From assembly GCA_902595825.1 (NCBI GenBank), contig CACJRP010000002.1, forward strand, positions 44,819 to 108,818: DNA of 64,000 nt, given 5' to 3'. Of this stretch, positions 1-64,000 are shown piece by piece. Source of the DNA: an uncultured Bacteroidota bacterium (GTDB taxonomy: Bacteria > Bacteroidota > Bacteroidia > Flavobacteriales > Flavobacteriaceae). How positions within the stretch are numbered: the first letter of the stretch is position 1; the number at the start of each line of letters is the position of its first letter. A program made the position numbers and the translations under genes. The notes under the pieces are model-generated. The model had not been told where the DNA came from. It saw nothing but the letters and a program-made list of their open reading frames with translations, and did not search any database.

Positions 1-254
1 AACTAATAAGATTATTATTAAAGCACAAAAAAATAAAAAAAATAAACGGGACAGGCCTAATGTTGGCAATAATTCTAGACAGCCAAGAAGATGCTGAAAC
101 ACTTGTCAAAAGGTCAATGGATATGGGTTTGATTTTATTTTATCTTTTATGGAATAAACTAGCGGTAAGAATAACACCCCCTTTAAATATTAGCAATAGA
201 GACATAAAAAAAGGATGTAAAATTATTTTAAGAATACTAGATGAAATGACATAA
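1..254 (+). CDS. Class III (acetylornithine/ornithine-type) aminotransferase, C-terminal fragment
   Basis: This is the 3' end of a gene that begins before the window. The frame is open from base 3 to the stop at 252-254, so the ATG at 60 in the ORF track is an internal methionine. The translated tail reads GTGLMLAIILDS, then GLILFYLLWNKLAVRITPPL, then a terminal helix. This is the usual end of fold-type I class III PLP aminotransferases: small-domain glycine motif, strand with the substrate-contacting Arg, and RITPPL. The PLP lysine lies upstream and is not visible, so the substrate cannot be told. It may share a transcript with the TPR gene 96 bp downstream. Confidence 0.8.
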   Translation, partial: LIRLLLKHKKIKKINGTGLMLAIILDSQEDAETLVKRSMDMGLILFYLLWNKLAVRITPPLNISNRDIKKGCKIILRILDEMT

Positions 255-350
255 CTAAGTTTGTTAATTAATTTGTTAAAAAAGAATAAAACGTAACTCT
301 AATTGACTTAGTCTTTGTTTTTAATTTTAAATAATGTAGAAAGTGTCAAA

Positions 351-1709
351 ATGCTTGAAGATTATTCTCAGAATTCTAGTTCTTCAATTAAAAAATTTGA
401 AGAAATGCTAAAAACAAATGTTACATATTTTTTTGATGCGCAAGAAATTGAGTTTATCGCTCAACATTACATTGATTTTGGCAAAATTAACCTTGCTAAG
501 AAGGCTGTTAAAATAGGAAATAAACAACATCCTGTTAACATTAACATTCTTCTTTTAAAAACAGAGATATTAATTTTAGAGGACAAACTAGAGACTGCCG
601 ATGGAATATTAGCCATTATTAATAGAATTGAACCTAATAATTTAGATGCATATATTCAAAAGGCAACAATTCTCTCTAAGCTAAAAAAGCATAAAAAATC
701 AATTGAAATACTTAATAAATGCTTAAGATACTCAGAGTACAAATTTGAGGTCTGGCATTTAATAGCTTTAGAGTTTTTAACAATTGGTGATTTTCAAAAA
801 GCTATGTTTTATTTCACATTATGTATTAAGAATGAACCAAACGATCATCAAGTTTTATATAATTTGATTTATTGTATTGATAACTTAAAATCATTTGAAA
901 AAGGTATTAAAATTCTAAATGAAATTCTCGAAAAGGATCCTTACAACGAACTAGTATGGCTTGAATTAGGAAAACTTTATTTAGAATTGAAAAACTTCAA
1001 GAAAGCCCTAAAATCATTTGATTATGCTATTTTATGTGATGATAAATTTTCAGCTGCTTACGTTGAAAAAGCAAAGCTTTTACAAAAAAACGATAATTAT
1101 TTAGAAGCGATTGAAAATTATCAATTTTCTTTAACATTAGAATCTCCTTCTGCATTTATTTATTTGAGGATAGCTGAGTGCTTTAAAATGCTGGATAAAA
1201 AGGTAATAGAATTAAAATATTATAAACTTTCCATCAAAGAAGATCCTAATTATGAAGAAAGTTGGCTTGCTTTAATTGAATATTATATAAATAAAAATAA
1301 TTTAAAAAGTGCACTTGTTTATTGCAACAAGGCTTTGAAAATTAATGAATACCATCCTGAATATTGGGAAATGTATGCAAAAATAAACAAATGCCTAAAT
1401 AGATTTGTTGCTGCAGAAGAAGGTTTTAAAAATATTATTGGGCTTGGAATAGACGAATTGAGGAGTTGGTCTGGTTGGATTGATATTTTAATAAGTCAGA
1501 ATAAATGGGAAAAAGGTTATTTGATAGGTGAAAAAGCGAAGAAGCTTTATCCAAATGTTCCGGACCTAGATTTTAAAATTGCATTATGCTATTTAAATCT
1601 TGGGAAAAAAAATGAAATGGAATTTTATTTAGAAAACGTAAGAAAAAATATCAATCTACTTTCACCGAAATTATTGGAATTTTACCCTCACTTAGAAGTT
1701 CTAATTTGA
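351..1709 (+). CDS. Tetratricopeptide repeat protein
   Basis: A 452-residue protein made almost entirely of TPR helix pairs, with no catalytic motif. Repeats are recognisable by phrases such as AYVEKAKLLQKNDNYLEAIE, WLELGKLYLELKNFKKALK and ALVYCNKALKINEYHPEYWE, spaced about 34 residues apart. There is no signal peptide and no membrane segment, so a cytosolic scaffold is most likely. The track begins at a TTG at 315; I prefer ATG 351 (MLEDYSQ), because the acidic N-terminus FEEMLKTNVTYFFDAQEIE starts just after it. It lies between the aminotransferase and two DUF368 genes, with the next start only 5 bp after its stop, so it is probably cotranscribed with them. The function is unknown. Confidence 0.88.
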   Translation: MLEDYSQNSSSSIKKFEEMLKTNVTYFFDAQEIEFIAQHYIDFGKINLAKKAVKIGNKQHPVNINILLLKTEILILEDKLETADGILAIINRIEPNNLDAYIQKATILSKLKKHKKSIEILNKCLRYSEYKFEVWHLIALEFLTIGDFQKAMFYFTLCIKNEPNDHQVLYNLIYCIDNLKSFEKGIKILNEILEKDPYNELVWLELGKLYLELKNFKKALKSFDYAILCDDKFSAAYVEKAKLLQKNDNYLEAIENYQFSLTLESPSAFIYLRIAECFKMLDKKVIELKYYKLSIKEDPNYEESWLALIEYYINKNNLKSALVYCNKALKINEYHPEYWEMYAKINKCLNRFVAAEEGFKNIIGLGIDELRSWSGWIDILISQNKWEKGYLIGEKAKKLYPNVPDLDFKIALCYLNLGKKNEMEFYLENVRKNINLLSPKLLEFYPHLEVLI

Positions 1710-1714
1710 TTTAA

Positions 1715-2662
1715 TTGGATAATTTAAAATCAAAAAAAAATAATTTATTTACATATTTCGTAGGGGTTTTAATGGGTTCTGTAGATATTATTCCGGGTAT
1801 TTCTGGGGGGACCATAGCTTTTATTACCGGAATATATTATGAACTTATCAAAAATATTGATAGGTTTTCGTTTAAAAATTTAATAAAAGGTCAGTTTAAA
1901 ACCCTCTGGTTTAATATAAACGGATCTTTCCTATTATCACTTTTTTTAGGTATCATCACAGGTGTTTTTTTTCTGTCTAGCATTTTAATTTACCTTTTTG
2001 AGCATCATCCAATTTCGATCTATGCATTCATTTTTGGGATTATATTAGGAACTTTTTTTCAATTTATTGAACTGGTAAAAGATAAAAAAATTGATGATTA
2101 TTTTTACCTATTGCTATCATTATTAGTGTCAATTAGTTTAACGCAATTAACTAATTTTGATGTCGAACCAACTCTCACATACCTGTTTTTTTGTTCTGCT
2201 TTTGCTATTTCAGCAATGATATTGCCAGGTATCTCTGGTGCCATGATTTTATTAATTCTAGGGGTTTACAATGAATTCCTTTTTGTTGTCCAAAATTCAA
2301 TTAAGATTTTATTTAACTTCAACATCAATGACTTTATTAGTATATATTCTAAGGTTTTTTCTATTTTACTAGGTATTATTCTGGGATTAAAAATTTTCTC
2401 AAAATTTGTGGTTTGGCTTTTTAATAATAAAAAAAGAAAAACATTATTGATTTTAACTGGGTTAGTTGGTGGATCGTTACCCAAATTATGGCCATTAAAA
2501 GATTGTCTTAACCTTAACACCTTTAATATTCTTTTCCGATCAAAAAAAAGTTTCATAATATGCTCAGCTAGTGAAATAAGTGTGAGTGTTCTTTTTATTT
2601 TAGCTGGTCTAATCATAATTTTACTTTTTAATAGATTAAAAAAACCAATTGAATACTTTTAA
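1715..2662 (+). CDS. DUF368 membrane protein, candidate undecaprenyl-phosphate translocase (first of a tandem pair)
   Basis: A 315-residue polytopic membrane protein. Two internally repeated signatures mark DUF368: DIIPGISGGTIAF near residue 25 and MILPGISGAMILLILG near residue 168. Both sit in hydrophobic hairpins, as expected for an inverted-repeat transporter. Members of this family (PopT) have been linked to recycling undecaprenyl phosphate across the inner membrane for cell-wall and glycan synthesis; assigning that role here is inference from the family. The start used is a TTG 5 bp after the TPR stop. The first in-frame ATG (1772) would remove residues just before the first signature. 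The gene overlaps a second DUF368 gene by 14 bp, implying translational coupling. Confidence 0.88.
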   Translation: MDNLKSKKNNLFTYFVGVLMGSVDIIPGISGGTIAFITGIYYELIKNIDRFSFKNLIKGQFKTLWFNINGSFLLSLFLGIITGVFFLSSILIYLFEHHPISIYAFIFGIILGTFFQFIELVKDKKIDDYFYLLLSLLVSISLTQLTNFDVEPTLTYLFFCSAFAISAMILPGISGAMILLILGVYNEFLFVVQNSIKILFNFNINDFISIYSKVFSILLGIILGLKIFSKFVVWLFNNKKRKTLLILTGLVGGSLPKLWPLKDCLNLNTFNILFRSKKSFIICSASEISVSVLFILAGLIIILLFNRLKKPIEYF

Positions 2663-3638
2663 TAAAAAATTTTCAAATCACTTGCTAATTATTTTTTATG
2701 GGCTAATGATGGGAGCAATCAATAAAATACCTGGAGTTTCAGGAGGGATTGTTGCAATTATATTTGGATTTTATGAAAAACTAATTTTATCATTTTCTCG
2801 CTTTGATATGAAAAGTCTTGATATTTTAAGAAAAGAAGGGTTTAAGTCTTTCTACAAACACATAAACGGTAAATTTCTCACGCTCCTGCTTTTTGGAGTT
2901 ATCGTTAGTTTTTTCAGCACCTCATTAATAATTGGTTATTTTTTAGAAAACTATTACTCTCAAATCTTAGGGTTTTTCTGTGGCATGATAATTTTCTCGA
3001 TAATCATAATTTTGAAAAAAATATCTTACATTAATTTATATAATATTATGTTTATAATATCGGGATTTATAATTGGAATTTCGTTTTTTTTTATAAGCCC
3101 AGGTAATGAAATATCAAACCCATTGTTTGTTTTTTTCTGTGGAATTGTAAGTGTATCAGGGATGGTTCTACCAGGTTTATCAGGTTCAATGATACTCTTA
3201 GCATTGGGGAATTATAAATTACTTCTAATTGATTCTGTAAATGCTTTATATTACACTACAATTAAAATAATTACGGGTTATAGGCTTGAAACTTTAGATT
3301 TAGCTAACAAAAAATTAATTTTTCTTTTATTTGTCTTTGCATTTGGTTCAATAATTGGCTTAATTGTTTTCTCTAAAATTCTAAATTTTTTAATTTATAA
3401 ATATAAAAACTCAATATTGTCTTCTTTATCTGGATTTATTTCAGGATCTATTGGATCAGTTTGGCCATGGAAAAGTGTTGTTTACGACAATAATATTGGT
3501 TCTTTATTTTTAAAATTAAATAATAATTTTTTTTACTACCCAAATAATTTAAGTATTGAAAATATAACTATTTTAACATGCATTTTAGTTGGAATATTCG
3601 TGGTCTACTTATTTGAAAAGGCTAATGTTAGAAACTAA
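2649..3638 (+). CDS. DUF368 membrane protein, second tandem paralogue
   Basis: A 329-residue relative of the preceding protein with the same two signatures, NKIPGVSGGIVAI near residue 25 and MVLPGLSGSMILLALGNY near residue 175, and a similar hydrophobic profile. The pair is diverged (different loops, Asn-Lys in place of Asp-Ile before the first PG motif), so this is not a recent duplication. The start is a TTG overlapping the upstream gene by 14 bp, and the end overlaps aroE by 14 bp, giving a coupled cassette of DUF368, DUF368 and aroE. The two proteins may act as a heterodimer or on different polyprenyl lipids; the sequence alone cannot decide. Confidence 0.88.
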   Translation: MNTFNKKFSNHLLIIFYGLMMGAINKIPGVSGGIVAIIFGFYEKLILSFSRFDMKSLDILRKEGFKSFYKHINGKFLTLLLFGVIVSFFSTSLIIGYFLENYYSQILGFFCGMIIFSIIIILKKISYINLYNIMFIISGFIIGISFFFISPGNEISNPLFVFFCGIVSVSGMVLPGLSGSMILLALGNYKLLLIDSVNALYYTTIKIITGYRLETLDLANKKLIFLLFVFAFGSIIGLIVFSKILNFLIYKYKNSILSSLSGFISGSIGSVWPWKSVVYDNNIGSLFLKLNNNFFYYPNNLSIENITILTCILVGIFVVYLFEKANVRN

Positions 3639-4368
3639 ATTTATTTATGGACTTATTGGAAAGGGAATTGACTACTCTTTTTCTAGAAACTACTTTAACC
3701 TCAAATTTAAAAAAGAAGGTTTAATTAATTATTCGTATGAAAATTTTGACTGCAAAAATTTAGCTCAAGTTTTAGAAGCCTTAAAACAAAAAAATATTAG
3801 AGGGCTTAACATAACAATCCCTTATAAAGAAAAAATTATTCCATATCTAGATGACATGTCAAAAGAGGCAAAAAAAATCATGGCTGTAAATACCATTTCA
3901 TTTAATGAACAAAGAAAAGTGATAGGACATAATACAGATTGTTATGGATTTCAAAAATCATTATTTGAAAACATAAACAAAAAAACTATTAAAGCTTTGA
4001 TTTTAGGTACAGGTGGTGCTTCAAAGGCTATAAGATATGTTCTTAAAGAAAATTCAATAAAATATCATACAGTTTCTAGGGAAAGAAGTAGAGGTGATTT
4101 TATTTACATTGAATTAGACCAAAATATTATGAAAAACTATGAACTTATTATAAACACAACACCTCTTGGAACTTATCCAAATACCAAAAAGTGCCCTGAT
4201 ATTAACTTTGACTTCATAACAAAAAATCATATTCTATTTGATTTAACTTATAATCCCAAAGAAACAACATTTCTCAAGAATGGTGTGTTCAAGGGAGCTA
4301 AAGTAGTAAACGGCTATGACATGTTAATTTATCAAGCAGAAAAATCGTGGTCAATATGGAATAAATAA
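3625..4368 (+). CDS. aroE: Shikimate dehydrogenase
   Basis: Catalyses NADPH-dependent reduction of 3-dehydroshikimate to shikimate in the chorismate and aromatic amino-acid pathway, in the cytosol. The 247-residue protein shows the substrate-binding stretch GLNITIPYKE with its catalytic Lys, VNTI, HNTDCYGF with the second catalytic Asp, the nucleotide-binding loop LGTGGASKAI, NTTPLGTYP and the C-terminal NGYDMLIYQAEKSW. The track starts at a TTG (3589); ATG 3625 gives the standard N-terminus FIYGLIGKGIDYSFSRNYFN. The start overlaps the DUF368 stop by 14 bp. The protein is somewhat short for the family but complete. Confidence 0.95.
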   Translation: MLETKFIYGLIGKGIDYSFSRNYFNLKFKKEGLINYSYENFDCKNLAQVLEALKQKNIRGLNITIPYKEKIIPYLDDMSKEAKKIMAVNTISFNEQRKVIGHNTDCYGFQKSLFENINKKTIKALILGTGGASKAIRYVLKENSIKYHTVSRERSRGDFIYIELDQNIMKNYELIINTTPLGTYPNTKKCPDINFDFITKNHILFDLTYNPKETTFLKNGVFKGAKVVNGYDMLIYQAEKSWSIWNK

Positions 4369-4415
4369 AATGATTAATTTTTTTGTATTTTAGGAAAATA
4401 ACTAGGAAAAATAAA

Positions 4416-6257
4416 ATGAAAAGCGATTCTGATAAGAAATCCCTATTAAGAAAAAGTGAAATTGAAACTTTAGAGAAAAACAGTTCTGAACAGGAACCTA
4501 GTGAAAAATTAAAAAAAAATCTGGCTGCTTCTGAAAAAAGTATTAAAAATGAGTTGAAAGAAATTGATATTGAGGAATATCCAGGTTATCTTAACAAAAT
4601 CTTAGGGCAATCTGATTGGGTTAAGCAAAACGAAATTATTAATTATTTAAAAAATGAGTTTGAAAATAGGTTTGCTTCGGTATTAGAACAGAAAAGAATT
4701 GAATTTGTTGATAATGGTGGTAGTGGAGTAGATTTTTATTATTCTCCAGCATATAAAAAAGAGTTTTATGAATTGTTAAAAAACTACAAAAACAAAAAAA
4801 ATAAATATTTCAAAGAATTATCAAACAAACAAAAAACAAACTTAGCTCGGAAAAAGGAAATAATAGAGGAAATAAAAAAACTGATTGACGAAAGTCAGCA
4901 CGATAACAATACTTACAAAAACTTTAAAAATTTACAGGAAGCATTTTATAATGCGGGCCAAATACCAAGAAGCGAAAACAATAATATTTGGCAAACGTAT
5001 AAATTTCACGTTGAAAGGTTTTACGACCTCTTGCACTTAAATAGGGAATTAAGAGATATTGATTATCATAATAATTATAATGAGAGAATTAAAATAATTG
5101 AAAAAGCTGAAAAATTAGTTGGTTTGGACAATATACACACAGCAACTAGAGAACTAAATAATTTACACAGGTTATGGAAAAATGAATTGGGACCAGTGGC
5201 AAGAGACAAAAGAGAAGAGTTATGGCAACGATTTCAATTAGCAACAAAAAAAATACATGAACAAAAAAATGAGTACATTAAAAATAAAGATTCAATCAAA
5301 TTAAAAAATTACAAGATAAAATCTGAAATAATTAATCAAATCAAAAAATTATTAGAAAATAAAATAAACACACATAACAAATGGCAAATATCAATTAAGG
5401 AAATTGAAGAATTAAAAAATAAATTTTTTATAACAGGGAGTGTATCAAAAGAAAAAAATAAAGACTTATGGAATTCTTTTAGAGATGCTACAAGAATGTT
5501 TAATAAAGAGAAAAATGACTTTTATAAAAACCTTAAAAAATTAGAAAAAAAATCCATTGAATCAAAACAAAAACTAATTGATGAAGTAGAAAATATTATA
5601 AATAAAGAAGATTGGCGAAATTATATCGATAGAATTAAAGAAATTCAAGCTGAATGGAAAAATACTGGAAGAGTTTCAAAAAAATATTCTGAAAAATTGT
5701 GGTCAGATTTTAAATTAAAAACAAATAATTATTTCGATAATTTCAAAAATAAAAAACAAAATCTTAATGAAAATGATATTAAGATTATAAAGGAGCAAAA
5801 AGTTTTTTTAGAGAATTTAAAAAAAGAAAAAATACCGCTGACCCCGAAAAAATACGAGTCATTTGTTATAGATAAATCTACAATTTGGAAAAAAATAAGG
5901 AATAACGATATTGAAAATCAAGAGAAGTTTATAATAAAGTTTTTATCTGATAAATGGAAAGAAATTTCAATTCCGAAAAATAAATTAGAAATTAAAAAGT
6001 ATGAAACAAGGCTATATTTCATTATAAATGACAAAAAACTAGTCAAAGATGAACATATCCAATTAAGAAAAAATATTGAAGAAATTAGCAGCGAGCTCAA
6101 TCAACTTGAAAATAATTTAGAATTTTTCAGTGAATCCAGTAATAGCAATCCGTTACTAGTTGAAGTGACTAACAAAATAAAAGAACTAAACACTAAAAAA
6201 ACACTCGTGGAGTCTAAACTTAAACAACTGAAATCAATTTTAAATCAAAGAATTTAA
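4416..6257 (+). CDS. DUF349 repeat protein, coiled-coil rich
   Basis: A 613-residue highly charged, Lys/Glu-rich, helical protein with no signal peptide or membrane segment. At least four DUF349 units are visible, each ending in a G-x-[IV]-[SP]-[RK] turn followed by a helix with LW..F, for example NTGRVSKKYSEKLWSDF, NELGPVARDKREELWQRF and TGSVSKEKNKDLWNSF. The C-terminus is a separate coiled coil (ELNQLENNLEFFSESS). The track starts at TTG 4383; I chose ATG 4416, which gives the acidic and basic linker MKSDSDKKS. DUF349 proteins are common in Bacteroidota but I know of no established role. It follows aroE by 47 bp, probably in the same transcript, and converges on mazG. Confidence 0.87.
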   Translation: MKSDSDKKSLLRKSEIETLEKNSSEQEPSEKLKKNLAASEKSIKNELKEIDIEEYPGYLNKILGQSDWVKQNEIINYLKNEFENRFASVLEQKRIEFVDNGGSGVDFYYSPAYKKEFYELLKNYKNKKNKYFKELSNKQKTNLARKKEIIEEIKKLIDESQHDNNTYKNFKNLQEAFYNAGQIPRSENNNIWQTYKFHVERFYDLLHLNRELRDIDYHNNYNERIKIIEKAEKLVGLDNIHTATRELNNLHRLWKNELGPVARDKREELWQRFQLATKKIHEQKNEYIKNKDSIKLKNYKIKSEIINQIKKLLENKINTHNKWQISIKEIEELKNKFFITGSVSKEKNKDLWNSFRDATRMFNKEKNDFYKNLKKLEKKSIESKQKLIDEVENIINKEDWRNYIDRIKEIQAEWKNTGRVSKKYSEKLWSDFKLKTNNYFDNFKNKKQNLNENDIKIIKEQKVFLENLKKEKIPLTPKKYESFVIDKSTIWKKIRNNDIENQEKFIIKFLSDKWKEISIPKNKLEIKKYETRLYFIINDKKLVKDEHIQLRKNIEEISSELNQLENNLEFFSESSNSNPLLVEVTNKIKELNTKKTLVESKLKQLKSILNQRI

Positions 6258-6280
6258 AGATTATAATTAAAGTTAAAGTT

Positions 6281-7060
6281 TTAAATTTCTTTCTTCGACT
6301 GTTTCCATAAAGCATTAATTTCCTTTAAATCCAGATCTATAATTTCTTTATTTTCTTTATTTATTTTTTGCTCTATAAATCTAAATCTTTTTGTAAATTT
6401 TATGTTTGATTTTTCTAACGCATCATAAGGATTAATTTTATAATGCCTTGACAGATTTATTAATGAAAATAAAATATCGCCAAATTCTTCTTCTAAACCA
6501 GCTTTATCTTTTTTATTCAATTCTTCTTTAAATTCAAGTATTTCCTCATCTAATTTTTTTAATACGTCTTCAGATTTTTTCCAGTCAAATCCAACAGAGG
6601 AAACTTTATTTTGAATTCTGTAGGCTTTCAGTATTGGTGGCAAATTTGATGGCACTCCGTCTAAAACACTACTCCTACCCTCTTTTAATTTTATTTTTTC
6701 CCAATTTTTTACAACTTGGTCTGAATTTTTAATTTTAACATCTTTATAAATATGAGGATGACGTCTAATTAATTTTTTAGTGAGTTCTTTAGCAATAAGT
6801 CCGATATTAAATTTGTTTATTTCGGAACCTATTTTTGCGTAGAAGAGAATATGAAGTAACAAATCACCTAATTCCTCTTTAATTCCTGAGTAATTTAAAT
6901 TTTCAATTTCTTCACATAATTCATAAGTTTCTTCAATAGTTAGAGTTTTTAAAGTTTCAAAAGTCTGTTTTCTATCCCAAGGACACTTTTCTCTTAACTC
7001 CCACACAATTGAAATCAATTTTTTAATATCATTAATCTGCTCCTCTAAAGAATCTTTCAT
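6281..7060 (-). CDS. mazG: Nucleoside triphosphate pyrophosphohydrolase MazG
   Basis: Hydrolyses (d)NTPs to NMP and pyrophosphate, cleaning up aberrant nucleotides. The 259-residue protein has the two MazG modules of the E. coli-type enzyme. The N-terminal one carries CPWDRKQTFETLK, EETYELCEEIE and the metal-binding EELGDLLLHILFYA. The second carries VGFDWKKSEDVLKKLDEEI and EEEFGDILFSLINLSRHY. Length and motif order are normal. It is the last gene of the minus-strand unit ruvX-def-mazG, starting 11 bp after the def stop, and converges on the DUF349 gene with a 23-bp gap. Confidence 0.94.
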   Translation of the reverse strand: MKDSLEEQINDIKKLISIVWELREKCPWDRKQTFETLKTLTIEETYELCEEIENLNYSGIKEELGDLLLHILFYAKIGSEINKFNIGLIAKELTKKLIRRHPHIYKDVKIKNSDQVVKNWEKIKLKEGRSSVLDGVPSNLPPILKAYRIQNKVSSVGFDWKKSEDVLKKLDEEILEFKEELNKKDKAGLEEEFGDILFSLINLSRHYKINPYDALEKSNIKFTKRFRFIEQKINKENKEIIDLDLKEINALWKQSKKEI

Positions 7061-7071
7061 AGTAGTTAATT

Positions 7072-7644
7072 TTATAAGAACTTCATGCTGTAATCAACCT
7101 TAATTTTTCCTTTTGAGATTTCTGCCAGTTTCCTTTTGATTGTTTTCTTTTTTAAATAAGATAATTTATCAGTAAAAAGGATCCCCTCAATGTGATCATA
7201 CTCATGTTGTATAACCCTGGCCACGATACCAGAAAAAGACTCTTTTATAAATTTACCATTCAAATCTTGAAATTTAATAGTTATAGATTTTTTTCTTTTT
7301 ACTTCCTCTCTTATGCCAGGTATACTTAAGCAACCTTCATTGAAAAAACATTCCTTACCAGTCTCTTCAATAATTTCAGGATTAATAAAAACCTTTTTAA
7401 ATCCTCTTAAAAAGTTCCTTTCTTCTATTAATAAATCTTCATTATCTGAAAAAGGATACGTATCAACAATGAATAGTCTTATTGATTCACCTATTTGAGG
7501 TGCAGCAAGACCAACCCCTTGCGCCGCATACATCGTGTCCCACATATTTTTTATCAAAGTTTCTAAATTTGTTGTTTTTACAGAAATTGGTAGGGCTTTC
7601 TTTTTTAAAACTGAATTTCCATAAGAAAGAATTGGTAAAATCAT
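7072..7644 (-). CDS. def: Peptide deformylase
   Basis: Removes the N-formyl group from nascent proteins. The 190-residue metalloenzyme has all three family motifs: GVGLAAPQIG, EGCLSIPG with the metal-binding Cys, and QHEYDHIEG with both metal-binding His and the catalytic Glu. The ORF track extends to 7698, but the extra N-terminus runs into ruvX. ATG 7644 gives the normal start MILPILSYGNSVL and lies 4 bp after the ruvX stop, which suggests coupled translation. Confidence 0.96.
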   Translation of the reverse strand: MILPILSYGNSVLKKKALPISVKTTNLETLIKNMWDTMYAAQGVGLAAPQIGESIRLFIVDTYPFSDNEDLLIEERNFLRGFKKVFINPEIIEETGKECFFNEGCLSIPGIREEVKRKKSITIKFQDLNGKFIKESFSGIVARVIQHEYDHIEGILFTDKLSYLKKKTIKRKLAEISKGKIKVDYSMKFL

Positions 7645-7648
7645 AGGT

Positions 7649-8068
7649 TTAATTATTGTTTTGTGTAGATAAATAAGATTGTAATAAAATTGTTGCACTT
7701 ACCTTGTCAACTAAAAGTTTATCTTGTCTTTTTCTTTTGCCAACACCAGATTCAAGAATTGCATTAGAGGCAATCTTAGAAGTAAATCTTTCATCATGTC
7801 TCACAATTGGGATTTTTGGTAAAGATAAATTCAATTTTTTTATAAAGTCTTTAATTTTTGTCTCTACTTGACTTTCAATGTTATTGTATTTTTTAGGATA
7901 TCCAATAATGATTTTTTCAATAAAGTTTTTTTCACAATATTTAATCAAATATGGAATTACTTCTATTGTTGACAGGGCTGTAAGGCCAGAAGCGATCATT
8001 TTATTTATATCAGTAACTGCTAGACCAGTTCTTTTCTCACCAAAATCTAACGCTAAAAAAATTCCCAT
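7649..8068 (-). CDS. ruvX: Holliday junction resolvase-like protein RuvX (YqgF)
   Basis: A 139-residue RNase H-fold protein of the YqgF/RuvX family, tied in other bacteria to 16S rRNA 5'-end processing and possibly to junction resolution. Visible motifs are LALDFGEKRTGLAV with the first catalytic Asp, IIIGYPKKYN, and a C-terminal DERFTSKIA and KVSATILLQSYL region. The track start (TTG 8074) gives MWMGIF; the ATG at 8068 is the better start. A TATATTTG box lies only 3 nt upstream of that ATG. It heads the ruvX-def-mazG unit and is divergent from dapD. Confidence 0.93.
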   Translation of the reverse strand: MGIFLALDFGEKRTGLAVTDINKMIASGLTALSTIEVIPYLIKYCEKNFIEKIIIGYPKKYNNIESQVETKIKDFIKKLNLSLPKIPIVRHDERFTSKIASNAILESGVGKRKRQDKLLVDKVSATILLQSYLSTQNNN

Positions 8069-8071
8069 CCA

Positions 8072-8079
8072 CAAATATA
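8072..8079 (-). promoter_or_regulatory. Candidate -7 box of the ruvX promoter
   Basis: On the minus strand the sequence reads TATATTTG, a full match to the Bacteroidota -7 consensus TAnnTTTG. The bases 21 nt further upstream are TTTT rather than TTTG. Only 3 nt separate the box from the ruvX ATG, so if it is used the transcript would be leaderless or nearly so. Confidence 0.45.
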
Positions 8080-8106
8080 TTCATCATAATCTTGAAATAA
8101 AAAACT

Positions 8107-8139
8107 TATGTTCAAAGTAATTTAGATAGTGTAAATTTG
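8107..8139 (+). promoter_or_regulatory. Candidate dapD promoter
   Basis: TAAATTTG (8132-8139) matches TAnnTTTG exactly and lies 11 nt before the dapD ATG. At a 21-nt spacer the upstream element is TATG, one mismatch from TTTG. The spacer equals that of the best promoters in the window (lysA and 35033-35065). Confidence 0.5.
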
Positions 8140-8150
8140 TAAAAAAAATT

Positions 8151-8957
8151 ATGGAATCAATTATTGAAAATGCATGGACTAATCGGGCACTTTTAAAAGA
8201 AAAAGAGACACAAGAAAAAATTCGAAAAGTGATTGAAAGTCTAGACAAAGGAAAAGTAAGAGTTGCTGAGAAAAAAGGTGACAAATGGATAACACACGAA
8301 TGGCTAAAAAAATCTGTTATCCTTTATTTTGCTATCCAAAAAATGGAGACAACTAAAGCTGGGCCTCTAGAATTTCACGATAAAATAGATTTAAAAAATA
8401 ATTATTCGAAAAGAAATATTAGAGTGGTTCCCCATGCAGTTGCAAGATATGGATCATATATTTCAAAGGGGGTTATTTTAATGCCTAGTTTTGTGAACAT
8501 AGGTGCATATGTTGATGAAGGGACTATGGTAGATACTTGGGCAACAGTTGGAAGCTGTGCTCAGATAGGAAAAAATGTCCATTTAAGCGGCGGAGTTGGA
8601 ATAGGCGGAGTTCTTGAGCCTTTGCAAGCATCTCCCGTTATAATAGAGGATAATGTTTTCATTGGGTCAAGATGCATTGTGGTCGAAGGTGTACATGTTA
8701 AAAAAGAAGCCGTTTTGGGGGCTAATGTGGTTCTCACAAAATCAACAAAAATTTTTGATGTTTCAAAAAAAGAGGCCTTTGAAATAAAGGGTTTTATTCC
8801 AGAAAGATCGGTTGTTATTCCTGGGAGCTATAAAAAAGAATTTAATGCTGGAGAATTTAATGTTCCCTGCGCACTAATAATCGGAGAAAGAAAAGAAAGT
8901 ACTGATAAAAAAACTTCTCTAAATGATGTGCTCAGAGAGCACGGGGTTTCGGTGTAA
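8151..8957 (+). CDS. dapD: 2,3,4,5-tetrahydropyridine-2,6-dicarboxylate N-succinyltransferase
   Basis: Transfers succinyl from succinyl-CoA to tetrahydrodipicolinate in the succinylase branch of lysine and meso-diaminopimelate synthesis. The 268-residue protein has an N-terminal helical domain (MESIIENAWTNRALL) and a left-handed beta-helix of hexapeptide repeats from about residue 100. The landmarks are RVVPHAVARYGSYI, MPSFVNIGAYVDEGTMVDTW, GSCAQIGKNVHLSGGVGIGG and EDNVFIGSRC. Length is typical. Together with lysA 11 kb away this supports a complete DAP route for lysine and peptidoglycan. The start is the only suitable ATG, 11 nt after a TAAATTTG box. Confidence 0.97.
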   Translation: MESIIENAWTNRALLKEKETQEKIRKVIESLDKGKVRVAEKKGDKWITHEWLKKSVILYFAIQKMETTKAGPLEFHDKIDLKNNYSKRNIRVVPHAVARYGSYISKGVILMPSFVNIGAYVDEGTMVDTWATVGSCAQIGKNVHLSGGVGIGGVLEPLQASPVIIEDNVFIGSRCIVVEGVHVKKEAVLGANVVLTKSTKIFDVSKKEAFEIKGFIPERSVVIPGSYKKEFNAGEFNVPCALIIGERKESTDKKTSLNDVLREHGVSV

Positions 8958-8963
8958 TCTCAA

Positions 8964-9524
8964 ATGAAAGATAAAATAATTAAAGCTAAAGAAGTTATAT
9001 TAAACGGAGGTGTTATATTATATCCAACCGACACTATTTGGGGTATTGGTTGCAGTGCAATAATTGAATCAGCAATAAAGAAAATATTTAGAATTAAGAG
9101 GAGGGATAATAGTAAACTTTTAATAAGTTTAGTATCTAGCATAGAAATGCTTGAAAGATACGTGAAAAACGTTCCTGAATATGTTTTAGAATATTTATAT
9201 GATGAGTCACCCACAACAATTATTTATCCAAAAGTCAGAGGTTTGAATCATACTTTGTATGGAAAAAATGGGTCAATTGCTATAAGGTTAGTTAAAGACA
9301 ATTTTTGTAAAGCATTAATTGAAGAAATAAATAGTCCTTTAATTTCTACCTCTGCCAACATAAGTGGAAATCCTTTTCCAAAAAAATTCAAGGAAATTGA
9401 CAAAAAGATTATTAATCAAGTAGATTATGTTGTTAATCTTAATGATAGTAATTTAATAAACTCAAAACCTTCTAGAATTATTAAAGTTTCATTAAATGGC
9501 CAAATTGAGGTAATAAGAGAATGA
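8964..9524 (+). CDS. L-threonylcarbamoyladenylate synthase (YrdC/Sua5 family)
   Basis: Forms threonylcarbamoyl-AMP from threonine, bicarbonate and ATP, the first step of t6A37 modification of ANN-decoding tRNAs. The 186-residue protein is a single YrdC domain: YPTDTIWGIGCSA near residue 20, IKRRDNSKLL, and LISTSANISGNP, the nucleotide-binding signature. The Sua5 C-terminal domain is absent, so it is TsaC-like in size. It starts 6 bp after dapD and its stop overlaps the cca start by 4 bp. The t6A made here would feed the MtaB enzyme encoded at 46894-48225. Confidence 0.92.
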   Translation: MKDKIIKAKEVILNGGVILYPTDTIWGIGCSAIIESAIKKIFRIKRRDNSKLLISLVSSIEMLERYVKNVPEYVLEYLYDESPTTIIYPKVRGLNHTLYGKNGSIAIRLVKDNFCKALIEEINSPLISTSANISGNPFPKKFKEIDKKIINQVDYVVNLNDSNLINSKPSRIIKVSLNGQIEVIRE

Positions 9525-10972
9525 TTAACGTAAATAAAAAAATTCGAAGATTAGTTAAGCAAAGGGTTGTCGATATTGTTCACAAAAGTAGTATTTCAAT
9601 ATCTCAAGAAACATATCTTGTAGGTGGAGCTGTAAGAGATTATCTAATTGATAGAAAAAGAGAAAATTCTGATTTAGACTTTGTTACATTAGGGTGTGAA
9701 ATGACTTTGGCTAATGAAATAAAAAATAAAATAAGTAAAAACTTAAAAATAAGCAGGTTTAAGAACTTTGGTACTGCACATATTAATTTTAACGAGATTA
9801 ATATTGAAATTGTCAAAGCTCGTAAAGAATCCTATTATTTGTCAAGTAGAAATCCAGATGTTGAGCCAGGAACTCTTTTTGATGACTTAAAAAGAAGAGA
9901 TTTTACGATTAATGCAATAGCCGTTAGTTTAAATGAAAAAAATTTTGGTGATCTAGTCGATCCTTTTAACGGATTGAATGATTTAGAAAATAAAATAATA
10001 AAAACCCCTACGAATCCAGAAATAACATTATCAGATGATCCACTAAGAATTCTTAGAGGGGTGAGATTTAGCTCTGAATTAAATTTTGAGATTGATAATT
10101 CCTTATTAAACGCAATGATAAAAAATTGTGATAGGATTAAAATAATTTCAAAAGAAAGAATTGTAGATGAAATCAATAAAATTCTAAATACTGATATACC
10201 CTCTAACGGATTTAAAATATTAGACAAGATTGGCCTAATTGAAATATTACTTCCTTCTTTAAATAAACTAAAGGGAATTGAAGAGATTGAGGGAGTTACG
10301 CACAAAGACAATTTCTATCACACTCTCCAAGTAGTGGATAATATATCTCAGGTAACGAATAAAATTTGGTTAAGGTGGGCGGCGCTTTTACATGATATTG
10401 GTAAACCAGACTCCAAAAGATTTGATAAAAAAATTGGTTGGACTTTTCATGGTCACGAGTACATAGGTTCAAAAATGATTTTGGAAATTTTTAAAAATTT
10501 AAAAATGCCGTTGAATAATTCATTAAAATATGTCCAAAAGATTGTTTTGCTAAGTTCCAGGCCAATAATTTTATCTGAAAATATTGTCACGGATAGTGCA
10601 GTTAGAAGACTAATTTATGATGCTGGAGAAGACATTGAAGATTTACTGTTGTTGTGTGAAGCAGATATAACAACCAAAAACAAAAAAAGACATGAAAAAT
10701 ATTTAAATAATTTTAAAATTGTAAGACAAAAAATCAAAATAGTTGAGGAAAGAGATAAAATTAGAAATTTTCAACCTCCTATATCTGGAAAATTTATTAT
10801 GAGTGTATTTAATCTAAAGCCCTCTAAAGAAGTTGGGATTTTAAAAGAAAAAATTAAAGATGCAATTCTTGATGGAAAAATTCCTAATGAATACAAATCT
10901 GCTTTTGAACTTTTGCTTAAAGAGGGGGCAAAAATGGGATTAAAACGAAAAATTAATGAAGAAAAGGTTTAA
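9521..10972 (+). CDS. cca: CCA tRNA nucleotidyltransferase with HD domain
   Basis: A class II polymerase-beta-like nucleotidyltransferase that adds or repairs the 3' CCA of tRNA. In the 483-residue protein, YLVGGAVRDYL and the metal-binding DLDFVT lie near residues 30-50. RRDFTINAIAVSL and DDPLRILRGVRFSSELNFEI (head and neck, template-like arginines) follow near 125-190. An HD phosphohydrolase domain (AALLHDIGKP, HGHEYIG) lies near 290-320. This NTase plus HD layout is common in Bacteroidota; poly(A) polymerase activity is a less likely alternative. It overlaps the YrdC gene by 4 bp and ctaA by 17 bp. Confidence 0.93.
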   Translation: MINVNKKIRRLVKQRVVDIVHKSSISISQETYLVGGAVRDYLIDRKRENSDLDFVTLGCEMTLANEIKNKISKNLKISRFKNFGTAHINFNEINIEIVKARKESYYLSSRNPDVEPGTLFDDLKRRDFTINAIAVSLNEKNFGDLVDPFNGLNDLENKIIKTPTNPEITLSDDPLRILRGVRFSSELNFEIDNSLLNAMIKNCDRIKIISKERIVDEINKILNTDIPSNGFKILDKIGLIEILLPSLNKLKGIEEIEGVTHKDNFYHTLQVVDNISQVTNKIWLRWAALLHDIGKPDSKRFDKKIGWTFHGHEYIGSKMILEIFKNLKMPLNNSLKYVQKIVLLSSRPIILSENIVTDSAVRRLIYDAGEDIEDLLLLCEADITTKNKKRHEKYLNNFKIVRQKIKIVEERDKIRNFQPPISGKFIMSVFNLKPSKEVGILKEKIKDAILDGKIPNEYKSAFELLLKEGAKMGLKRKINEEKV

Positions 10973-11984
10973 TTTTTGGACTAAGACGTCCATTTTAATT
11001 GTTTACTTAGTTATTGCAACTGGTGGGGTTGTTAGAATGACAGGAAGTGGTATGGGTTGTCCTGATTGGCCCAAATGCTTTGGATATTATATACCTCCAA
11101 TGAACGTTGCTGAATTGACTTGGGTGTCAGAAAAGATATTTGAAAAAGGACAAATGATTATATATAATGATGAGCTTAAAATGTCGAATAAAGACTTTAT
11201 AAGTGGATCAGATTTTAATCCTAAAAACTGGCAAGATTACACAAAACACGACTATTCAGTATTTAACCCACTTCACACATGGGTTGAATTTATAAACAGA
11301 TTAATTGGAGTAGTTTGTGGTATATCCGTTCTTATCTTGGGATTTTATTCTATACAATTCTATAAAAATAAACCCATCATAACCCTTTTGAGTCTATTGA
11401 CAATAATAGCAGTTGGATTCCAAGCATGGTTGGGTAAAATTGTGGTAGACTCCAATTTAAGTCCTTATAGTATTACCATACACATGCTTATGGCACTTTT
11501 AATAATTTCAATTTTAATTTTTATACACTTCCAAAATGGTAATTATAAAAAAAATAGCGTTAAAAATGTAGCATTACAAAATATTGTTTTACTATCACTT
11601 ATTTTCACAATAATTCAAATTGTAATTGGAACACAAGTAAGAGAATTTATTGATGAACAAATAATAGTGATAGGAGAAACAAAGAAAAATTTATGGTTAC
11701 TTGTCCTTCCTTCAATTTTTTTAACACATAGGAGTTTTTCACTTTTAATTTTAACAGTCAATTTTTTTGTCATTTATTTGTCTAGAAAGATAAACTTGAA
11801 TTCAAAGATTATTTTTTGGATTATAGGAATTATTGCGATTGAGATTATTTTGGGCGTTGCAATGTATTATTTGCACTTTCCGTTTAGTTCTCAGCCACTC
11901 CATCTATTATTGGCAGCAATACTTTTTGGAGTACAATTTTTTTTCTACGTATCTATCAGGAATATAAATAAAATAAATAAATAG
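10956..11984 (+). CDS. ctaA: Heme A synthase (CtaA/COX15)
   Basis: Oxidises the C8 methyl group of heme O to give heme A for aa3-type cytochrome oxidase. The 342-residue membrane protein has about eight hydrophobic segments. It shows the Cys-pair loop MTGSGMGCPDWPKCFGYY near residue 30 and four candidate heme-ligand histidines in HTWVEFINRL, HMLMALL, HRSFSLLI and LHLLLAAI. The ATG lies within the last 17 bp of cca, so it is probably translationally coupled. It implies aerobic respiration; no ctaB or oxidase gene is in the window. Confidence 0.94.
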   Translation: MKKRFNFWTKTSILIVYLVIATGGVVRMTGSGMGCPDWPKCFGYYIPPMNVAELTWVSEKIFEKGQMIIYNDELKMSNKDFISGSDFNPKNWQDYTKHDYSVFNPLHTWVEFINRLIGVVCGISVLILGFYSIQFYKNKPIITLLSLLTIIAVGFQAWLGKIVVDSNLSPYSITIHMLMALLIISILIFIHFQNGNYKKNSVKNVALQNIVLLSLIFTIIQIVIGTQVREFIDEQIIVIGETKKNLWLLVLPSIFLTHRSFSLLILTVNFFVIYLSRKINLNSKIIFWIIGIIAIEIILGVAMYYLHFPFSSQPLHLLLAAILFGVQFFFYVSIRNINKINK

Positions 11985-12037
11985 TTATTTGAGATTGGAT
12001 CAAGTTTAAAAAAGATTAGAAATGAGACTTTAACGAG

Positions 12038-13201
12038 TCAAAAATTACTTTTATTTATTAGGTTAGACATATTCAAGTTTTCATAATTATTTCTAACATA
12101 TGAAAATGAAGCTGACATAACATCACCCATACTTTTAACTTTTTTAAAAGCCATATCTTTTGTGAATTTATATATCTCCAAAGATAAATTTTTAAGATAT
12201 TCTGGTTTTGATAAAGTGTCATTTGTCATAATTTCAACTAGAGTTTCCAGTCTAGAACCAGAACTAATTATTCTTTTTGCAACTATTGATCTTTCCTCAA
12301 TTTTATACTGAATTACTGAGTCGTGATTTAATCTATTTTTTACAAGCTTAATTATGGGAAAATTTTCTTTAAAAAACTGAGGTCTGTAAACTTTAAAACT
12401 TCCTTCATAACACTGTTGATCAAAGTCAATTGCTCTTATTTTATATACTACCTGATCAAAATCATGGATTGGTACCACAACGTAGTTGTATGATCTCATA
12501 TCTCCCAATAATCTTATCATACATCTTTCATTAAATTTGACATATTCCTTGGCGATTTGTGCTTGCTGACTAATTGAACACTTTTTTAATAAATTGTCTA
12601 TAAAAAAATCACCTGGAATACCCGAAATATGTTCTTCAATCAAAGTTTTATCATTAACTAAAAAATTTAAATTATATGGGGATAACATATGCTCAAACTC
12701 CAATCCATAAACCCTTGAAGCGTCAGTACATTTAATATAAAAATATGTAAAATTATCATTTAGGATGTTTCTGACTTTTATTCTAAATGGCTTAGAATTT
12801 CCAAATGTACAGTAATCAATGGCATCAATGCTTAGGTAGGGTAAAGATGACTCATTACCATCTGAGTGAAGAAGAGTGTATACTTTTTTTAAGTTGTGAT
12901 CTATATCTCTTCTTTCGGTATCACTATAATATACCCTAACCCACAATGTATCTTTATCATTTTCATCATATACTGCGACTGAGCCAGCAAATCTTAGGAG
13001 GTCTTGATATGAAATTGGAGTATAAACCCACCTATTATACTTTTTAAGATAAATACTTAAATTTTCTATAATAGGAAAAAAAGGTTTTTTTTTTGAAATA
13101 AGTTTCTCTTCCATATAACTTTCAAATTTAGCTTTCTTTTCAAAAGAAAACGAGCAATTATAAGTCAAATATTCAATAATTTTGTCCCAAATGAAATTCA
13201 A
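12038..13201 (-). CDS. Unnamed protein with protein-kinase-like catalytic motifs
   Basis: A 387-residue soluble protein that I do not recognise by name. Read by eye, residues 150-265 follow the order of a protein-kinase-like fold: a strand ending FTYFYIK (Lys157, like the VAIK lysine), a helix with GLEFEHML (Glu168 or Glu170), a hinge-like TLIEEHISGIPGDFF, a catalytic-loop-like LLGDMRSYNYVVV with Asp234 and Asn239 at the standard +5 spacing, and 20 residues later AIDFDQQ (Asp259, DFG-like). Residues 40-140 form an N-terminal domain of unknown type. The start is a TTG at 13201, overlapping the divergent uvrB start by 11 bp; a TTG-N21-TAGATTTG promoter candidate lies inside uvrB. The next Met is residue 30. 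Coding status is certain; the kinase reading is inference. Confidence 0.85.
   Translation of the reverse strand: MNFIWDKIIEYLTYNCSFSFEKKAKFESYMEEKLISKKKPFFPIIENLSIYLKKYNRWVYTPISYQDLLRFAGSVAVYDENDKDTLWVRVYYSDTERRDIDHNLKKVYTLLHSDGNESSLPYLSIDAIDYCTFGNSKPFRIKVRNILNDNFTYFYIKCTDASRVYGLEFEHMLSPYNLNFLVNDKTLIEEHISGIPGDFFIDNLLKKCSISQQAQIAKEYVKFNERCMIRLLGDMRSYNYVVVPIHDFDQVVYKIRAIDFDQQCYEGSFKVYRPQFFKENFPIIKLVKNRLNHDSVIQYKIEERSIVAKRIISSGSRLETLVEIMTNDTLSKPEYLKNLSLEIYKFTKDMAFKKVKSMGDVMSASFSYVRNNYENLNMSNLINKSNF
13177..13184 (+). promoter_or_regulatory. Candidate -7 box of the uvrB promoter
   Basis: TAATTTTG matches TAnnTTTG and ends 6 nt before the uvrB ATG. No clear TTTG or TTG is found 17-23 nt upstream. 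The box lies inside the 5' coding end of the divergent minus-strand gene. Confidence 0.35.
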
Positions 13202-15170
13202 AATAAAATCCAGCTTTAAACCAACAGGAGACCAACCTGAAGCTATCGACCAAATCTATGAAGGTTTTAATAACAACTTCAATTATCAAACTCTTCAAGG
13301 AGTAACCGGCTCTGGAAAAACATTTACAGTTGCAAATGTAGTTGAGAGACTTCAAAAACCAACACTTGTTCTGGCACATAATAAAACATTGGCAGCACAA
13401 CTATACTCTGAATTTAAGTCTTTTTTCCCAGAAAATGCAGTTGAATATTTCGTCTCATACTATGATTATTACCAACCTGAAGCTTACATCCCAAGTTCTG
13501 GACTCTATATTGAGAAAGACTTATCGATTAATGATGAAATAGAAAAATTAAGGCTAAGTACAACATCTTCGCTTCTATCTGGTAGAAGAGACATAATAGT
13601 TGTAGCATCTGTCTCATGTCTTTACGGAATTGGTAATCCAAATGAATTTAAAAATAATATGATACAAATAAGTGAAAAGCAACTTATTCCAAAAATGAAA
13701 CTACTAAGAGATCTGGTCAAAGGTCTTTATTCAAGAACAACCGGTGTATTTTCTAGAGGTAATTTCAGGGTAAAGGGAGACATAGTTGATGTTTTTCCTG
13801 GTTATTCTGATGTAGCATATAAAATATATTTTTTTGGAGATGAAATTGAAGAAATAGAAGTTTTTAATCCAATTGACAACTCAAACCTAGGAAAAGTAGA
13901 AAATTTAAGAATTTTCCCAGCAAACATATTTGTTACTTCAGAGAATCAGTTGGAAAATGCTATAAAAAATATCCAATTCGATTTAAAAGATCAAATAGAT
14001 TTTTTTAAAGATATGGGGAGAAATTTAGAAGCAAAAAGAATAGAGGAAAGAACTAATTTCGACTTAGAAATGATCAAAGAACTTGGATACTGCTCAGGTA
14101 TAGAAAACTACTCAAGATATCTTGACGGTAGAAGTCCTGGAACACGACCATTTTGTTTATTAGATTATTTCCCCAACGACTATATTATGGTGGTTGACGA
14201 AAGTCACGTAACAATATCCCAGGTACATGCAATGTATGGTGGGGATAGAAGCAGAAAAGAAAATCTAGTAGAATATGGTTTTAGACTACCAGCAGCTCTT
14301 GACAACAGACCTTTAAAATTTGAGGAATTTGAACAATTGCAAAGTCAGGTTCTTTATGTCAGCGCAACACCCTCTGATTATGAGTTTAAAAAATCAAATG
14401 GTATTTTTATTGAACAAATTATAAGACCGACTGGGTTATTGGATCCAGTTATAGATGTACGAAAAAGTAAAAATCAAATTGATGATCTCATTGAAGAGAT
14501 TCAAAAAAGGATTGAGTCAAAGGAAAGAACACTAGTCACAACATTGACAAAGAGAATGGCAGAAGAACTCTCAAATTATCTGGCAAAAATTAGAATAAAG
14601 TCGCGGTATATTCATAGTGACGTAGAAACGTTGGAGAGAGTTGAAATAATGCAGGGACTAAGAAAGGGTGATTTCGATGTTCTAATTGGAGTTAATCTTT
14701 TAAGAGAAGGATTGGATTTACCAGAGGTTTCCTTAGTGGTAATATTGGATGCAGACAAAGAAGGCTTTTTAAGGTCGAATCGTTCTTTAACTCAAACAAT
14801 AGGAAGAGCAGCCAGAAATGTTAATGGTAAATCTATTCTTTACGCAGATAAAATTACAGATTCAATGAAAAAAACAATTGAAGAAACAAATTACAGAAGA
14901 GAAAAGCAGCTAGAGTACAATAGGATTAATAATATAGTTCCAAGACAAATAGAAAAAACTTTAGATAACGCTCTTGCAAAAAAAGTTGATTCAGAAATCG
15001 AAAAAAAAATAAAAATTGATGAAGAATCGATATATCTTTTACCTAAAAAAAGGATTGAAGAAAAAATTAGAGAAACCAGAAAAAAAATGGAAAAAGCTGC
15101 CAAAAACCTGGATTTCATGGAAGCAGCTAGGTTAAGGGATGAACTTAATAAACTTAAAAATAATATATAA
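13191..15170 (+). CDS. uvrB: Excinuclease ABC subunit B
   Basis: The damage-verifying helicase-like subunit of nucleotide excision repair. The 659-residue protein has Walker A GVTGSGKTFTVAN near residue 40, the beta-hairpin region YYDYYQPEAYIP near 90, the Walker B-like MVVDESHV near 335, helicase motifs YVSATPSDYE, GLDLPEVSLVVILDADKEGF and QTIGRAARN, and a C-terminal UVR motif (MEAARLRDELNKLK). The track starts at a TTG (13182); ATG 13191 gives the conserved MKFKIKSSFKPTGDQP. Its 5' end overlaps the divergent kinase-like gene by 11 bp, an unusually tight head-to-head arrangement. Confidence 0.97.
   Translation: MKFKIKSSFKPTGDQPEAIDQIYEGFNNNFNYQTLQGVTGSGKTFTVANVVERLQKPTLVLAHNKTLAAQLYSEFKSFFPENAVEYFVSYYDYYQPEAYIPSSGLYIEKDLSINDEIEKLRLSTTSSLLSGRRDIIVVASVSCLYGIGNPNEFKNNMIQISEKQLIPKMKLLRDLVKGLYSRTTGVFSRGNFRVKGDIVDVFPGYSDVAYKIYFFGDEIEEIEVFNPIDNSNLGKVENLRIFPANIFVTSENQLENAIKNIQFDLKDQIDFFKDMGRNLEAKRIEERTNFDLEMIKELGYCSGIENYSRYLDGRSPGTRPFCLLDYFPNDYIMVVDESHVTISQVHAMYGGDRSRKENLVEYGFRLPAALDNRPLKFEEFEQLQSQVLYVSATPSDYEFKKSNGIFIEQIIRPTGLLDPVIDVRKSKNQIDDLIEEIQKRIESKERTLVTTLTKRMAEELSNYLAKIRIKSRYIHSDVETLERVEIMQGLRKGDFDVLIGVNLLREGLDLPEVSLVVILDADKEGFLRSNRSLTQTIGRAARNVNGKSILYADKITDSMKKTIEETNYRREKQLEYNRINNIVPRQIEKTLDNALAKKVDSEIEKKIKIDEESIYLLPKKRIEEKIRETRKKMEKAAKNLDFMEAARLRDELNKLKNNI
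13251..13283 (-). promoter_or_regulatory. Candidate promoter of the kinase-like gene, inside uvrB
   Basis: On the minus strand ATTG, a 21-nt spacer and TAGATTTG fit the TTG-N21-TAnnTTTG pattern. The -7 box is 50 nt from the TTG start at 13201. The whole element lies within uvrB coding sequence, so the match could be coincidental, but its spacing equals that of the clearest promoters here. Confidence 0.4.
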
Positions 15171-15175
15171 AAGCA

Positions 15176-16684
15176 ATGAAAGGAATTTCTTATTATTTGA
15201 TTTTTTTAAAAACAATAGTATTGCAGTGCCAGGAAATATATTTACAGGTTACAGATAGCATTACAAAGAATCCTATACCATTTACAACCATTTTAACAAA
15301 CTTTAATTACAATACAATTTCCAATGAAGAGGGCTTTTTCCGAGTTTTAAAATCAACTAATTTTTCAAATAAAGATTCTTTATTTATAAGTTGTATGGGT
15401 TTCAACGAATATAAGGGTGCAATTGTTGATTTAAAACAACCAGTAATAGAGCTCAGTGAAAAGACAATAAAACTTAATTCTATAATTCTAACATCTCAAA
15501 ATTTAGATGCTTACGATATAATTAAAAAGGTTAAGGAGAAAATAGATGATAAATATTTAACTAGTTATTCTAAAAAAAGATTCTTTATGAGAGAATCTTT
15601 TTTTCAAAAATGGGATAAAATGAAGATGGAAATTGAAAAATCATCAATCAGTGAATTAAATAGGAAATTTTGGGATTCAATATTCAAATCAATTCCCAAA
15701 AAAGACTCATGGCATACCGAATCACTCGGTCAAATTTACGGTGATTGGAGCAAAGAAAATCAAAAACTTGAAATTATTAGAGCTGTGGATCTTGCCGATA
15801 CTATTAACGAAAAAGGATATGAACAAATTGAAAAAAAGATTGCTGAAATTTTAAATAAGCGAACAAAAGAAAATTCTTATTTCAAATTTAAATCAGGAAT
15901 TTTCAGCACTAAGGTTGACAGGGAAGAACTGATTGAAGAAAGCATAGATAATATTAAACAAGACTCAACAATTATTAAAAAACAACTAGAAAAAAAGAAT
16001 ATTGAAAATGAAAATTTTTATAAAAACAGAAAAAGTCAAATATCAAGAATATACGACGGCATCTATAAGAAAGGACTAAAGTTTGAATTTTTAAAAAAAT
16101 CTTATTTATATGATTTTAAAATTATTTCCTATTCTTATGAAGGAGAGATACCAGTTTATAAAATAAAATTTAAGCCTAGATCCTCAAAAGGAAAATATAG
16201 TGGTGATATCTGGATTGATTCAGAAAATTTTTCTATTATGAAGATTGAGCAGCAAAATAATAAAGTTTTAAGAGATTTTTCATTGTTTGGGATATCTTTT
16301 GAATTGTACTATCACAGAGCTACTGTTGTTTTTAGCCATTTTTCTACTGAAAAATACCAACTTCAATTCTTAGAATCAGAATTTAAGTTTAAATCTGGAA
16401 TCAATAGACCAATAAAGATTGTAGAAAAAAATAAATATGTTCGAGGAAGAAGGAAACAAAATGAGCTATTAGCAAGAATTAATTTCAGCTTAGACCAAAG
16501 TTCAAAAACCACTTTGATTGTATTTGAAGACATACCAATTAATGAAGAAGAGTACAGTAAAATAGAGGAACAAAAAAGATTTAAACAAGATAAACTTCAC
16601 TCTTATGATCCAAAATACTGGAAAGATTATTCTGTAATAGAACCAAATCAGGCAATTAAATCGTTTAAAGTTAATTCTAACTGA
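15176..16684 (+). CDS. CarboxypepD_reg-like domain envelope protein
   Basis: A 502-residue probable exported protein. A hydrophobic N-terminus (ISYYLIFLKTIVLQC) is followed at about residues 20-100 by a transthyretin-like carboxypeptidase regulatory domain: VTDSITKNPIPFTTILT, then SNEEGFFRV, then LFISCMGFNEYKG. This module often begins TonB-dependent receptors and other Bacteroidota outer-membrane proteins. The rest, with a charged helical middle and a beta-rich C-terminus (YKIKFKPRSSKGKYSGDIWI), resembles DUF5686-type proteins but lacks a clear barrel, and I cannot name it. It starts 5 bp after uvrB, so it probably shares its transcript, and converges on the S10 peptidase with a 1-bp gap. 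Confidence 0.82.
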   Translation: MKGISYYLIFLKTIVLQCQEIYLQVTDSITKNPIPFTTILTNFNYNTISNEEGFFRVLKSTNFSNKDSLFISCMGFNEYKGAIVDLKQPVIELSEKTIKLNSIILTSQNLDAYDIIKKVKEKIDDKYLTSYSKKRFFMRESFFQKWDKMKMEIEKSSISELNRKFWDSIFKSIPKKDSWHTESLGQIYGDWSKENQKLEIIRAVDLADTINEKGYEQIEKKIAEILNKRTKENSYFKFKSGIFSTKVDREELIEESIDNIKQDSTIIKKQLEKKNIENENFYKNRKSQISRIYDGIYKKGLKFEFLKKSYLYDFKIISYSYEGEIPVYKIKFKPRSSKGKYSGDIWIDSENFSIMKIEQQNNKVLRDFSLFGISFELYYHRATVVFSHFSTEKYQLQFLESEFKFKSGINRPIKIVEKNKYVRGRRKQNELLARINFSLDQSSKTTLIVFEDIPINEEEYSKIEEQKRFKQDKLHSYDPKYWKDYSVIEPNQAIKSFKVNSN

Positions 16685-16685
16685 G

Positions 16686-18173
16686 TTAATACTTAGCGGG
16701 TTTACTCCCAGGTAGAGTTTTTAAAATAAATTCTCTTAAGTCGTCGTTCGCCTTTTTCAAGTCCTCCTTTCGAAGATACATCATATGACCACTTCGGTAA
16801 CCTTTAAAATGCATTCTGTCTCTTAGCTTACCGCTAGGATCAATTTGCCATTGAGTATATTTGGCAGCAAAATATGTCGTTGCCCCATCATAATAACCTG
16901 ACTGAGTTAAAATATTTAAGTACGGGTTTTGAGCCATAGCCTGTCTTAGATCTTCTCTCGTATTTAAATTGTCATCTTCCCAAGGATGAACTGGTCCAAA
17001 CATATTATACTTTATATCTGTTTTAAATTTTAGTTCATTTAAAATATATTGGTTAATCGCAGGAGTAAATGAATGTTCCCAAGAATCTAATTCTGAATTA
17101 TAATCTGGATTATCACCAGATTGCTTTCTATCTATTCCTTTGTATCTAGAATCAAGTCTACCGACGGTGAATCCCTCATCTCTTAAAAGTTCCTTCCAAA
17201 AAAAACTTTCAGGCAAATCAAGATTATGTTGAAGAATAACCTTTTCTGAAATTCCAGAAAAGTAGGACATTTTTTTAGCAATTTTTTCTTTTTCATTTAA
17301 AGGTAAGGCCCCTCCTTTTGCAATAGCTGGAATCAATTTATTGATAGCATAATCCTCAGAAATAGGTAAAACATCCAAAAGGTCTAACTTTTGCAAGTCT
17401 TCATTTAATTTGTTGTGATACCACGAAGCAGCTGTATAATAAGGTAAATTCAAAGCCGATGAAACAGGACCCCCTACTCTAAGAGTTCTATAATCTGCTG
17501 GTGAAACAAGAATTACACCATTCAAATACATCCACTGTTTATTTTGTAATGCCAGGGAAAGTCCCATGACCCTTGTACCTCCGTAACTTTCTCCAATTAA
17601 ATATTTTGGAGCATCCCATAAATTGTTTCTTGTGACAAATGTATTTAGCCATTCTGATAAATAAGAGATATCTGCACTTATACCAAAAAACTTTTCTCTT
17701 TTAGGATATTCTCCATTTACTTTGTGCATTCTAGAATAAGCTGTATTTACTGGATTGATAAAAACTATATCTGCTGTATCCAATATAGAATAGGGGTTAT
17801 TTTTATAACCATATGGCTGAATAGGATATCCTTCATCATCGATTTTTAAGATTCTTGGTCCAGTGTAAGCTAAATGCATCCATACTGATGCTGAGCCGGG
17901 GCCTCCATTGAATGAAAAAATAATTGGTCTATAATTATCACTAACATCGGTCCTTCTATAAAAAGTGTAGAATAGAGAAGCCTCTACTACCCCATCCTTA
18001 TTCCAAACTGGTTGCGTTCCAGTCTCAGCAACGTAACTAATTTTCTTGCCATTTATATAAGTCTGGTGATTTGTTTTTACAATTGTATCTATTGGCAAAG
18101 ATCTATTTTGCGAAAACGAAATATTCAAAAACAAAATAGAAATTATGATAAATAAGTGATTTTGATTAATCAT
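16686..18173 (-). CDS. Secreted serine carboxypeptidase, S10 family
   Basis: A 495-residue alpha/beta-hydrolase-fold peptidase that should release C-terminal residues from peptides, probably in the periplasm. A signal peptide (MINQNHLFIIISILFLNISF) ends near residue 21. The family hallmarks are SFNGGPGSASVWMH (oxyanion region), IGESYGGTR with the nucleophile Ser196, GYYDGATTY with the catalytic Asp, and YRSGHMMYL with the catalytic His. A strong terminator lies just upstream, so it is separated from hsp20 and needs its own promoter between 18174 and 18190 or transcription through the terminator. Confidence 0.94.
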   Translation of the reverse strand: MINQNHLFIIISILFLNISFSQNRSLPIDTIVKTNHQTYINGKKISYVAETGTQPVWNKDGVVEASLFYTFYRRTDVSDNYRPIIFSFNGGPGSASVWMHLAYTGPRILKIDDEGYPIQPYGYKNNPYSILDTADIVFINPVNTAYSRMHKVNGEYPKREKFFGISADISYLSEWLNTFVTRNNLWDAPKYLIGESYGGTRVMGLSLALQNKQWMYLNGVILVSPADYRTLRVGGPVSSALNLPYYTAASWYHNKLNEDLQKLDLLDVLPISEDYAINKLIPAIAKGGALPLNEKEKIAKKMSYFSGISEKVILQHNLDLPESFFWKELLRDEGFTVGRLDSRYKGIDRKQSGDNPDYNSELDSWEHSFTPAINQYILNELKFKTDIKYNMFGPVHPWEDDNLNTREDLRQAMAQNPYLNILTQSGYYDGATTYFAAKYTQWQIDPSGKLRDRMHFKGYRSGHMMYLRKEDLKKANDDLREFILKTLPGSKPAKY

Positions 18174-18190
18174 GCTTTTTTTTCAAATTT

Positions 18191-18220
18191 AAAAAAAAAG
18201 CGGCTTTAAGATAAGCCGCT
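18191..18220 (-). terminator. Rho-independent terminator of hsp20
   Basis: A perfect 8-bp stem AGCGGCTT/AAGCCGCT with a 6-nt loop, followed on the minus strand by nine consecutive T. It begins 22 bp after the hsp20 stop. It is the clearest intrinsic terminator in the window. Confidence 0.92.
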
Positions 18221-18242
18221 CTAATTATTTAGTTAAAATAAA

Positions 18243-18671
18243 TTACTTTACTTCAATTAATTTTCTAGATTTTGAAATTACTTCTTTTAATTTGGGTAAA
18301 GTAATGGTTAAAATACCGTTAGTGTAAATAGCCTTTATTTTACTTTGATCTACCTCTTTAGGTAATGAAAAAGTTCTATGAAATGAATTATAATTAAATT
18401 CTTGCCTATTGTAATTGAAACTATCTTTTAGTTCTTTTTCTCGCTTAGAAGTTGAGGAAACTGAAATTAAATCATTTTCAATTTCAATTTCAAAATCTTT
18501 TTTATCCATTCCAGGAACAGCAATTTCAAGTAGATATTGATTATCCTTTTCAATTGAATTCACGGCTGGAAAAGTGTTGTTATAAGTTTCGAAGTTAAAC
18601 CATCTATCATCAAATAATTCATCCATTAATGTAGGGTTCCATCTATTTAAATTTGTTGTAATTAAATTCAT
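18243..18671 (-). CDS. Small heat-shock protein, Hsp20/alpha-crystallin family
   Basis: An ATP-independent holdase that binds unfolding proteins in the cytosol. The 142-residue protein has an alpha-crystallin domain from about residue 35 (NQYLLEIAVPGMDKKDFEI, then YNSFHRTFSLPKEVD, then YTNGILTITLPK) and a C-terminal tail RKLIEVK. Length is normal. The gene is monocistronic: its own terminator lies downstream, and the 104-bp upstream gap holds two TGNCA-N3-TGNCA-type inverted repeats. The same motif type occurs upstream of htpG, pointing to shared stress control. Confidence 0.96.
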   Translation of the reverse strand: MNLITTNLNRWNPTLMDELFDDRWFNFETYNNTFPAVNSIEKDNQYLLEIAVPGMDKKDFEIEIENDLISVSSTSKREKELKDSFNYNRQEFNYNSFHRTFSLPKEVDQSKIKAIYTNGILTITLPKLKEVISKSRKLIEVK

Positions 18672-18730
18672 AATATTTAAGTTTTTAAGTTCAATTATAT
18701 ATTAGCAAAACACATACCATCCATATTTAG

Positions 18731-18745
18731 ATGTCATTTTGACAT
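18731..18745. promoter_or_regulatory. Palindrome upstream of hsp20 (TGYCA-N3-TGRCA)
   Basis: ATGTCATTTTGACAT is a perfect inverted repeat with 6-bp arms and a 3-bp centre, about 60 bp upstream of the hsp20 ATG. It matches in form and spacing the TGCCAATTTGGCA palindrome before htpG, so it is a candidate operator for a heat-shock regulator. Confidence 0.65.
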
Positions 18746-18763
18746 TACATTTGCTAAAATTAG

Positions 18764-18776
18764 TGACAAAATGTCT
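18764..18776. promoter_or_regulatory. Second inverted repeat upstream of hsp20
   Basis: TGACAAAATGTCT has GACA/TGTC arms around a 3-bp centre and abuts the sucC stop codon. It lies 33 bp from the first palindrome (about three helical turns), so two regulator dimers could bind the same face of the DNA. Confidence 0.5.
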
Positions 18777-19966
18777 TATTTTATGACTTCTTGAACTTTA
18801 TCAGCAGCCTCTTTAAAATCAATTGCTGAAAGTACATTTAAATTTGAATTGTCGATTATTTCTTTAGCTATATCTGAATTTGTTCCTTGAAGTCGAACTA
18901 TAATTGGGACATTTATATTCTTGATATTTTTATAAGCCTCGACAATCCCATTAGCAACCCTATCACATCTAACTATTCCTCCGAAAATATTTATAAGTAT
19001 TGCTTTAACACTTGGATCTTTAAGAATAATTCTAAATCCTTTTTCAACTCTTTCTGCATCCGCTGTACCACCAACATCAAGAAAATTTGAAGGCGAACCT
19101 CCCGCTTGTTTAATCAAATCCATAGTTGCCATTGCAAGACCGGCTCCATTTACCATACAACCAACATTTCCGTCTAGGTCGATATAATTAAGGCCTGCCT
19201 TGTCGGCCTCAACCTCGACAGGGTTTTCTTCTGTTAAATCCCTTAAATCTGAGTAATCTGGATGCCGGAATAAAGCGTTGTTGTCAATAGTCACCTTAGA
19301 ATCAACTACAATTATTTTGTCATCAGATGTTTTAAGAAGAGGATTAATCTCAAAGAGTGACGAATCTGACTTGACATATGCTCTGTACAACGAAAAGATA
19401 AATTTTGTCATATCTTTAAAAGCCTCTCCCTTAAGGCCTAAATTGAATGCAATCTGCCTAGCTTGAAATTTTTGCAAACCAATTGTTGGATTAACGGTTT
19501 CTTTAAAAATGAGTTCAGGTGTTGTTTCAGCAACTTTTTCAATATCCATTCCACCTTCAGTAGAGTACATTATAATATTTTTACAATTTTTTCTATCCAA
19601 CAAAATTGAAATGTAGAATTCTTTTGTTTCAGATGCTCCTTGATAATAAACATCCTCTGCAATAAGAATTTTTCTTACTTTTTTCCCTTCAGGTGGAGTT
19701 TGTGGTGTTATAAGCATCATTCCAATCATTTTTTCAGCAATTTCTTTTACTTCATCCAATGATTTTGCAATTTTAACACCGCCTCCCTTCCCTCTTCCAC
19801 CAGCGTGAATTTGAGCCTTAATTACGTATACTTCGGTACCTGTTTCTTTATTCAATTTTTTGGCAGCCGCGAAAGCATCATCTGCATTGCTGACAACTAT
19901 TCCTTTTTGGGTAGAAACACCATAGCTGGCTAGAATTTCTTTTCCTTGGTACTCGTGCAAATTCAT
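18776..19966 (-). CDS. sucC: Succinate-CoA ligase (ADP-forming), beta subunit
   Basis: With SucD it interconverts succinyl-CoA and succinate with ATP formation in the TCA cycle. The 396-residue protein has the ATP-grasp N-terminus MNLHEYQGKEILASYGV, HAGGRGKGGGVKIA, EINPLL, the linker DLDGNVGCMVNGAGLAMATMD, and the C-terminal nucleotide-binding GGTADAERV and NIFGGIVRCD. sucD is not adjacent; separation of the two genes is common in Bacteroidota. A TATTTTTG box lies 16 nt upstream of the ATG in the sucC/lysA divergent gap. Confidence 0.97.
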   Translation of the reverse strand: MNLHEYQGKEILASYGVSTQKGIVVSNADDAFAAAKKLNKETGTEVYVIKAQIHAGGRGKGGGVKIAKSLDEVKEIAEKMIGMMLITPQTPPEGKKVRKILIAEDVYYQGASETKEFYISILLDRKNCKNIIMYSTEGGMDIEKVAETTPELIFKETVNPTIGLQKFQARQIAFNLGLKGEAFKDMTKFIFSLYRAYVKSDSSLFEINPLLKTSDDKIIVVDSKVTIDNNALFRHPDYSDLRDLTEENPVEVEADKAGLNYIDLDGNVGCMVNGAGLAMATMDLIKQAGGSPSNFLDVGGTADAERVEKGFRIILKDPSVKAILINIFGGIVRCDRVANGIVEAYKNIKNINVPIIVRLQGTNSDIAKEIIDNSNLNVLSAIDFKEAADKVQEVIK

Positions 19967-19982
19967 AATGAACTATTTGTAA

Positions 19983-20015
19983 CAAAAATATAAAAATCTA
20001 TTACTCTTATTAAAA
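19983..20015 (-). promoter_or_regulatory. Candidate sucC promoter
   Basis: On the minus strand TATTTTTG (19990 to 19983) matches TAnnTTTG, with TTTT at a 21-nt spacer in place of TTTG. It lies 16 nt before the sucC ATG. Confidence 0.5.
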
Positions 20016-20080
20016 ATTGTAATTAGAATAATGTTTTAGATGTAACAATATTTTAAAATTTTAATATTTTACAAAAAGTA

Positions 20081-20113
20081 TTTGCTAATGTTTTATAATA
20101 GATGTTAATTTTG
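20081..20113 (+). promoter_or_regulatory. lysA promoter, Bacteroidota type
   Basis: TTTG (20081-20084), a 21-nt spacer, then TAATTTTG (20106-20113), a complete match to the known Bacteroidota -33/-7 consensus TTTG and TAnnTTTG. The lysA ATG follows 17 nt later. Confidence 0.68.
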
Positions 20114-20130
20114 CGATTCAATCCAGTAAA

Positions 20131-21351
20131 ATGAGAAGTCAACAAATATTAAAAATTGCAAAAGATTTTGGAGGTCCCATATATATATATGACTCAGAAA
20201 AAATAAAAACCCAATATAGAAAACTTGAAATTGCTTTTAGAAGTGTTAAAAATCTGAGTATTAATTATGCAGCAAAAGCGCTTAGCAATGTGAATATTTT
20301 AAAATATTTAAATAATCTTGGAGCTGGTCTTGACACAGTTTCCTTTCAAGAAGTGGAACTTGGACTAAAAGCAGGTTTCGATCCTAAAGATATCATATTC
20401 ACCCCAAACGGGGTTTCTATTGGTGAAATAGAAAAAGTTGTTTCATATGGAGCTCAGATAAATATTGATAATCTTGCAATGTTGGAACAATTTGGGAACA
20501 AACACCCTTCCGTTCCAGTTTGTATAAGAATAAACCCACATGTAATGGCAGGTGGAAACAATAATATTTCCGTAGGTCATATTGATTCGAAATTTGGAAT
20601 ATCAATACATCAAATACCACACTTATTAAGGATTGTTGAAAATACCAAAATGAATATAAATGGTATTCATATGCACACAGGAAGTGATATTTTGGATATA
20701 GAAGTCTTCTTACATGCATCTGAAATTCTTTTTAATACTGCTAGAAAATTTAAACGATTATCATTTATAGATTTTGGCTCTGGATTCAAAGTTCCGTACA
20801 AAAAAGGGGATATTGAAACTAATATAGAAGAACTCGGAGAAAAATTAAGTATAAGATTTAATGAATTTTGTAGAGATTATGGCAGGGAATTAACTCTAGT
20901 TTTTGAGCCTGGAAAGTATTTAGTAAGTGAGGCAGGGTATTTTGTTAGCAAAGTTAATTCTGTAAAACAGACTACTTCTACTGTATTTGCACAAATAGAA
21001 AGCGGCTTTAATCATCTCATGAGACCCATGTTTTATGGATCTTATCATGAAATCGAGAACCTATCAAATCTTTCAGGAGAAGAAAGATTTTATTCTGTGG
21101 TTGGGTATATTTGTGAAACCGACACATTTGGAAGTAATCGTAAAATAAGAGAAATTAAAGAGGGTGATTATCTTGTATTCAAAAATGCTGGAGCTTATTG
21201 TTTTTCAATGTCTAGCAATTATAATTCCAGATATAAGCCAAAAGAAGTTTTTTGGATTGGCGGTGAAGGCCACCTTATAAGAAGAGAAGAGAAATTTGAT
21301 GATTTAATTCGTAATCAAGTTGATTTAAGCAATGAAGTTTTGGCAAGTTAG
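20131..21351 (+). CDS. lysA: Diaminopimelate decarboxylase
   Basis: A PLP enzyme that converts meso-diaminopimelate to L-lysine, the last step of the pathway. The 406-residue protein is an alanine-racemase-type TIM barrel plus a beta domain. Landmarks are YAAKALSNVNILKYL with the PLP lysine, GAGLDTVSFQEVELGLKAG, the HMHTGSDI strand, IDFGSGF, EPGKYLVSEAG, and CETDTFG with the catalytic Cys that completes the dimer active site, then NAGAYCFSMSSNYNSRYKP. It works with dapD in this window. The stop overlaps the convergent mnmA stop by 4 bp. Confidence 0.97.
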   Translation: MRSQQILKIAKDFGGPIYIYDSEKIKTQYRKLEIAFRSVKNLSINYAAKALSNVNILKYLNNLGAGLDTVSFQEVELGLKAGFDPKDIIFTPNGVSIGEIEKVVSYGAQINIDNLAMLEQFGNKHPSVPVCIRINPHVMAGGNNNISVGHIDSKFGISIHQIPHLLRIVENTKMNINGIHMHTGSDILDIEVFLHASEILFNTARKFKRLSFIDFGSGFKVPYKKGDIETNIEELGEKLSIRFNEFCRDYGRELTLVFEPGKYLVSEAGYFVSKVNSVKQTTSTVFAQIESGFNHLMRPMFYGSYHEIENLSNLSGEERFYSVVGYICETDTFGSNRKIREIKEGDYLVFKNAGAYCFSMSSNYNSRYKPKEVFWIGGEGHLIRREEKFDDLIRNQVDLSNEVLAS

Positions 21352-22535
21352 TAAATAATACCTGAGCCAATTAATTCTTTTTCTTTGTACCAAGCTGCAA
21401 ATTGTCCACTTGATATAGACTTTTGTTTTTTATTAAAAACCAAGTAAAGTCCCTCTTTACGTCTAAAAATCTGAGCTGGTTTTAAAGTTTGTCTATATCT
21501 TATTCGCGCTAAAATTTTTTCAGAAGAGTTTAAACTAATTTTTAAATCGGGTCTTAGCCAGTTAATATCGTTGCTCTTGATTAAAAGACCTTGTCTATAC
21601 AAACCTGGATGATTTTCTCCTTCACCAACGTAGATAATATTTTTTTTTACATCTTTTTCAATAACAAATAATGGCTTTTTAAAACCCCCAACCTGCAACC
21701 CTTTTCTTTGACCAATGGTAAAGAAATGAGCCCCATCATGATAACCAATCATTTCTCCACTTGATTCAGAATATTTATACTTTTGAACAGATTTCATTAG
21801 ATAGTTTTCATCTTTAACATCCTTAAAAGCTTTTTTAAAAATCTTTTCATCTGGCGACACTTTGATAATTTTACCTCTTTTAATCTTTAATTTTTGTTGA
21901 AGAAATTCCGGTAATTTTATTTTACCAACAAAACATAACCCTTGCGAATCTTTTTTATTTGCAGTTATTAATCCGTTTTCCTTTGCTATTTTCCTAACAT
22001 CAGTTTTTTTCAGGTCACCAATAGGGAACAAAACTTTGGATAATTGAATTTGATTTAATTGACATAAAAAATAGGACTGGTCCTTAGTATTATCTTTACC
22101 CTCTATTAATTTATAAATTTTTTTGTTTCCTTTTTTTGATTCTTTTTTTCTACAATAGTGGCCTGTTGCAATGTAATCTGCACCGAGTGATTCAGCTTTT
22201 GAAAGAAAAACATCAAATTTGATTTCTTTATTACAGAGAATATCAGGGTTAGGTGTTCTACCCTCTTTATATTCCCTGAACATATAATCGACAATTCTTT
22301 TTTTATACTCTTTACTTAAATCAATGACCTGAAAAGGGATTCCCAACTTCTCACTGATAATTAGAGCATCATTACTATCTTCTAACCATGGACATTCATT
22401 AGAAATAGTAACAGATTCATCATACCAATTTTTCATGAAAATTCCAATAACATGATACCCTTGTTTTTTTAGAATAAGAGCTGCAACGCTTGAATCAACC
22501 CCCCCAGAAAGAGCTACAATTACTTTTTTGCTCAT
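21348..22535 (-). CDS. mnmA: tRNA-specific 2-thiouridylase MnmA
   Basis: Installs sulfur at C2 of wobble U34 in Lys, Glu and Gln tRNAs using ATP and a persulfide. The 395-residue protein has the PP-loop [12 protein letters not shown] at the N-terminus, GRTPNPDILCNKEIKF with the first catalytic Cys, and DSQGLCFVGKI with the second. The C-terminal part (FTIGQRKGLQVGG, VGEGENHPGLY) recognises tRNA. It is the last gene of the minus-strand run pyrG-yidC-mnmA, 12 bp after yidC. Confidence 0.97.
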   Translation of the reverse strand: MSKKVIVALSGGVDSSVAALILKKQGYHVIGIFMKNWYDESVTISNECPWLEDSNDALIISEKLGIPFQVIDLSKEYKKRIVDYMFREYKEGRTPNPDILCNKEIKFDVFLSKAESLGADYIATGHYCRKKESKKGNKKIYKLIEGKDNTKDQSYFLCQLNQIQLSKVLFPIGDLKKTDVRKIAKENGLITANKKDSQGLCFVGKIKLPEFLQQKLKIKRGKIIKVSPDEKIFKKAFKDVKDENYLMKSVQKYKYSESSGEMIGYHDGAHFFTIGQRKGLQVGGFKKPLFVIEKDVKKNIIYVGEGENHPGLYRQGLLIKSNDINWLRPDLKISLNSSEKILARIRYRQTLKPAQIFRRKEGLYLVFNKKQKSISSGQFAAWYKEKELIGSGIIY

Positions 22536-22547
22536 TTTGATATAAGC

Positions 22548-24362
22548 TTATCTTTTGCTATTTAAACGTTTTTGTTTTTCAGCCTGCTCCATTGCCTTTT
22601 GAAGTCTGGCGCTAAATCCTGATACTTTTCTTGGTTTCTTTTTGTTCTCTTCGATTTGGAGTAAAATTTTACTTTCATCAACAACAAAGTTTTTTATAAC
22701 AACCATCAAAAGTATGGTTAACAAATTTGAGACAAAATAATATAAACTTAGTCCGCTTGAGTAATTGTTAAAGAAAAAAAGCATCATTAAAGGCATTAAA
22801 TACATAATAAACTTCATGTTTGGCATTCCAGGCTGCTGTGGTGGTTGTTGTTGTCCCATTGTCATCATCGTGTAAACAAAAATTGCTACAGATGCTAAAA
22901 TCGGAAATAAACTTATATGATCTCCGTAAAAAGGGATATTAAACGGTAATTCTAAAATAGAATCATACGAAGACAAATCATCAGCCCATAAAAAGCTTTT
23001 TTGTCTTAAAGCGAAAGCAACTGGGAAAAAACTAAACAGGGCATAAAAAACTGGTAATTGAACCAATGCTGGCAAACAACCTGACATCGGATTCGCACCA
23101 GCCCGTGAATAAAGAGACATTGTTTCTTGTTGACGTTTGACAGCATCTTTAGAAAACTTTTTATTTATCTCCTCAATTTCGGGCCTTAATATTTTCATCT
23201 TGACTTGAGAAACGTACGAACGATATGTTACGGGCGACATTGCTAGTCGTACTATAATAGTCATAATGATTATTGAAATACCAAATGGCATAAAAGAACT
23301 AATAAAATTAAAGAGAGGGATAAAAATATATTTATTAATCCACCCAAAAATGCCCCAGCCATAGTTTACACTCTTCTCAATACCTATGTTGTAATTCGAA
23401 AGTGTAGAATATTGCGAGGGACCAAAATACCACTTGAATTTAAAATCAAAATCACCATTATTTTCAAGAGGAATGACAGAGCTATAAAACTTAGTATATT
23501 TTTCTTTTTTATTCTCTGACTGAACTAAATTTTCAGATTTAAGAAACACATTACTAATTTGTTTATCTGGAATTAAAATCGAATTGAAAAAATGTTGTTT
23601 GTAACTTATCCAATGGATTTCATCAACTTCTTCTTCATCAGTTCCTGTTATACTGAGTTCGTTTACTTTATCATTTTCGTATCCATAAGTAAGTTCGCTA
23701 TATCTATTTTCATACTCCACACTTTTGGAATTTCTAAATGATTTTAAACTCCATTCAAGTCTATTTAAATTTGAGGCGTTAACAAAATTTTGTAAGTTCG
23801 ATGAAGTTATAGAGTAATCTAACAGGTAAGAATCAGGTAATAACGAGTATTGAAATTCTATCCATCTACCTTGGCTAAAAAGTGCTCGCATTGTTAGTTT
23901 CCCTTTTTTAGATTTGTTTTTATTTATTTCAAAGTTTAATTTGGATGTATTGATTTGTCCTCCATCTTTTAGTTTAAAAACTAAATTCATATTTTGGTTG
24001 TTATCTACCAGGTTTAGAGGTTCTTTTAAGTAGTTATCAAACTTTTTAAGATTAGCTTTGGTAATTTGACCCCCTTTGCTAGAAACGACAATTTTAATCA
24101 AATTATTTTCTAGTTGATAAAACTCCTCCTCTTTTACATTTAAATAATTTAAATTTTCAAGACCAAGTAATTCTTTATCTTTTTGATTGAGCTCTTGGCT
24201 TAAAGAATCCTTTTTTGATTCTTTTATATTTTTACTCTGATTGTTAACCTCAGCTTGATTATTTAAATTTTGATCTTGCTGACGCATGAGCATCCAAGTC
24301 ATAATTAAGGCAATTAAAACAAAACCGATCAATTGATATGGATCTAATTTTTTTTCTTCCAT
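22548..24362 (-). CDS. yidC: Membrane protein insertase YidC
   Basis: Inserts and folds inner-membrane proteins, alone or with Sec. The 604-residue protein has an N-terminal membrane anchor (YQLIGFVLIALIMTWMLM), a Gln/Asn-rich linker, a large periplasmic beta domain (about residues 70-340), and a five-helix core beginning near residue 365 (MPFGISIIIMTIIVRLAMSP), with KMKILRPEIEEINKKF and SGCLPALVQLPVFYALF. The basic C-terminal tail suits ribosome binding. It starts one base after the pyrG stop region, which suggests coupling. Confidence 0.97.
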   Translation of the reverse strand: MEEKKLDPYQLIGFVLIALIMTWMLMRQQDQNLNNQAEVNNQSKNIKESKKDSLSQELNQKDKELLGLENLNYLNVKEEEFYQLENNLIKIVVSSKGGQITKANLKKFDNYLKEPLNLVDNNQNMNLVFKLKDGGQINTSKLNFEINKNKSKKGKLTMRALFSQGRWIEFQYSLLPDSYLLDYSITSSNLQNFVNASNLNRLEWSLKSFRNSKSVEYENRYSELTYGYENDKVNELSITGTDEEEVDEIHWISYKQHFFNSILIPDKQISNVFLKSENLVQSENKKEKYTKFYSSVIPLENNGDFDFKFKWYFGPSQYSTLSNYNIGIEKSVNYGWGIFGWINKYIFIPLFNFISSFMPFGISIIIMTIIVRLAMSPVTYRSYVSQVKMKILRPEIEEINKKFSKDAVKRQQETMSLYSRAGANPMSGCLPALVQLPVFYALFSFFPVAFALRQKSFLWADDLSSYDSILELPFNIPFYGDHISLFPILASVAIFVYTMMTMGQQQPPQQPGMPNMKFIMYLMPLMMLFFFNNYSSGLSLYYFVSNLLTILLMVVIKNFVVDESKILLQIEENKKKPRKVSGFSARLQKAMEQAEKQKRLNSKR

Positions 24363-24363
24363 G

Positions 24364-26010
<1,647 letters not shown>

Positions 26011-26052
26011 TTAAAATTACAAAAAGTATTCGTGAAAAATTAAAACTAAATA

Positions 26053-27780
26053 TTATTTCTTAATTTCTATTATTTCGTAGTCTTTATTTTGAAGAATATA
26101 AAACCCAAAATTAGAATAACCACCGCCTTGGTCAGGCAAATATTTAAATTTGTTCTCAATATAATTTGTTTCTTCTATTTTGTCACTAAATATTTTATTT
26201 TGATAAGCCAATCTTAATATCACGTCCATAGTGACATCAAAAGCACGATAACTTTCTTTGGATGGATAGTTTCCATATTTTTTCAAAAAATTATCTTTAA
26301 ATTTTTGTCTCTCAATTGTTTCTCTTGGAAAATTATCGTTAAGGTATGTGAATTTAATATTACCTAAGTGCTTTCTTGAAATGTTAACATTATCATAAAT
26401 TGAAGTTCTTAAGCTTGAAAATAATTGAACATCTCTGTCTTTTCCAACCTGTGAATTTAATAATGATGTCACATTAGCTGCCAAACCTAAGTTTTGTGAT
26501 TCAAAAATGACTTGATTTTTTAATGAATCAACAAGAAGGGAATCAATCAACTCGGGGATAACAAATCCACCTTTTTCTGATTGAACAAAATGTGCCTTTG
26601 AAAAGGATTTTTTAAATTCATAAGCAATTTTAAAGTTTATACTATCTGTAATTATAAGTAGATTTTGGGTTGAATCAATTTCATTTTTGATATAATTCAT
26701 CATTACTTTTCTTAATCTTTTAAGTCTACCGACAGATTGATAAAGATTTTTGTCTCCATCTATTTCCTTTGTCGATAACGGAGAAATAATCGGTATATCA
26801 GATATTTGACTGTTTCTTGAAAAAAAATCAAAATTTTTAGGCACCAAAGGTCCTATTATTGCATTAATTCCTTTCCAATTAGTTGAAGATATCTTTTCTT
26901 TGATTACACTTAAATCGTTTTGTGTATCAATGACCTTAATTTTTGTTTTGATTCCAATTGAATCACAAAATTCTTTTGCCATTTCCATACCAAAATAGAA
27001 GTCGGACGAAATTGTGTGTAAATTTCTTTTAGAAAGCTTCGTGTTGGTTTTTTCAACAGAATCAAATTCTATTTCCCTAATTTTAAAGGGTAAAAAGCAT
27101 ACTAATTGTAAATAGTTATTTGAAAAAAAAGAATCCTTAAGGGAAACTCTCTCATATAGTAAACCATTTTTTACATCAAAGTTACCCTTAAACTGATTGG
27201 GTATTTTTAATATCGTCTCTTCTTTAGGTTGAATATTAGTTAAACTGGGATTATATGCAATTAAACTGTCAGTTGAAATTCCAATTTTTTGACTTATAAT
27301 TGGTAAACTTTCATTCGACTTAACTTTGTAATAATTCATTTCGTTTTGGAAATCATTAATAATAGAGTCTCCACCTGTAGGTAACAATATTTGTTGCCCA
27401 ACTTTTAATCCACTCACTATTTCTGGATTAATTTTTTCCAAGTCGCTAATTCTAAGTCCGTATTCGTAGGCTAATCTCCACTTGGTTTCTTTTGGTTTTA
27501 CAAGATGTGTTTTGTAATTAAAAAACTTTGGCCTAACCTTTACAATTTGCTTATTTTTAAAAAATGGTATTTGTAACTTCATTTTCCTTTTCAGACCAAT
27601 CTTATCAATTAAAGGGTTATACTCTTTGATAGTTTCAATTGAAATATTATACATTTTGGATAAAGAATATAGGGTCTCTTTTTTCTTTACTTTATGTACA
27701 ACAAATCTGTCCGGAGTGTTTTGAGAAAATGAAAGAAATCCTAACATCAAAAAAAATAAAAAAAATACTCTCAGTTTCAT
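26053..27780 (-). CDS. LysM-repeat protein with periplasmic-binding-like C-terminal domain
   Basis: A 575-residue exported protein. The signal peptide MKLRVFFLFFLMLGFLSFSQ is followed by three LysM modules (HKVKKKETLYSLSKMYNI, then HLVKPKETKWRLAYEYGL with LKVGQQILLP, then YKVKSNESLPIISQKIGI), spanning about residues 28-210. LysM repeats bind peptidoglycan. From about residue 240 the chain looks like a type 1 periplasmic-binding fold (FYFGMEMAKEFCDSIGIKTK, NAIIGPLVP, IPIISPLS, and late RAFDVTMDVILRLAY), so it may sense a wall fragment or small ligand. The track start at 27852 runs into guaA; ATG 27780 lies just after the guaA stop. Confidence 0.88.
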   Translation of the reverse strand: MKLRVFFLFFLMLGFLSFSQNTPDRFVVHKVKKKETLYSLSKMYNISIETIKEYNPLIDKIGLKRKMKLQIPFFKNKQIVKVRPKFFNYKTHLVKPKETKWRLAYEYGLRISDLEKINPEIVSGLKVGQQILLPTGGDSIINDFQNEMNYYKVKSNESLPIISQKIGISTDSLIAYNPSLTNIQPKEETILKIPNQFKGNFDVKNGLLYERVSLKDSFFSNNYLQLVCFLPFKIREIEFDSVEKTNTKLSKRNLHTISSDFYFGMEMAKEFCDSIGIKTKIKVIDTQNDLSVIKEKISSTNWKGINAIIGPLVPKNFDFFSRNSQISDIPIISPLSTKEIDGDKNLYQSVGRLKRLRKVMMNYIKNEIDSTQNLLIITDSINFKIAYEFKKSFSKAHFVQSEKGGFVIPELIDSLLVDSLKNQVIFESQNLGLAANVTSLLNSQVGKDRDVQLFSSLRTSIYDNVNISRKHLGNIKFTYLNDNFPRETIERQKFKDNFLKKYGNYPSKESYRAFDVTMDVILRLAYQNKIFSDKIEETNYIENKFKYLPDQGGGYSNFGFYILQNKDYEIIEIKK

Positions 27781-27781
27781 A

Positions 27782-29308
27782 CTATTCCCACTCAATTGTA
27801 GATGGTGGTTTAGAACTAATATCATAAACAACCCTATTAACCCCCATAACATTATTAATTATTTTGTTTGAGACTTTTTGAAGAAATTCATAAGGCAAAT
27901 TAATCCAATCAGCGGTCATACCGTCAGTAGAGCTGACTGCTCTTAAAACAACACATTTTTCATATGTTCTTTCATCACCCATAACACCGACACTTTGTAC
28001 AGGTAATAAAATTGCGCCAGCTTGCCAAATTGAATTATATAACCCCTCTTCTTTCAAACTATTTATAAAAATCGAATCTACCTCTTGTAACAAACTTACT
28101 TTTTCAGAAGTTATATCTCCTAATATTCGGATACCAAGTCCTGGACCAGGAAAAGGATGACGACCCAAGATAGAATTATTTATTTTTAATGTTTTACCTA
28201 CTCTTCTGACTTCGTCTTTAAAAAGCATCCTAAGAGGCTCTATTATTTTCAATTTCATAAAATGGGGTAAACCACCGACATTATGATGCGATTTTATTGT
28301 GGCTGAAGGACCCTTTACGGATTGAGACTCAATTACATCTGGATATATGGTTCCTTGAGCTAGCCATTTAGCATTTTTGATTTTTTGAGCTTCTTCATCA
28401 AAGACATCAATGAAGGTATTGCCAATAACCTTTCTCTTTTCTTCTGGATCGGTAACACCTTTTAAATTATCTAAAAATTGTTTTGACTTATCAACTCCTG
28501 TAATATTCAGTCCCATATCTTCATACTGACTCAAAACACTTTCAAACTCGCCTTTTCTTAAAAGACCATTATTAACGAAAATACATATCAAATTATCCCC
28601 AATAGCTTTATTAATTAGAATTGCAGCAACCGAAGAGTCAACTCCTCCTGACAATCCCAAAATAACTTTATCTTTTTTTATCTTCTCTTTAATTTTTTGA
28701 ACTGTCATTTTAACGAATGAATCTGGAGTCCATGTTTGTTTTATTTTAGATATTTTAACTAAGAAATTTTCTAAAAGCTTAATACCAAAAGTAGTGTGAT
28801 AAACCTCAGGATGAAATTGAATAGCAAAAGTGTGTTCAGACTTGAACTTAAAAGCAGCATATTGTACATCTTCCGTACTAGCTAATTTTTCTGATTCTTT
28901 AGGTAATTTATTTATCGTGTCTCCGTGACTCATCCAAACTTGAGAACTATTTTTAAAACCATAAAATAAATTATTGGTATCATTAGTAATCAATTTCGCT
29001 CTTCCATATTCTCTGGTGAAAGATTTTCCTACTTCACCTCCGTAATAATCGGCTAAAAATTGAGCACCATAGCATATTCCCAGGATAGGAACAATTCCTT
29101 TAATTTTTGTAATATCAATTTTAGGAGCATTTTTAGAATGCACAGAAAAAGGTGAACCCGATAAAATTACAGCACTATGTTCTAAAATGTTATTCGGGAG
29201 ATTATCAAAACTAAATATTTCACAGTAAATATTAAGCTCCCTAACTCTTCTAGCGATTAATTGGGTATATTGAGATCCGAAGTCAATAATTAATACCTTG
29301 AATTCCAT
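27782..29308 (-). CDS. guaA: GMP synthase (glutamine-hydrolysing)
   Basis: Converts XMP to GMP with glutamine and ATP. The 508-residue protein has an N-terminal GATase domain ([16 protein letters not shown] with the catalytic Cys, FHPEVYHT), a PP-loop ATP pyrophosphatase ([14 protein letters not shown]) near residue 220, and the dimerisation domain ending [12 protein letters not shown] 29308 replaces the track's TTG at 29314 and gives [28 protein letters not shown] promoter box lies only 3 nt upstream of this ATG. The LysM gene starts at the stop codon. Confidence 0.97.
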
Positions 29309-29311
29309 TCT

Positions 29312-29319
29312 CAAAAATA
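29312..29319 (-). promoter_or_regulatory. Candidate -7 box of the guaA promoter
   Basis: On the minus strand TATTTTTG, a full TAnnTTTG match, followed by AGA and the guaA ATG. No good TTTG exists at a 17-23 nt spacer. If used, the mRNA would be leaderless or nearly so. Confidence 0.4.
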
Positions 29320-29358
29320 CAATTAATCTTTCTTCAAAATAGAGATTAATTAATTAAA

Positions 29359-30951
29359 TTATTTTAGATCAAGGACCCAAAACTTTTTTTCAAATAAATC
29401 AATACTATCAAACAAATTTTGAAAAAAAGTGTCACCATATTGAAGGTAAAAGTCAATAAAATTTATTTTTCTTTCTTGAAAAATACTGTCTGGATTGATT
29501 TCTTTATATATATATTTTAAATCATTTTCAATGGAACTCATTTTTCTTTTTTGAGCCTTCAATAACCTTTTTTCTAATTTATCAATTCCATTAAGTTGTT
29601 TTTTCTTTTGTGCATTTACAGCTCCCAAAAATGAGGAGTCAGTAATTTTAACTATAGAATCCAATACTTTAAACTGTTTTTTTAAGCTTTCTTTTAAGAA
29701 ATTTAAATTCATATCAATTTCACTATGCTTTTTAATATTTAGATTGATAAATTCATTTTTTTTAAGAAAAATCTCATTTTCATTTACTAAATATTTATTG
29801 ATTTTTCTCCTCATTTTTTGAGTTAAAAGTAAAATAGATGCGCGAGGGCTTATTATTGGAAATACAACACCATGATAGTCAAAAAAACTTTTTAACTGTA
29901 ACCAGTAAGACATTTCACTCGATCCTCCAATGTAACAAAGATTTGGTAAAATTACTTCTTGATATAATGGACGCATCAGGACATTTGGGGAGAAATTTTC
30001 TGGTCTTTTATTCAGCTCTTTTAACATCTCTTGGTGGGAAACGTTTTTATCAGAAAGATTGTATTTTGAATCTTTTCTAATAATTCTTTCTCTTGAATTA
30101 ACATTTAAATGAAATAAATTAATTTCCCTTGGATTAACTTGAGGAATGTATTTTTCTGAGTAAACCTCTTTGATACTATTTACTGTTTTATTTACACACT
30201 CTTTACATGTATTATTAATTAGCTCATCTTCCATGTAGGAAGAAAACATTTTTTTAAGATTGTGAGAATCTGGATCAATTATGATAAGCCCTTTTTCTTT
30301 AAATAATTGATGAACTAAACACCTAGTTGCTTTTGCTAATGTGAAATTATCCTTATAGGCAGATGTAATTATTTTTTTAATTCTTTTAGCTAGATTATTA
30401 GTTGGGAAAAATGTAAATATTTGCTCTAAAATAGCATTAAAATTATCTAACTTTATTCTGCCAACGGAGCCTTTAGCTTTTGTCAAATAATTTATTTTTT
30501 TATCTCTAAAATAAACCTCAGATATTTCATCAAAATCATGGTCTTCAGAAGCTAACCAAAATACAGGTACAAAATTATTTTTAGGATATTTTTTTTTCAA
30601 TTTTGCGCACGTGTTGATAACACTAATTATTTTGTAGATAAAAAATATCGGACCAGTTAAAATACAAAGCTGGTGTCCAGTAGTTATCGTAAAAGTTGAC
30701 TCTTTTAACAAAATGTTGATGTTTTTTAAGACTTTTTTGTCGTTTATGTCCGAGTATTGAGACAATAGCTCCTTTACCAGAATATTTCTCTTCGACAAAG
30801 AAAAACTTTTCTTCAACTCTATCTGTTTTTTAAAGTTTTTAATATCAAAACTTGAATTATAAAATTTTTTTAGAGCTTTATTTTCATTTAAAAAATCAAA
30901 TATAAAATCTGAATAAATTTTAGTTTTCTTTAAATCAATGTGTTTTTTCAA
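29359..30951 (-). CDS. bshC: Bacillithiol biosynthesis cysteine-adding enzyme BshC
   Basis: Proposed to join cysteine to glucosaminyl-malate in the last step of bacillithiol synthesis, the low-molecular-weight thiol of many Firmicutes and Bacteroidota. The 530-residue protein shows TGHQLCILTGPIFFIYKI near residue 95, then FVPVFWLASEDHDFDEISEV, then the substrate-domain stretch LPNLCYIGGSSEMSYWLQL, and a C-terminal coiled coil near 420-480. There is no ATG near the N-terminus; the TTG at 30951 gives the expected ...HIDLKKTKIYSDFI start. bshA and bshB are not in the window. Confidence 0.94.
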   Translation of the reverse strand: MKKHIDLKKTKIYSDFIFDFLNENKALKKFYNSSFDIKNFKKQIELKKSFSLSKRNILVKELLSQYSDINDKKVLKNINILLKESTFTITTGHQLCILTGPIFFIYKIISVINTCAKLKKKYPKNNFVPVFWLASEDHDFDEISEVYFRDKKINYLTKAKGSVGRIKLDNFNAILEQIFTFFPTNNLAKRIKKIITSAYKDNFTLAKATRCLVHQLFKEKGLIIIDPDSHNLKKMFSSYMEDELINNTCKECVNKTVNSIKEVYSEKYIPQVNPREINLFHLNVNSRERIIRKDSKYNLSDKNVSHQEMLKELNKRPENFSPNVLMRPLYQEVILPNLCYIGGSSEMSYWLQLKSFFDYHGVVFPIISPRASILLLTQKMRRKINKYLVNENEIFLKKNEFINLNIKKHSEIDMNLNFLKESLKKQFKVLDSIVKITDSSFLGAVNAQKKKQLNGIDKLEKRLLKAQKRKMSSIENDLKYIYKEINPDSIFQERKINFIDFYLQYGDTFFQNLFDSIDLFEKKFWVLDLK

Positions 30952-31004
30952 TTTTTTAAATTTAATTTAATCGTAAATTAATAAAGTATCCATTAAATTT
31001 TGTC

Positions 31005-32309
31005 TCAACAAATTAACGGTTCGCCAAATAAATCAAACTCGGAAACTTTTATAATTTTAATTTTACAAAAATCTCCCAGCCTTAGATAAAATTTTGACGC
31101 GTCTACCAAAATTTCATTATCTACATCTGGAGAATCCATCTCAGTTCTGCAAATAAAATTTTTACCTTCAACCCTATCTACAATGCACTTAAAAATTTTA
31201 CCAATTTTTTTGTAATTCATCTGCAAGGATATCTCTGCCTGTTGAGTCATAATTTCACCTGCTCTTTTTTCTTTTTCTGCCTCAGATACATCATCAATTA
31301 AATCAAAAGCACTTGTGTTTTCTTCGTGAGAATAAGTAAAACAACCTAAACGCTCGAATCTGGTTTGTTTAAGCCAACTTTTTAATTCTATAAAATCTTC
31401 TTTTCTTTCTCCGGGATATCCAACCATAACAGTAGTTCTCAATGTAATTCCTGGCACTTTGTCTCTTATTTTACTTATTAAATCATTAATTTTTTCCTTG
31501 CTACCCCCCCTTTTCATTGACTTCAAAATATGATTCGAAATGTGTTGAATTGGCATATCAAGGTACTTACAAATTTTTTTCTCTTTTAACATAACATCTA
31601 AAATTTCCTCTGGAAAACCAGTAGGGAATGCATAATGAAGTCTAATCCATTCTATCCCATTCACTTCACATAATTTTGACAAAAGAACATCAAGCATTCG
31701 TTTATTGTAAATATCAATTCCATAATAAGTTAAGTCCTGTGCAATTAAAATTATTTCTTTAACCCCATTCTGAGCTAAGTTTTTAGCTTCAAAAATTAAC
31801 TCTTCTATAGTTTTTGATTTATGATTTCCTCGCATTAAAGGAATTGCGCAAAAGGAACAGGGTCTATCACACCCTTCAGAAATTTTTAAATAGCTATAAT
31901 GTCGGGGTGTAATTGTCTGCTTTTCTCCAAGCAAACTATATCTGTAATCAACTTCAAGTCTTTCTAATAATTGAGGTAGATCATTAGTTCCAAAATATTG
32001 ATCCACCTCTGGAATATTCTTTATTAGATCCTCCTTGTACCTTTCACTTAAACAGCCTGTTACAAATACTTTATCAATTTCACCAATTTGTTTTCTCCTC
32101 ACGTTTTTTAAAATTGTATTTATAGATTCTTCTTTAGCTTTATCAATGAAACCACATGTATTTATAACTACAATGTTCCCATCTTTCTCGCTAGATAACT
32201 CTCTACCACCATTTTTGAGATGACTAATTAACACCTCAGAATCGTAAATATTTTTTGAACACCCTAGGGTTATAACGTTAATTTTATTTTTTATCGTTTT
32301 AGTCCTCAT
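31005..32309 (-). CDS. rimO: Ribosomal protein S12 methylthiotransferase RimO
   Basis: A radical-SAM enzyme that methylthiolates the conserved Asp of ribosomal protein S12. The 434-residue protein has the N-terminal UPF0004 domain with cluster-binding cysteines (LGCSKNIYDSEVL, INTCGFI, VTGCLSERY), the radical-SAM motif CDRPCSFCAIPLMRG (CxxxCxxC) near residue 145, and a C-terminal TRAM domain. LGCSKN and CSFCAIP distinguish it from the MtaB paralogue at 46894. Its start overlaps the upstream hydrolase gene by 11 bp. Confidence 0.96.
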   Translation of the reverse strand: MRTKTIKNKINVITLGCSKNIYDSEVLISHLKNGGRELSSEKDGNIVVINTCGFIDKAKEESINTILKNVRRKQIGEIDKVFVTGCLSERYKEDLIKNIPEVDQYFGTNDLPQLLERLEVDYRYSLLGEKQTITPRHYSYLKISEGCDRPCSFCAIPLMRGNHKSKTIEELIFEAKNLAQNGVKEIILIAQDLTYYGIDIYNKRMLDVLLSKLCEVNGIEWIRLHYAFPTGFPEEILDVMLKEKKICKYLDMPIQHISNHILKSMKRGGSKEKINDLISKIRDKVPGITLRTTVMVGYPGERKEDFIELKSWLKQTRFERLGCFTYSHEENTSAFDLIDDVSEAEKEKRAGEIMTQQAEISLQMNYKKIGKIFKCIVDRVEGKNFICRTEMDSPDVDNEILVDASKFYLRLGDFCKIKIIKVSEFDLFGEPLIC

Positions 32310-33285
32310 TTAAATTAAATACATTTTGTAAAAAATTTAATGTTGACTTCTGAACTTTAAGATAATTTTTGTTCACAATATTGTAAGCTATCTCATGTCC
32401 CCCAGCATCTTCAAATGCGATTTCCAGCTTTAAGGAATCTTCTGTTCCTAATTGTTTAAACATCATTCTCATAGCATTAACAGATACAACATTATCCTGT
32501 TCTACTTCATTTTTATAATAAAATCCAGAAAAAGTTGGGACCATAACTTTCCTAAATACCTCTTCGTTCATTGCTGTTTCCAACAAGTTTTGCATTTCTA
32601 TAGGAGCCTCGAGACGATATTTAGTGGTCCAAAACTTTTCTTTATCTTCCCAGGTATTGGTAGTGTAATGATACTTACCCCCTTCAACAAGTCTAACTAT
32701 ATAAAGACCCCATGGTAAAGTAGCTACAAAATCAAGTGGATGGGTAATCCTTATATTTGGTGCATACATTACTAGGGCTGAAACTTGAGGGTGGTTTGCA
32801 GCAAGAGCTAGAGCAGCACTACATCCAGTAGAAGTGCACATTAAAATAACCTTCTCACCAATTATTTTACCAATAGCTAAAGCTTCGCGGGCACTGTCTA
32901 AGTATTTTTCTCCTGTATATTCAAGTAGTGGCTCATCTGAATTTAATCCATGTGCATAAAGTCTAGGTAGATAAATATTAGATTTTAATTTTTTAGCAGT
33001 ATTTATGTGTACTGGAGACCCGTCTTGTGAAGAACCTGAAAATCCATGGAGATAAACTATACTTAAATTTGTTTTTTTTGGAACTGAATCATAAAATATA
33101 ATTCTAGATTCGTTTCCTTCTTTAATATTTATGAATTTTGATTCTTTTTGATGAATCCATGACTTAACTTCATTAATACTTAACTTAATTTTAGGCAAGT
33201 CTTTAAAAATTATTGGCTTTTCAATTTTAGGACCCAAAAGAAAAATTAGAATAAAAAAACTAATAATTAAAATTATCTTTTTCAT
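32299..33285 (-). CDS. Alpha/beta hydrolase with N-terminal membrane anchor
   Basis: A 328-residue protein with an N-terminal hydrophobic segment (IILIISFFILIFLLG), acting as a signal anchor or signal peptide, and an alpha/beta-hydrolase fold: IVYLHGFSGSSQDG (oxyanion loop), nucleophile elbow MCTSTGCSAAL, and the late GGHEIAYN with the probable catalytic His. The elbow is C-x-S-x-G instead of the usual G-x-S-x-G. The substrate is unknown. It lies between ftsY and rimO, abutting ftsY and overlapping rimO, so it is cotranscribed with translation genes although nothing in it suggests a ribosomal role. Confidence 0.88.
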   Translation of the reverse strand: MKKIILIISFFILIFLLGPKIEKPIIFKDLPKIKLSINEVKSWIHQKESKFINIKEGNESRIIFYDSVPKKTNLSIVYLHGFSGSSQDGSPVHINTAKKLKSNIYLPRLYAHGLNSDEPLLEYTGEKYLDSAREALAIGKIIGEKVILMCTSTGCSAALALAANHPQVSALVMYAPNIRITHPLDFVATLPWGLYIVRLVEGGKYHYTTNTWEDKEKFWTTKYRLEAPIEMQNLLETAMNEEVFRKVMVPTFSGFYYKNEVEQDNVVSVNAMRMMFKQLGTEDSLKLEIAFEDAGGHEIAYNIVNKNYLKVQKSTLNFLQNVFNLNED

Positions 33286-34233
33286 TTAATTGAAAAAAGA
33301 ATTAACAAAGTTTTTGCTGTCAAATATCTTCATATCATCAATACCCTCCCCTATTCCAATGTATTTAATTGGAATTTGAAACTGATCACAAATTCCAATT
33401 ACAACTCCTCCTTTAGCAGTTCCATCTAGCTTTGTAATAGCTAACGAATTTACATCAGTAGATTCAATAAATTTTTTTGCTTGTTCCAGGGCGTTTTGTC
33501 CTGTTGAACCGTCTAAAACTAGGAGAATTTCGTGAGGTGCATTAGGAATAACTCTGTCCATAACTCTTTTTATTTTAGATAATTCATTCATTAAATTCAC
33601 TTTATTGTGCAATCTTCCCGCAGTATCTATTAATACTATATCGGATTTTTTTGAAATAGAAGAATTTAATGTGTCATGTACTACAGAAGCAGGATCACTA
33701 CCCATTTGTTGTTTCACAATGTCGACTTTCGCTCTTTTAGCCCAAACTTCCAATTGATCAATTGCTCCGGCTCTGAATGTGTCAGCAGCACCTATTATGA
33801 CCGATTTGCCAGCATTTCTAAATTTATTAGCCAATTTCCCAATGGTTGTAGTTTTTCCAACTCCATTAACTCCGACAATCATAATTACATATGGATCTTT
33901 ATTTGAAATTTTAACTTCCTTAAAGTCGAGATTAGATACGTCTAGAATTTTTATAATTTCATCTTTCAAGATTTTGTTTAAATCTTGCGTGTTGATATAC
34001 TTGTCTCTAGCAACTCTTTGTTCAAGTTTGTCAATTATTTTAATTGTAGTTGAAACTCCCACATCAGCGCTAATAAAAATTTCTTCTAGTTCATCGAGAA
34101 AACTCTCGTCTACTTTTGATTTACCAGCAATTGATTTTTTAATTTTTGAAAAAAAAGACTTTTTAGACTTATCAAGACCCTTATCAATTTTTTTCTCACT
34201 TTGACTTGAAAATAACTTTTTAAAGAAGTTCAT
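33286..34233 (-). CDS. ftsY: Signal recognition particle receptor FtsY
   Basis: The GTPase that docks SRP-ribosome complexes at the membrane. The 315-residue protein has a short basic N-terminus, the NG domain with IMIVGVNGVGKTTTIGKLA (G1), ADTFRAGAIDQLEVWA, VLIDTAGRLHNK (G3), TKLDGTAKGGVVIG (G4/G5), and a C-terminal IGIGEGIDDMKIFDS. The acidic A domain is missing, as in many compact genomes. It belongs to the run rpmB-rpmG-DUF4295-ftsY. The plus-strand ORF at 33779-34204 is its antisense shadow. Confidence 0.97.
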   Translation of the reverse strand: MNFFKKLFSSQSEKKIDKGLDKSKKSFFSKIKKSIAGKSKVDESFLDELEEIFISADVGVSTTIKIIDKLEQRVARDKYINTQDLNKILKDEIIKILDVSNLDFKEVKISNKDPYVIMIVGVNGVGKTTTIGKLANKFRNAGKSVIIGAADTFRAGAIDQLEVWAKRAKVDIVKQQMGSDPASVVHDTLNSSISKKSDIVLIDTAGRLHNKVNLMNELSKIKRVMDRVIPNAPHEILLVLDGSTGQNALEQAKKFIESTDVNSLAITKLDGTAKGGVVIGICDQFQIPIKYIGIGEGIDDMKIFDSKNFVNSFFN

Positions 34234-34285
34234 TGCATATAAAACTTCCTGTAAAATTAAGCTTAATAATTATAAGTAAAAAAGA

Positions 34286-34438
34286 TTATTTTCTGTTAAA
34301 CCAATCGTTGGTCATATCCGGAGGTATAATACTTTCAGTAAATGAATAAAAATTTGAATCCCTTTTTTTGGTCATTTTTATGACTTTAGTAAGTTTTTTC
34401 GAACCGGTTTGTAACGATGCTACCGCTTTTTTTGCCAT
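34286..34438 (-). CDS. DUF4295 small basic protein, Bacteroidota-specific, probably ribosome-associated
   Basis: A 50-residue protein too short for the ORF track. It starts MAKKAVASLQTGSKKLTKVI and ends MTNDWFNRK, with a Lys-rich N-terminal half and an acidic middle (YSFTESIIPPDM). It starts 2 bp after the rpmG stop (ATG complement at 34436-34438) and stops at 34286. The position directly behind L28 and L33 and the MAKK start strongly suggest a ribosomal protein. I recall that a Bacteroidota-specific large-subunit protein (bL38) was described from Flavobacterium ribosome structures and may be this family, but I cannot confirm that here. Confidence 0.9.
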   Translation of the reverse strand: MAKKAVASLQTGSKKLTKVIKMTKKRDSNFYSFTESIIPPDMTNDWFNRK

Positions 34439-34440
34439 AA

Positions 34441-34623
34441 TTATTTGATTTCTTTGTGTAAAGTCATTTTTTTAAGAATAGGATTAAATTTTTTAAATTC
34501 TAAACGATCAGGTGAATTTTTCTTATTCTTAGTTGTTACATATCTAGAAGTACCAGGTAAACCTGAGTCTTTGTGTTCGGTACATTCTAATATAACCTGA
34601 ATTCTGTTCCCTTTTTTTGCCAT
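34441..34623 (-). CDS. rpmG: 50S ribosomal protein L33
   Basis: A 60-residue basic large-subunit protein: [40 protein letters not shown] and the terminal MTLHKEIK. The zinc-ribbon cysteines are mostly absent (one Cys only), so this is the zinc-free form. It lies 2 bp from rpmB and 2 bp from the DUF4295 gene. Confidence 0.97.
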
Positions 34624-34625
34624 TA

Positions 34626-34859
34626 CTAATCTTTAATTAGATTTTTATTTTTTCTTAATACTTCAGTAATACCTTTTTTATTAATAGTTTTTAAAACTGA
34701 TGTGGTCACTTTTAAAGTAACCCATTTGTTTTGATCAGGAATAAAAAACCTTTTTTTAACCAGGTTTATATCAAATCTTCTCCTAGTCTTATTTACAGCC
34801 TTGGAAACATTGTTTCCAAACATAACTCTCTTTCCCGAAATTTGACAAATTTTAGACAT
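34626..34859 (-). CDS. rpmB: 50S ribosomal protein L28
   Basis: A 77-residue large-subunit protein with the typical start [19 protein letters not shown], then [18 protein letters not shown] and [19 protein letters not shown]. It heads the run rpmB-rpmG-DUF4295-ftsY-hydrolase-rimO. The promoter region upstream contains a TAAATTTG -7 box and an 18-bp palindrome covering the -33 region. Confidence 0.97.
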
Positions 34860-34877
34860 TTATATCTGTTAGATTTG

Positions 34878-34907
34878 CAAATTTAGGTTTTTTTAACAAG
34901 TTTCAAA
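34878..34907 (-). promoter_or_regulatory. Candidate rpmB operon promoter
   Basis: On the minus strand TTTG (34907-34904), an 18-nt spacer and TAAATTTG (34885-34878), 18 nt before the rpmB ATG. The spacer is within the 17-23 nt range reported for flavobacteria but shorter than the 21 nt seen elsewhere here. Confidence 0.55.
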
Positions 34908-34913
34908 ACTTGT
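34896..34913. promoter_or_regulatory. 18-bp palindrome over the rpmB -33 region
   Basis: ACAAGTTTCAAAACTTGT has perfect 8-bp arms around a 2-bp centre and covers the -33 TTTG of the rpmB promoter. It has no downstream T-run in either direction that would make it a good terminator, so an operator is the better reading. Confidence 0.5.
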
Positions 34914-35032
34914 AGCTTATTAAGATTTTAATTTGATTTAAAAATTAGATTATAAAGATGAAATTTTAAATATCTAATTTTTATGAATTTAATTGGCAAC
35001 AAAATTATTTATTTGTTAAAAATTGTGTTGTT
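34914..35032. other. Gene-free AT-rich spacer between divergent rpmB and the NTF2-like gene
   Basis: The whole gap (34860-35089) is about 230 bp, the longest in the window. Apart from the two promoters and the palindrome annotated separately, I see only AT-rich sequence: no ORF with family features, no tRNA and no stable hairpin. Confidence 0.6.
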
Positions 35033-35065
35033 TTTGCAAAAAAAAAATAAAAATATTTATTTTTG
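35033..35065 (+). promoter_or_regulatory. Promoter of the NTF2-like gene
   Basis: TTTG (35033-35036), a 21-nt spacer, then TATTTTTG (35058-35065): a full match with the same spacing as the lysA promoter. The ATG follows 24 nt downstream. Confidence 0.65.
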
Positions 35066-35089
35066 ACATGTAAACTTATGATATAAAAA

Positions 35090-35551
35090 ATGATAACAAA
35101 ACAACAAGTACTTGACGCACAACAGACTTGGGGATCTGGTGTAGTCAAAATTGGTTCTCTTCGAGATAATCGATCAGAATGCGAAGAATATACAATTGAT
35201 TTTCTTGATGAGCTTTACGCATTTGATTCCAGCAGTGTGTTATTTAAACCAACTAAATGTGCGGCTCAGCAATTTAGACCTTCCAAGGCAGAAGCTTTAT
35301 CTTATTTCATTTCAGGTGAAGATAGAGCATGCGATGAGGACAAAGGTTTTGCAATTAATCCTTGGACCAATGTTAGATTTGAAAATGCAGGAATGATACT
35401 CGAAGAAAATAGAGCGATTTCTATGGGAAATTATTTTTTTACAGATCTTGATGGCAACGAAGCCAAAGTTGAATATACTTTTGGGTATAAACTAATTGAT
35501 GGTGCTTTGAAAATTGATTTGCATCACTCATCGTTTCCATATACTGGCTGA
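35090..35551 (+). CDS. Small NTF2/SnoaL-like cytosolic protein of unknown function
   Basis: A 153-residue protein with no signal peptide or membrane segment. The order of features suggests an NTF2-like (cystatin-like) fold: an N-terminal helix (QQVLDAQQTWGSGVVKIG), CEEYTIDFLDELYAFD, then strands VLFKPTKCAAQQFRPS, WTNVRFENAGMILEENRA, SMGNYFFTDLDGNEAKVEYT and YKLIDGALKIDLHHSS. Similar proteins are sometimes labelled phosphoribosyl-AMP cyclohydrolase; I see none of that enzyme's metal-binding motifs and would not use the name. The gene stands alone with its own full promoter. GC is about 36% over 35101-35520 by hand count, slightly above the surroundings. Function unknown. Confidence 0.82.
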   Translation: MITKQQVLDAQQTWGSGVVKIGSLRDNRSECEEYTIDFLDELYAFDSSSVLFKPTKCAAQQFRPSKAEALSYFISGEDRACDEDKGFAINPWTNVRFENAGMILEENRAISMGNYFFTDLDGNEAKVEYTFGYKLIDGALKIDLHHSSFPYTG

Positions 35552-35640
35552 CTTTTTGGTTTAAATAATTTAATTTCTAAGCATTTATAAGTATTTGATT
35601 AAAAGTAAACTTGGAGTTTTGATTAGTGACCAATATTGAA

Positions 35641-36885
35641 TTATAGTTTTTGAATGCTCTTAAGGAGCATCTCAAAAACTTTATTTACAGTTTTTAAAAT
35701 AATTCTTTCTCTGTGATTACCAAAATTGAATTTTTCAGTTATGATTTTATCTTTTTTGGATATTGAAATATAAACAGTGCCGATTTTTTCTTTTGAGTCA
35801 CCAAGAGTCGGACCTGCAATACCAGTTGTTGAAACACCATAGGTAGAGTTGAATCTCACTCGTACTTTTGAGGCCATCTCCATAGACACCTTTTTGCTAA
35901 CAACAGAATGAGTTTTTATAATTTGATCATCAACTCCTAAAATTTCTTTTTTGATAGAGCTGTTGTACGCTATAATACTTCCCAAAAAATAGTCAGACGA
36001 TCCAGGAATTTTGGTAAGTCTCGATCCAATTTCGCCCCCTGTGCAACTTTCTGCAATTGCCAAAGTAATATTATTTTTTTTAAATAAATTTTGAATTTGT
36101 TTTTCAATCGGTGCATCTTCTTCATAACCAACAAATATATCTTTTATTAGTGGTAATAATTTTGCTATGTAATTATCTATTTTTGCATTAATTTGCTTTT
36201 CATTTGTTCCTTTCGACGATAGCCTCAATCTAACTCTTCCTAAATTGGGTAAATAAGCAAATTTTATATCTTTAGGTAATTTTTTTTCCCAAGACTCAAT
36301 TCTTTGAGCAATATGGCTTTCACCTAGCCCATAAGTTAATAATGTTTTATTTACTATGTGAGATTTAGAATGTTTTCTAAGTTTAGGTATAACTTTTTCA
36401 TTCATTAAATGCTTCATTTCAAAAGGAACTCCTGGAAGTGAAACCACATTTTTTTTGTTTTTCATAAACCACATCCCAGAGGCTGTACCATAATCATTAA
36501 TTAAAATTTTAGCTTTAGAAGGCAGTAAAGCTTGTTTTTTATTTAATTCATTAATGGGTTTTTTAACGTAATCTTTAAATATTTTTGTTATATGTTCTAA
36601 TACAACAGCGTTTGTAACTAGTTTATCATTGAAGAATTCACATAGTGCGATTTTTGTTTTATCATCATTAGTTGGGCCTAAACCTCCAGTAATAACAACT
36701 AAGTCCGATTTTTCCATAGCATTCTCTAGTGAGTTTTTTATATTTTCAATATTATCTGAAATAGATGTTACTTGTAAAACTTCAATCCCGATTTTACTTA
36801 ATTCTTGTGATAGGAATGTCGCATTGGTATTGACAACTTGACCAATTAAAATCTCATCCCCTATACAAATAATTTCAGCTAGCAT
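35641..36885 (-). CDS. cinA: CinA family nicotinamide-nucleotide amidohydrolase
   Basis: A two-domain protein of 414 residues. The N-terminal MoCF-like domain, IICIGDEILIGQVVNTNATF and VVITGGLGPTNDDKT, is the ADP-ribose pyrophosphatase-like part. The C-terminal CinA domain, AIAESCTGGEIGSRLTKIPG, with YGVSTTGIAGPTLG, deamidates NMN to nicotinic acid mononucleotide for NAD recycling. Length is normal for the full-length type. It is the last gene of the run recR-E2-exonuclease-FAH-cinA, 6 bp after the FAH gene. Confidence 0.95.
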   Translation of the reverse strand: MLAEIICIGDEILIGQVVNTNATFLSQELSKIGIEVLQVTSISDNIENIKNSLENAMEKSDLVVITGGLGPTNDDKTKIALCEFFNDKLVTNAVVLEHITKIFKDYVKKPINELNKKQALLPSKAKILINDYGTASGMWFMKNKKNVVSLPGVPFEMKHLMNEKVIPKLRKHSKSHIVNKTLLTYGLGESHIAQRIESWEKKLPKDIKFAYLPNLGRVRLRLSSKGTNEKQINAKIDNYIAKLLPLIKDIFVGYEEDAPIEKQIQNLFKKNNITLAIAESCTGGEIGSRLTKIPGSSDYFLGSIIAYNSSIKKEILGVDDQIIKTHSVVSKKVSMEMASKVRVRFNSTYGVSTTGIAGPTLGDSKEKIGTVYISISKKDKIITEKFNFGNHRERIILKTVNKVFEMLLKSIQKL

Positions 36886-36891
36886 TAAAAT

Positions 36892-37503
36892 TTAACTTAC
36901 ATTAATATCCAATAGTTCTTTGCCCTCCAAAAATCCTCTCAAATTGTCCTCAAAACTAACTAATCCAACCCCAGCTGGAGTTCCTGTAAAAATCAAATCA
37001 CCAATTTTGAGTGTAAAAAACTTTGATATTTCTTCGATTAATTCATCAATTGGCCAAATCATATTTTTTGTATTGTCATTTTGTACGGTATTCCCATTTT
37101 TTAAGAGGTGGAAATTTAAATTTGAAATTGGTGGTAAGTCATTTTTATTCAAAAAATTTCCAACAAGGGTGGATCCATCAAAACCCTTGCTCTTTTCCCA
37201 TGGATGTCCTTTTTCTCTTAACTTTTTTTGAAGATCTCTGGCCGTGAAATCAATTCCTACGGTAATTTCGTCATAGTATTGATTTGAATATTTTCGTTCA
37301 ATATACCTACCTGGCTTTTTAATTTTTATTACCACTTCTAATTCATAATGAATCTCTTTCGAAAAGTTTGGAATAAAAAAAGATCTACCTTTTGAAATCA
37401 AGGCAGTATCAGGTTTTAAAAAAATTAACGGTTCTTTAGATTTAACATTAGAAAGTTCTTTAATGTGTTCTAAATAATTTTGTCCAACACAGATAATTTT
37501 CAT
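36892..37503 (-). CDS. Fumarylacetoacetate hydrolase family protein
   Basis: A 203-residue FAH-fold enzyme. It shows ICVGQNYLEHIKEL, the metal-ligand stretch EIHYELEVVI, GIDFTARDLQ with the third ligand, and LIFTGTPAGVG. The single-domain size suits acylpyruvases or oxaloacetate-decarboxylase-type members rather than the large tyrosine-pathway hydrolase; the exact substrate is not evident. Its ATG overlaps the exonuclease stop by one base. Confidence 0.9.
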   Translation of the reverse strand: MKIICVGQNYLEHIKELSNVKSKEPLIFLKPDTALISKGRSFFIPNFSKEIHYELEVVIKIKKPGRYIERKYSNQYYDEITVGIDFTARDLQKKLREKGHPWEKSKGFDGSTLVGNFLNKNDLPPISNLNFHLLKNGNTVQNDNTKNMIWPIDELIEEISKFFTLKIGDLIFTGTPAGVGLVSFEDNLRGFLEGKELLDINVS

Positions 37504-38273
37504 TATTTATTATTCATTTTTTTTAGTTTCAATGAGGTAAGGACCTTTTTCGTATAAAGTGGAAAATCGGCATTCAAAATCCAGCCAAAATAACCTGGCT
37601 CGTTTTCAAGCACCTCTTCTACTGATTTACCTTTATGTTTTCCAAATGAAAATATTGGAATATTCTTTTTGTCCCTGACTATAAAGCCTGCGAGATCAAT
37701 AAATTTTTTGTGAGTTGAGAATTCGCTTAAAAATTTGACAGTGTTTTTAAGGTCTTTGTAGAAATCTAATTGAGCTAAAAGAATGTCGCAAGTAGCCTCA
37801 GCATCAGATATAGCTGAATGAGCATTTTTCATTTCTTCATTACAATAAAATTTATATGCTGCCTCTAAGGTTCTTTTCTCCATTTTGTGAAAAATAGTCT
37901 GGACATCGATTGTTTTAAATTTTCCTATATCAAATTCGATTTCTGATCTTAAAAATTCTTCCACTATGAGAGGAATGTCAAATCTATCAGAATTAAATCC
38001 AGCTAAATCACAGTTTTGTAAAAAATTTTTGACCTCTGGTGCTATCTGCTTGAAAGTAGGGGATTTTTCAACCATAATGTCAGTGATGCCATGGATTTCT
38101 GTCGCCTCTGAAGGAATTTTTACTAGAGGATTTACTCTCCAAGACTTACTTTCTCTTTTACCCTCAGGATATAATTTTACTATCCCAATCTCTACAATTC
38201 TGTCCTTAACTATATTAACTCCAGTTGTTTCAAGATCAAAAAAACATAATGGTTTATCTAATGCAAGTTTCAT
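37503..38273 (-). CDS. DnaQ-like 3'-5' exonuclease (DEDDh)
   Basis: A 256-residue exonuclease related to DNA polymerase III epsilon. Motifs are CFFDLETTGV (Exo I, Asp and Glu), GFNSDRFDIPLI (Exo II) and HSAISDAEAT (Exo IIIepsilon, His and Asp). The C-terminal part, IFSFGKHKGKSVEEVLENEP, is a small extra domain seen in Bacteroidota members. It might be the proofreading subunit or a separate RNase T-like trimming enzyme. It lies 6 bp after the E2 gene and overlaps the FAH start by one base. Confidence 0.92.
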   Translation of the reverse strand: MKLALDKPLCFFDLETTGVNIVKDRIVEIGIVKLYPEGKRESKSWRVNPLVKIPSEATEIHGITDIMVEKSPTFKQIAPEVKNFLQNCDLAGFNSDRFDIPLIVEEFLRSEIEFDIGKFKTIDVQTIFHKMEKRTLEAAYKFYCNEEMKNAHSAISDAEATCDILLAQLDFYKDLKNTVKFLSEFSTHKKFIDLAGFIVRDKKNIPIFSFGKHKGKSVEEVLENEPGYFGWILNADFPLYTKKVLTSLKLKKMNNK

Positions 38274-38279
38274 TAAAGA

Positions 38280-39671
38280 TCAACTTAATTTTGTATTTGC
38301 TTTCCAGCTTTCAAGATAATCTGCAACATACTTTACAAAGTTACCTCCAACTGCTCCGTTTATTATTCGGTGATCATAGCTATGGGTTAGAATAATTTTT
38401 CTCCTTATTCCTAAAAAATCTCCATTAGAGGTTTCAATTACAGCAGGCATTTTTCTAATTACACCAAAAGCAATAATGCCTACTTGAGGTTGATTAATTA
38501 TTGGTGTACCCATAATTGAACCAAAATTTCCAATATTAGTTACAGTATATGTTCCATCCTTCGTGTCATCGGGTTGAAGTTGATTTCGTCTCGCTCTGGT
38601 TGAAAGATTATTTACTGATTTAGCTAGACCTGCCAAATTTAAATGGTTTGCATCCTTAATAACCGGGACGATTAAATTTCCTCCTTCTAATGCAGTCGCC
38701 ATTCCTATATTTATTCTTTTTTTTGTAATTATTTTATCATTTTCAATACTGCTATTTAAAATAGGAAAGTCCGATAATGCTCTTATCACGGCGGATATGA
38801 AAATTGGAGTTAAAGTTAACTTGGTATTAAATGTATTTAAAAATTCATTTTTGTTTTTAGAGTACCAGTTCCACAATTCAGTGACATCGGCTTCCACAAA
38901 AGACTGAACGTGTACAGATTTTTTGTAACTATGAATCATATGATCAGAAGTGATTTTTTGAATCCTTGTCATTTCTGAAATTATTTCATTCTCTATACCA
39001 ACGTCAATTATTTTTTTAGGTTGATTTGAATCGTTCTTTGGAATTTTATTTTTATTTTCATCTCTAGAAGATATAAAACTTAGAATATCATTTTTTGTAA
39101 TTCTACCTTTCTCTCCGGTTCCATCTATATGTAACAATTCGTTGTCTGAAACACCCTCTTTTTTTGCGATATTTCTAACTAATGGTGATAGGTATTTTGA
39201 TGAAAGTTTGTCGTCAATTTCATTTTCATCTGTCTCAACTTTTTCCGTAAACAAAGGTTCCTCTACAACATCAAGGATTTCTTTGGGTACAGTAATTTCC
39301 TTAGATTCACTAACTTCAATAATCTCCGATTTGTCTTCTACGATAGTGTCTGTTTTGTCTTCTTCGATAGTTTCATTAGCTTTTTCGATTTTATTTATTT
39401 CTAAATCCTCATTGTTAGCAACCTGACTATTTTCCGAATCAATTATCGCAATTACTTCTCCAACCTTAATTACATCGTTTACTTTAAACTTTTTCTCGAC
39501 TAAAATACCTGACACTTCTGAAGGAATGTCTGAATCAACTTTATCGGTAGAGACCTCTACAATTGATTCATCTGTTTCAATTTTATCACCAACATCCTTA
39601 AGCCATGAAGTCAAAGTTGCCTCATTAACACTCTCACCCATTGATGGTAATTTTACATAGAGCTTACCCAT
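38280..39671 (-). CDS. 2-oxo acid dehydrogenase E2 component (dihydrolipoamide acyltransferase)
   Basis: A 463-residue E2 subunit. It has one lipoyl domain (MGKLYVKLPSMGESVNEATL, lipoyl-lysine in EVSTDKVDSD near residue 43), a long acidic Thr/Glu/Asp-rich linker, an E3-binding domain (YLSPLVRNIAKKEGVSDNEL) near 160, and a catalytic acyltransferase core. The active-site motif reads HSYDHRIINGAVGG, so the position normally Asp in HxxxDG is Asn. Which 2-oxo acid complex it serves cannot be read from the sequence; a branched-chain or pyruvate role is as likely as 2-oxoglutarate. No E1 or E3 gene is adjacent. Confidence 0.93.
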   Translation of the reverse strand: MGKLYVKLPSMGESVNEATLTSWLKDVGDKIETDESIVEVSTDKVDSDIPSEVSGILVEKKFKVNDVIKVGEVIAIIDSENSQVANNEDLEINKIEKANETIEEDKTDTIVEDKSEIIEVSESKEITVPKEILDVVEEPLFTEKVETDENEIDDKLSSKYLSPLVRNIAKKEGVSDNELLHIDGTGEKGRITKNDILSFISSRDENKNKIPKNDSNQPKKIIDVGIENEIISEMTRIQKITSDHMIHSYKKSVHVQSFVEADVTELWNWYSKNKNEFLNTFNTKLTLTPIFISAVIRALSDFPILNSSIENDKIITKKRINIGMATALEGGNLIVPVIKDANHLNLAGLAKSVNNLSTRARRNQLQPDDTKDGTYTVTNIGNFGSIMGTPIINQPQVGIIAFGVIRKMPAVIETSNGDFLGIRRKIILTHSYDHRIINGAVGGNFVKYVADYLESWKANTKLS

Positions 39672-39698
39672 TATTTATGTGAAGAATAATATTTAGGA

Positions 39699-39706
39699 CA
39701 AATTTA
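39699..39706 (-). promoter_or_regulatory. Candidate -7 box upstream of the E2 gene
   Basis: On the minus strand TAAATTTG, a full TAnnTTTG match, 27 nt before the E2 ATG and just after the recR stop. No convincing TTTG at the right spacing, so the E2 gene may also be read from the recR promoter. Confidence 0.35.
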
Positions 39707-39723
39707 CAAAATATTGATTAGTT

Positions 39724-40335
39724 CTATACTGAACTATTATATGGTATTCTTTTTAAAATACTCCTTCCTAAAGTTACCTCATCAGTATATTCAAGTTCAT
39801 CTCCTACAGGAATGCCACGGGCAATTGTGGAAATTTTAATATCAAAACTTAATAAATTTTTATTGATGTAAAAGATTGTCGTATCCCCTTCCATAGTAGC
39901 ACTAAGAGCAAAAATAATCTCTTTGATTTTACCTGCTTTTATTCTTTCTATTAGTGAATCAATTTTAAGATCTGCTGGACCAACTCCGTCAATTGGTGAA
40001 ATTAACCCATTTAGAACATGATACCTACCCTTGAATTGAGAAGTATTCTCAATGGCCATCACATCTCTTATATCTTCTACTACGCATAATTCGCCATTTT
40101 CCCTATTCGGATTTAAACAAATCTCACAGGTTTCATTATCCGATATATTATAACATTCACTACAAAAATTTATATTTTTTCTAAGATTTTTGATAGAATC
40201 TGCAAGAGAATCTATTTTTTCTTCAGGTTGTTTTAACATATGTAAAGCCAGCCTTAAAGCAGTTCTTTTTCCTATACCAGGGAGTTGAGAAATCTCAATT
40301 ACTGCATTTTCTAAAATTTTCGATGGAAAATCCAT
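39724..40335 (-). CDS. recR: Recombination mediator RecR
   Basis: Works with RecF and RecO to load RecA at gaps. The 203-residue protein has the N-terminal HhH ([18 protein letters not shown]), the four-cysteine zinc finger ([19 protein letters not shown]), the Toprim domain ([16 protein letters not shown]) and a C-terminal [13 protein letters not shown]. The track's TTG start adds eight residues; ATG 40335 gives the usual [12 protein letters not shown]. It is divergent from the symporter gene. Confidence 0.96.
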
Positions 40336-40346
40336 ATCATAGGTTT

Positions 40347-40382
40347 TTTGCAGCAACAATTTATATAAATATTTTAATTTTG
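40347..40382 (+). promoter_or_regulatory. Candidate promoter of the symporter gene
   Basis: TTTG (40347-40350), a 24-nt spacer and TAATTTTG (40375-40382). The spacer is slightly long. The -7 box ends 5 nt before the GTG start, so the leader would be absent or tiny. Confidence 0.42.
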
Positions 40383-40387
40383 ATTAA

Positions 40388-41848
40388 GTGAATGATCCAA
40401 TAAATATTTTCTTACTTGTAATTTCTTACTTTATAGTTTTATTAATCGTTTCATATATAACCGGAAAAGACGACAGCAATAAAAACTTTTTTACGGGTAA
40501 TAGAAATTCTAAATGGTACATAGTTGCATTTGGAATGGTTGGAACTTCTTTATCGGGAGTTACATTTATATCAGTACCCGGATGGATTCAGGAATCTAAC
40601 TTTACATATCTGCAAGTTGTTATTGGCTATCTATTTGGATATTTTGTTGTAGCCTTCGTGCTATTGCCTATTTACTACGAGAATAATGTAACTTCAATCT
40701 ATGAATACTTAGGGAAAAGGTTTGGTAAAAATAGTCATAAGGTAGGAGCTTTATTTTTTTTCATTTCTAGAGTTTTAGGTGCATCATTTAGACTTTTCTT
40801 AGTTGCAATTGTTTTTCAAGAATTTATTTTTAAAAAATGGGCGGTCCCTTTTGAAATAACAGTTATTTTTTCAGTTTTTTTAATTTGGATTTATACAAAT
40901 AGAGGTGGGATAAAAACCATTATTTGGACCGACACGTTCCAAACAGCTCTCATGATTGTTGCAGTTTTTTTAACTATATCATCCATTTCTAGCAATCTAG
41001 AAATAGATGTTTTCAAATTTTCTGATATTGATCAAATCAAAAAATATACAAAGATTTTTGTGTTCGATTCTCCTTTAGAAAGAAATTATTTTTTAAAATC
41101 AATCATTGGAGGCTTTTTTATAACTATATGTATGACAGGTATGGACCAAGATATGATGCAAAAAAACCTGACATGTAAAAATGAAAAAGATGCAAAAAAA
41201 AATATAATTGTTTTCAGTTTTATTCTCTTTATAATAACATTTCTTTTTATGTTTTTAGGTGCTCTTTTATATGCATACGCCGAAAAAGAAAATATATACG
41301 TACCTCTAATGGATGGAAGCCCAAATACCGATCTTTTATTCCCAAAAATAGCACTTGAAGGAAAACTTGGAAGCGGAGTTGCAGTAACTTTTATTTTGGG
41401 ACTAATTGCAGCTGCTTACAGCAGCGCAGATAGTGCACTTACCTCATTAACAACATCTTTTTGTGTTGATTTTTTAGATACTCAAAAAGTAGAATACAAA
41501 ATCCAAAAAAAAATTAGAAAAAAAGTTCATTTTTTTATGGGTATTTTGATTATTTTAATTGTTATATGTTTTAAGTATTTCTTAAGTAAAAATGTAATTG
41601 ATGGTCTGCTAACTGTTGCTGGATACACCTATGGTCCTTTATTAGGTTTATTTGCATTTGGTATTTTTACAAAAAAAAGGATTTTGGATAGATGGGTTTG
41701 GTTAGTTGTATTAATCTCAGTTATAATTACATTAACGATCGGAAATATTGGCCATGATTATTTAGGTGGTTATAAAGTTGGATATGAACTTCTTCCAATT
41801 AACGGTATAATTACATTTATTGGTTTAATATTGATTAGTAGAAAGTAA
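40388..41848 (+). CDS. Sodium:solute symporter family transporter
   Basis: A 486-residue inner-membrane transporter with 12-13 hydrophobic segments and SSS-family landmarks: GTSLSGVTFISVPGWIQESN near residue 55, SIYEYLGKRFGKNSHKVGAL, ISRVLGASFRLFL, TDTFQTALMI, TGMDQDMMQKNLTC, and AAAYSSADSALTSLTTSF near 340, which carries sodium-site serines. The substrate (sugar, amino acid, nucleoside or sialic acid) cannot be inferred. The start is a GTG five bases after a promoter box. Its 3' end overlaps the convergent CoA-binding gene by 24 bp. Confidence 0.92.
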   Translation: MNDPINIFLLVISYFIVLLIVSYITGKDDSNKNFFTGNRNSKWYIVAFGMVGTSLSGVTFISVPGWIQESNFTYLQVVIGYLFGYFVVAFVLLPIYYENNVTSIYEYLGKRFGKNSHKVGALFFFISRVLGASFRLFLVAIVFQEFIFKKWAVPFEITVIFSVFLIWIYTNRGGIKTIIWTDTFQTALMIVAVFLTISSISSNLEIDVFKFSDIDQIKKYTKIFVFDSPLERNYFLKSIIGGFFITICMTGMDQDMMQKNLTCKNEKDAKKNIIVFSFILFIITFLFMFLGALLYAYAEKENIYVPLMDGSPNTDLLFPKIALEGKLGSGVAVTFILGLIAAAYSSADSALTSLTTSFCVDFLDTQKVEYKIQKKIRKKVHFFMGILIILIVICFKYFLSKNVIDGLLTVAGYTYGPLLGLFAFGIFTKKRILDRWVWLVVLISVIITLTIGNIGHDYLGGYKVGYELLPINGIITFIGLILISRK

Positions 41849-42181
41849 AACCAAAGTGCAGCTGTTTTCACAACTGATTTGACTTTCTTTAAGCTTACTC
41901 ATTAAAATATCATTCTCACTTCCAGGATTAAAAATAACCCTTTGTGGATTTAGTTTTATTAGATAATTTAAATATTGAAATTGATTTTTAGCTTTTAGGT
42001 ATATAGAGATAGTATGAATATTTTTGTATTCTATTGGGTTCGTTTCAATTTTTACATCCATTATTTCACCTTGGTTTAAGCCTAAAGCGCAAACGTCTAA
42101 ATTTAGTTTTCTTAATTTTTGAATTGCTTTGTATGAGTACCTTTCTTTATTAGTAGAGGCACCGATAACTAGAGTTTTCAT
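41825..42181 (-). CDS. CoA-binding domain protein
   Basis: A 118-residue single Rossmann domain of the CoA_binding_2 type, related to the N-terminal domain of succinyl-CoA synthetase alpha: MKTLVIGASTNKERYSYKAI, GLNQGEI, and INPGSE-like VIFNPGSENDIL. No catalytic domain. ATG 42181 (not the track's TTG at 42187) overlaps the fabH stop by one base, so it is coupled to fabH. The function is unknown. Confidence 0.87.
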   Translation of the reverse strand: MKTLVIGASTNKERYSYKAIQKLRKLNLDVCALGLNQGEIMDVKIETNPIEYKNIHTISIYLKAKNQFQYLNYLIKLNPQRVIFNPGSENDILMSKLKESQISCENSCTLVLLSTNQY

Positions 42182-43188
42182 TACCAAACAATCATAGTAC
42201 TACCCCAAGTAAAACCGCTTCCAAAAGCTGCCAATACAATCTTGTCTCCACCCTTTACCTTGTTTTTCTCCCATGCTTCTGTAAGTGCAATTGGGATTGA
42301 AGCAGCTGTTGTATTTCCATAACTCATAATGTTGTTATAAACTTGAGAATCAGTCAAGCCAAATTTTTTTTGAACAAATTGTGAAATTCTAAGATTTGCT
42401 TGATGAGGTATTAAAAGATCAATATCCTCGCTTTTCCATTTGTTAAATTGAAGTCCTTCATTTATAACCTCAGTAAATCTTTTTATTGCGTGTTTAAAAA
42501 CCATTTGACCATTCATAAATGGAAAATAACTTTCATCAGTTGGATCATTTGCATCCATAATTTCAGGAACCCATCTTTGTGTACTTGGTCCTATTAAAGA
42601 CAATTCTTTTGCATATTTTCCTTCAGAATAAAGATGAGAAGACTTAATACCAAAGTTTTTATCTCTCTCTTGAGTTAAAACTGCTGCGCCTGCACCATCT
42701 CCGAATATAACGGAAACAGCTCTTCCTCTAGAAGACATATCAAGCCCTCCTGAATGATTTTCGGCACCAACTACCAATATATTTTTGTACATCCCTGATT
42801 TAATGAATTGATCCGCAGTTGCAATCGAATAGACGAATCCTGAGCATTGCATTCTAATGTCCATAGATGGACAAGTTGAAATTCCAAGTAATTCTTGGAG
42901 TAAGACCCCTGAACCAGGAAAATAAAGGTCAGGGCTAAGTGTCGCAAATAAAATCATATCCAATTCGCTTGCTTTAATACCAGCCCTATTTAATGCTATT
43001 TTTGATGCCTTAAAAGCCATAGTAGAAGGAGAATCGTCGCTGCCTTTAAGAATATGTCTTCTCTCATTTATTCCTGTTCTTTCTACAATCCATTTGTTGG
43101 AAGTATCCATGATTTTAGAAAGATCATCATTCGTTACTACATTGTCAGGCAAATATTTTCCTAAACCTATTATTCTTGAATTAAACAT
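42181..43188 (-). CDS. fabH: Beta-ketoacyl-ACP synthase III
   Basis: Starts fatty-acid synthesis by condensing acyl-CoA with malonyl-ACP. The 335-residue thiolase-fold enzyme has MQCSGFVYSIATA with the nucleophile Cys, LLIPHQANLRI with the catalytic His, and YGNTTAASIPIAL with the catalytic Asn. An N-terminal WIVERTGINERR is typical. In Bacteroidota there are often several KAS III paralogues, so this one could serve a specialised acyl chain. It is divergent from htpG; a TGCCA/TGGCA palindrome lies between them. Confidence 0.94.
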   Translation of the reverse strand: MFNSRIIGLGKYLPDNVVTNDDLSKIMDTSNKWIVERTGINERRHILKGSDDSPSTMAFKASKIALNRAGIKASELDMILFATLSPDLYFPGSGVLLQELLGISTCPSMDIRMQCSGFVYSIATADQFIKSGMYKNILVVGAENHSGGLDMSSRGRAVSVIFGDGAGAAVLTQERDKNFGIKSSHLYSEGKYAKELSLIGPSTQRWVPEIMDANDPTDESYFPFMNGQMVFKHAIKRFTEVINEGLQFNKWKSEDIDLLIPHQANLRISQFVQKKFGLTDSQVYNNIMSYGNTTAASIPIALTEAWEKNKVKGGDKIVLAAFGSGFTWGSTMIVW

Positions 43189-43235
43189 TTAGAGAAGTAA
43201 AATTGTCTAAAGCTAAATATAAAATTTTTATAAAA

Positions 43236-43248
43236 TGCCAATTTGGCA
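43236..43248. promoter_or_regulatory. Palindrome upstream of htpG (TGCCA-N3-TGGCA)
   Basis: TGCCAATTTGGCA is a perfect palindrome about a central T, 47 bp upstream of the htpG ATG and 47 bp upstream of the divergent fabH. It has the same arm pattern and 3-bp centre as the palindrome before hsp20. Confidence 0.65.
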
Positions 43249-43295
43249 GAAAAAATATTTGGGATGGTTTTTGATTTAAACTTTTTAAAAAAATT

Positions 43296-45176
43296 ATGTC
43301 TAAAGGAAAAATAAACGTATCTGTTGAAAATATATTTCCTCTTATCAAAAAATTCTTATATAGTGATCATGAAATCTTTCTAAGAGAATTGATATCAAAT
43401 GCAACAGATGCTACTTTAAAGTTAAAACATTTGAGCAGTATTGGTGAATTAAAAGGAGATATTGGCAATCCTAAAATTGAAATTAAAATTGATAAATCTA
43501 AAAAAACATTATCTGTCATAGACCAAGGAATTGGGATGACACAAGAAGAGGTTAAAAAATATATCAACGAAGTTGCCTTTTCAGGAGCAGAAGAATTCCT
43601 AGAAAAATATAAAGATAAAGACAACCAGTCAAATATTATTGGACATTTTGGTCTTGGATTTTATTCATCTTTTATGGTTGCTAAAAAAGTTGAAATTATA
43701 ACTAAATCTTACAAAAAAGATCCAGCTGCAAAATGGGTGTGTGACGGTTCTCCAGAATATAGTTTATCAAAGTCTGACAAAAAAGACAGAGGTACAGAAA
43801 TAATATTACATATTGACAAAGATTCTACTGAATTCCTTGAGGATAGCAGAATTAAAACACTTTTAGAAAAGTATAATAAATTTATGCCTATTCCAATCAA
43901 ATTTGGAATGAAAGATGAAACTCTGCCACTTCCAAAGAATGCTAAAAAGGATGCCAAACCAAAAACAATCCAAGTAGATAATATTATAAATAATCCTAAC
44001 CCAGCATGGACTAAAAAACCAAAAGATTTAAAGGATAAAGATTATAATGAATTCTACAGAGAACTTTATCCAATGCAGTTTGAGGAACCTCTTTTTAATA
44101 TACACTTAAACGTGGACTATCCATTTAATCTTACTGGTGTGTTATATTTCCCAAAGGTTAATAACGATCTAAACATTCAAAAAGATAAGATTCAACTTTA
44201 TCAGAATCAGGTATTTGTAACTGATAATGTTGAAGGAATAGTTCCAGAATTTTTGACCCTTTTAAGAGGAGTGATCGATTCTCCTGATATCCCTCTTAAC
44301 GTTTCAAGAAGCTATTTGCAAGCCGACAGTTCCGTTAAGAAAATTAGTAATTATATAACCAGAAAAGTAGCTGATAAATTAATTAGTCTGCACAAAAAAG
44401 ACAGAAAAGCTTTTGAGTCGAAATGGAATGATATAAAAGTAATTATCGAGTATGGAATGTTATCTGAAGAGAAGTTTTTTGAGAAATATCAAGACTATTT
44501 TCTATATCCAACAGATGAGGGAACTTACTTAACTATGGAAGAACTTAAAAAAGAAATTAAGGATACACAAACCGACAAGGACGGAAAAATGGTCATACTT
44601 TACTCATCTAACATTGAAGAACAGTTTTCTTACATTCAAGCTGCTAAAGAAAAAAGTTATAAAGTTTTACTTTTAGACTCCCCTATAGTTTCTCATCTAA
44701 TTCAAAAGATAGAAACATCGAATGATAAAATTACTTTTACAAGAGTCGATAGTGATGCGATTGAAAATTTGATTAAAAAAGAAGATGAAAACACCTCAAA
44801 AATATCTGATAAGGAAAAAAAATCTCTTGAAGACATTATAACAAAAATTATTCCGAAAGAAAAATATACTGTCAAACTCGAAGCCCTAGAAAGTTCGCAA
44901 TTTCCTTTTGTTCTAACTCAACCTGAATTTATGAGAAGAATGAAAGAAATGCAAAATACTGGAGGTAATTCTATGTTTGGGAGCATGCCTGAAATGTATA
45001 ATTTAATTGTTAATGTTAATCACCCACTAATCGGACAAATACTAGAAACAAAAACCTCTAAAAAGCAAGAAAATTTAATTAATCAAACTCTTGACTTAGC
45101 TAAATTGTCTCAAAATTTACTAAAAGGAGAAGATCTTGATAAATTTATAAACAGAAGTTTAAATATGATCAAATAA
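43296..45176 (+). CDS. htpG: Molecular chaperone HtpG (Hsp90)
   Basis: A homodimeric ATP-dependent chaperone. The 626-residue protein has the GHKL ATPase domain (FLRELISNATDATLKLKHL, DQGIGMTQEEVKKYI, IGHFGLGFYSSFMVA, DRGTEIILHI), a middle domain with the catalytic-arginine stretch LNVSRSYLQADSSVKKI near residue 340, and a C-terminal dimerisation domain. Length is normal. Unlike many genes here it has no clear TAnnTTTG box upstream, but it has the palindrome at 43236-43248, which fits separate stress control. Confidence 0.97.
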   Translation: MSKGKINVSVENIFPLIKKFLYSDHEIFLRELISNATDATLKLKHLSSIGELKGDIGNPKIEIKIDKSKKTLSVIDQGIGMTQEEVKKYINEVAFSGAEEFLEKYKDKDNQSNIIGHFGLGFYSSFMVAKKVEIITKSYKKDPAAKWVCDGSPEYSLSKSDKKDRGTEIILHIDKDSTEFLEDSRIKTLLEKYNKFMPIPIKFGMKDETLPLPKNAKKDAKPKTIQVDNIINNPNPAWTKKPKDLKDKDYNEFYRELYPMQFEEPLFNIHLNVDYPFNLTGVLYFPKVNNDLNIQKDKIQLYQNQVFVTDNVEGIVPEFLTLLRGVIDSPDIPLNVSRSYLQADSSVKKISNYITRKVADKLISLHKKDRKAFESKWNDIKVIIEYGMLSEEKFFEKYQDYFLYPTDEGTYLTMEELKKEIKDTQTDKDGKMVILYSSNIEEQFSYIQAAKEKSYKVLLLDSPIVSHLIQKIETSNDKITFTRVDSDAIENLIKKEDENTSKISDKEKKSLEDIITKIIPKEKYTVKLEALESSQFPFVLTQPEFMRRMKEMQNTGGNSMFGSMPEMYNLIVNVNHPLIGQILETKTSKKQENLINQTLDLAKLSQNLLKGEDLDKFINRSLNMIK

Positions 45177-45223
45177 TCTTAAACTAGATTTTTGTATTTG
45201 TCTTGAAACTATAACTAAAAGTT

Positions 45224-45832
45224 ATGATTGAATTATCTTTTGAAAACAAATTAGAAACATTAAACGGTACAAACAAACTTGATATTTACTACTTTTCTAA
45301 TTTTCTAAGCAAGAAAAAATCTGACCTACTTTACAAAAAACTCTATAATGAAATTCCTTGGCAAAAATATCAAATCAAAATATTTGGTAAAACATATGAT
45401 CAACCAAGACTTACCTCTTTTCATTCAATAGGAGATAAAAATTATGATTATTCCCAAATAGGCATAAAAAGCAATTTGATGACTAAGGATTTGAAATATT
45501 TACTAAATCAAATACATGGAAGGACTGATTACAGGTTTAATTCTGTGCTTCTTAATTTATATAGAGATGGAATGGATAGTAACGGCTGGCACAGCGATAA
45601 TGAACCAGAACTAGGAAATGATCCAAAAATTGCATCTATTACACTTGGAGAGGAGCGATTTTTTCATATTAAACACAGAAAGATTAAGAGTCTTCGCTTT
45701 AAGATACTATTAAAACACGGTAGCTTGCTTTTAATGGGTGAAAAATCACAAACCGAATGGGTTCACCAAATTCCAAAAACAAAGAAGAAAATCAAACCCA
45801 GAATAAACCTAACTTACAGATATATCTATTAA
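45224..45832 (+). CDS. AlkB-like 2-oxoglutarate/Fe(II) dioxygenase
   Basis: A 202-residue protein of the ALKBH2/3-like branch, expected to reverse alkylation damage on nucleic-acid bases. It shows QPRLTSFHSIG, FNSVLLNLYRDGMDSNGWHS, the iron ligands in WHSDNE (HxD) and EWVHQIPK (second His), and the 2-oxoglutarate arginines in KPRINLTYRYI. It follows htpG by 47 bp. The stop overlaps the convergent hydrolase by 4 bp. Confidence 0.93.
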   Translation: MIELSFENKLETLNGTNKLDIYYFSNFLSKKKSDLLYKKLYNEIPWQKYQIKIFGKTYDQPRLTSFHSIGDKNYDYSQIGIKSNLMTKDLKYLLNQIHGRTDYRFNSVLLNLYRDGMDSNGWHSDNEPELGNDPKIASITLGEERFFHIKHRKIKSLRFKILLKHGSLLLMGEKSQTEWVHQIPKTKKKIKPRINLTYRYIY

Positions 45833-46503
45833 TTTTTATTTATAATTAAAGGTAGATTCTTAGAAAACCAGTTGTTGTCCCTTAATATGGTGGCATGCGT
45901 GCCATTTTTAATTATGATGAAATTTTTATTTTTTTCCAAATACTTTAATGGAAATACTTTATCATTTTCACCATGGATGTGAACGATACTTTTGTCATAT
46001 TTAATCTGTTTCCAATTTACAATTTGATTAATTGACCATTTTAAGTAGTCAGGATCTCTTTCAGAAAGATATTTTTTGTATGCATCAACTCTAGATTTTA
46101 TAGTAGGTCCAAAAACAAATAATAAAAGTTTTTCTATATCATCAATCCAATTTAAAGGTAACAATTTGTGAATTCCAGTTTTTTTTGCAAATTTAATTGA
46201 TAGCGACAATTCAACTTTGGATTTCACACTTGAGATAATTATCAGTTTTTTTACTTTAATGTGTTTTGATATTTCTTGTACTAAAATTCCACCAAAAGAA
46301 ACACCTATTAAAACAGGATTAATATCATTAATTAAAATTGACATCCTTTTAGCATAAGATTTTAATGTTTCATTTAAATTCGGCTTAATCCATGTCAAAT
46401 AATTTATCTTGTAATTTGTTGGGAATTTTATTAATTCAAAAATTTTTGGAGATGCAGCCATACCTGGCATTAAATAAATAGATGTTACAATTTTATTGTC
46501 CAT
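45829..46503 (-). CDS. Small alpha/beta hydrolase
   Basis: A 224-residue cytosolic alpha/beta hydrolase without signal peptide. It shows the early YLMPGMAASPKIFEL, the nucleophile elbow LIGVSFGGIL (GxSxG), the acidic residue in VHIHGENDKVFPL, and the late NGTHATIL with the probable catalytic His. It lacks a recognisable lid and the substrate is unknown. Divergent from the small GNAT gene, convergent on the AlkB-like gene. Confidence 0.88.
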   Translation of the reverse strand: MDNKIVTSIYLMPGMAASPKIFELIKFPTNYKINYLTWIKPNLNETLKSYAKRMSILINDINPVLIGVSFGGILVQEISKHIKVKKLIIISSVKSKVELSLSIKFAKKTGIHKLLPLNWIDDIEKLLLFVFGPTIKSRVDAYKKYLSERDPDYLKWSINQIVNWKQIKYDKSIVHIHGENDKVFPLKYLEKNKNFIIIKNGTHATILRDNNWFSKNLPLIINKN

Positions 46504-46603
46504 TTTTTTAAAAATCTATTTTAAAATTTTGTATATTTAAAGTCCTGATTTAAAAATCAAATATAGATTTTTAATTAGTTTTATTCATAGACCAAATCAA
46601 CAA

Positions 46604-46897
46604 ATGGAAGTTAAAAACCTGGATAATAATAAATTTTTAAGACAATTTGAGCTTGCACAAGGAAACACAATGGCTAGAATAGAATATGCTGAACAAGAGA
46701 GAAAAATTTTCTTAACTAAACTTATTGTACCAAAAGAAATTGACTCTTTAGATTTTAAAAATAAATTCATTGCTTTAGTACTCGATTATGTTTCTGAAAA
46801 AAAAATGAAAGTTGTTCCAACGAGTCCAGAGATTGCTGGTTTTTTGAGAAAAAATAAATCTTATAAACATTTACTACCTGTAGGGATTAAGCTTTAA
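46604..46897 (+). CDS. Small GNAT-like acetyltransferase (YjdJ type)
   Basis: A 97-residue minimal GCN5-related fold. The strands FELAQGNTMARIEYAEQERK and IFLTKLIVPKEIDSLDF are followed by the helix KFIALVLDYVSEKKMKVVPT and SPEIAGFLRKNKSYKHLL, matching the compact YjdJ-type acetyltransferase layout (late V-x-P-x-x-P then helix). The acetyl-CoA loop is degenerate (no Q/RxxGxG/A), so catalysis is uncertain. The stop overlaps the convergent mtaB stop by 4 bp. Confidence 0.82.
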   Translation: MEVKNLDNNKFLRQFELAQGNTMARIEYAEQERKIFLTKLIVPKEIDSLDFKNKFIALVLDYVSEKKMKVVPTSPEIAGFLRKNKSYKHLLPVGIKL

Positions 46898-48225
46898 TCT
46901 ACTCTAGCAAAACCATCTTCATCAATACCGGTTAAAGTTTTTTTCTGTATAGAATTTATTAGTGACGGGTTCCAAAAATGTCTAACTTTAATGTAATTAG
47001 AAGTGAATCCATGAATATAACCTTTCTTATTCTCAGATTCCCATAAAATATTCTGAGTTCTATTAAGATTATTTTTGTAAAAACTTTTTTTCTTTTTTTG
47101 AGATAAGTCCCTTAGAAGTTGACTTCTTAAAATTTTATCTTCTTCAGACACCTTGTTATTAATATCATATGAAATAGTATTATCTCTGTCGGAATATTTA
47201 AATACATGTAAATATGAAACGTTCAAATTCTTCAAAAAATTAAAAGTATCGAGAAATTTATCATGACTCTCCGAAGGGAAACCAACAATAACATCTGCGC
47301 CTATACAGGCATCAGGGATTTCTTTTTTTATTTTAGAAATTAAATTTAAATAGAAATCTGACATATAACGTCTTTTCATGTCTCTTAAAACTTGATCACT
47401 TCCACTTTGAAGTGGAATGTGGAAATGCGGCAAAATCTTTTTGCTTTTAGACACAAAATCTATTATTTCATCTGATAACAGATTAGGTTCAATTGAAGAA
47501 ATCCTGTATCTCTCCACGCCCACAATGTTTTCTAATTTATTTAAAAGATTAATGAGCCCAGTGTTTTTATCTCTCAACTTTCCGTTTACGTTGCCAAAAT
47601 CGCCTAGATTTATTCCTGTTAGTACGATTTCTTTAAATCCCTTTGAAACAATTTTTTTTACATTACTTATGACATTATCAATGCTATCACTTTTGGATTT
47701 ACCCCTTGCAAGTGGAATTGTGCAGTAAGTACACTTATAATCACACCCATCTTGAATTTTTAAGAATGAGCGTGTTCTTGACGAATTTGAATCTGAAAAA
47801 CTGGAATTAAAGTTTTTAAAAGAATCAATTGAACAGGAATAAGTTTTTTGAATTTTTTCTTTATTCCTTTTACCTATAAATAAATCTAGATTAAACTTTT
47901 CTGAGGCTCCTAGAACCAAGTCTACTCCGTCAATTTTTGATATTTCACTTGTTTTTAGTTGCGCGTAGCAACCAATGACAGCTATAAAAGCATTTTTATT
48001 TAATTTATGTGTCTTCTTGACTAAATTTTTAAACTTGCTATCTGCGTTTTCGGTGACTGAACAGGTATTAAAAACGTAAATATCAGCAATTTCATTTGGG
48101 TCAACCCTATGGTATCTATCTAATTTAAATTTCTTTGCAATCTGCTCTGTTTCAGTGAAATTTACTTTACACCCAAGGGTTTTAAAAGCAATTTTCGTTA
48201 AAGATTTGTTCTTTACAAGGTTCAA
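46894..48225 (-). CDS. mtaB: tRNA t6A37 methylthiotransferase MtaB
   Basis: A radical-SAM enzyme that converts t6A37 to ms2t6A in tRNA. The 443-residue protein has FKTLGCKVNFTETEQIAKKF (the GCKVN form typical of MtaB), FNTCSVTENADSKF, VIGCYAQLK, the cluster motif CDYKCTYCTIPLARG near residue 160, and a short C-terminal TRAM region. The start is a TTG at 48225; no in-frame ATG precedes the conserved N-terminus. It follows rpmE2 by 33 bp. The t6A substrate would be made with the YrdC protein encoded at 8964-9524. Confidence 0.94.
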   Translation of the reverse strand: MNLVKNKSLTKIAFKTLGCKVNFTETEQIAKKFKLDRYHRVDPNEIADIYVFNTCSVTENADSKFKNLVKKTHKLNKNAFIAVIGCYAQLKTSEISKIDGVDLVLGASEKFNLDLFIGKRNKEKIQKTYSCSIDSFKNFNSSFSDSNSSRTRSFLKIQDGCDYKCTYCTIPLARGKSKSDSIDNVISNVKKIVSKGFKEIVLTGINLGDFGNVNGKLRDKNTGLINLLNKLENIVGVERYRISSIEPNLLSDEIIDFVSKSKKILPHFHIPLQSGSDQVLRDMKRRYMSDFYLNLISKIKKEIPDACIGADVIVGFPSESHDKFLDTFNFLKNLNVSYLHVFKYSDRDNTISYDINNKVSEEDKILRSQLLRDLSQKKKKSFYKNNLNRTQNILWESENKKGYIHGFTSNYIKVRHFWNPSLINSIQKKTLTGIDEDGFARVD

Positions 48226-48258
48226 AACTGAGTTAATTAAAGGTCAGATAGTCAAAAT

Positions 48259-48525
48259 TTACTCTCCCTTAGATTGGCTTTGTTTTTTACCATACTTGGT
48301 TTTAAATTTATCAATCCTCCCAGCAGTATCTACAAGATTTGATTTTCCCGTATAATAGGGATGAGATGTCCTTGAAATTTCAAGCTTGACTAATGGATAC
48401 TCCACACCATCAACCTTTATATTTTCTTTTGAAGGAGCAGTAGATTTTGTGATAAATACATCGTTGTTGGACATATCTTTAAATGCAACTAATCTATAGT
48501 TTTTGGGGTGAATATCTTTTTTCAT
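48259..48525 (-). CDS. rpmE2: 50S ribosomal protein L31 type B
   Basis: An 88-residue large-subunit protein: MKKDIHPKNYRLVAFKDMSN, VDGVEYPLVKLEISRTSHPY and DTAGRIDKFKTKYGKK. No zinc-binding CxxC, so it is the zinc-free type, usually induced or preferred under zinc limitation. L33 in this window is also zinc-poor. A TTG-N21-TACATTTG promoter lies upstream on the minus strand. Confidence 0.96.
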   Translation of the reverse strand: MKKDIHPKNYRLVAFKDMSNNDVFITKSTAPSKENIKVDGVEYPLVKLEISRTSHPYYTGKSNLVDTAGRIDKFKTKYGKKQSQSKGE

Positions 48526-48548
48526 TTTTAGTTAATTAAAAATTCAAA

Positions 48549-48581
48549 CAAATGTAATTGTTTTTTCTAAATTTATACAAC
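48549..48581 (-). promoter_or_regulatory. rpmE2 promoter
   Basis: On the minus strand GTTG (48581-48578), a 21-nt spacer and TACATTTG (48556-48549), fitting TTG-N17-23-TAnnTTTG. The ATG lies 23 nt downstream. Confidence 0.6.
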
Positions 48582-48593
48582 AAAATTAAACTC

Positions 48594-49115
48594 ATGTTAA
48601 CTAAAACAAAGAAATCTATAAGAGATTTTATCTTGCATTATGGTAATATTTTAGGAATGATATCCATTGTGTTCGCTTTAATGATATTTTTCCTTGATCT
48701 TCACTATGCCCAGGAAAACAGTGTAAGTCTAGTTAGCTACCTAATTTCGGTCGTAGTTTTAATAATAGCTCTTCTAGACTACAGAAAAACTAATAATGGG
48801 GTTTTATCCCTTGGTGACTCAATCAAAATGGGTATGGGTGTTTTTTTGATTAGTGCAATATATGCTTCTATATACACTTTCATACTTATAAATTTTTTAG
48901 ACCCAGAAACACTTGTTAAATCTCTTGAGATAACGGAAATAAAAATTTTAGAACAAAATCCAGAAATTTCTGAGGATCAACTTAATCAAATTCTATCTTT
49001 TCAAGAAAAATTTTCAACTCCTTTTATCATAGTTACTGTCCTCATTGTTTTTTCATTAATAAGTGGCTTTTTCTCCTCCCTCATATTAGGCCTAATTTTT
49101 AAAAAATCAAGGTAA
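48594..49115 (+). CDS. DUF4199 membrane protein
   Basis: A 173-residue inner-membrane protein with four hydrophobic helices (ILGMISIVFALMIFFLDL, LVSYLISVVVLIIALLDY, MGVFLISAIYASIYTFILI and FIIVTVLIVFSLISGFFSSL) and a cytosolic or periplasmic acidic loop between the third and fourth, DPETLVKSLEITEIKILEQN. This matches DUF4199, a Bacteroidota family of unknown role. ATG 48594 is used in place of the track's 48558. It lies 38 bp before the glycosyltransferase. Confidence 0.88.
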   Translation: MLTKTKKSIRDFILHYGNILGMISIVFALMIFFLDLHYAQENSVSLVSYLISVVVLIIALLDYRKTNNGVLSLGDSIKMGMGVFLISAIYASIYTFILINFLDPETLVKSLEITEIKILEQNPEISEDQLNQILSFQEKFSTPFIIVTVLIVFSLISGFFSSLILGLIFKKSR

Positions 49116-49153
49116 TTAGTTATTTGTAACTTAGCAAAAAATCATTTTATATA

Positions 49154-50116
49154 ATGAATCTTAGTATAATTATTCCTGCTTTTAACGAAAGTGAATCTCT
49201 AAATGAACTTCATAGGTGGATATCAAAAGTCTTAAAAAGAATGGAGATTATTTATGAAATCATAATAATAGATGACGGTAGCAGTGACGATTCTTGGTCG
49301 ATAATTAAAAAAATTACAAAAAGGGATAAAAAAACTAGTGCAATTAGGTTTGCTAGAAATTTTGGAAAATCTCAAGCATTACATGCAGGCTTTAGTTTAT
49401 CCAAAGGAGAAATAATAATAACACTAGATGCTGATTTACAGGATAGCCCTGAGGAAATTCCTAATCTTTATAATAGAATTATTATTGAAAAATTGGATTT
49501 AATATCGGGATGGAAAAAAAGAAGATATGACTCCATAATTTTTAAAAATATTCCTTCAAAAATATTCAACTTTGCTGCGAGGAAAGCATCTGGAATAAAT
49601 TTAAATGACTTCAATTCAGGCTTAAAAGTATACAAAAAGGAAGTTACTAAATCTATAGAACTTTATGGCGAGATGCATAGATATATCCCATTACTCGCAG
49701 CTAATAAAGGTTTTACAAAAATAGGGGAACAAATTATAAAGCATCAAAAAAGAAAATTTGGATATTCAAAGTTTGGCTTCAGTAGATTCATTAATGGCTT
49801 ATTAGATTTAATAACGTTAATTTTTTTAAAAAAATTTGGAAGGAGACCAATGCATTTTTTTGGATTATGGGGAATAATCCTTGTTATTATTGGACTAGTT
49901 TTTTCAGCATACTTAGGTTTTGATAAATTATTTTTAAATAAAGACAGTAGATTAATTGCGGAAAGACCTGAATTTTACATTGCCTTAGCCACAATGATTC
50001 TTGGGGGTCAACTTTTTGTTGCGGGCTTTCTCGGTGAACTAATTAATGGTAGACATAAAAACAATAATCAATATTCTATATCCGAGTCAATTAACACAGA
50101 TGAAAATAGCAGATAA
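49154..50116 (+). CDS. Membrane-anchored family 2 glycosyltransferase (DPM1/GtrB-like)
   Basis: A 320-residue enzyme that probably moves a sugar from a nucleotide donor to a polyprenyl phosphate. The GT-A domain shows LSIIIPAFNESESLNEL, IIIDDGSSDDSW and ITLDADLQDSPEEIP (metal-binding DxD). Two membrane helices follow near residues 235-290 (FFGLWGIILVIIGLVFSAYL and IALATMILGGQLFVAGFLGE). Polyprenyl-phosphate glycosyltransferases have this arrangement. The gene overlaps the phosphohexomutase by 17 bp. Confidence 0.92.
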   Translation: MNLSIIIPAFNESESLNELHRWISKVLKRMEIIYEIIIIDDGSSDDSWSIIKKITKRDKKTSAIRFARNFGKSQALHAGFSLSKGEIIITLDADLQDSPEEIPNLYNRIIIEKLDLISGWKKRRYDSIIFKNIPSKIFNFAARKASGINLNDFNSGLKVYKKEVTKSIELYGEMHRYIPLLAANKGFTKIGEQIIKHQKRKFGYSKFGFSRFINGLLDLITLIFLKKFGRRPMHFFGLWGIILVIIGLVFSAYLGFDKLFLNKDSRLIAERPEFYIALATMILGGQLFVAGFLGELINGRHKNNNQYSISESINTDENSR

Positions 50117-51788
50117 AGTAAAAATTTGGAAAAATAAACCATTCGACGAAGAAACTATCAATCAGATAATTGAACTTGAGAAAAATCAAAATGAGTTAAA
50201 TGAGAGGTTTCATTCAGATCTAGACTTTGGAACAGGTGGGATTAGGGGACTTATGGGGATAGGAAGTAACAGGATTAATAAGTATACCATATCCAAGTTT
50301 ACTCAAGGAATTGCAAATTATCTGAACCGTAATACTAAAACAAAGAAAAAATCTGTAATTGTCGCTTATGATAATAGAAAAAACAGTAAGATTTTTGCAT
50401 ATGAAGTCGCCAAGGTTTTTTCTGCAAACAATATTAATGTTTTAATTTTTGATAATTTAAGACCAACACCCCTACTCTCGTTTTCAATCAGACATTTCAA
50501 TGCAGATGGTGGGATCATGATTACCGCTTCTCATAACCCCGCGGAATATAATGGATATAAGGTTTACAATCGATATGGGGGACAAATTGTTTCTCCTGAC
50601 GATAAAAAAATATCAAGTATTATTAAAAATTTAAATTTTAATGAAATAAAATGGAATAATAATAAACACAAAATAAGATTAATTGATAATGAATTTGATG
50701 AAGCTTATTTCGAAAATGTTATTTCAAAAAGTGTTATAGAAAAAGAAAAAAGACAAAATTTAAAAATAGTTTATTCTTCCCTTCACGGAACAGGTATAAA
50801 AAGTATTCCTCCATTATTAATAAAAGCCGGATATTTAGATATAAACCTTGTGGAAAATCAGTGTTTAGTCGATGAAAATTTTTCAAATACAAACTCATCT
50901 AATCCTGAAGACAAGGTCGCCTTTAATGAGACTTTGAAATTAGCTAATAAGATAAACGGAGACCTAATGATTACAACTGACCCAGATGCGGACAGAATTG
51001 GAGTAGGAGTTAAAGATTTTAAAGGCAATTGGGTACTATTAAGTGGTAATCAACTTATGGTATTATTGTTTTCATTTTTAATAGAGAAAAAAGAATTTAA
51101 AAATGAAGATTTCTTTGTCGCAACCACAATAGTTTCGTCACCTTTATTTAAAAAAATAGCTAAAAAAAATAATATTGAATGCAAACTGTGTCATACCGGT
51201 TTTAAATGGATAGCCGATATTATTGAAAAAGAGAAGAATAAAAAATTCTTGTGTGGTGGTGAAGAAAGTTTTGGTTTTTTGTACGGAAGTGAAGTTAGAG
51301 ACAAGGATGCTGTAGCCACTGGTCTTCTTTTTTGTGATATGTTTTCTTTTCTTAAGTCAAAAGGGGAAACAGTTATTAATTACCTTATAAATATTTACAG
51401 ACACTATGGATTTCACTACGATAAACTTCATACCATAACTCGAAAAGGGGCAAATGGTAATATCAAAATTAAAAAACAAATTGAATTTTTGAGACTGAAT
51501 CCTCCCAAAGAAATCGCAGGAATTAATGTCTCAAGAATTGATGATTATAAAGTAGGCATAATCTATTTTAAAAATGGAAAAAAAGAAAAATTAGAATTAC
51601 CAAAATCCAATCTGATTATTTATCACTTACAAGACAATTCAAGAATCTCAGTAAGACCAAGTGGAACAGAGCCTAAAATAAAGTTTTACATTAATCTTTA
51701 TGCTAAATTTAATGATGATTTCGATTTAAACAGAGAGTCATTTAGATTAGGGAAAAAATTTAAACAAATAATAAAACATTTCGACTAG
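50100..51788 (+). CDS. Phosphoglucomutase/phosphomannomutase family enzyme
   Basis: Interconverts hexose 1- and 6-phosphates via a phosphoserine. The 562-residue alpha-D-phosphohexomutase has DLDFGTGGIRGLMG near residue 40, the phosphoserine loop ITASHNPAEYNGYKVY near 140, the metal-binding TDPDADRIG near 295, the sugar loop CGGEESFGFL and the phosphate loop RPSGTEPKIKFY. ATG 50100 is chosen; the track start (50046) lies deep in the glycosyltransferase gene. Together with that transferase it could supply activated sugars. Specificity for glucose or mannose is open. Confidence 0.94.
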   Translation: MKIADKVKIWKNKPFDEETINQIIELEKNQNELNERFHSDLDFGTGGIRGLMGIGSNRINKYTISKFTQGIANYLNRNTKTKKKSVIVAYDNRKNSKIFAYEVAKVFSANNINVLIFDNLRPTPLLSFSIRHFNADGGIMITASHNPAEYNGYKVYNRYGGQIVSPDDKKISSIIKNLNFNEIKWNNNKHKIRLIDNEFDEAYFENVISKSVIEKEKRQNLKIVYSSLHGTGIKSIPPLLIKAGYLDINLVENQCLVDENFSNTNSSNPEDKVAFNETLKLANKINGDLMITTDPDADRIGVGVKDFKGNWVLLSGNQLMVLLFSFLIEKKEFKNEDFFVATTIVSSPLFKKIAKKNNIECKLCHTGFKWIADIIEKEKNKKFLCGGEESFGFLYGSEVRDKDAVATGLLFCDMFSFLKSKGETVINYLINIYRHYGFHYDKLHTITRKGANGNIKIKKQIEFLRLNPPKEIAGINVSRIDDYKVGIIYFKNGKKEKLELPKSNLIIYHLQDNSRISVRPSGTEPKIKFYINLYAKFNDDFDLNRESFRLGKKFKQIIKHFD

Positions 51789-53615
51789 ATGAAATACTTT
51801 AAAGAAATTTTAAAATATGCTTCCCCCTATAAACTACATATTTCTCTAAATATTTTCTTTAATATTCTTTACGCTTTTTTTAGCGCCTTATCATTTGTTT
51901 CGATGATACCAATGCTAAACATTCTATTTGGAACAACACCAAAGATCACAAAAAAACCTATTTATGAGGGATTTTCATCTTTAGAAAATTACTTATCGAA
52001 TAAAATTAATTATGAATTAAATATTGTTTTAGATAAAAATCCTTTAGATGCCCTTATTATCTCCATTTTTTTAATTCTTAGTTTGTTTTTCCTAAAAAAT
52101 TTATTCAACTACCTTGCTCTTTTCTTCATTACCTTTTTAAGAAACGGAATTTTAAAAGATTTAAGAAACGATCTTTATTCAAAGATTTTAGAATTACCGA
52201 TAGAGTACTTTAAAAAAAGGAAAAAGGGTGACACAATTTCAAAATTATCTGCAGATGTTATTGAAATTCAAACCTCCTTTTTATCAATTTTGGAGGTACT
52301 AGTTAGAGAGCCTTTAACAATAATTTTCACAATAATAATCATGATTAAAGTTAATTTTAATCTAACTTTTTTTGCACTTGCATTTATCCCAGCATCAGGG
52401 TTATTAATATCAATTATTGGAAAATCATTAAAAAAACAATCAGACAAGGTTCAGAAAGAACAAGGAGAGTTTCTGTCTATTATAGAAGAAACTTTAAGTG
52501 GTTTAAATATTATAAAAGCTTTTTTTGCAGAAAAAACATTTTTTAACAAGTTCTCAAATTCTACAAACAGATTTTTTCATTTCAATAATAATTTGATAAA
52601 CAGGCAAAATTTAGCTTCCCCTTTGAGTGAATTTTTGGGCATCATTGTAATTGGTTCTCTATTATGGTACGGTGGTAAACTAGTATTAATAGAAAACACA
52701 CTACAAGCCTCTGTTTTTATGTCTTTTATGCTTTTGGCTTATAATATACTTACCCCTGCAAAAGCAATAAGCAAGGCCTCTTATGCGATTAGTAAGGGTA
52801 ATTCTGCCGCTGAAAGAATCCTTAGTCTAATGAATGCATTTAATCATATTTCTAATGAAAATGACAGCTTTGAGTTGGAGCATTTTCAAAATGAAATACA
52901 TTTTAAAAATATTTCATTTTCCTTCGGTGAAAAAAAAGTTATTGATAAAATTGATCTTCAAATAAAAAAAGGTAGTAAAGTTGCGATTGTTGGGGAATCA
53001 GGAAGTGGTAAAACAACATTAATAAACTTATTAAATAGATTTTATGATGTTGAAAGTGGTGAAATTCTAATCGATGGAATAAACATAAAAAAAATCAGTA
53101 AACGTTCTTTACGAAACTCTATCGGGCTTGTTACCCAAGATCCAATATTATTTAATGATACAGTAAATAATAATATAAGTTTAGGAAGAAAAGAACATAA
53201 TAGTAAGGAAATAATATCTGCTGCTAAAACGTCAAATGCGCATAAGTTCATTATCAAAATGAAGGAGAAATATGACACCAACATTGGTGATGGTGGAGGA
53301 AAACTGTCAGGTGGACAAAAGCAGAGAATTTCAATTGCTAGAGCTGTTCTCAAAAATCCTCAAATTTTGTTAATGGACGAAGCTACCTCTTCTTTGGATT
53401 CGGTATCTGAAAAAATGGTACAAGATGCTATTGAAAGATTATCAAAAAATAGAACTAGTATAATTGTAGCACACAGATTAAACACAATTCAAAAGGCAGA
53501 TTTAATAGTTGTTATGGAAAACGGCGCTATAATCCAAACTGGTACCCATAAGAAGTTGCTATCAATAAAAGGGAAATACAAACAACTTGTTGAAATGCAA
53601 ACATTTCATAGATAA
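51789..53615 (+). CDS. ABC exporter, MsbA-like (fused membrane and ATPase domains)
   Basis: A 608-residue half-transporter. The membrane domain (about residues 1-335) has six helices, and the nucleotide-binding domain has Walker A GESGSGKTTLINLL near residue 402, the signature KLSGGQKQRISIARA, Walker B ILLMDEATSSLDS and the switch VAHRLNTIQKADLI. MsbA-type lipid flipping is the best guess from the glycolipid-related neighbours, but drug or peptide export cannot be excluded. It starts immediately after the phosphohexomutase stop. Confidence 0.94.
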   Translation: MKYFKEILKYASPYKLHISLNIFFNILYAFFSALSFVSMIPMLNILFGTTPKITKKPIYEGFSSLENYLSNKINYELNIVLDKNPLDALIISIFLILSLFFLKNLFNYLALFFITFLRNGILKDLRNDLYSKILELPIEYFKKRKKGDTISKLSADVIEIQTSFLSILEVLVREPLTIIFTIIIMIKVNFNLTFFALAFIPASGLLISIIGKSLKKQSDKVQKEQGEFLSIIEETLSGLNIIKAFFAEKTFFNKFSNSTNRFFHFNNNLINRQNLASPLSEFLGIIVIGSLLWYGGKLVLIENTLQASVFMSFMLLAYNILTPAKAISKASYAISKGNSAAERILSLMNAFNHISNENDSFELEHFQNEIHFKNISFSFGEKKVIDKIDLQIKKGSKVAIVGESGSGKTTLINLLNRFYDVESGEILIDGINIKKISKRSLRNSIGLVTQDPILFNDTVNNNISLGRKEHNSKEIISAAKTSNAHKFIIKMKEKYDTNIGDGGGKLSGGQKQRISIARAVLKNPQILLMDEATSSLDSVSEKMVQDAIERLSKNRTSIIVAHRLNTIQKADLIVVMENGAIIQTGTHKKLLSIKGKYKQLVEMQTFHR

Positions 53616-53685
53616 ATGTGAATAACCTTAAGAGAAAAAAAAATAATTAGTCCTTTTGATGAGTTAAAATAAATTAGATAAAATG

Positions 53686-53693
53686 TATTTTTG
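53686..53693 (+). promoter_or_regulatory. Candidate -7 box of the purL promoter
   Basis: TATTTTTG, a full TAnnTTTG match, 17 nt before the purL ATG. The nearest TTTG (53655-53658) is 27 nt upstream, beyond the usual spacing. Confidence 0.42.
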
Positions 53694-53710
53694 GTTGTAA
53701 ACAAAAATAA

Positions 53711-56700
53711 ATGATTGAATTTTTCGGTAATGAGAAAAAAAAGGTATACGTAGTTCAATCAACATCAAAACTCGAGATATCTGATTTAGACAAACTCCAT
53801 TGGTTATTTAATAACCAGTCCAGGATTGACCTATTTGAAATTACAGGAAAGTTTTTTGGTCCAAGATCTTCAATGGTTTCTCCCTGGAGTACAAATGCTG
53901 TTGAAATTACCAGAATAATGGGAATTGAAAAAATTTTGAGAATTGAAGAATTTTTTAGTTTTCAGGATAATAAAGATTTTGATCCGATGCTTTTTACAGA
54001 ATATGCAAAACTTGATCAAAAGATTTTTGAAAACAACACAGTTCCAGAAAAAATAAAGAAAATAAATAATATTAATCATTTCAATGATAAAGAAGGTCTT
54101 GCTTTAAGTCTAGAGGAAATAGAATATTTAGAAAGACTTTCTAAAAAAATGAAAAGGGACTTAACTGATTCTGAGGTTTTCGGTTTTTCACAGGTCAATT
54201 CTGAACATTGTAGACATAAAATATTCAACGGGCAGTTTTTGATAAATAATGAGATTATGAGCTTGAGTTTATTTGAGATGATAAAGAAAACATCTAAATT
54301 AAATCCTAACACAATCGTTTCTGCATACAAAGATAATGTAGCTTTCATAGAGGGACCTAAAATAGAACAATTTGCCCCTCTAAAAGGAAGCTTGCCAAGT
54401 GAGTATGTGAAAAAATCTTTTAAATCAGTAATTTCTTTAAAGGCAGAAACGCATAATTTCCCTACAACTGTTGAGGCATTTAATGGATCAGCGACTGGAA
54501 GTGGAGGTGAAATTAGGGATAGATTAGCTGGAGGAAGGGGTTCGTTGCCTCTTTCTGGTAGTGCAGTATATATGACCTCTTACACTGGATTACAAGACAA
54601 AAATTTGTTCAATTCAGTATTTAAACGGAAATGGCTTTATCAGTCTCCAAGGGATATTTTAACTAAAGCTTCAAATGGTGCTTCTGATTTTGGTAACAAA
54701 TTTGGCCAACCCTTAATTAATGGATCTATTTTAACTTTTGAACACAAAGAAAATGAAATATTTTATGGATACGACAAAGTAATAATGCTGGCTGGTGGGA
54801 TTGGTTTCGGTAAAGCTGATCAGTCGAAAAAATTTAAACCTAGAAAAGGTGATAAAGTGGTAATTATTGGTGGTGACAATTATCGCATAGGTATGGGTGG
54901 AGCTGCAGTATCTTCATCAGATACTGGAAAATTTAAAACTCAACTTGAACTAAATGCAGTTCAGAGGTCCAATCCAGAAATGCAAAAAAGAGTTTCCAAC
55001 GCAATAAGATCAATGGTTGAGAGCTCAAATAATCCAATAGTTTCTATTCATGATCATGGTGCTGGAGGACATCTTAATTGTCTGTCCGAATTACTTGAAG
55101 AATGTGGAGGTAAAATTAATATTGATACTTTACCAATCGGCGACTCAACTCTGTCCTATAAAGAAATTATTGGAAATGAATCTCAAGAGAGAATGGGACT
55201 TATAATTTCATCAAAGGATGTAGAACTTGCTTCCAAAATTGCAAGCAGAGAAAGGGCTCCTTTTTATGTGGTAGGAGAGGTTACCGGAGATAACAATTTT
55301 TCATTTTTCTCTAAAAAAAATAGTCACACCCCTTTTGATATGAAGATAGGAGATTTAATTGGTAATTCCCCAAAAACTATAATTAAAGATGAGACTAAAT
55401 TAACTTTCTTTAAACCAATAGTGTATGACAAAAATAAAATTGAAGAAAATATTGAAAAAGTTTTTCAACTTGAATCAGTGGGCTCAAAAGATTGGCTAAC
55501 AAACAAGGTTGACAGATGTGTTACAGGAAAAGTTGCTCAACAGCAGTGTGTTGGAGAACTTCAATTACCATTGAGTAATTTCGGGTTAATGGCATTGGAC
55601 TATAATGGAAAAAGTGGAGTTGCAACTTCGGTTGGTCATTCCCCACTCACTGGTCTAATTAATCCTAAAATTGGGAGTGTCAATTCAATCGCTAAATCAC
55701 TTACAAACATAATTTGGGCACCCCTAGAAAAAGGATTAGAAAGTGTGTCTTTGTCGGCAAATTGGATGTGGCCATGTAAAAATAAGGGTGAAGACGATAG
55801 ACTCTTTAAAGCAGTTGATGCATGCTCAACTTTTGCGATCAATTTAGGAATTAATATACCTACTGGAAAAGATTCATTGTCTATGACTCAAAAATATAAT
55901 GAGATGGATGTTTTGTGTCCAGGTACTGTTATTATTTCAGCAGCAGGAAATTGCTTTGATATAAACAGTATTATATCTCCTGTTTTAAAGAGAAACGGAG
56001 GAGATATATATTATATCGATATGTCTAATGATGATTTTTATTTAGGAGGGTCTGCATTTGGCCAAATTCATAAATCTATAGGAGAAAAAGCACCAACAAT
56101 AAAAGATGGTTTATATTTCAAGAAAGCATTTAATACAATTCAAAAATTAATTTATGATAAAAAAATATCTTCAGGACATGATATTGGTTCTGGAGGATTA
56201 ATAACTACACTTATGGAAATGTGTTTTCCTAGCTTAAATATTGGTATGAATATAGACTTAGAATATTTAGAAGAAAAAGATACATCAAAACTCTTTTTTT
56301 CAGAAAAAATAGGATTGGTAATCCAATCAAAATTTAACATTGAATCAATTTTAAAGAAAGAGAACATTAAATGCATAAGAATAGGTACAGTTGTTAAAAA
56401 ACCTGTTTTAAAAGTAAAAAACCACTCACAGTTATTTGAACTTCAAATATCTAAATACAGAAAGAAATGGATGGAAATTTCTTCCAAAATGGAACAATTT
56501 CAAACCAAGATTGGACTTGCAAAAGTAAGAGCAGAAAATATTGTAAAACAACCGCTAAAATTTAAATTCCCTTCAGGATTTAGTGGCATTTACCCTAGGA
56601 AAAATAATAAAAATATTAATGCCGCAGTTTTAAGAGAAAAAGGTAGTAATTCAGAAAGAGAGATGGCATACATTATGGATATGTGCGGTTTTAATGTTAG

Positions 56701-57370
56701 AGATGTTCATATGACAGATATAATTGAAAAAAGAGAAAATTTAGTTGATATAAATTTACTCGTTGCAGTAGGCGGATTTTCAAATTCAGATGTCTTGGGT
56801 TCTGCTAAAGGATGGGCAGGTGCATTTAAATACAATTCAAATGCAAAAAAGATTATATCTGACTTCTTTAATCGTGATGACACTCTAACTTTAGGAGTAT
56901 GCAATGGATGTCAACTTTTTATTGAGTTGGGGATGATCAACCCTGATGATGAAAAAAAGCCTAAAATGGAATTTAACAATTCAGGTAAATTTGAGTGTAT
57001 ATTCTCACCAGTTCAAATAAAAGAAAGTAGTTCTATAATGATGAAAAGTCTCGAAGGGTCTATCCTTGGTATTTGGTCAGCTCACGGAGAGGGAAAATTT
57101 TCTTTTCCATATAAAGAAGAAAAATATGAAATCCCAGGGAAATATTACTATGAGAAATACCCTTCAAACCCTAATGGTTCAGATTTTAATACAGCGATGG
57201 TATGCAGTAAAGATGGGAGGCACCTGGTAATGATGCCTCATCTAGAAAGATCAACATTCCCCTGGAACTGGGCTCACTATCCGGAAAATAGAAAAAATGA
57301 TTTGGTAAGCCCTTGGGTAATTGCATTTGAAAATGCTTACAAATGGTTATCGAATACTAAAAAAATTTAA
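53711..57370 (+). CDS. purL: Phosphoribosylformylglycinamidine synthase (large, fused type)
   Basis: Converts FGAR to FGAM with glutamine and ATP in purine synthesis. The 1219-residue protein is the single-chain form. Its order is an N-terminal PurS-like domain, a linker with FSQVNSEHCRHKIFNGQF near residue 160, two AIR-synthase halves (ETHNFPTTVEAFNGSATGSG, GIGFGKADQSKK, SIHDHGAGGHLNCLSELLEE) and a C-terminal glutamine amidotransferase (GVCNGCQLFIELGMI with the catalytic Cys near 1062, WSAHGEGKF, MMPHLERSTF). Length is slightly below the gammaproteobacterial enzyme. A long intergenic gap and a TATTTTTG box precede it. Confidence 0.97.
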   Translation: MIEFFGNEKKKVYVVQSTSKLEISDLDKLHWLFNNQSRIDLFEITGKFFGPRSSMVSPWSTNAVEITRIMGIEKILRIEEFFSFQDNKDFDPMLFTEYAKLDQKIFENNTVPEKIKKINNINHFNDKEGLALSLEEIEYLERLSKKMKRDLTDSEVFGFSQVNSEHCRHKIFNGQFLINNEIMSLSLFEMIKKTSKLNPNTIVSAYKDNVAFIEGPKIEQFAPLKGSLPSEYVKKSFKSVISLKAETHNFPTTVEAFNGSATGSGGEIRDRLAGGRGSLPLSGSAVYMTSYTGLQDKNLFNSVFKRKWLYQSPRDILTKASNGASDFGNKFGQPLINGSILTFEHKENEIFYGYDKVIMLAGGIGFGKADQSKKFKPRKGDKVVIIGGDNYRIGMGGAAVSSSDTGKFKTQLELNAVQRSNPEMQKRVSNAIRSMVESSNNPIVSIHDHGAGGHLNCLSELLEECGGKINIDTLPIGDSTLSYKEIIGNESQERMGLIISSKDVELASKIASRERAPFYVVGEVTGDNNFSFFSKKNSHTPFDMKIGDLIGNSPKTIIKDETKLTFFKPIVYDKNKIEENIEKVFQLESVGSKDWLTNKVDRCVTGKVAQQQCVGELQLPLSNFGLMALDYNGKSGVATSVGHSPLTGLINPKIGSVNSIAKSLTNIIWAPLEKGLESVSLSANWMWPCKNKGEDDRLFKAVDACSTFAINLGINIPTGKDSLSMTQKYNEMDVLCPGTVIISAAGNCFDINSIISPVLKRNGGDIYYIDMSNDDFYLGGSAFGQIHKSIGEKAPTIKDGLYFKKAFNTIQKLIYDKKISSGHDIGSGGLITTLMEMCFPSLNIGMNIDLEYLEEKDTSKLFFSEKIGLVIQSKFNIESILKKENIKCIRIGTVVKKPVLKVKNHSQLFELQISKYRKKWMEISSKMEQFQTKIGLAKVRAENIVKQPLKFKFPSGFSGIYPRKNNKNINAAVLREKGSNSEREMAYIMDMCGFNVRDVHMTDIIEKRENLVDINLLVAVGGFSNSDVLGSAKGWAGAFKYNSNAKKIISDFFNRDDTLTLGVCNGCQLFIELGMINPDDEKKPKMEFNNSGKFECIFSPVQIKESSSIMMKSLEGSILGIWSAHGEGKFSFPYKEEKYEIPGKYYYEKYPSNPNGSDFNTAMVCSKDGRHLVMMPHLERSTFPWNWAHYPENRKNDLVSPWVIAFENAYKWLSNTKKI

Positions 57371-57399
57371 TTTAAATATTAATACTTTGAAATTGTATT

Positions 57400-59163
57400 G
57401 TGAAAAAACCAAAACGACTATTTGAATTTTTGGAGTACCAGCTAGAAAATCCTCTTGGTAAATCAATTAACACTAAATATAATGGAGAATGGGAATCACT
57501 GAGCACCAATGATTTTTATGAAAAAGTTCAAATACTTTCAAGAAAATTAATTGAAATTGGTATAAAAAAGGGAGATAAAATAGCTTTGATCTCCACTCAG
57601 AACAGAACTGAATGGTGTATAGCTGACAACTCAGTTTTACAAATCGGAGCAGTGACAGTGCCAATATACCCAACGATTTCAAAAAGTGAATTTCAATATG
57701 TTTTAAACCATTCTGAAAGTAAAATATGCTTTGTATCTGATAAAGACATATTTGATAAGGTTAACCAAATAAAGAACAAAACCAAATTGGAAAAAATTTA
57801 TTCTTTCGAGGAATTTGAAAATTGTAAAAATTGGAATCTATTATTTGAAAATGACAATAAATCTCTAAAAGGTGAATTGATTTCGAGAATGAACAATGTT
57901 TTACCTGACGACTTAGCCACAATAATATATACATCTGGAACAACAGGTATACCAAAAGGAGTAATGCTCACACACAGAAATATAGTATCAAATATATTGT
58001 CTGCATCTAAAAGATTACCTTCCATGGAAAACAAAAATAAGGCACTAAGTTTTTTACCTCTATGTCATATTTTCGAGAGAATAATAATTTACATGTATTA
58101 TTTCAGCAGAGTAGAAATTTATTTCGCGGAATCATTAGAAACTATATCAGAGAACCTAAAGGAGGTTAAACCATTCTATATGACTGCTGTTCCTCGACTA
58201 ATTGAAAAAATATTTGACAAAATAGAAAGTAAAGCAGAGGAATTTACAGGAATTAAAAAAAGTTTGTACAAATGGTCTATTTCAATTGCTGATAAATTTA
58301 GTATTGAGAAACAAAACGGGATTTTTTATAATTTTAAACTTGAAATATCAAAATTTTTAGTATTCTCAAAATGGAAAAGTGCATTAGGAGGAAGTCTCGA
58401 ATTAATTTGTTCAGGAAGCGCTCCTCTTCAACCACGACTTGTAAAAATCTTCACAGCGGCAGGAATTCAAATCATAGAAGGTTATGGTCTCACTGAAACA
58501 TCACCAGTGATATCTATTAGTGAGACTAAAAAAGGTGGAACAAAATTTGGATACGTAGGTAAAATCATTGAGGGGATAGAAGTAAAAATTGCAAAGGATG
58601 GAGAAATTTTATGTAAAGGACCTAACGTGATGAAAGGATACTTCAAGGATTCAAAGTTAACATCAAAAACAATCAAAAATGGTTTCCTTCATACAGGTGA
58701 CATTGGAGAAATAGACGATGAGGGTTTCTTAAAAATAACGGATAGAAAAAAACAATTATTTAAAACTTCGGGGGGGAAATACATAGCTCCTCAGGTAATT
58801 GAAAATAGAATGAAAAGATCACCATTTATAGAACAAATTATGGTTATTGGCGAAGGTGAGAAAATGCCGAGTGCTTTAATCCAACCTGATTTTGAATACA
58901 TTAAAAGTTGGTTTCTAAAAAATAAAATTAATATTTTGGATGATTTTGAAATTATCTGTGGAAATAAAGAATTGTTAATTAAAATTAACGAGGAAATTAA
59001 CAATATAAATAAAGAATTTGGTGATTGGGAAAGAATCAAAAAGTTTGAGCTCACACCTCAAGTATGGTCAATTGAAAATGGTCTTTTAACCCCTACCATG
59101 AAACTAAAGAGAAAATCCATAATAAAAGAATTCATTCATTTAAAAGAAAAAATTTATAATTAA
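57400..59163 (+). CDS. Long-chain fatty acid-CoA ligase (AMP-binding)
   Basis: Activates long-chain fatty acids to acyl-CoA through an acyl-adenylate. The 587-residue protein has IIYTSGTTGIPKGVMLTHRN (P-loop-like A3 motif) near residue 175, SFLPLCHIFERI, GSAPLQPRLVKIF, GYGLTETSPVISIS, GEILCKGPNVMKGYF, HTGDIGEIDDEGFLKITDRK, and the catalytic lysine region late. This layout is the bubblegum/FadD15-like type. The start is a GTG at 57400. It lies 30 bp after purL and upstream of a MarR regulator and an acyl-CoA dehydrogenase, which supports a role in fatty-acid degradation. Confidence 0.93.
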   Translation: MKKPKRLFEFLEYQLENPLGKSINTKYNGEWESLSTNDFYEKVQILSRKLIEIGIKKGDKIALISTQNRTEWCIADNSVLQIGAVTVPIYPTISKSEFQYVLNHSESKICFVSDKDIFDKVNQIKNKTKLEKIYSFEEFENCKNWNLLFENDNKSLKGELISRMNNVLPDDLATIIYTSGTTGIPKGVMLTHRNIVSNILSASKRLPSMENKNKALSFLPLCHIFERIIIYMYYFSRVEIYFAESLETISENLKEVKPFYMTAVPRLIEKIFDKIESKAEEFTGIKKSLYKWSISIADKFSIEKQNGIFYNFKLEISKFLVFSKWKSALGGSLELICSGSAPLQPRLVKIFTAAGIQIIEGYGLTETSPVISISETKKGGTKFGYVGKIIEGIEVKIAKDGEILCKGPNVMKGYFKDSKLTSKTIKNGFLHTGDIGEIDDEGFLKITDRKKQLFKTSGGKYIAPQVIENRMKRSPFIEQIMVIGEGEKMPSALIQPDFEYIKSWFLKNKINILDDFEIICGNKELLIKINEEINNINKEFGDWERIKKFELTPQVWSIENGLLTPTMKLKRKSIIKEFIHLKEKIYN

Positions 59164-59191
59164 ATTTTTGGTTTTTTTAAAATAAATTATT

Positions 59192-59208
59192 CAAGAATAA
59201 TATTCTTG
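59192..59208. promoter_or_regulatory. Candidate MarR operator
   Basis: CAAGAATAATATTCTTG is a perfect 17-bp palindrome with 7-bp arms and a 3-bp centre, 32 bp before the marR start in the 76-bp leader. Size and placement fit a MarR-dimer autoregulatory operator. Confidence 0.62.
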
Positions 59209-59239
59209 CATAATATTTTTATTATATTTAAAAAAAATT

Positions 59240-59677
59240 TTGAAAAAAAAAACAATAGAATTCGCTTTAAGGAGTACATGGCAACAAATAACGAACATGT
59301 ATAATGAGAAAGCTCTAAAATATGGTGGAACAATGACAATGGCATTTACACTTTTAAGCATTGATGCTAATGGAACACCATCAACGACTTTAGGACCCAA
59401 AATGGGTATGGAGAGTACAAGCCTATCAAGACTCCTTAATACAATGGAGGAAAGAGAACTTATTTCTAGAAAACCAAATCCAGAAGACGGCAGAAGTGTA
59501 CTTATATTTTTGACTAAAAAAGGTAAACAAAAAAGGGACCTTTCGAAAAAAATTGTCTTAGAATTTAATAGTGGTCTAGAAAAAAAAATCGATAAGAAAA
59601 AAATAGAAAATTTTTATGAGGTCATTGCGGCCATTAATAATCAAATCGAAGAAGAACAAGCCTTAAATTATTTTTAA
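59240..59677 (+). CDS. MarR family transcriptional regulator
   Basis: A 145-residue winged-helix protein. The first helix (IEFALRSTWQQITNMYNEKA) is a dimerisation helix, followed by the recognition region (STTLGPKMGMESTSLSRLLN), and the wing with ELISRKPNPEDGRSVLIFLT, the hallmark DxR motif. The start is a TTG (59240) because no ATG precedes the conserved N-terminus. It lies between an acyl-CoA ligase and an acyl-CoA dehydrogenase 5 bp downstream, so acyl-CoA is the obvious candidate ligand. A palindrome upstream may be its operator. Confidence 0.93.
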   Translation: MKKKTIEFALRSTWQQITNMYNEKALKYGGTMTMAFTLLSIDANGTPSTTLGPKMGMESTSLSRLLNTMEERELISRKPNPEDGRSVLIFLTKKGKQKRDLSKKIVLEFNSGLEKKIDKKKIENFYEVIAAINNQIEEEQALNYF

Positions 59678-59682
59678 AAATT

Positions 59683-61491
59683 ATGAAAACAATATCCAAA
59701 AACTCAATTAAAGGATCTGAATTTATTGTTAATGAATTAATTCCTGAGACAATTTTTACACCAGAGGATTTTAGCGAAGAACAAATTTTAATGAGAGATG
59801 CGGTTAAAGAATTTGTAGAAAGAGAAATAATTGCTGAGAGATCTAGATTTGAGAATAAGGACTATGGATATACAAAAGAGGTAATGCAAAAAGCCGGTGA
59901 ATTAGGTTTTTTGAGTGTAGGTGTGCCTGAAGAATATGGTGGAATGGGTATGTCTTTTACTTCTTCAATGCTTGTTTGTGAATATATATCTGGGGCTAAT
60001 GGGTCGTTTTCAACGGCATTTGGAGCCCATACTGGAATTGGTACAATGCCAATAGTTTTATACGGAAATGAAGATCAAAAATCAAAGTACGTTCCAAAGT
60101 TAGCTTCTGGGGAGTGGTTTGGCTCCTACTGTTTAACAGAACCTGGTGCTGGTTCCGATGCCAATTCTGGAAAAACTGTAGCTAAATTGTCAGACGATAA
60201 AAAATATTATTTAATTACTGGTCAAAAGATATGGATATCCAATGCTGGTTTTGCTAATCTTTTTATTGTTTTTGCTAGAATAGGAAACGATAAAAACATA
60301 ACTGCTTTTATTGTTCCAGTTGATTTAAAGAATGGTATTAGTTTAGGTGAAGAAGAAGAAAAGTTAGGTATAAGAGCCTCTTCAACTAGACAAGTTTTTT
60401 TTAATGAAACTAAGGTTCCAGTTGAAAATATTCTTGGTGAGAGAGGAGGCGGATTTAAAATAGCAATTAATTCTTTAAATGTGGGAAGAATTAAACTCGC
60501 AGCGGCTACAATTGAAGGTCAAAGACATGTAACAACTCTGGCAGTTCAGTATGCAAATCAGAGGGTTCAATTTAAATCTCCCATTTCCAGCTTTGGAGCT
60601 ATACAAAGTAAGATTGCTACTATGGCGACTTATTGTTTTGCTACAGAATCCGCTGCTTATAGATCTGCAAATGATATTGAAAATAGAATTAGTGAACTTA
60701 AAAGTAGTGGGTGTTCTTCTCAAGAGTCAGAATTAAAAGCCTTTGAAGATTTTGCTGTAGAATGTTCTATATTAAAAGTGGCAGGCTCTGATAATGGTCA
60801 AAATTGTGCAAATCACGGTATTCAAATTTTTGGTGGAATGGGTTATTCTTGCGATTCACCGATGGAAATGGCATGGAGAGATTCTAGGATTGCGCAAATT
60901 TATGAAGGTACCAATGAAATAAATAAGATGCTTTCTATAGCAATGATTTTAAAAAAGGCTTCAAGAGGTGATATAGATTTAATAACTAAATCGTCAGAAA
61001 TACTAAATAAAATAAAAAATAATGTGAATATTTTTGATTTAGATTCTTCGAATGAAAACAATTTAGCTCAAGAAAACCAATTAATTAAAAATTTAAAAAA
61101 AGCTTTTTTAATCTTAATTAATTTAAGTTTTCAAAAATACGGGACTAAACTAGAATATCAACAACAAATATTGATGAATATGGCAGACATACTAATTGAT
61201 ATTTACCTAGCCGAATCAGTTTATTTAAGAGTTTCAAAGAATTTGAATGAATTAAGTGATAAAGAAAAATTAGTCAAAGAAAGCATTGTTAAGCTCTATA
61301 CTTTTGAGTCTTCTCAAAGAGCTATTAATTTATTTAAGGAGGTGTCTATAAACGTTACAAAAGAAACTGAACATAAAACCATGATAGAGATTGGAAATAA
61401 TCTTTTATCATATAAAAGCAACCCAGACATTGTTGAATTGAGAAGAATTATTGCAAAAAATGTGATAGAAAACAATAAATATCCATTTTAA
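59683..61491 (+). CDS. Acyl-CoA dehydrogenase
   Basis: A flavoprotein that introduces the first double bond in beta-oxidation. The 602-residue protein is the longer VLCAD-like type with a C-terminal extension. It shows the N-terminal GFLSVGVPEEYGGMGMSFTS, YCLTEPGAGSDANSGKT, GQKIWISNAGFANLFIVFAR, the FAD-binding GRIKLAAATIEGQRHVT, FGGMGYSCDSPMEMAWRDSR, and QIYEGTNEINKML with the catalytic Glu. The C-terminal helical domain starts near residue 430. It follows marR by 5 bp. Confidence 0.95.
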   Translation: MKTISKNSIKGSEFIVNELIPETIFTPEDFSEEQILMRDAVKEFVEREIIAERSRFENKDYGYTKEVMQKAGELGFLSVGVPEEYGGMGMSFTSSMLVCEYISGANGSFSTAFGAHTGIGTMPIVLYGNEDQKSKYVPKLASGEWFGSYCLTEPGAGSDANSGKTVAKLSDDKKYYLITGQKIWISNAGFANLFIVFARIGNDKNITAFIVPVDLKNGISLGEEEEKLGIRASSTRQVFFNETKVPVENILGERGGGFKIAINSLNVGRIKLAAATIEGQRHVTTLAVQYANQRVQFKSPISSFGAIQSKIATMATYCFATESAAYRSANDIENRISELKSSGCSSQESELKAFEDFAVECSILKVAGSDNGQNCANHGIQIFGGMGYSCDSPMEMAWRDSRIAQIYEGTNEINKMLSIAMILKKASRGDIDLITKSSEILNKIKNNVNIFDLDSSNENNLAQENQLIKNLKKAFLILINLSFQKYGTKLEYQQQILMNMADILIDIYLAESVYLRVSKNLNELSDKEKLVKESIVKLYTFESSQRAINLFKEVSINVTKETEHKTMIEIGNNLLSYKSNPDIVELRRIIAKNVIENNKYPF

Positions 61492-61499
61492 AATCTTAT

Positions 61500-62525
61500 T
61501 TAAAAATAATTATCAGTTTGAAGTCTATTGTATTGACCTCTTCTATTTCTTCTATATATACTGAAATCAAAAGTCACAAAAAGTTCAAAAATACTCGGTG
61601 AAAAAACTGCACCAGGAGACTGAAATGGAAAATTATACAGAATTCCAAAATCAAAATTTTCTACTGCCAACCCTATTGATACTCCAACATTATTTAGAGC
61701 AAAAGTATTTAGAGATGATGCTTGTTGGCTAAGTCCGAGTGAAAACTCCCCTAATTGGAAATCTTGAGATAAATAAATTAAGACAGAATCACCAAACTTT
61801 GTGAATGAGCCATATGCAAAAAGGTAAGAATATCTGGGTAGATATCTTCTTTCATAAGGGTTAATATTAAATTCATATGCACCTTGAACAGATATTTTGA
61901 TTGGTTTCTCAAAAGGTACTTCTTTGTTAAATGAAGTATTTGGCTTATTCAAATGCTTTAAAGTTAGTCCAGCCATAAATTTTTCAGAGTGTAACATAAA
62001 TGATGCTCCTAAATCAAGGTAATTTACATTGCTAATCATTGGTGCTAGTCTGTCAATAGATTCTGTATTTATAAATCCTGTAGTTGTATTTAATTGGTCT
62101 TCAAATATTAAATTACCTGGATTTACAGCCGAACTACCAAAACCTAAAGAAACAGCTGGCAGGAAGAAAAGATCATTGTCAAATTGTAATTTATAAACGT
62201 ATGAAAGGTTTGCGAGATTAATGGTTAATCCTGTATTTTGTATTTTAAACGAATTAACGTCCAAACCAAGACTAAAATCTAAATTATCAAATGAAATAGC
62301 TCCAAACACATATTTATTATCCATTTTATCGAATTCATTTAACTTCATTTGGTTATAAAGAACCCCAACTTTATTTAAGCTGTTAAAACCAAAGTAACTC
62401 GGATTTGTTTTTTGCATAAACTTAGAATGATTTACAATGTAATCCTCTTGGCTGTGTAAACATGAAGCATTTATTACTACAAATAATAGTATTATCAAGT
62501 ATTTTATTTTTTGGATTTTTATCAT
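61500..62525 (-). CDS. Type IX secretion system PorP/SprF family outer-membrane protein
   Basis: A 341-residue protein with a signal peptide (YLIILLFVVINASCLHSQ) and an outer-membrane beta-barrel pattern of alternating strands. The family features are an early QEDYIVNHSKFMQKTNPSYFGFN (the usual F..NP..NPA-like N-terminus), GVLYNQMKLNEFD, LDLGASFMLHSEKFMAGLTL, LKHLNKP and ALNNVGVSIGLAV. PorP/SprF proteins attach or stabilise partner adhesins with type-B C-terminal domains at the cell surface. It overlaps the upstream adhesin by 4 bp, the normal partner arrangement. Confidence 0.93.
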   Translation of the reverse strand: MIKIQKIKYLIILLFVVINASCLHSQEDYIVNHSKFMQKTNPSYFGFNSLNKVGVLYNQMKLNEFDKMDNKYVFGAISFDNLDFSLGLDVNSFKIQNTGLTINLANLSYVYKLQFDNDLFFLPAVSLGFGSSAVNPGNLIFEDQLNTTTGFINTESIDRLAPMISNVNYLDLGASFMLHSEKFMAGLTLKHLNKPNTSFNKEVPFEKPIKISVQGAYEFNINPYERRYLPRYSYLFAYGSFTKFGDSVLIYLSQDFQLGEFSLGLSQQASSLNTFALNNVGVSIGLAVENFDFGILYNFPFQSPGAVFSPSIFELFVTFDFSIYRRNRRGQYNRLQTDNYF

Positions 62526-64000
62526 TTTATCAAAATAAATGTTCCACTTTTTTCAACTTCTGTCTCACCATCTAAAAGTAACCCTTTTGCAGTATAAATA
62601 TAATAAGGAGAAAAAGGAGCAAAGTTTCCATCCCATCCGTCAATAGAGAAACCTTTTATATTATTTATATCTGCCTCCTCTTTATATTCATTGTAAATCA
62701 CATTGCCTCTAAAGTCATAAACTGTAAATGTCATATTACTGAATCCACTAAATAATGGTCTGAAGTAGTCGTTTACAAGATCCTTGTTTGGAGTAAATAC
62801 ATTTGGAACCATTATATTATATCCTTTACCAACTGAAATTGGTATAGTTATTTCTTCTGAACATTCGATATCGTTGAATATTCTTAAAGTTGCAAAATAA
62901 GTTCCTGAAATCCCATATGTATGTCGCACAGTAATAACGCTATCAACTAAAGTAGGAACAATTTCTGGAGTTGAATTGTCACCAAAAATCCATTCAGATT
63001 TCACATAAGGATCGGTGGAAGTATTTTTAAATGTAACTTCTTCTCTTGCAAGAATCACTGACGAAGCCTCATAGTTTGGAGAAGTATACTCGAAATTTGG
63101 CTCTCCAATACCTCTGTTAACCTCTGTTGTTATCCAGCAACCTTCCTCATTAACAATTCTAAAGTCTGCCGTTTCAATTGCATTTACCACTGCAACTGAC
63201 CAAGATCTATCGCTCAATCTAACAACATCTGAAGAAGGAATTAGGATATCATTGTAGTAAAAACTTAAGTTGCCTTCATTGTTATCAAAAATATCAATTG
63301 TTAATCTACCCTGTTGCCCTACACATAGATCTTCGTCTACAAAAGGACCATTCATTATATACAACTCTCTATTTGGTGAAACTTGAATAATTTCTTCGTA
63401 ATATGTATAATTGGTTGTGTTTGTGCACTCATTTAATGATTGAGAACTTACAATTACTTTATAGTTACCAGGTAGTAAGTCATCTAAGGATGTTCTATTG
63501 TCGTATTCGCTTAATGGTCTGTAACCTGGGTAAACAGGATCATTTAAATAACGAGGATCTTCTACATACCAATTTATTGATCTCGGCAATTGACCACCTG
63601 CAACTTGAATACCAATTTTTCCATTTAGTCCACCACTAGTACAATCAGGAGGAAGTGATTTAAGGAAATTACCAGCATTGTTTGGATCAGCCAAAATACC
63701 TTCAGTTGTAATTGGTTGTACTACGTCCTCTACCTCGATAGTTACTTTATTTGCTTCCGCTGCGTCACAAGAACAATATGAATGAGAATTCTGATCTAAG
63801 ATTCTCAAACAATATGTTCCTGGATAGGCTGGATCAATAGTGGCTCCATAAAAAACTTGAGTGCTTGCTGAGGGATCAGTTGGAGTATATGTCCATTCAA
63901 ATTCATAAGTAGGAACGCCATCTACAATATAAGGGACCCCACCGATTGCAGATGCAGTTATACCTCCGTCAACTGCTCCAGTACATACATCCGTTTCAAA
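62522..64000 (-). CDS. SprB-like T9SS type-B sorting-domain adhesin, C-terminal part
   Basis: The 5' end lies beyond the window; I verified that the frame stays open from the track's start at 63808 (a TTG, hence Leu) to base 64000. About 492 residues are visible. The upstream part shows repeats of the SprB type (GGITASAIGGVPYI, then PGTYCLRILD; GKIGIQVAGGQLPRSINWYV, then LLPGNYKVIVSS). A PKD-like domain follows (FKNTSTDPYVKSEWIFGDNS, then YGISGTYFATLRIFN). The C-terminus is the gliding-motility-associated type-B secretion domain (MVPNVFTPNKDLVNDYFRPL, GWDGNFAPFSPYYIYTAKG, KSGTFILIK). It should be exported by T9SS and held at the surface with the adjacent PorP/SprF. Confidence 0.93.
   Translation of the reverse strand, partial: FETDVCTGAVDGGITASAIGGVPYIVDGVPTYEFEWTYTPTDPSASTQVFYGATIDPAYPGTYCLRILDQNSHSYCSCDAAEANKVTIEVEDVVQPITTEGILADPNNAGNFLKSLPPDCTSGGLNGKIGIQVAGGQLPRSINWYVEDPRYLNDPVYPGYRPLSEYDNRTSLDDLLPGNYKVIVSSQSLNECTNTTNYTYYEEIIQVSPNRELYIMNGPFVDEDLCVGQQGRLTIDIFDNNEGNLSFYYNDILIPSSDVVRLSDRSWSVAVVNAIETADFRIVNEEGCWITTEVNRGIGEPNFEYTSPNYEASSVILAREEVTFKNTSTDPYVKSEWIFGDNSTPEIVPTLVDSVITVRHTYGISGTYFATLRIFNDIECSEEITIPISVGKGYNIMVPNVFTPNKDLVNDYFRPLFSGFSNMTFTVYDFRGNVIYNEYKEEADINNIKGFSIDGWDGNFAPFSPYYIYTAKGLLLDGETEVEKSGTFILIK

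Follow-up and report, generated by a model that had tools for sequence, protein, structure and literature searches.

The question raised by this locus is what kind of protein is encoded next to uvrB, and whether the kinase-like motifs read in it belong to a working enzyme. The window (the whole stretch of DNA that was analysed, 64,000 nucleotides) contains the gene at 12038-13201 according to the earlier note, which proposed a protein of 387 residues. All the motifs quoted there are present and in the order described, in a frame of the minus strand. The start had to be moved, as the 387-residue reading begins at a TTG within a non-conserved stretch. The first 29 residues of that reading are disrupted by stops or frame changes in same-genus orthologues, and the alignment of orthologue starts showed that orthologues from other genera begin at MEEKLISKKKP or its equivalent, that is, at the conserved ATG at 13114. 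For these reasons the gene is placed at 12038..13114, with 358 residues plus the stop. The residue numbers used here are those of the earlier reading minus 29 (K157=K128, E168/E170=E139/E141, D234=D205, N239=N210, D259=D230). The ATG of uvrB is at 13191, and the two genes do not overlap when each uses its own ATG. The N-terminal domain of about 140 residues proposed previously is reduced to an extra region of about 93 residues. The features of the gene are as follows:

12038..13114, minus strand: kinase-like gene, 358 aa; start from the orthologue alignment, single copy in its own genome, strong purifying selection (dN/dS 0.035-0.045 within the genus)
12836..13114, minus strand: residues 1-93, additional alpha/beta region at the N-terminus in the AlphaFold2 model, without family match
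12728..12835, minus strand: residues 94-129, predicted strands b1-b3 with the b3 lysine K128 (codon 12731-12733); alignment and AlphaFold2
12683..12721, minus strand: residues 132-144, putative alpha-C equivalent with E139 and E141 (E141 codon 12692-12694); alignment and AlphaFold2
12611..12646, minus strand: residues 157-168, b5 and hinge-like TLIEEHISGIPG; alignment and AlphaFold2, aligned by hhalign with the ABC1 hinge
12485..12508, minus strand: residues 203-210, catalytic loop LGDMRSYN; alignment of homologues and hhalign
12413..12427, minus strand: residues 230-234, putative metal-site motif DFDQQ; alignment of homologues and hhalign
12089..12370, minus strand: residues 249-342, predicted helical C-terminal lobe; AlphaFold2, low TM in Foldseek

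Conservation of the proposed catalytic residues was analysed in 46 diverse homologues (37-71% identity, several classes of Bacteroidota). K128, E141, D205, N210 and D230 are invariant, so the four residues whose conservation the first reading depended on (its Lys157, Asp234, Asn239 and Asp259) show no variation at all. E160, H162, D232 and Q233 are likewise invariant, and E139 is kept in 45 of the 46. Only 36 of the 358 positions are invariant in this set, and the joint invariance of the catalytic residues is therefore far from what would be expected by chance. Moreover, K128, E141, D205, N210, D230 and D232 are kept in 27 sequences at 55-97% identity and in 80 close homologues. The Lys-Glu-Asp-Asn-Asp set thus appears in the canonical order that defines the protein-kinase-like (PKL) superfamily.

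The surroundings of these residues are also conserved in the 46 homologues: E160, H162, G165 and P167 are invariant in the hinge-like segment, D230, F231, D232 and Q233 in the DFDQQ motif, and C102, N106, P109 and R111 in and around the short, conserved b1-b2 loop. The GxGxxG loop is absent from the protein, and its P-loop is divergent. Regarding the catalytic loop, flavobacteria present LLGDMRSYNYV, whereas distant members present LLGDMHSGNFV, which is close to HGDLHxGN, the form of this loop in small-molecule kinases and ABC1 proteins. C102 (window 12809-12811, minus strand), found in 46/46 sequences, lies at the end of strand b1, beside the predicted ATP site; it is possibly redox-sensitive, and such a property would match a function involving thiols.

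The structure was predicted by AlphaFold2 from the window protein and 79 homologues (pLDDT 88.2, pTM 0.87), and the core alone (residues 88-345) gave the same fold as the whole chain (pLDDT 89.5, pTM 0.85). The N-terminal region comprises helices 17-25, 36-40 and 65-83 and strands 44-49 and 55-62. The N-lobe contains strands 94-102, 110-116 and 121-129 (with K128), followed by helix 132-144 (E139, E141), and then strands 151-153 and 157-161, the hinge, helices 168-178 and 181-201, the loop with D205 and N210, strands 211-218 and 221-228, the DFD at 230-232, and the C-terminal helices 249-261, 264-297, 304-318 and 329-342. In both models the order of the elements (b1-b2-b3(K)-aC(E)-b4-b5-hinge-aD-aE-catalytic loop-b-b-DFD) is that of kinases, so the N-lobe, hinge and catalytic-loop arrangement expected from the initial reading is present.

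In the Foldseek search of PDB, the best 50 matches were all kinases or pseudokinases, with the whole chain as with the core as query, in a database where kinases are over-represented (probability 0.99-1.00; best E 2.1e-5 and 4.8e-5, respectively). Kinases were also most of the top matches in a fold search of a viral library. The TM-scores to PDB kinases are low (0.24-0.31 by query length for the whole chain, 0.32-0.42 for the core) and the rmsd is mostly 14-16 A, with one core match (rank 33) that spans 155 columns at 4.8 A. These values indicate that the match is confined to the ATP-site core elements and does not extend to a whole kinase. The low TM would be due to the helical C-lobe, which, according to the element list of the model, appears to differ from the standard kinase C-lobe. 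The nearest solved structures by fold are eukaryotic-type kinases and pseudokinases (JAK2/TYK2 JH2, SIK3 and CK1), but TM remains at 0.24-0.42, the family lacks GxGxxG, HRD and DFG as such, and the predicted C-lobe is different. The assignment to the PKL superfamily is well supported by these models, not proven.

No member of the family showed a consistent match in Pfam, NCBIfam or PHROGs, the PDB sequence search gave no related sequence, and none of the 46 members matched APH (PF01636), HipA (PF07804), ABC1/UbiB (PF03109) or the eukaryotic-type protein kinases (PF00069) in Pfam at E<=5. The weak Pfam matches to Tudor, CFAP300 and Utp25 vary between members and were rejected as noise. The family was also compared by hhalign with five kinase profiles (ABC1, HipA, APH, fructosamine kinase and Pkinase) built from relatives' genomes, the Pkinase profile consisting of two sequences only. 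Significance was reached for none of them; the best alignment to each placed GDMxxxN (D205/N210) on its catalytic loop, and the DFD fell on DFG or DWE for ABC1 and APH. The highest score was that of ABC1 (30.5, probability 5%); 35 unrelated neighbour families used as decoys did not exceed 21.0, a value against which HipA scored 21.9. As a yardstick, the profiles of APH, fructosamine kinase, ABC1 and Pkinase easily gave matches among themselves, but that of HipA did not.

Considering each known system, the ABC1/UbiB (ADCK) family shares the hinge, the catalytic loop (aDpHpGN versus GDMRSYN/GDMHSGN) and DFG/DFD in register, but its score is not significant, there is no Pfam match, and the N- and C-terminal regions differ. 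APH and fructosamine kinase (PF01636/PF03881) show an HGDLxxGN-type loop comparable to LGDMxSxN and DWE in the place of DFD, but neither gives a family match or a significant profile match, and the N-terminal region is different. The DDHxxN catalytic loop of HipA is aligned in register, but its profile is not significant and no HipB-like partner was seen beside the kinase-like gene. Hence, the likeness to APH and HipA kinases proposed at first is only loosely right: it holds for the register of the catalytic loop and not for the profile scores. HipA and the kinase-like family occur in genomes independently of each other, and no pattern of co-occurrence with ABC1 or HipA was seen by eye. No paper on such a family was found in the literature.

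Together, the invariant catalytic set, the predicted fold, the kinase-only fold matches and the in-register profile alignments support a kinase-like enzyme of an undescribed family. We consider it likely that the product is a catalytically complete phosphotransferase of the cytoplasm that uses ATP and represents a protein-kinase-like family, found so far in Bacteroidota, that is new and unnamed with respect to Pfam, NCBIfam and PHROGs. The core of the earlier note stands in this form, corrected in strand, start, domain lengths and neighbourhood. The enzyme is probably active. We infer catalysis and its chemistry, as well as the cytoplasmic location, the latter from a visual inspection in which no signal sequence was seen. 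If it works as PKL enzymes do, the ATP phosphates would be positioned by K128, itself anchored by E141, and the adenine would sit against the hinge (160-167); D205 would serve as the catalytic base, and magnesium would be bound by N210 and D230, probably with the help of D232/Q233. The acceptor would be accommodated by the extra N-terminal region and the divergent C-lobe. This acceptor seems more likely to be a small metabolite than a protein, since the loop of distant members, GDMHSGN, is similar to the form that the motif takes in metabolite kinases and ABC1 proteins.

Other readings of the same data have to be weighed. The low TM-scores and the lack of a significant sequence or profile match to kinase families could suggest a kinase-unrelated protein whose motif order is coincidental, but this is very improbable given that all the canonical positions are jointly invariant, the predicted element order matches that of kinases, the fold matches are kinases only, and five profile alignments are in register. 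A protein kinase with a HipA-like or ePK-like target that regulates a housekeeping process would agree with fold matches to eukaryotic-type protein kinases. This reading is nevertheless unlikely: the element list of the model shows no activation segment comparable to that of ePKs, the HipA and Pkinase profile comparisons are not significant, and the kinase-like loci showed no conserved partner with the size of an antitoxin gene. Pseudokinases with other chemistry usually alter the K-E-D-N-D set, and this set is complete here, which makes it quite improbable that the kinase active site serves AMPylation or ligation instead of phosphate transfer, despite the unusual invariant active-site residues (C102, the hinge H162, DFDQ) and the divergent P-loop; AMPylase and glutamylase activities do occur among PKL proteins (PMC10870513).

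Concerning its distribution, the kinase-like gene was found in 34 of 60 near relatives (one of them, G022, with a fragment only), in 96 of 295 genomes of the class, and in 100 of 396 genomes across Bacteroidota, about a quarter (one, G306, with a fragment only). The enzyme had been called flavobacterial, a restriction that has to be dropped, as homologues extend to other classes of the phylum. A strongly conserved and, from its sequence, apparently active kinase-like enzyme would thus be present in about a quarter of Bacteroidota without an entry in Pfam, NCBIfam or PHROGs. The gene was not found in plasmid, phage or viral records, and no consistent match to anti-phage defence or mobile cargo appeared in PADLOC, PHROGs, phages or plasmids. 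There is normally one copy per genome; within the phylum sample, two full-length copies (L156 and L157) occur in G149 alone, and L157 is the lowest-scoring full-length member, yet it keeps all the catalytic residues. The copy in G306 (L180), in a 7-Mb genome, looks decayed, with short matches and internal stops, which indicates that the gene can be lost. A flavobacterial-type copy, 67% identical, is present in a record titled Rhodospirillaceae (NZGX01000019.1), probably a mislabelled or mixed metagenome bin.

In the window, uvrB is the divergent neighbour of the kinase-like gene. This adjacency is found in its own genus, at the loci L007 and L020, and among the nearest Flavobacteriaceae in a minority of about a third; it was seen at none of the distant loci, so the genetic tie to uvrB proposed previously is not maintained. 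As a functional clue this linkage was rejected: uvrB is divergent, 27 of the 112 long loci have it no further than 5 kb away, and no distant locus is among these. The other frequent neighbours in Flavobacteriaceae (a 'MIYRFRVILDN...' protein, CtaA-like and ABC-type transporter genes) were also discarded, being gone outside this family.

The first clue to function comes from a class outside Bacteroidia. There, 11 of 15 fetched loci have bshA, a gene for the synthesis of the antioxidant bacillithiol (NCBIfam TIGR03999, 577 bits at L158), directly upstream on the same strand, with a gap of 9-114 bp. The kinase-like gene was found in 36 of 117 sampled genomes of this class; going by coordinates, 20 of these 36, from 7 of 9 families, have bshA next to it, and in two more bshA is no further than 3.4 kb away. 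Families f33 and f52 are exceptions, as is one genome with bshA at a contig break. Other genes of this region are also partly syntenic, and slow gene shuffling may account in part for the pair. Because of the gene pair, a role in bacillithiol metabolism is the best specific lead, a tentative one that is concrete and cheap to test. It bears on how cysteine is added and bacillithiol modified in Bacteroidota: as of 2015, no in vitro activity had been demonstrated for BshC, the cysteine-adding step (PMC4360819), and at least one flavobacterium, Polaribacter MED152, makes N-methyl-bacillithiol (PMC6282198).

As a specific form of the phosphotransferase reading, the enzyme could possibly be a bacillithiol helper that phosphorylates a precursor or the BshC substrate, or that makes a phosphorylated bacillithiol derivative. 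Besides the bshA pair, all genomes with the kinase among the 396 sampled also have BshC. Since BshC occurs in 385 of the 396, this co-occurrence adds little, and the absence of the kinase from the 11 BshC-negative genomes, where 2.8 would be expected, is weak evidence. With the kinase-like gene in only 100 of the genomes, the kinase cannot be a required step, and B. subtilis is described with BshA-C only. Furthermore, the bshA pair is missing in 2 of the 9 families of the other class, and no bsh gene is adjacent to the kinase-like gene in the Bacteroidia loci, the window included. A new metabolite-kinase family acting in the bacillithiol metabolism of Bacteroidota, which would produce for instance phosphorylated bacillithiol or a phosphorylated precursor, or an activated substrate for the BshC step, is somewhat doubtful.

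The window also contains, at 29359-30966 (minus strand), a bshC-like gene (Rossmann-like_BshC, E 2e-114) with 535 codons in the open frame. Some 16 kb separate it from the kinase-like gene, and the genome therefore has at least this one gene of bacillithiol synthesis. Moreover, a GloB-like hydrolase of the metallo-beta-lactamase fold is located just downstream of the kinase-like gene on the opposite strand (convergent) in L158, L162, L165, L170 and L171. It stays there even in the f52 loci where bshA is elsewhere, and it is a possible further thiol link.
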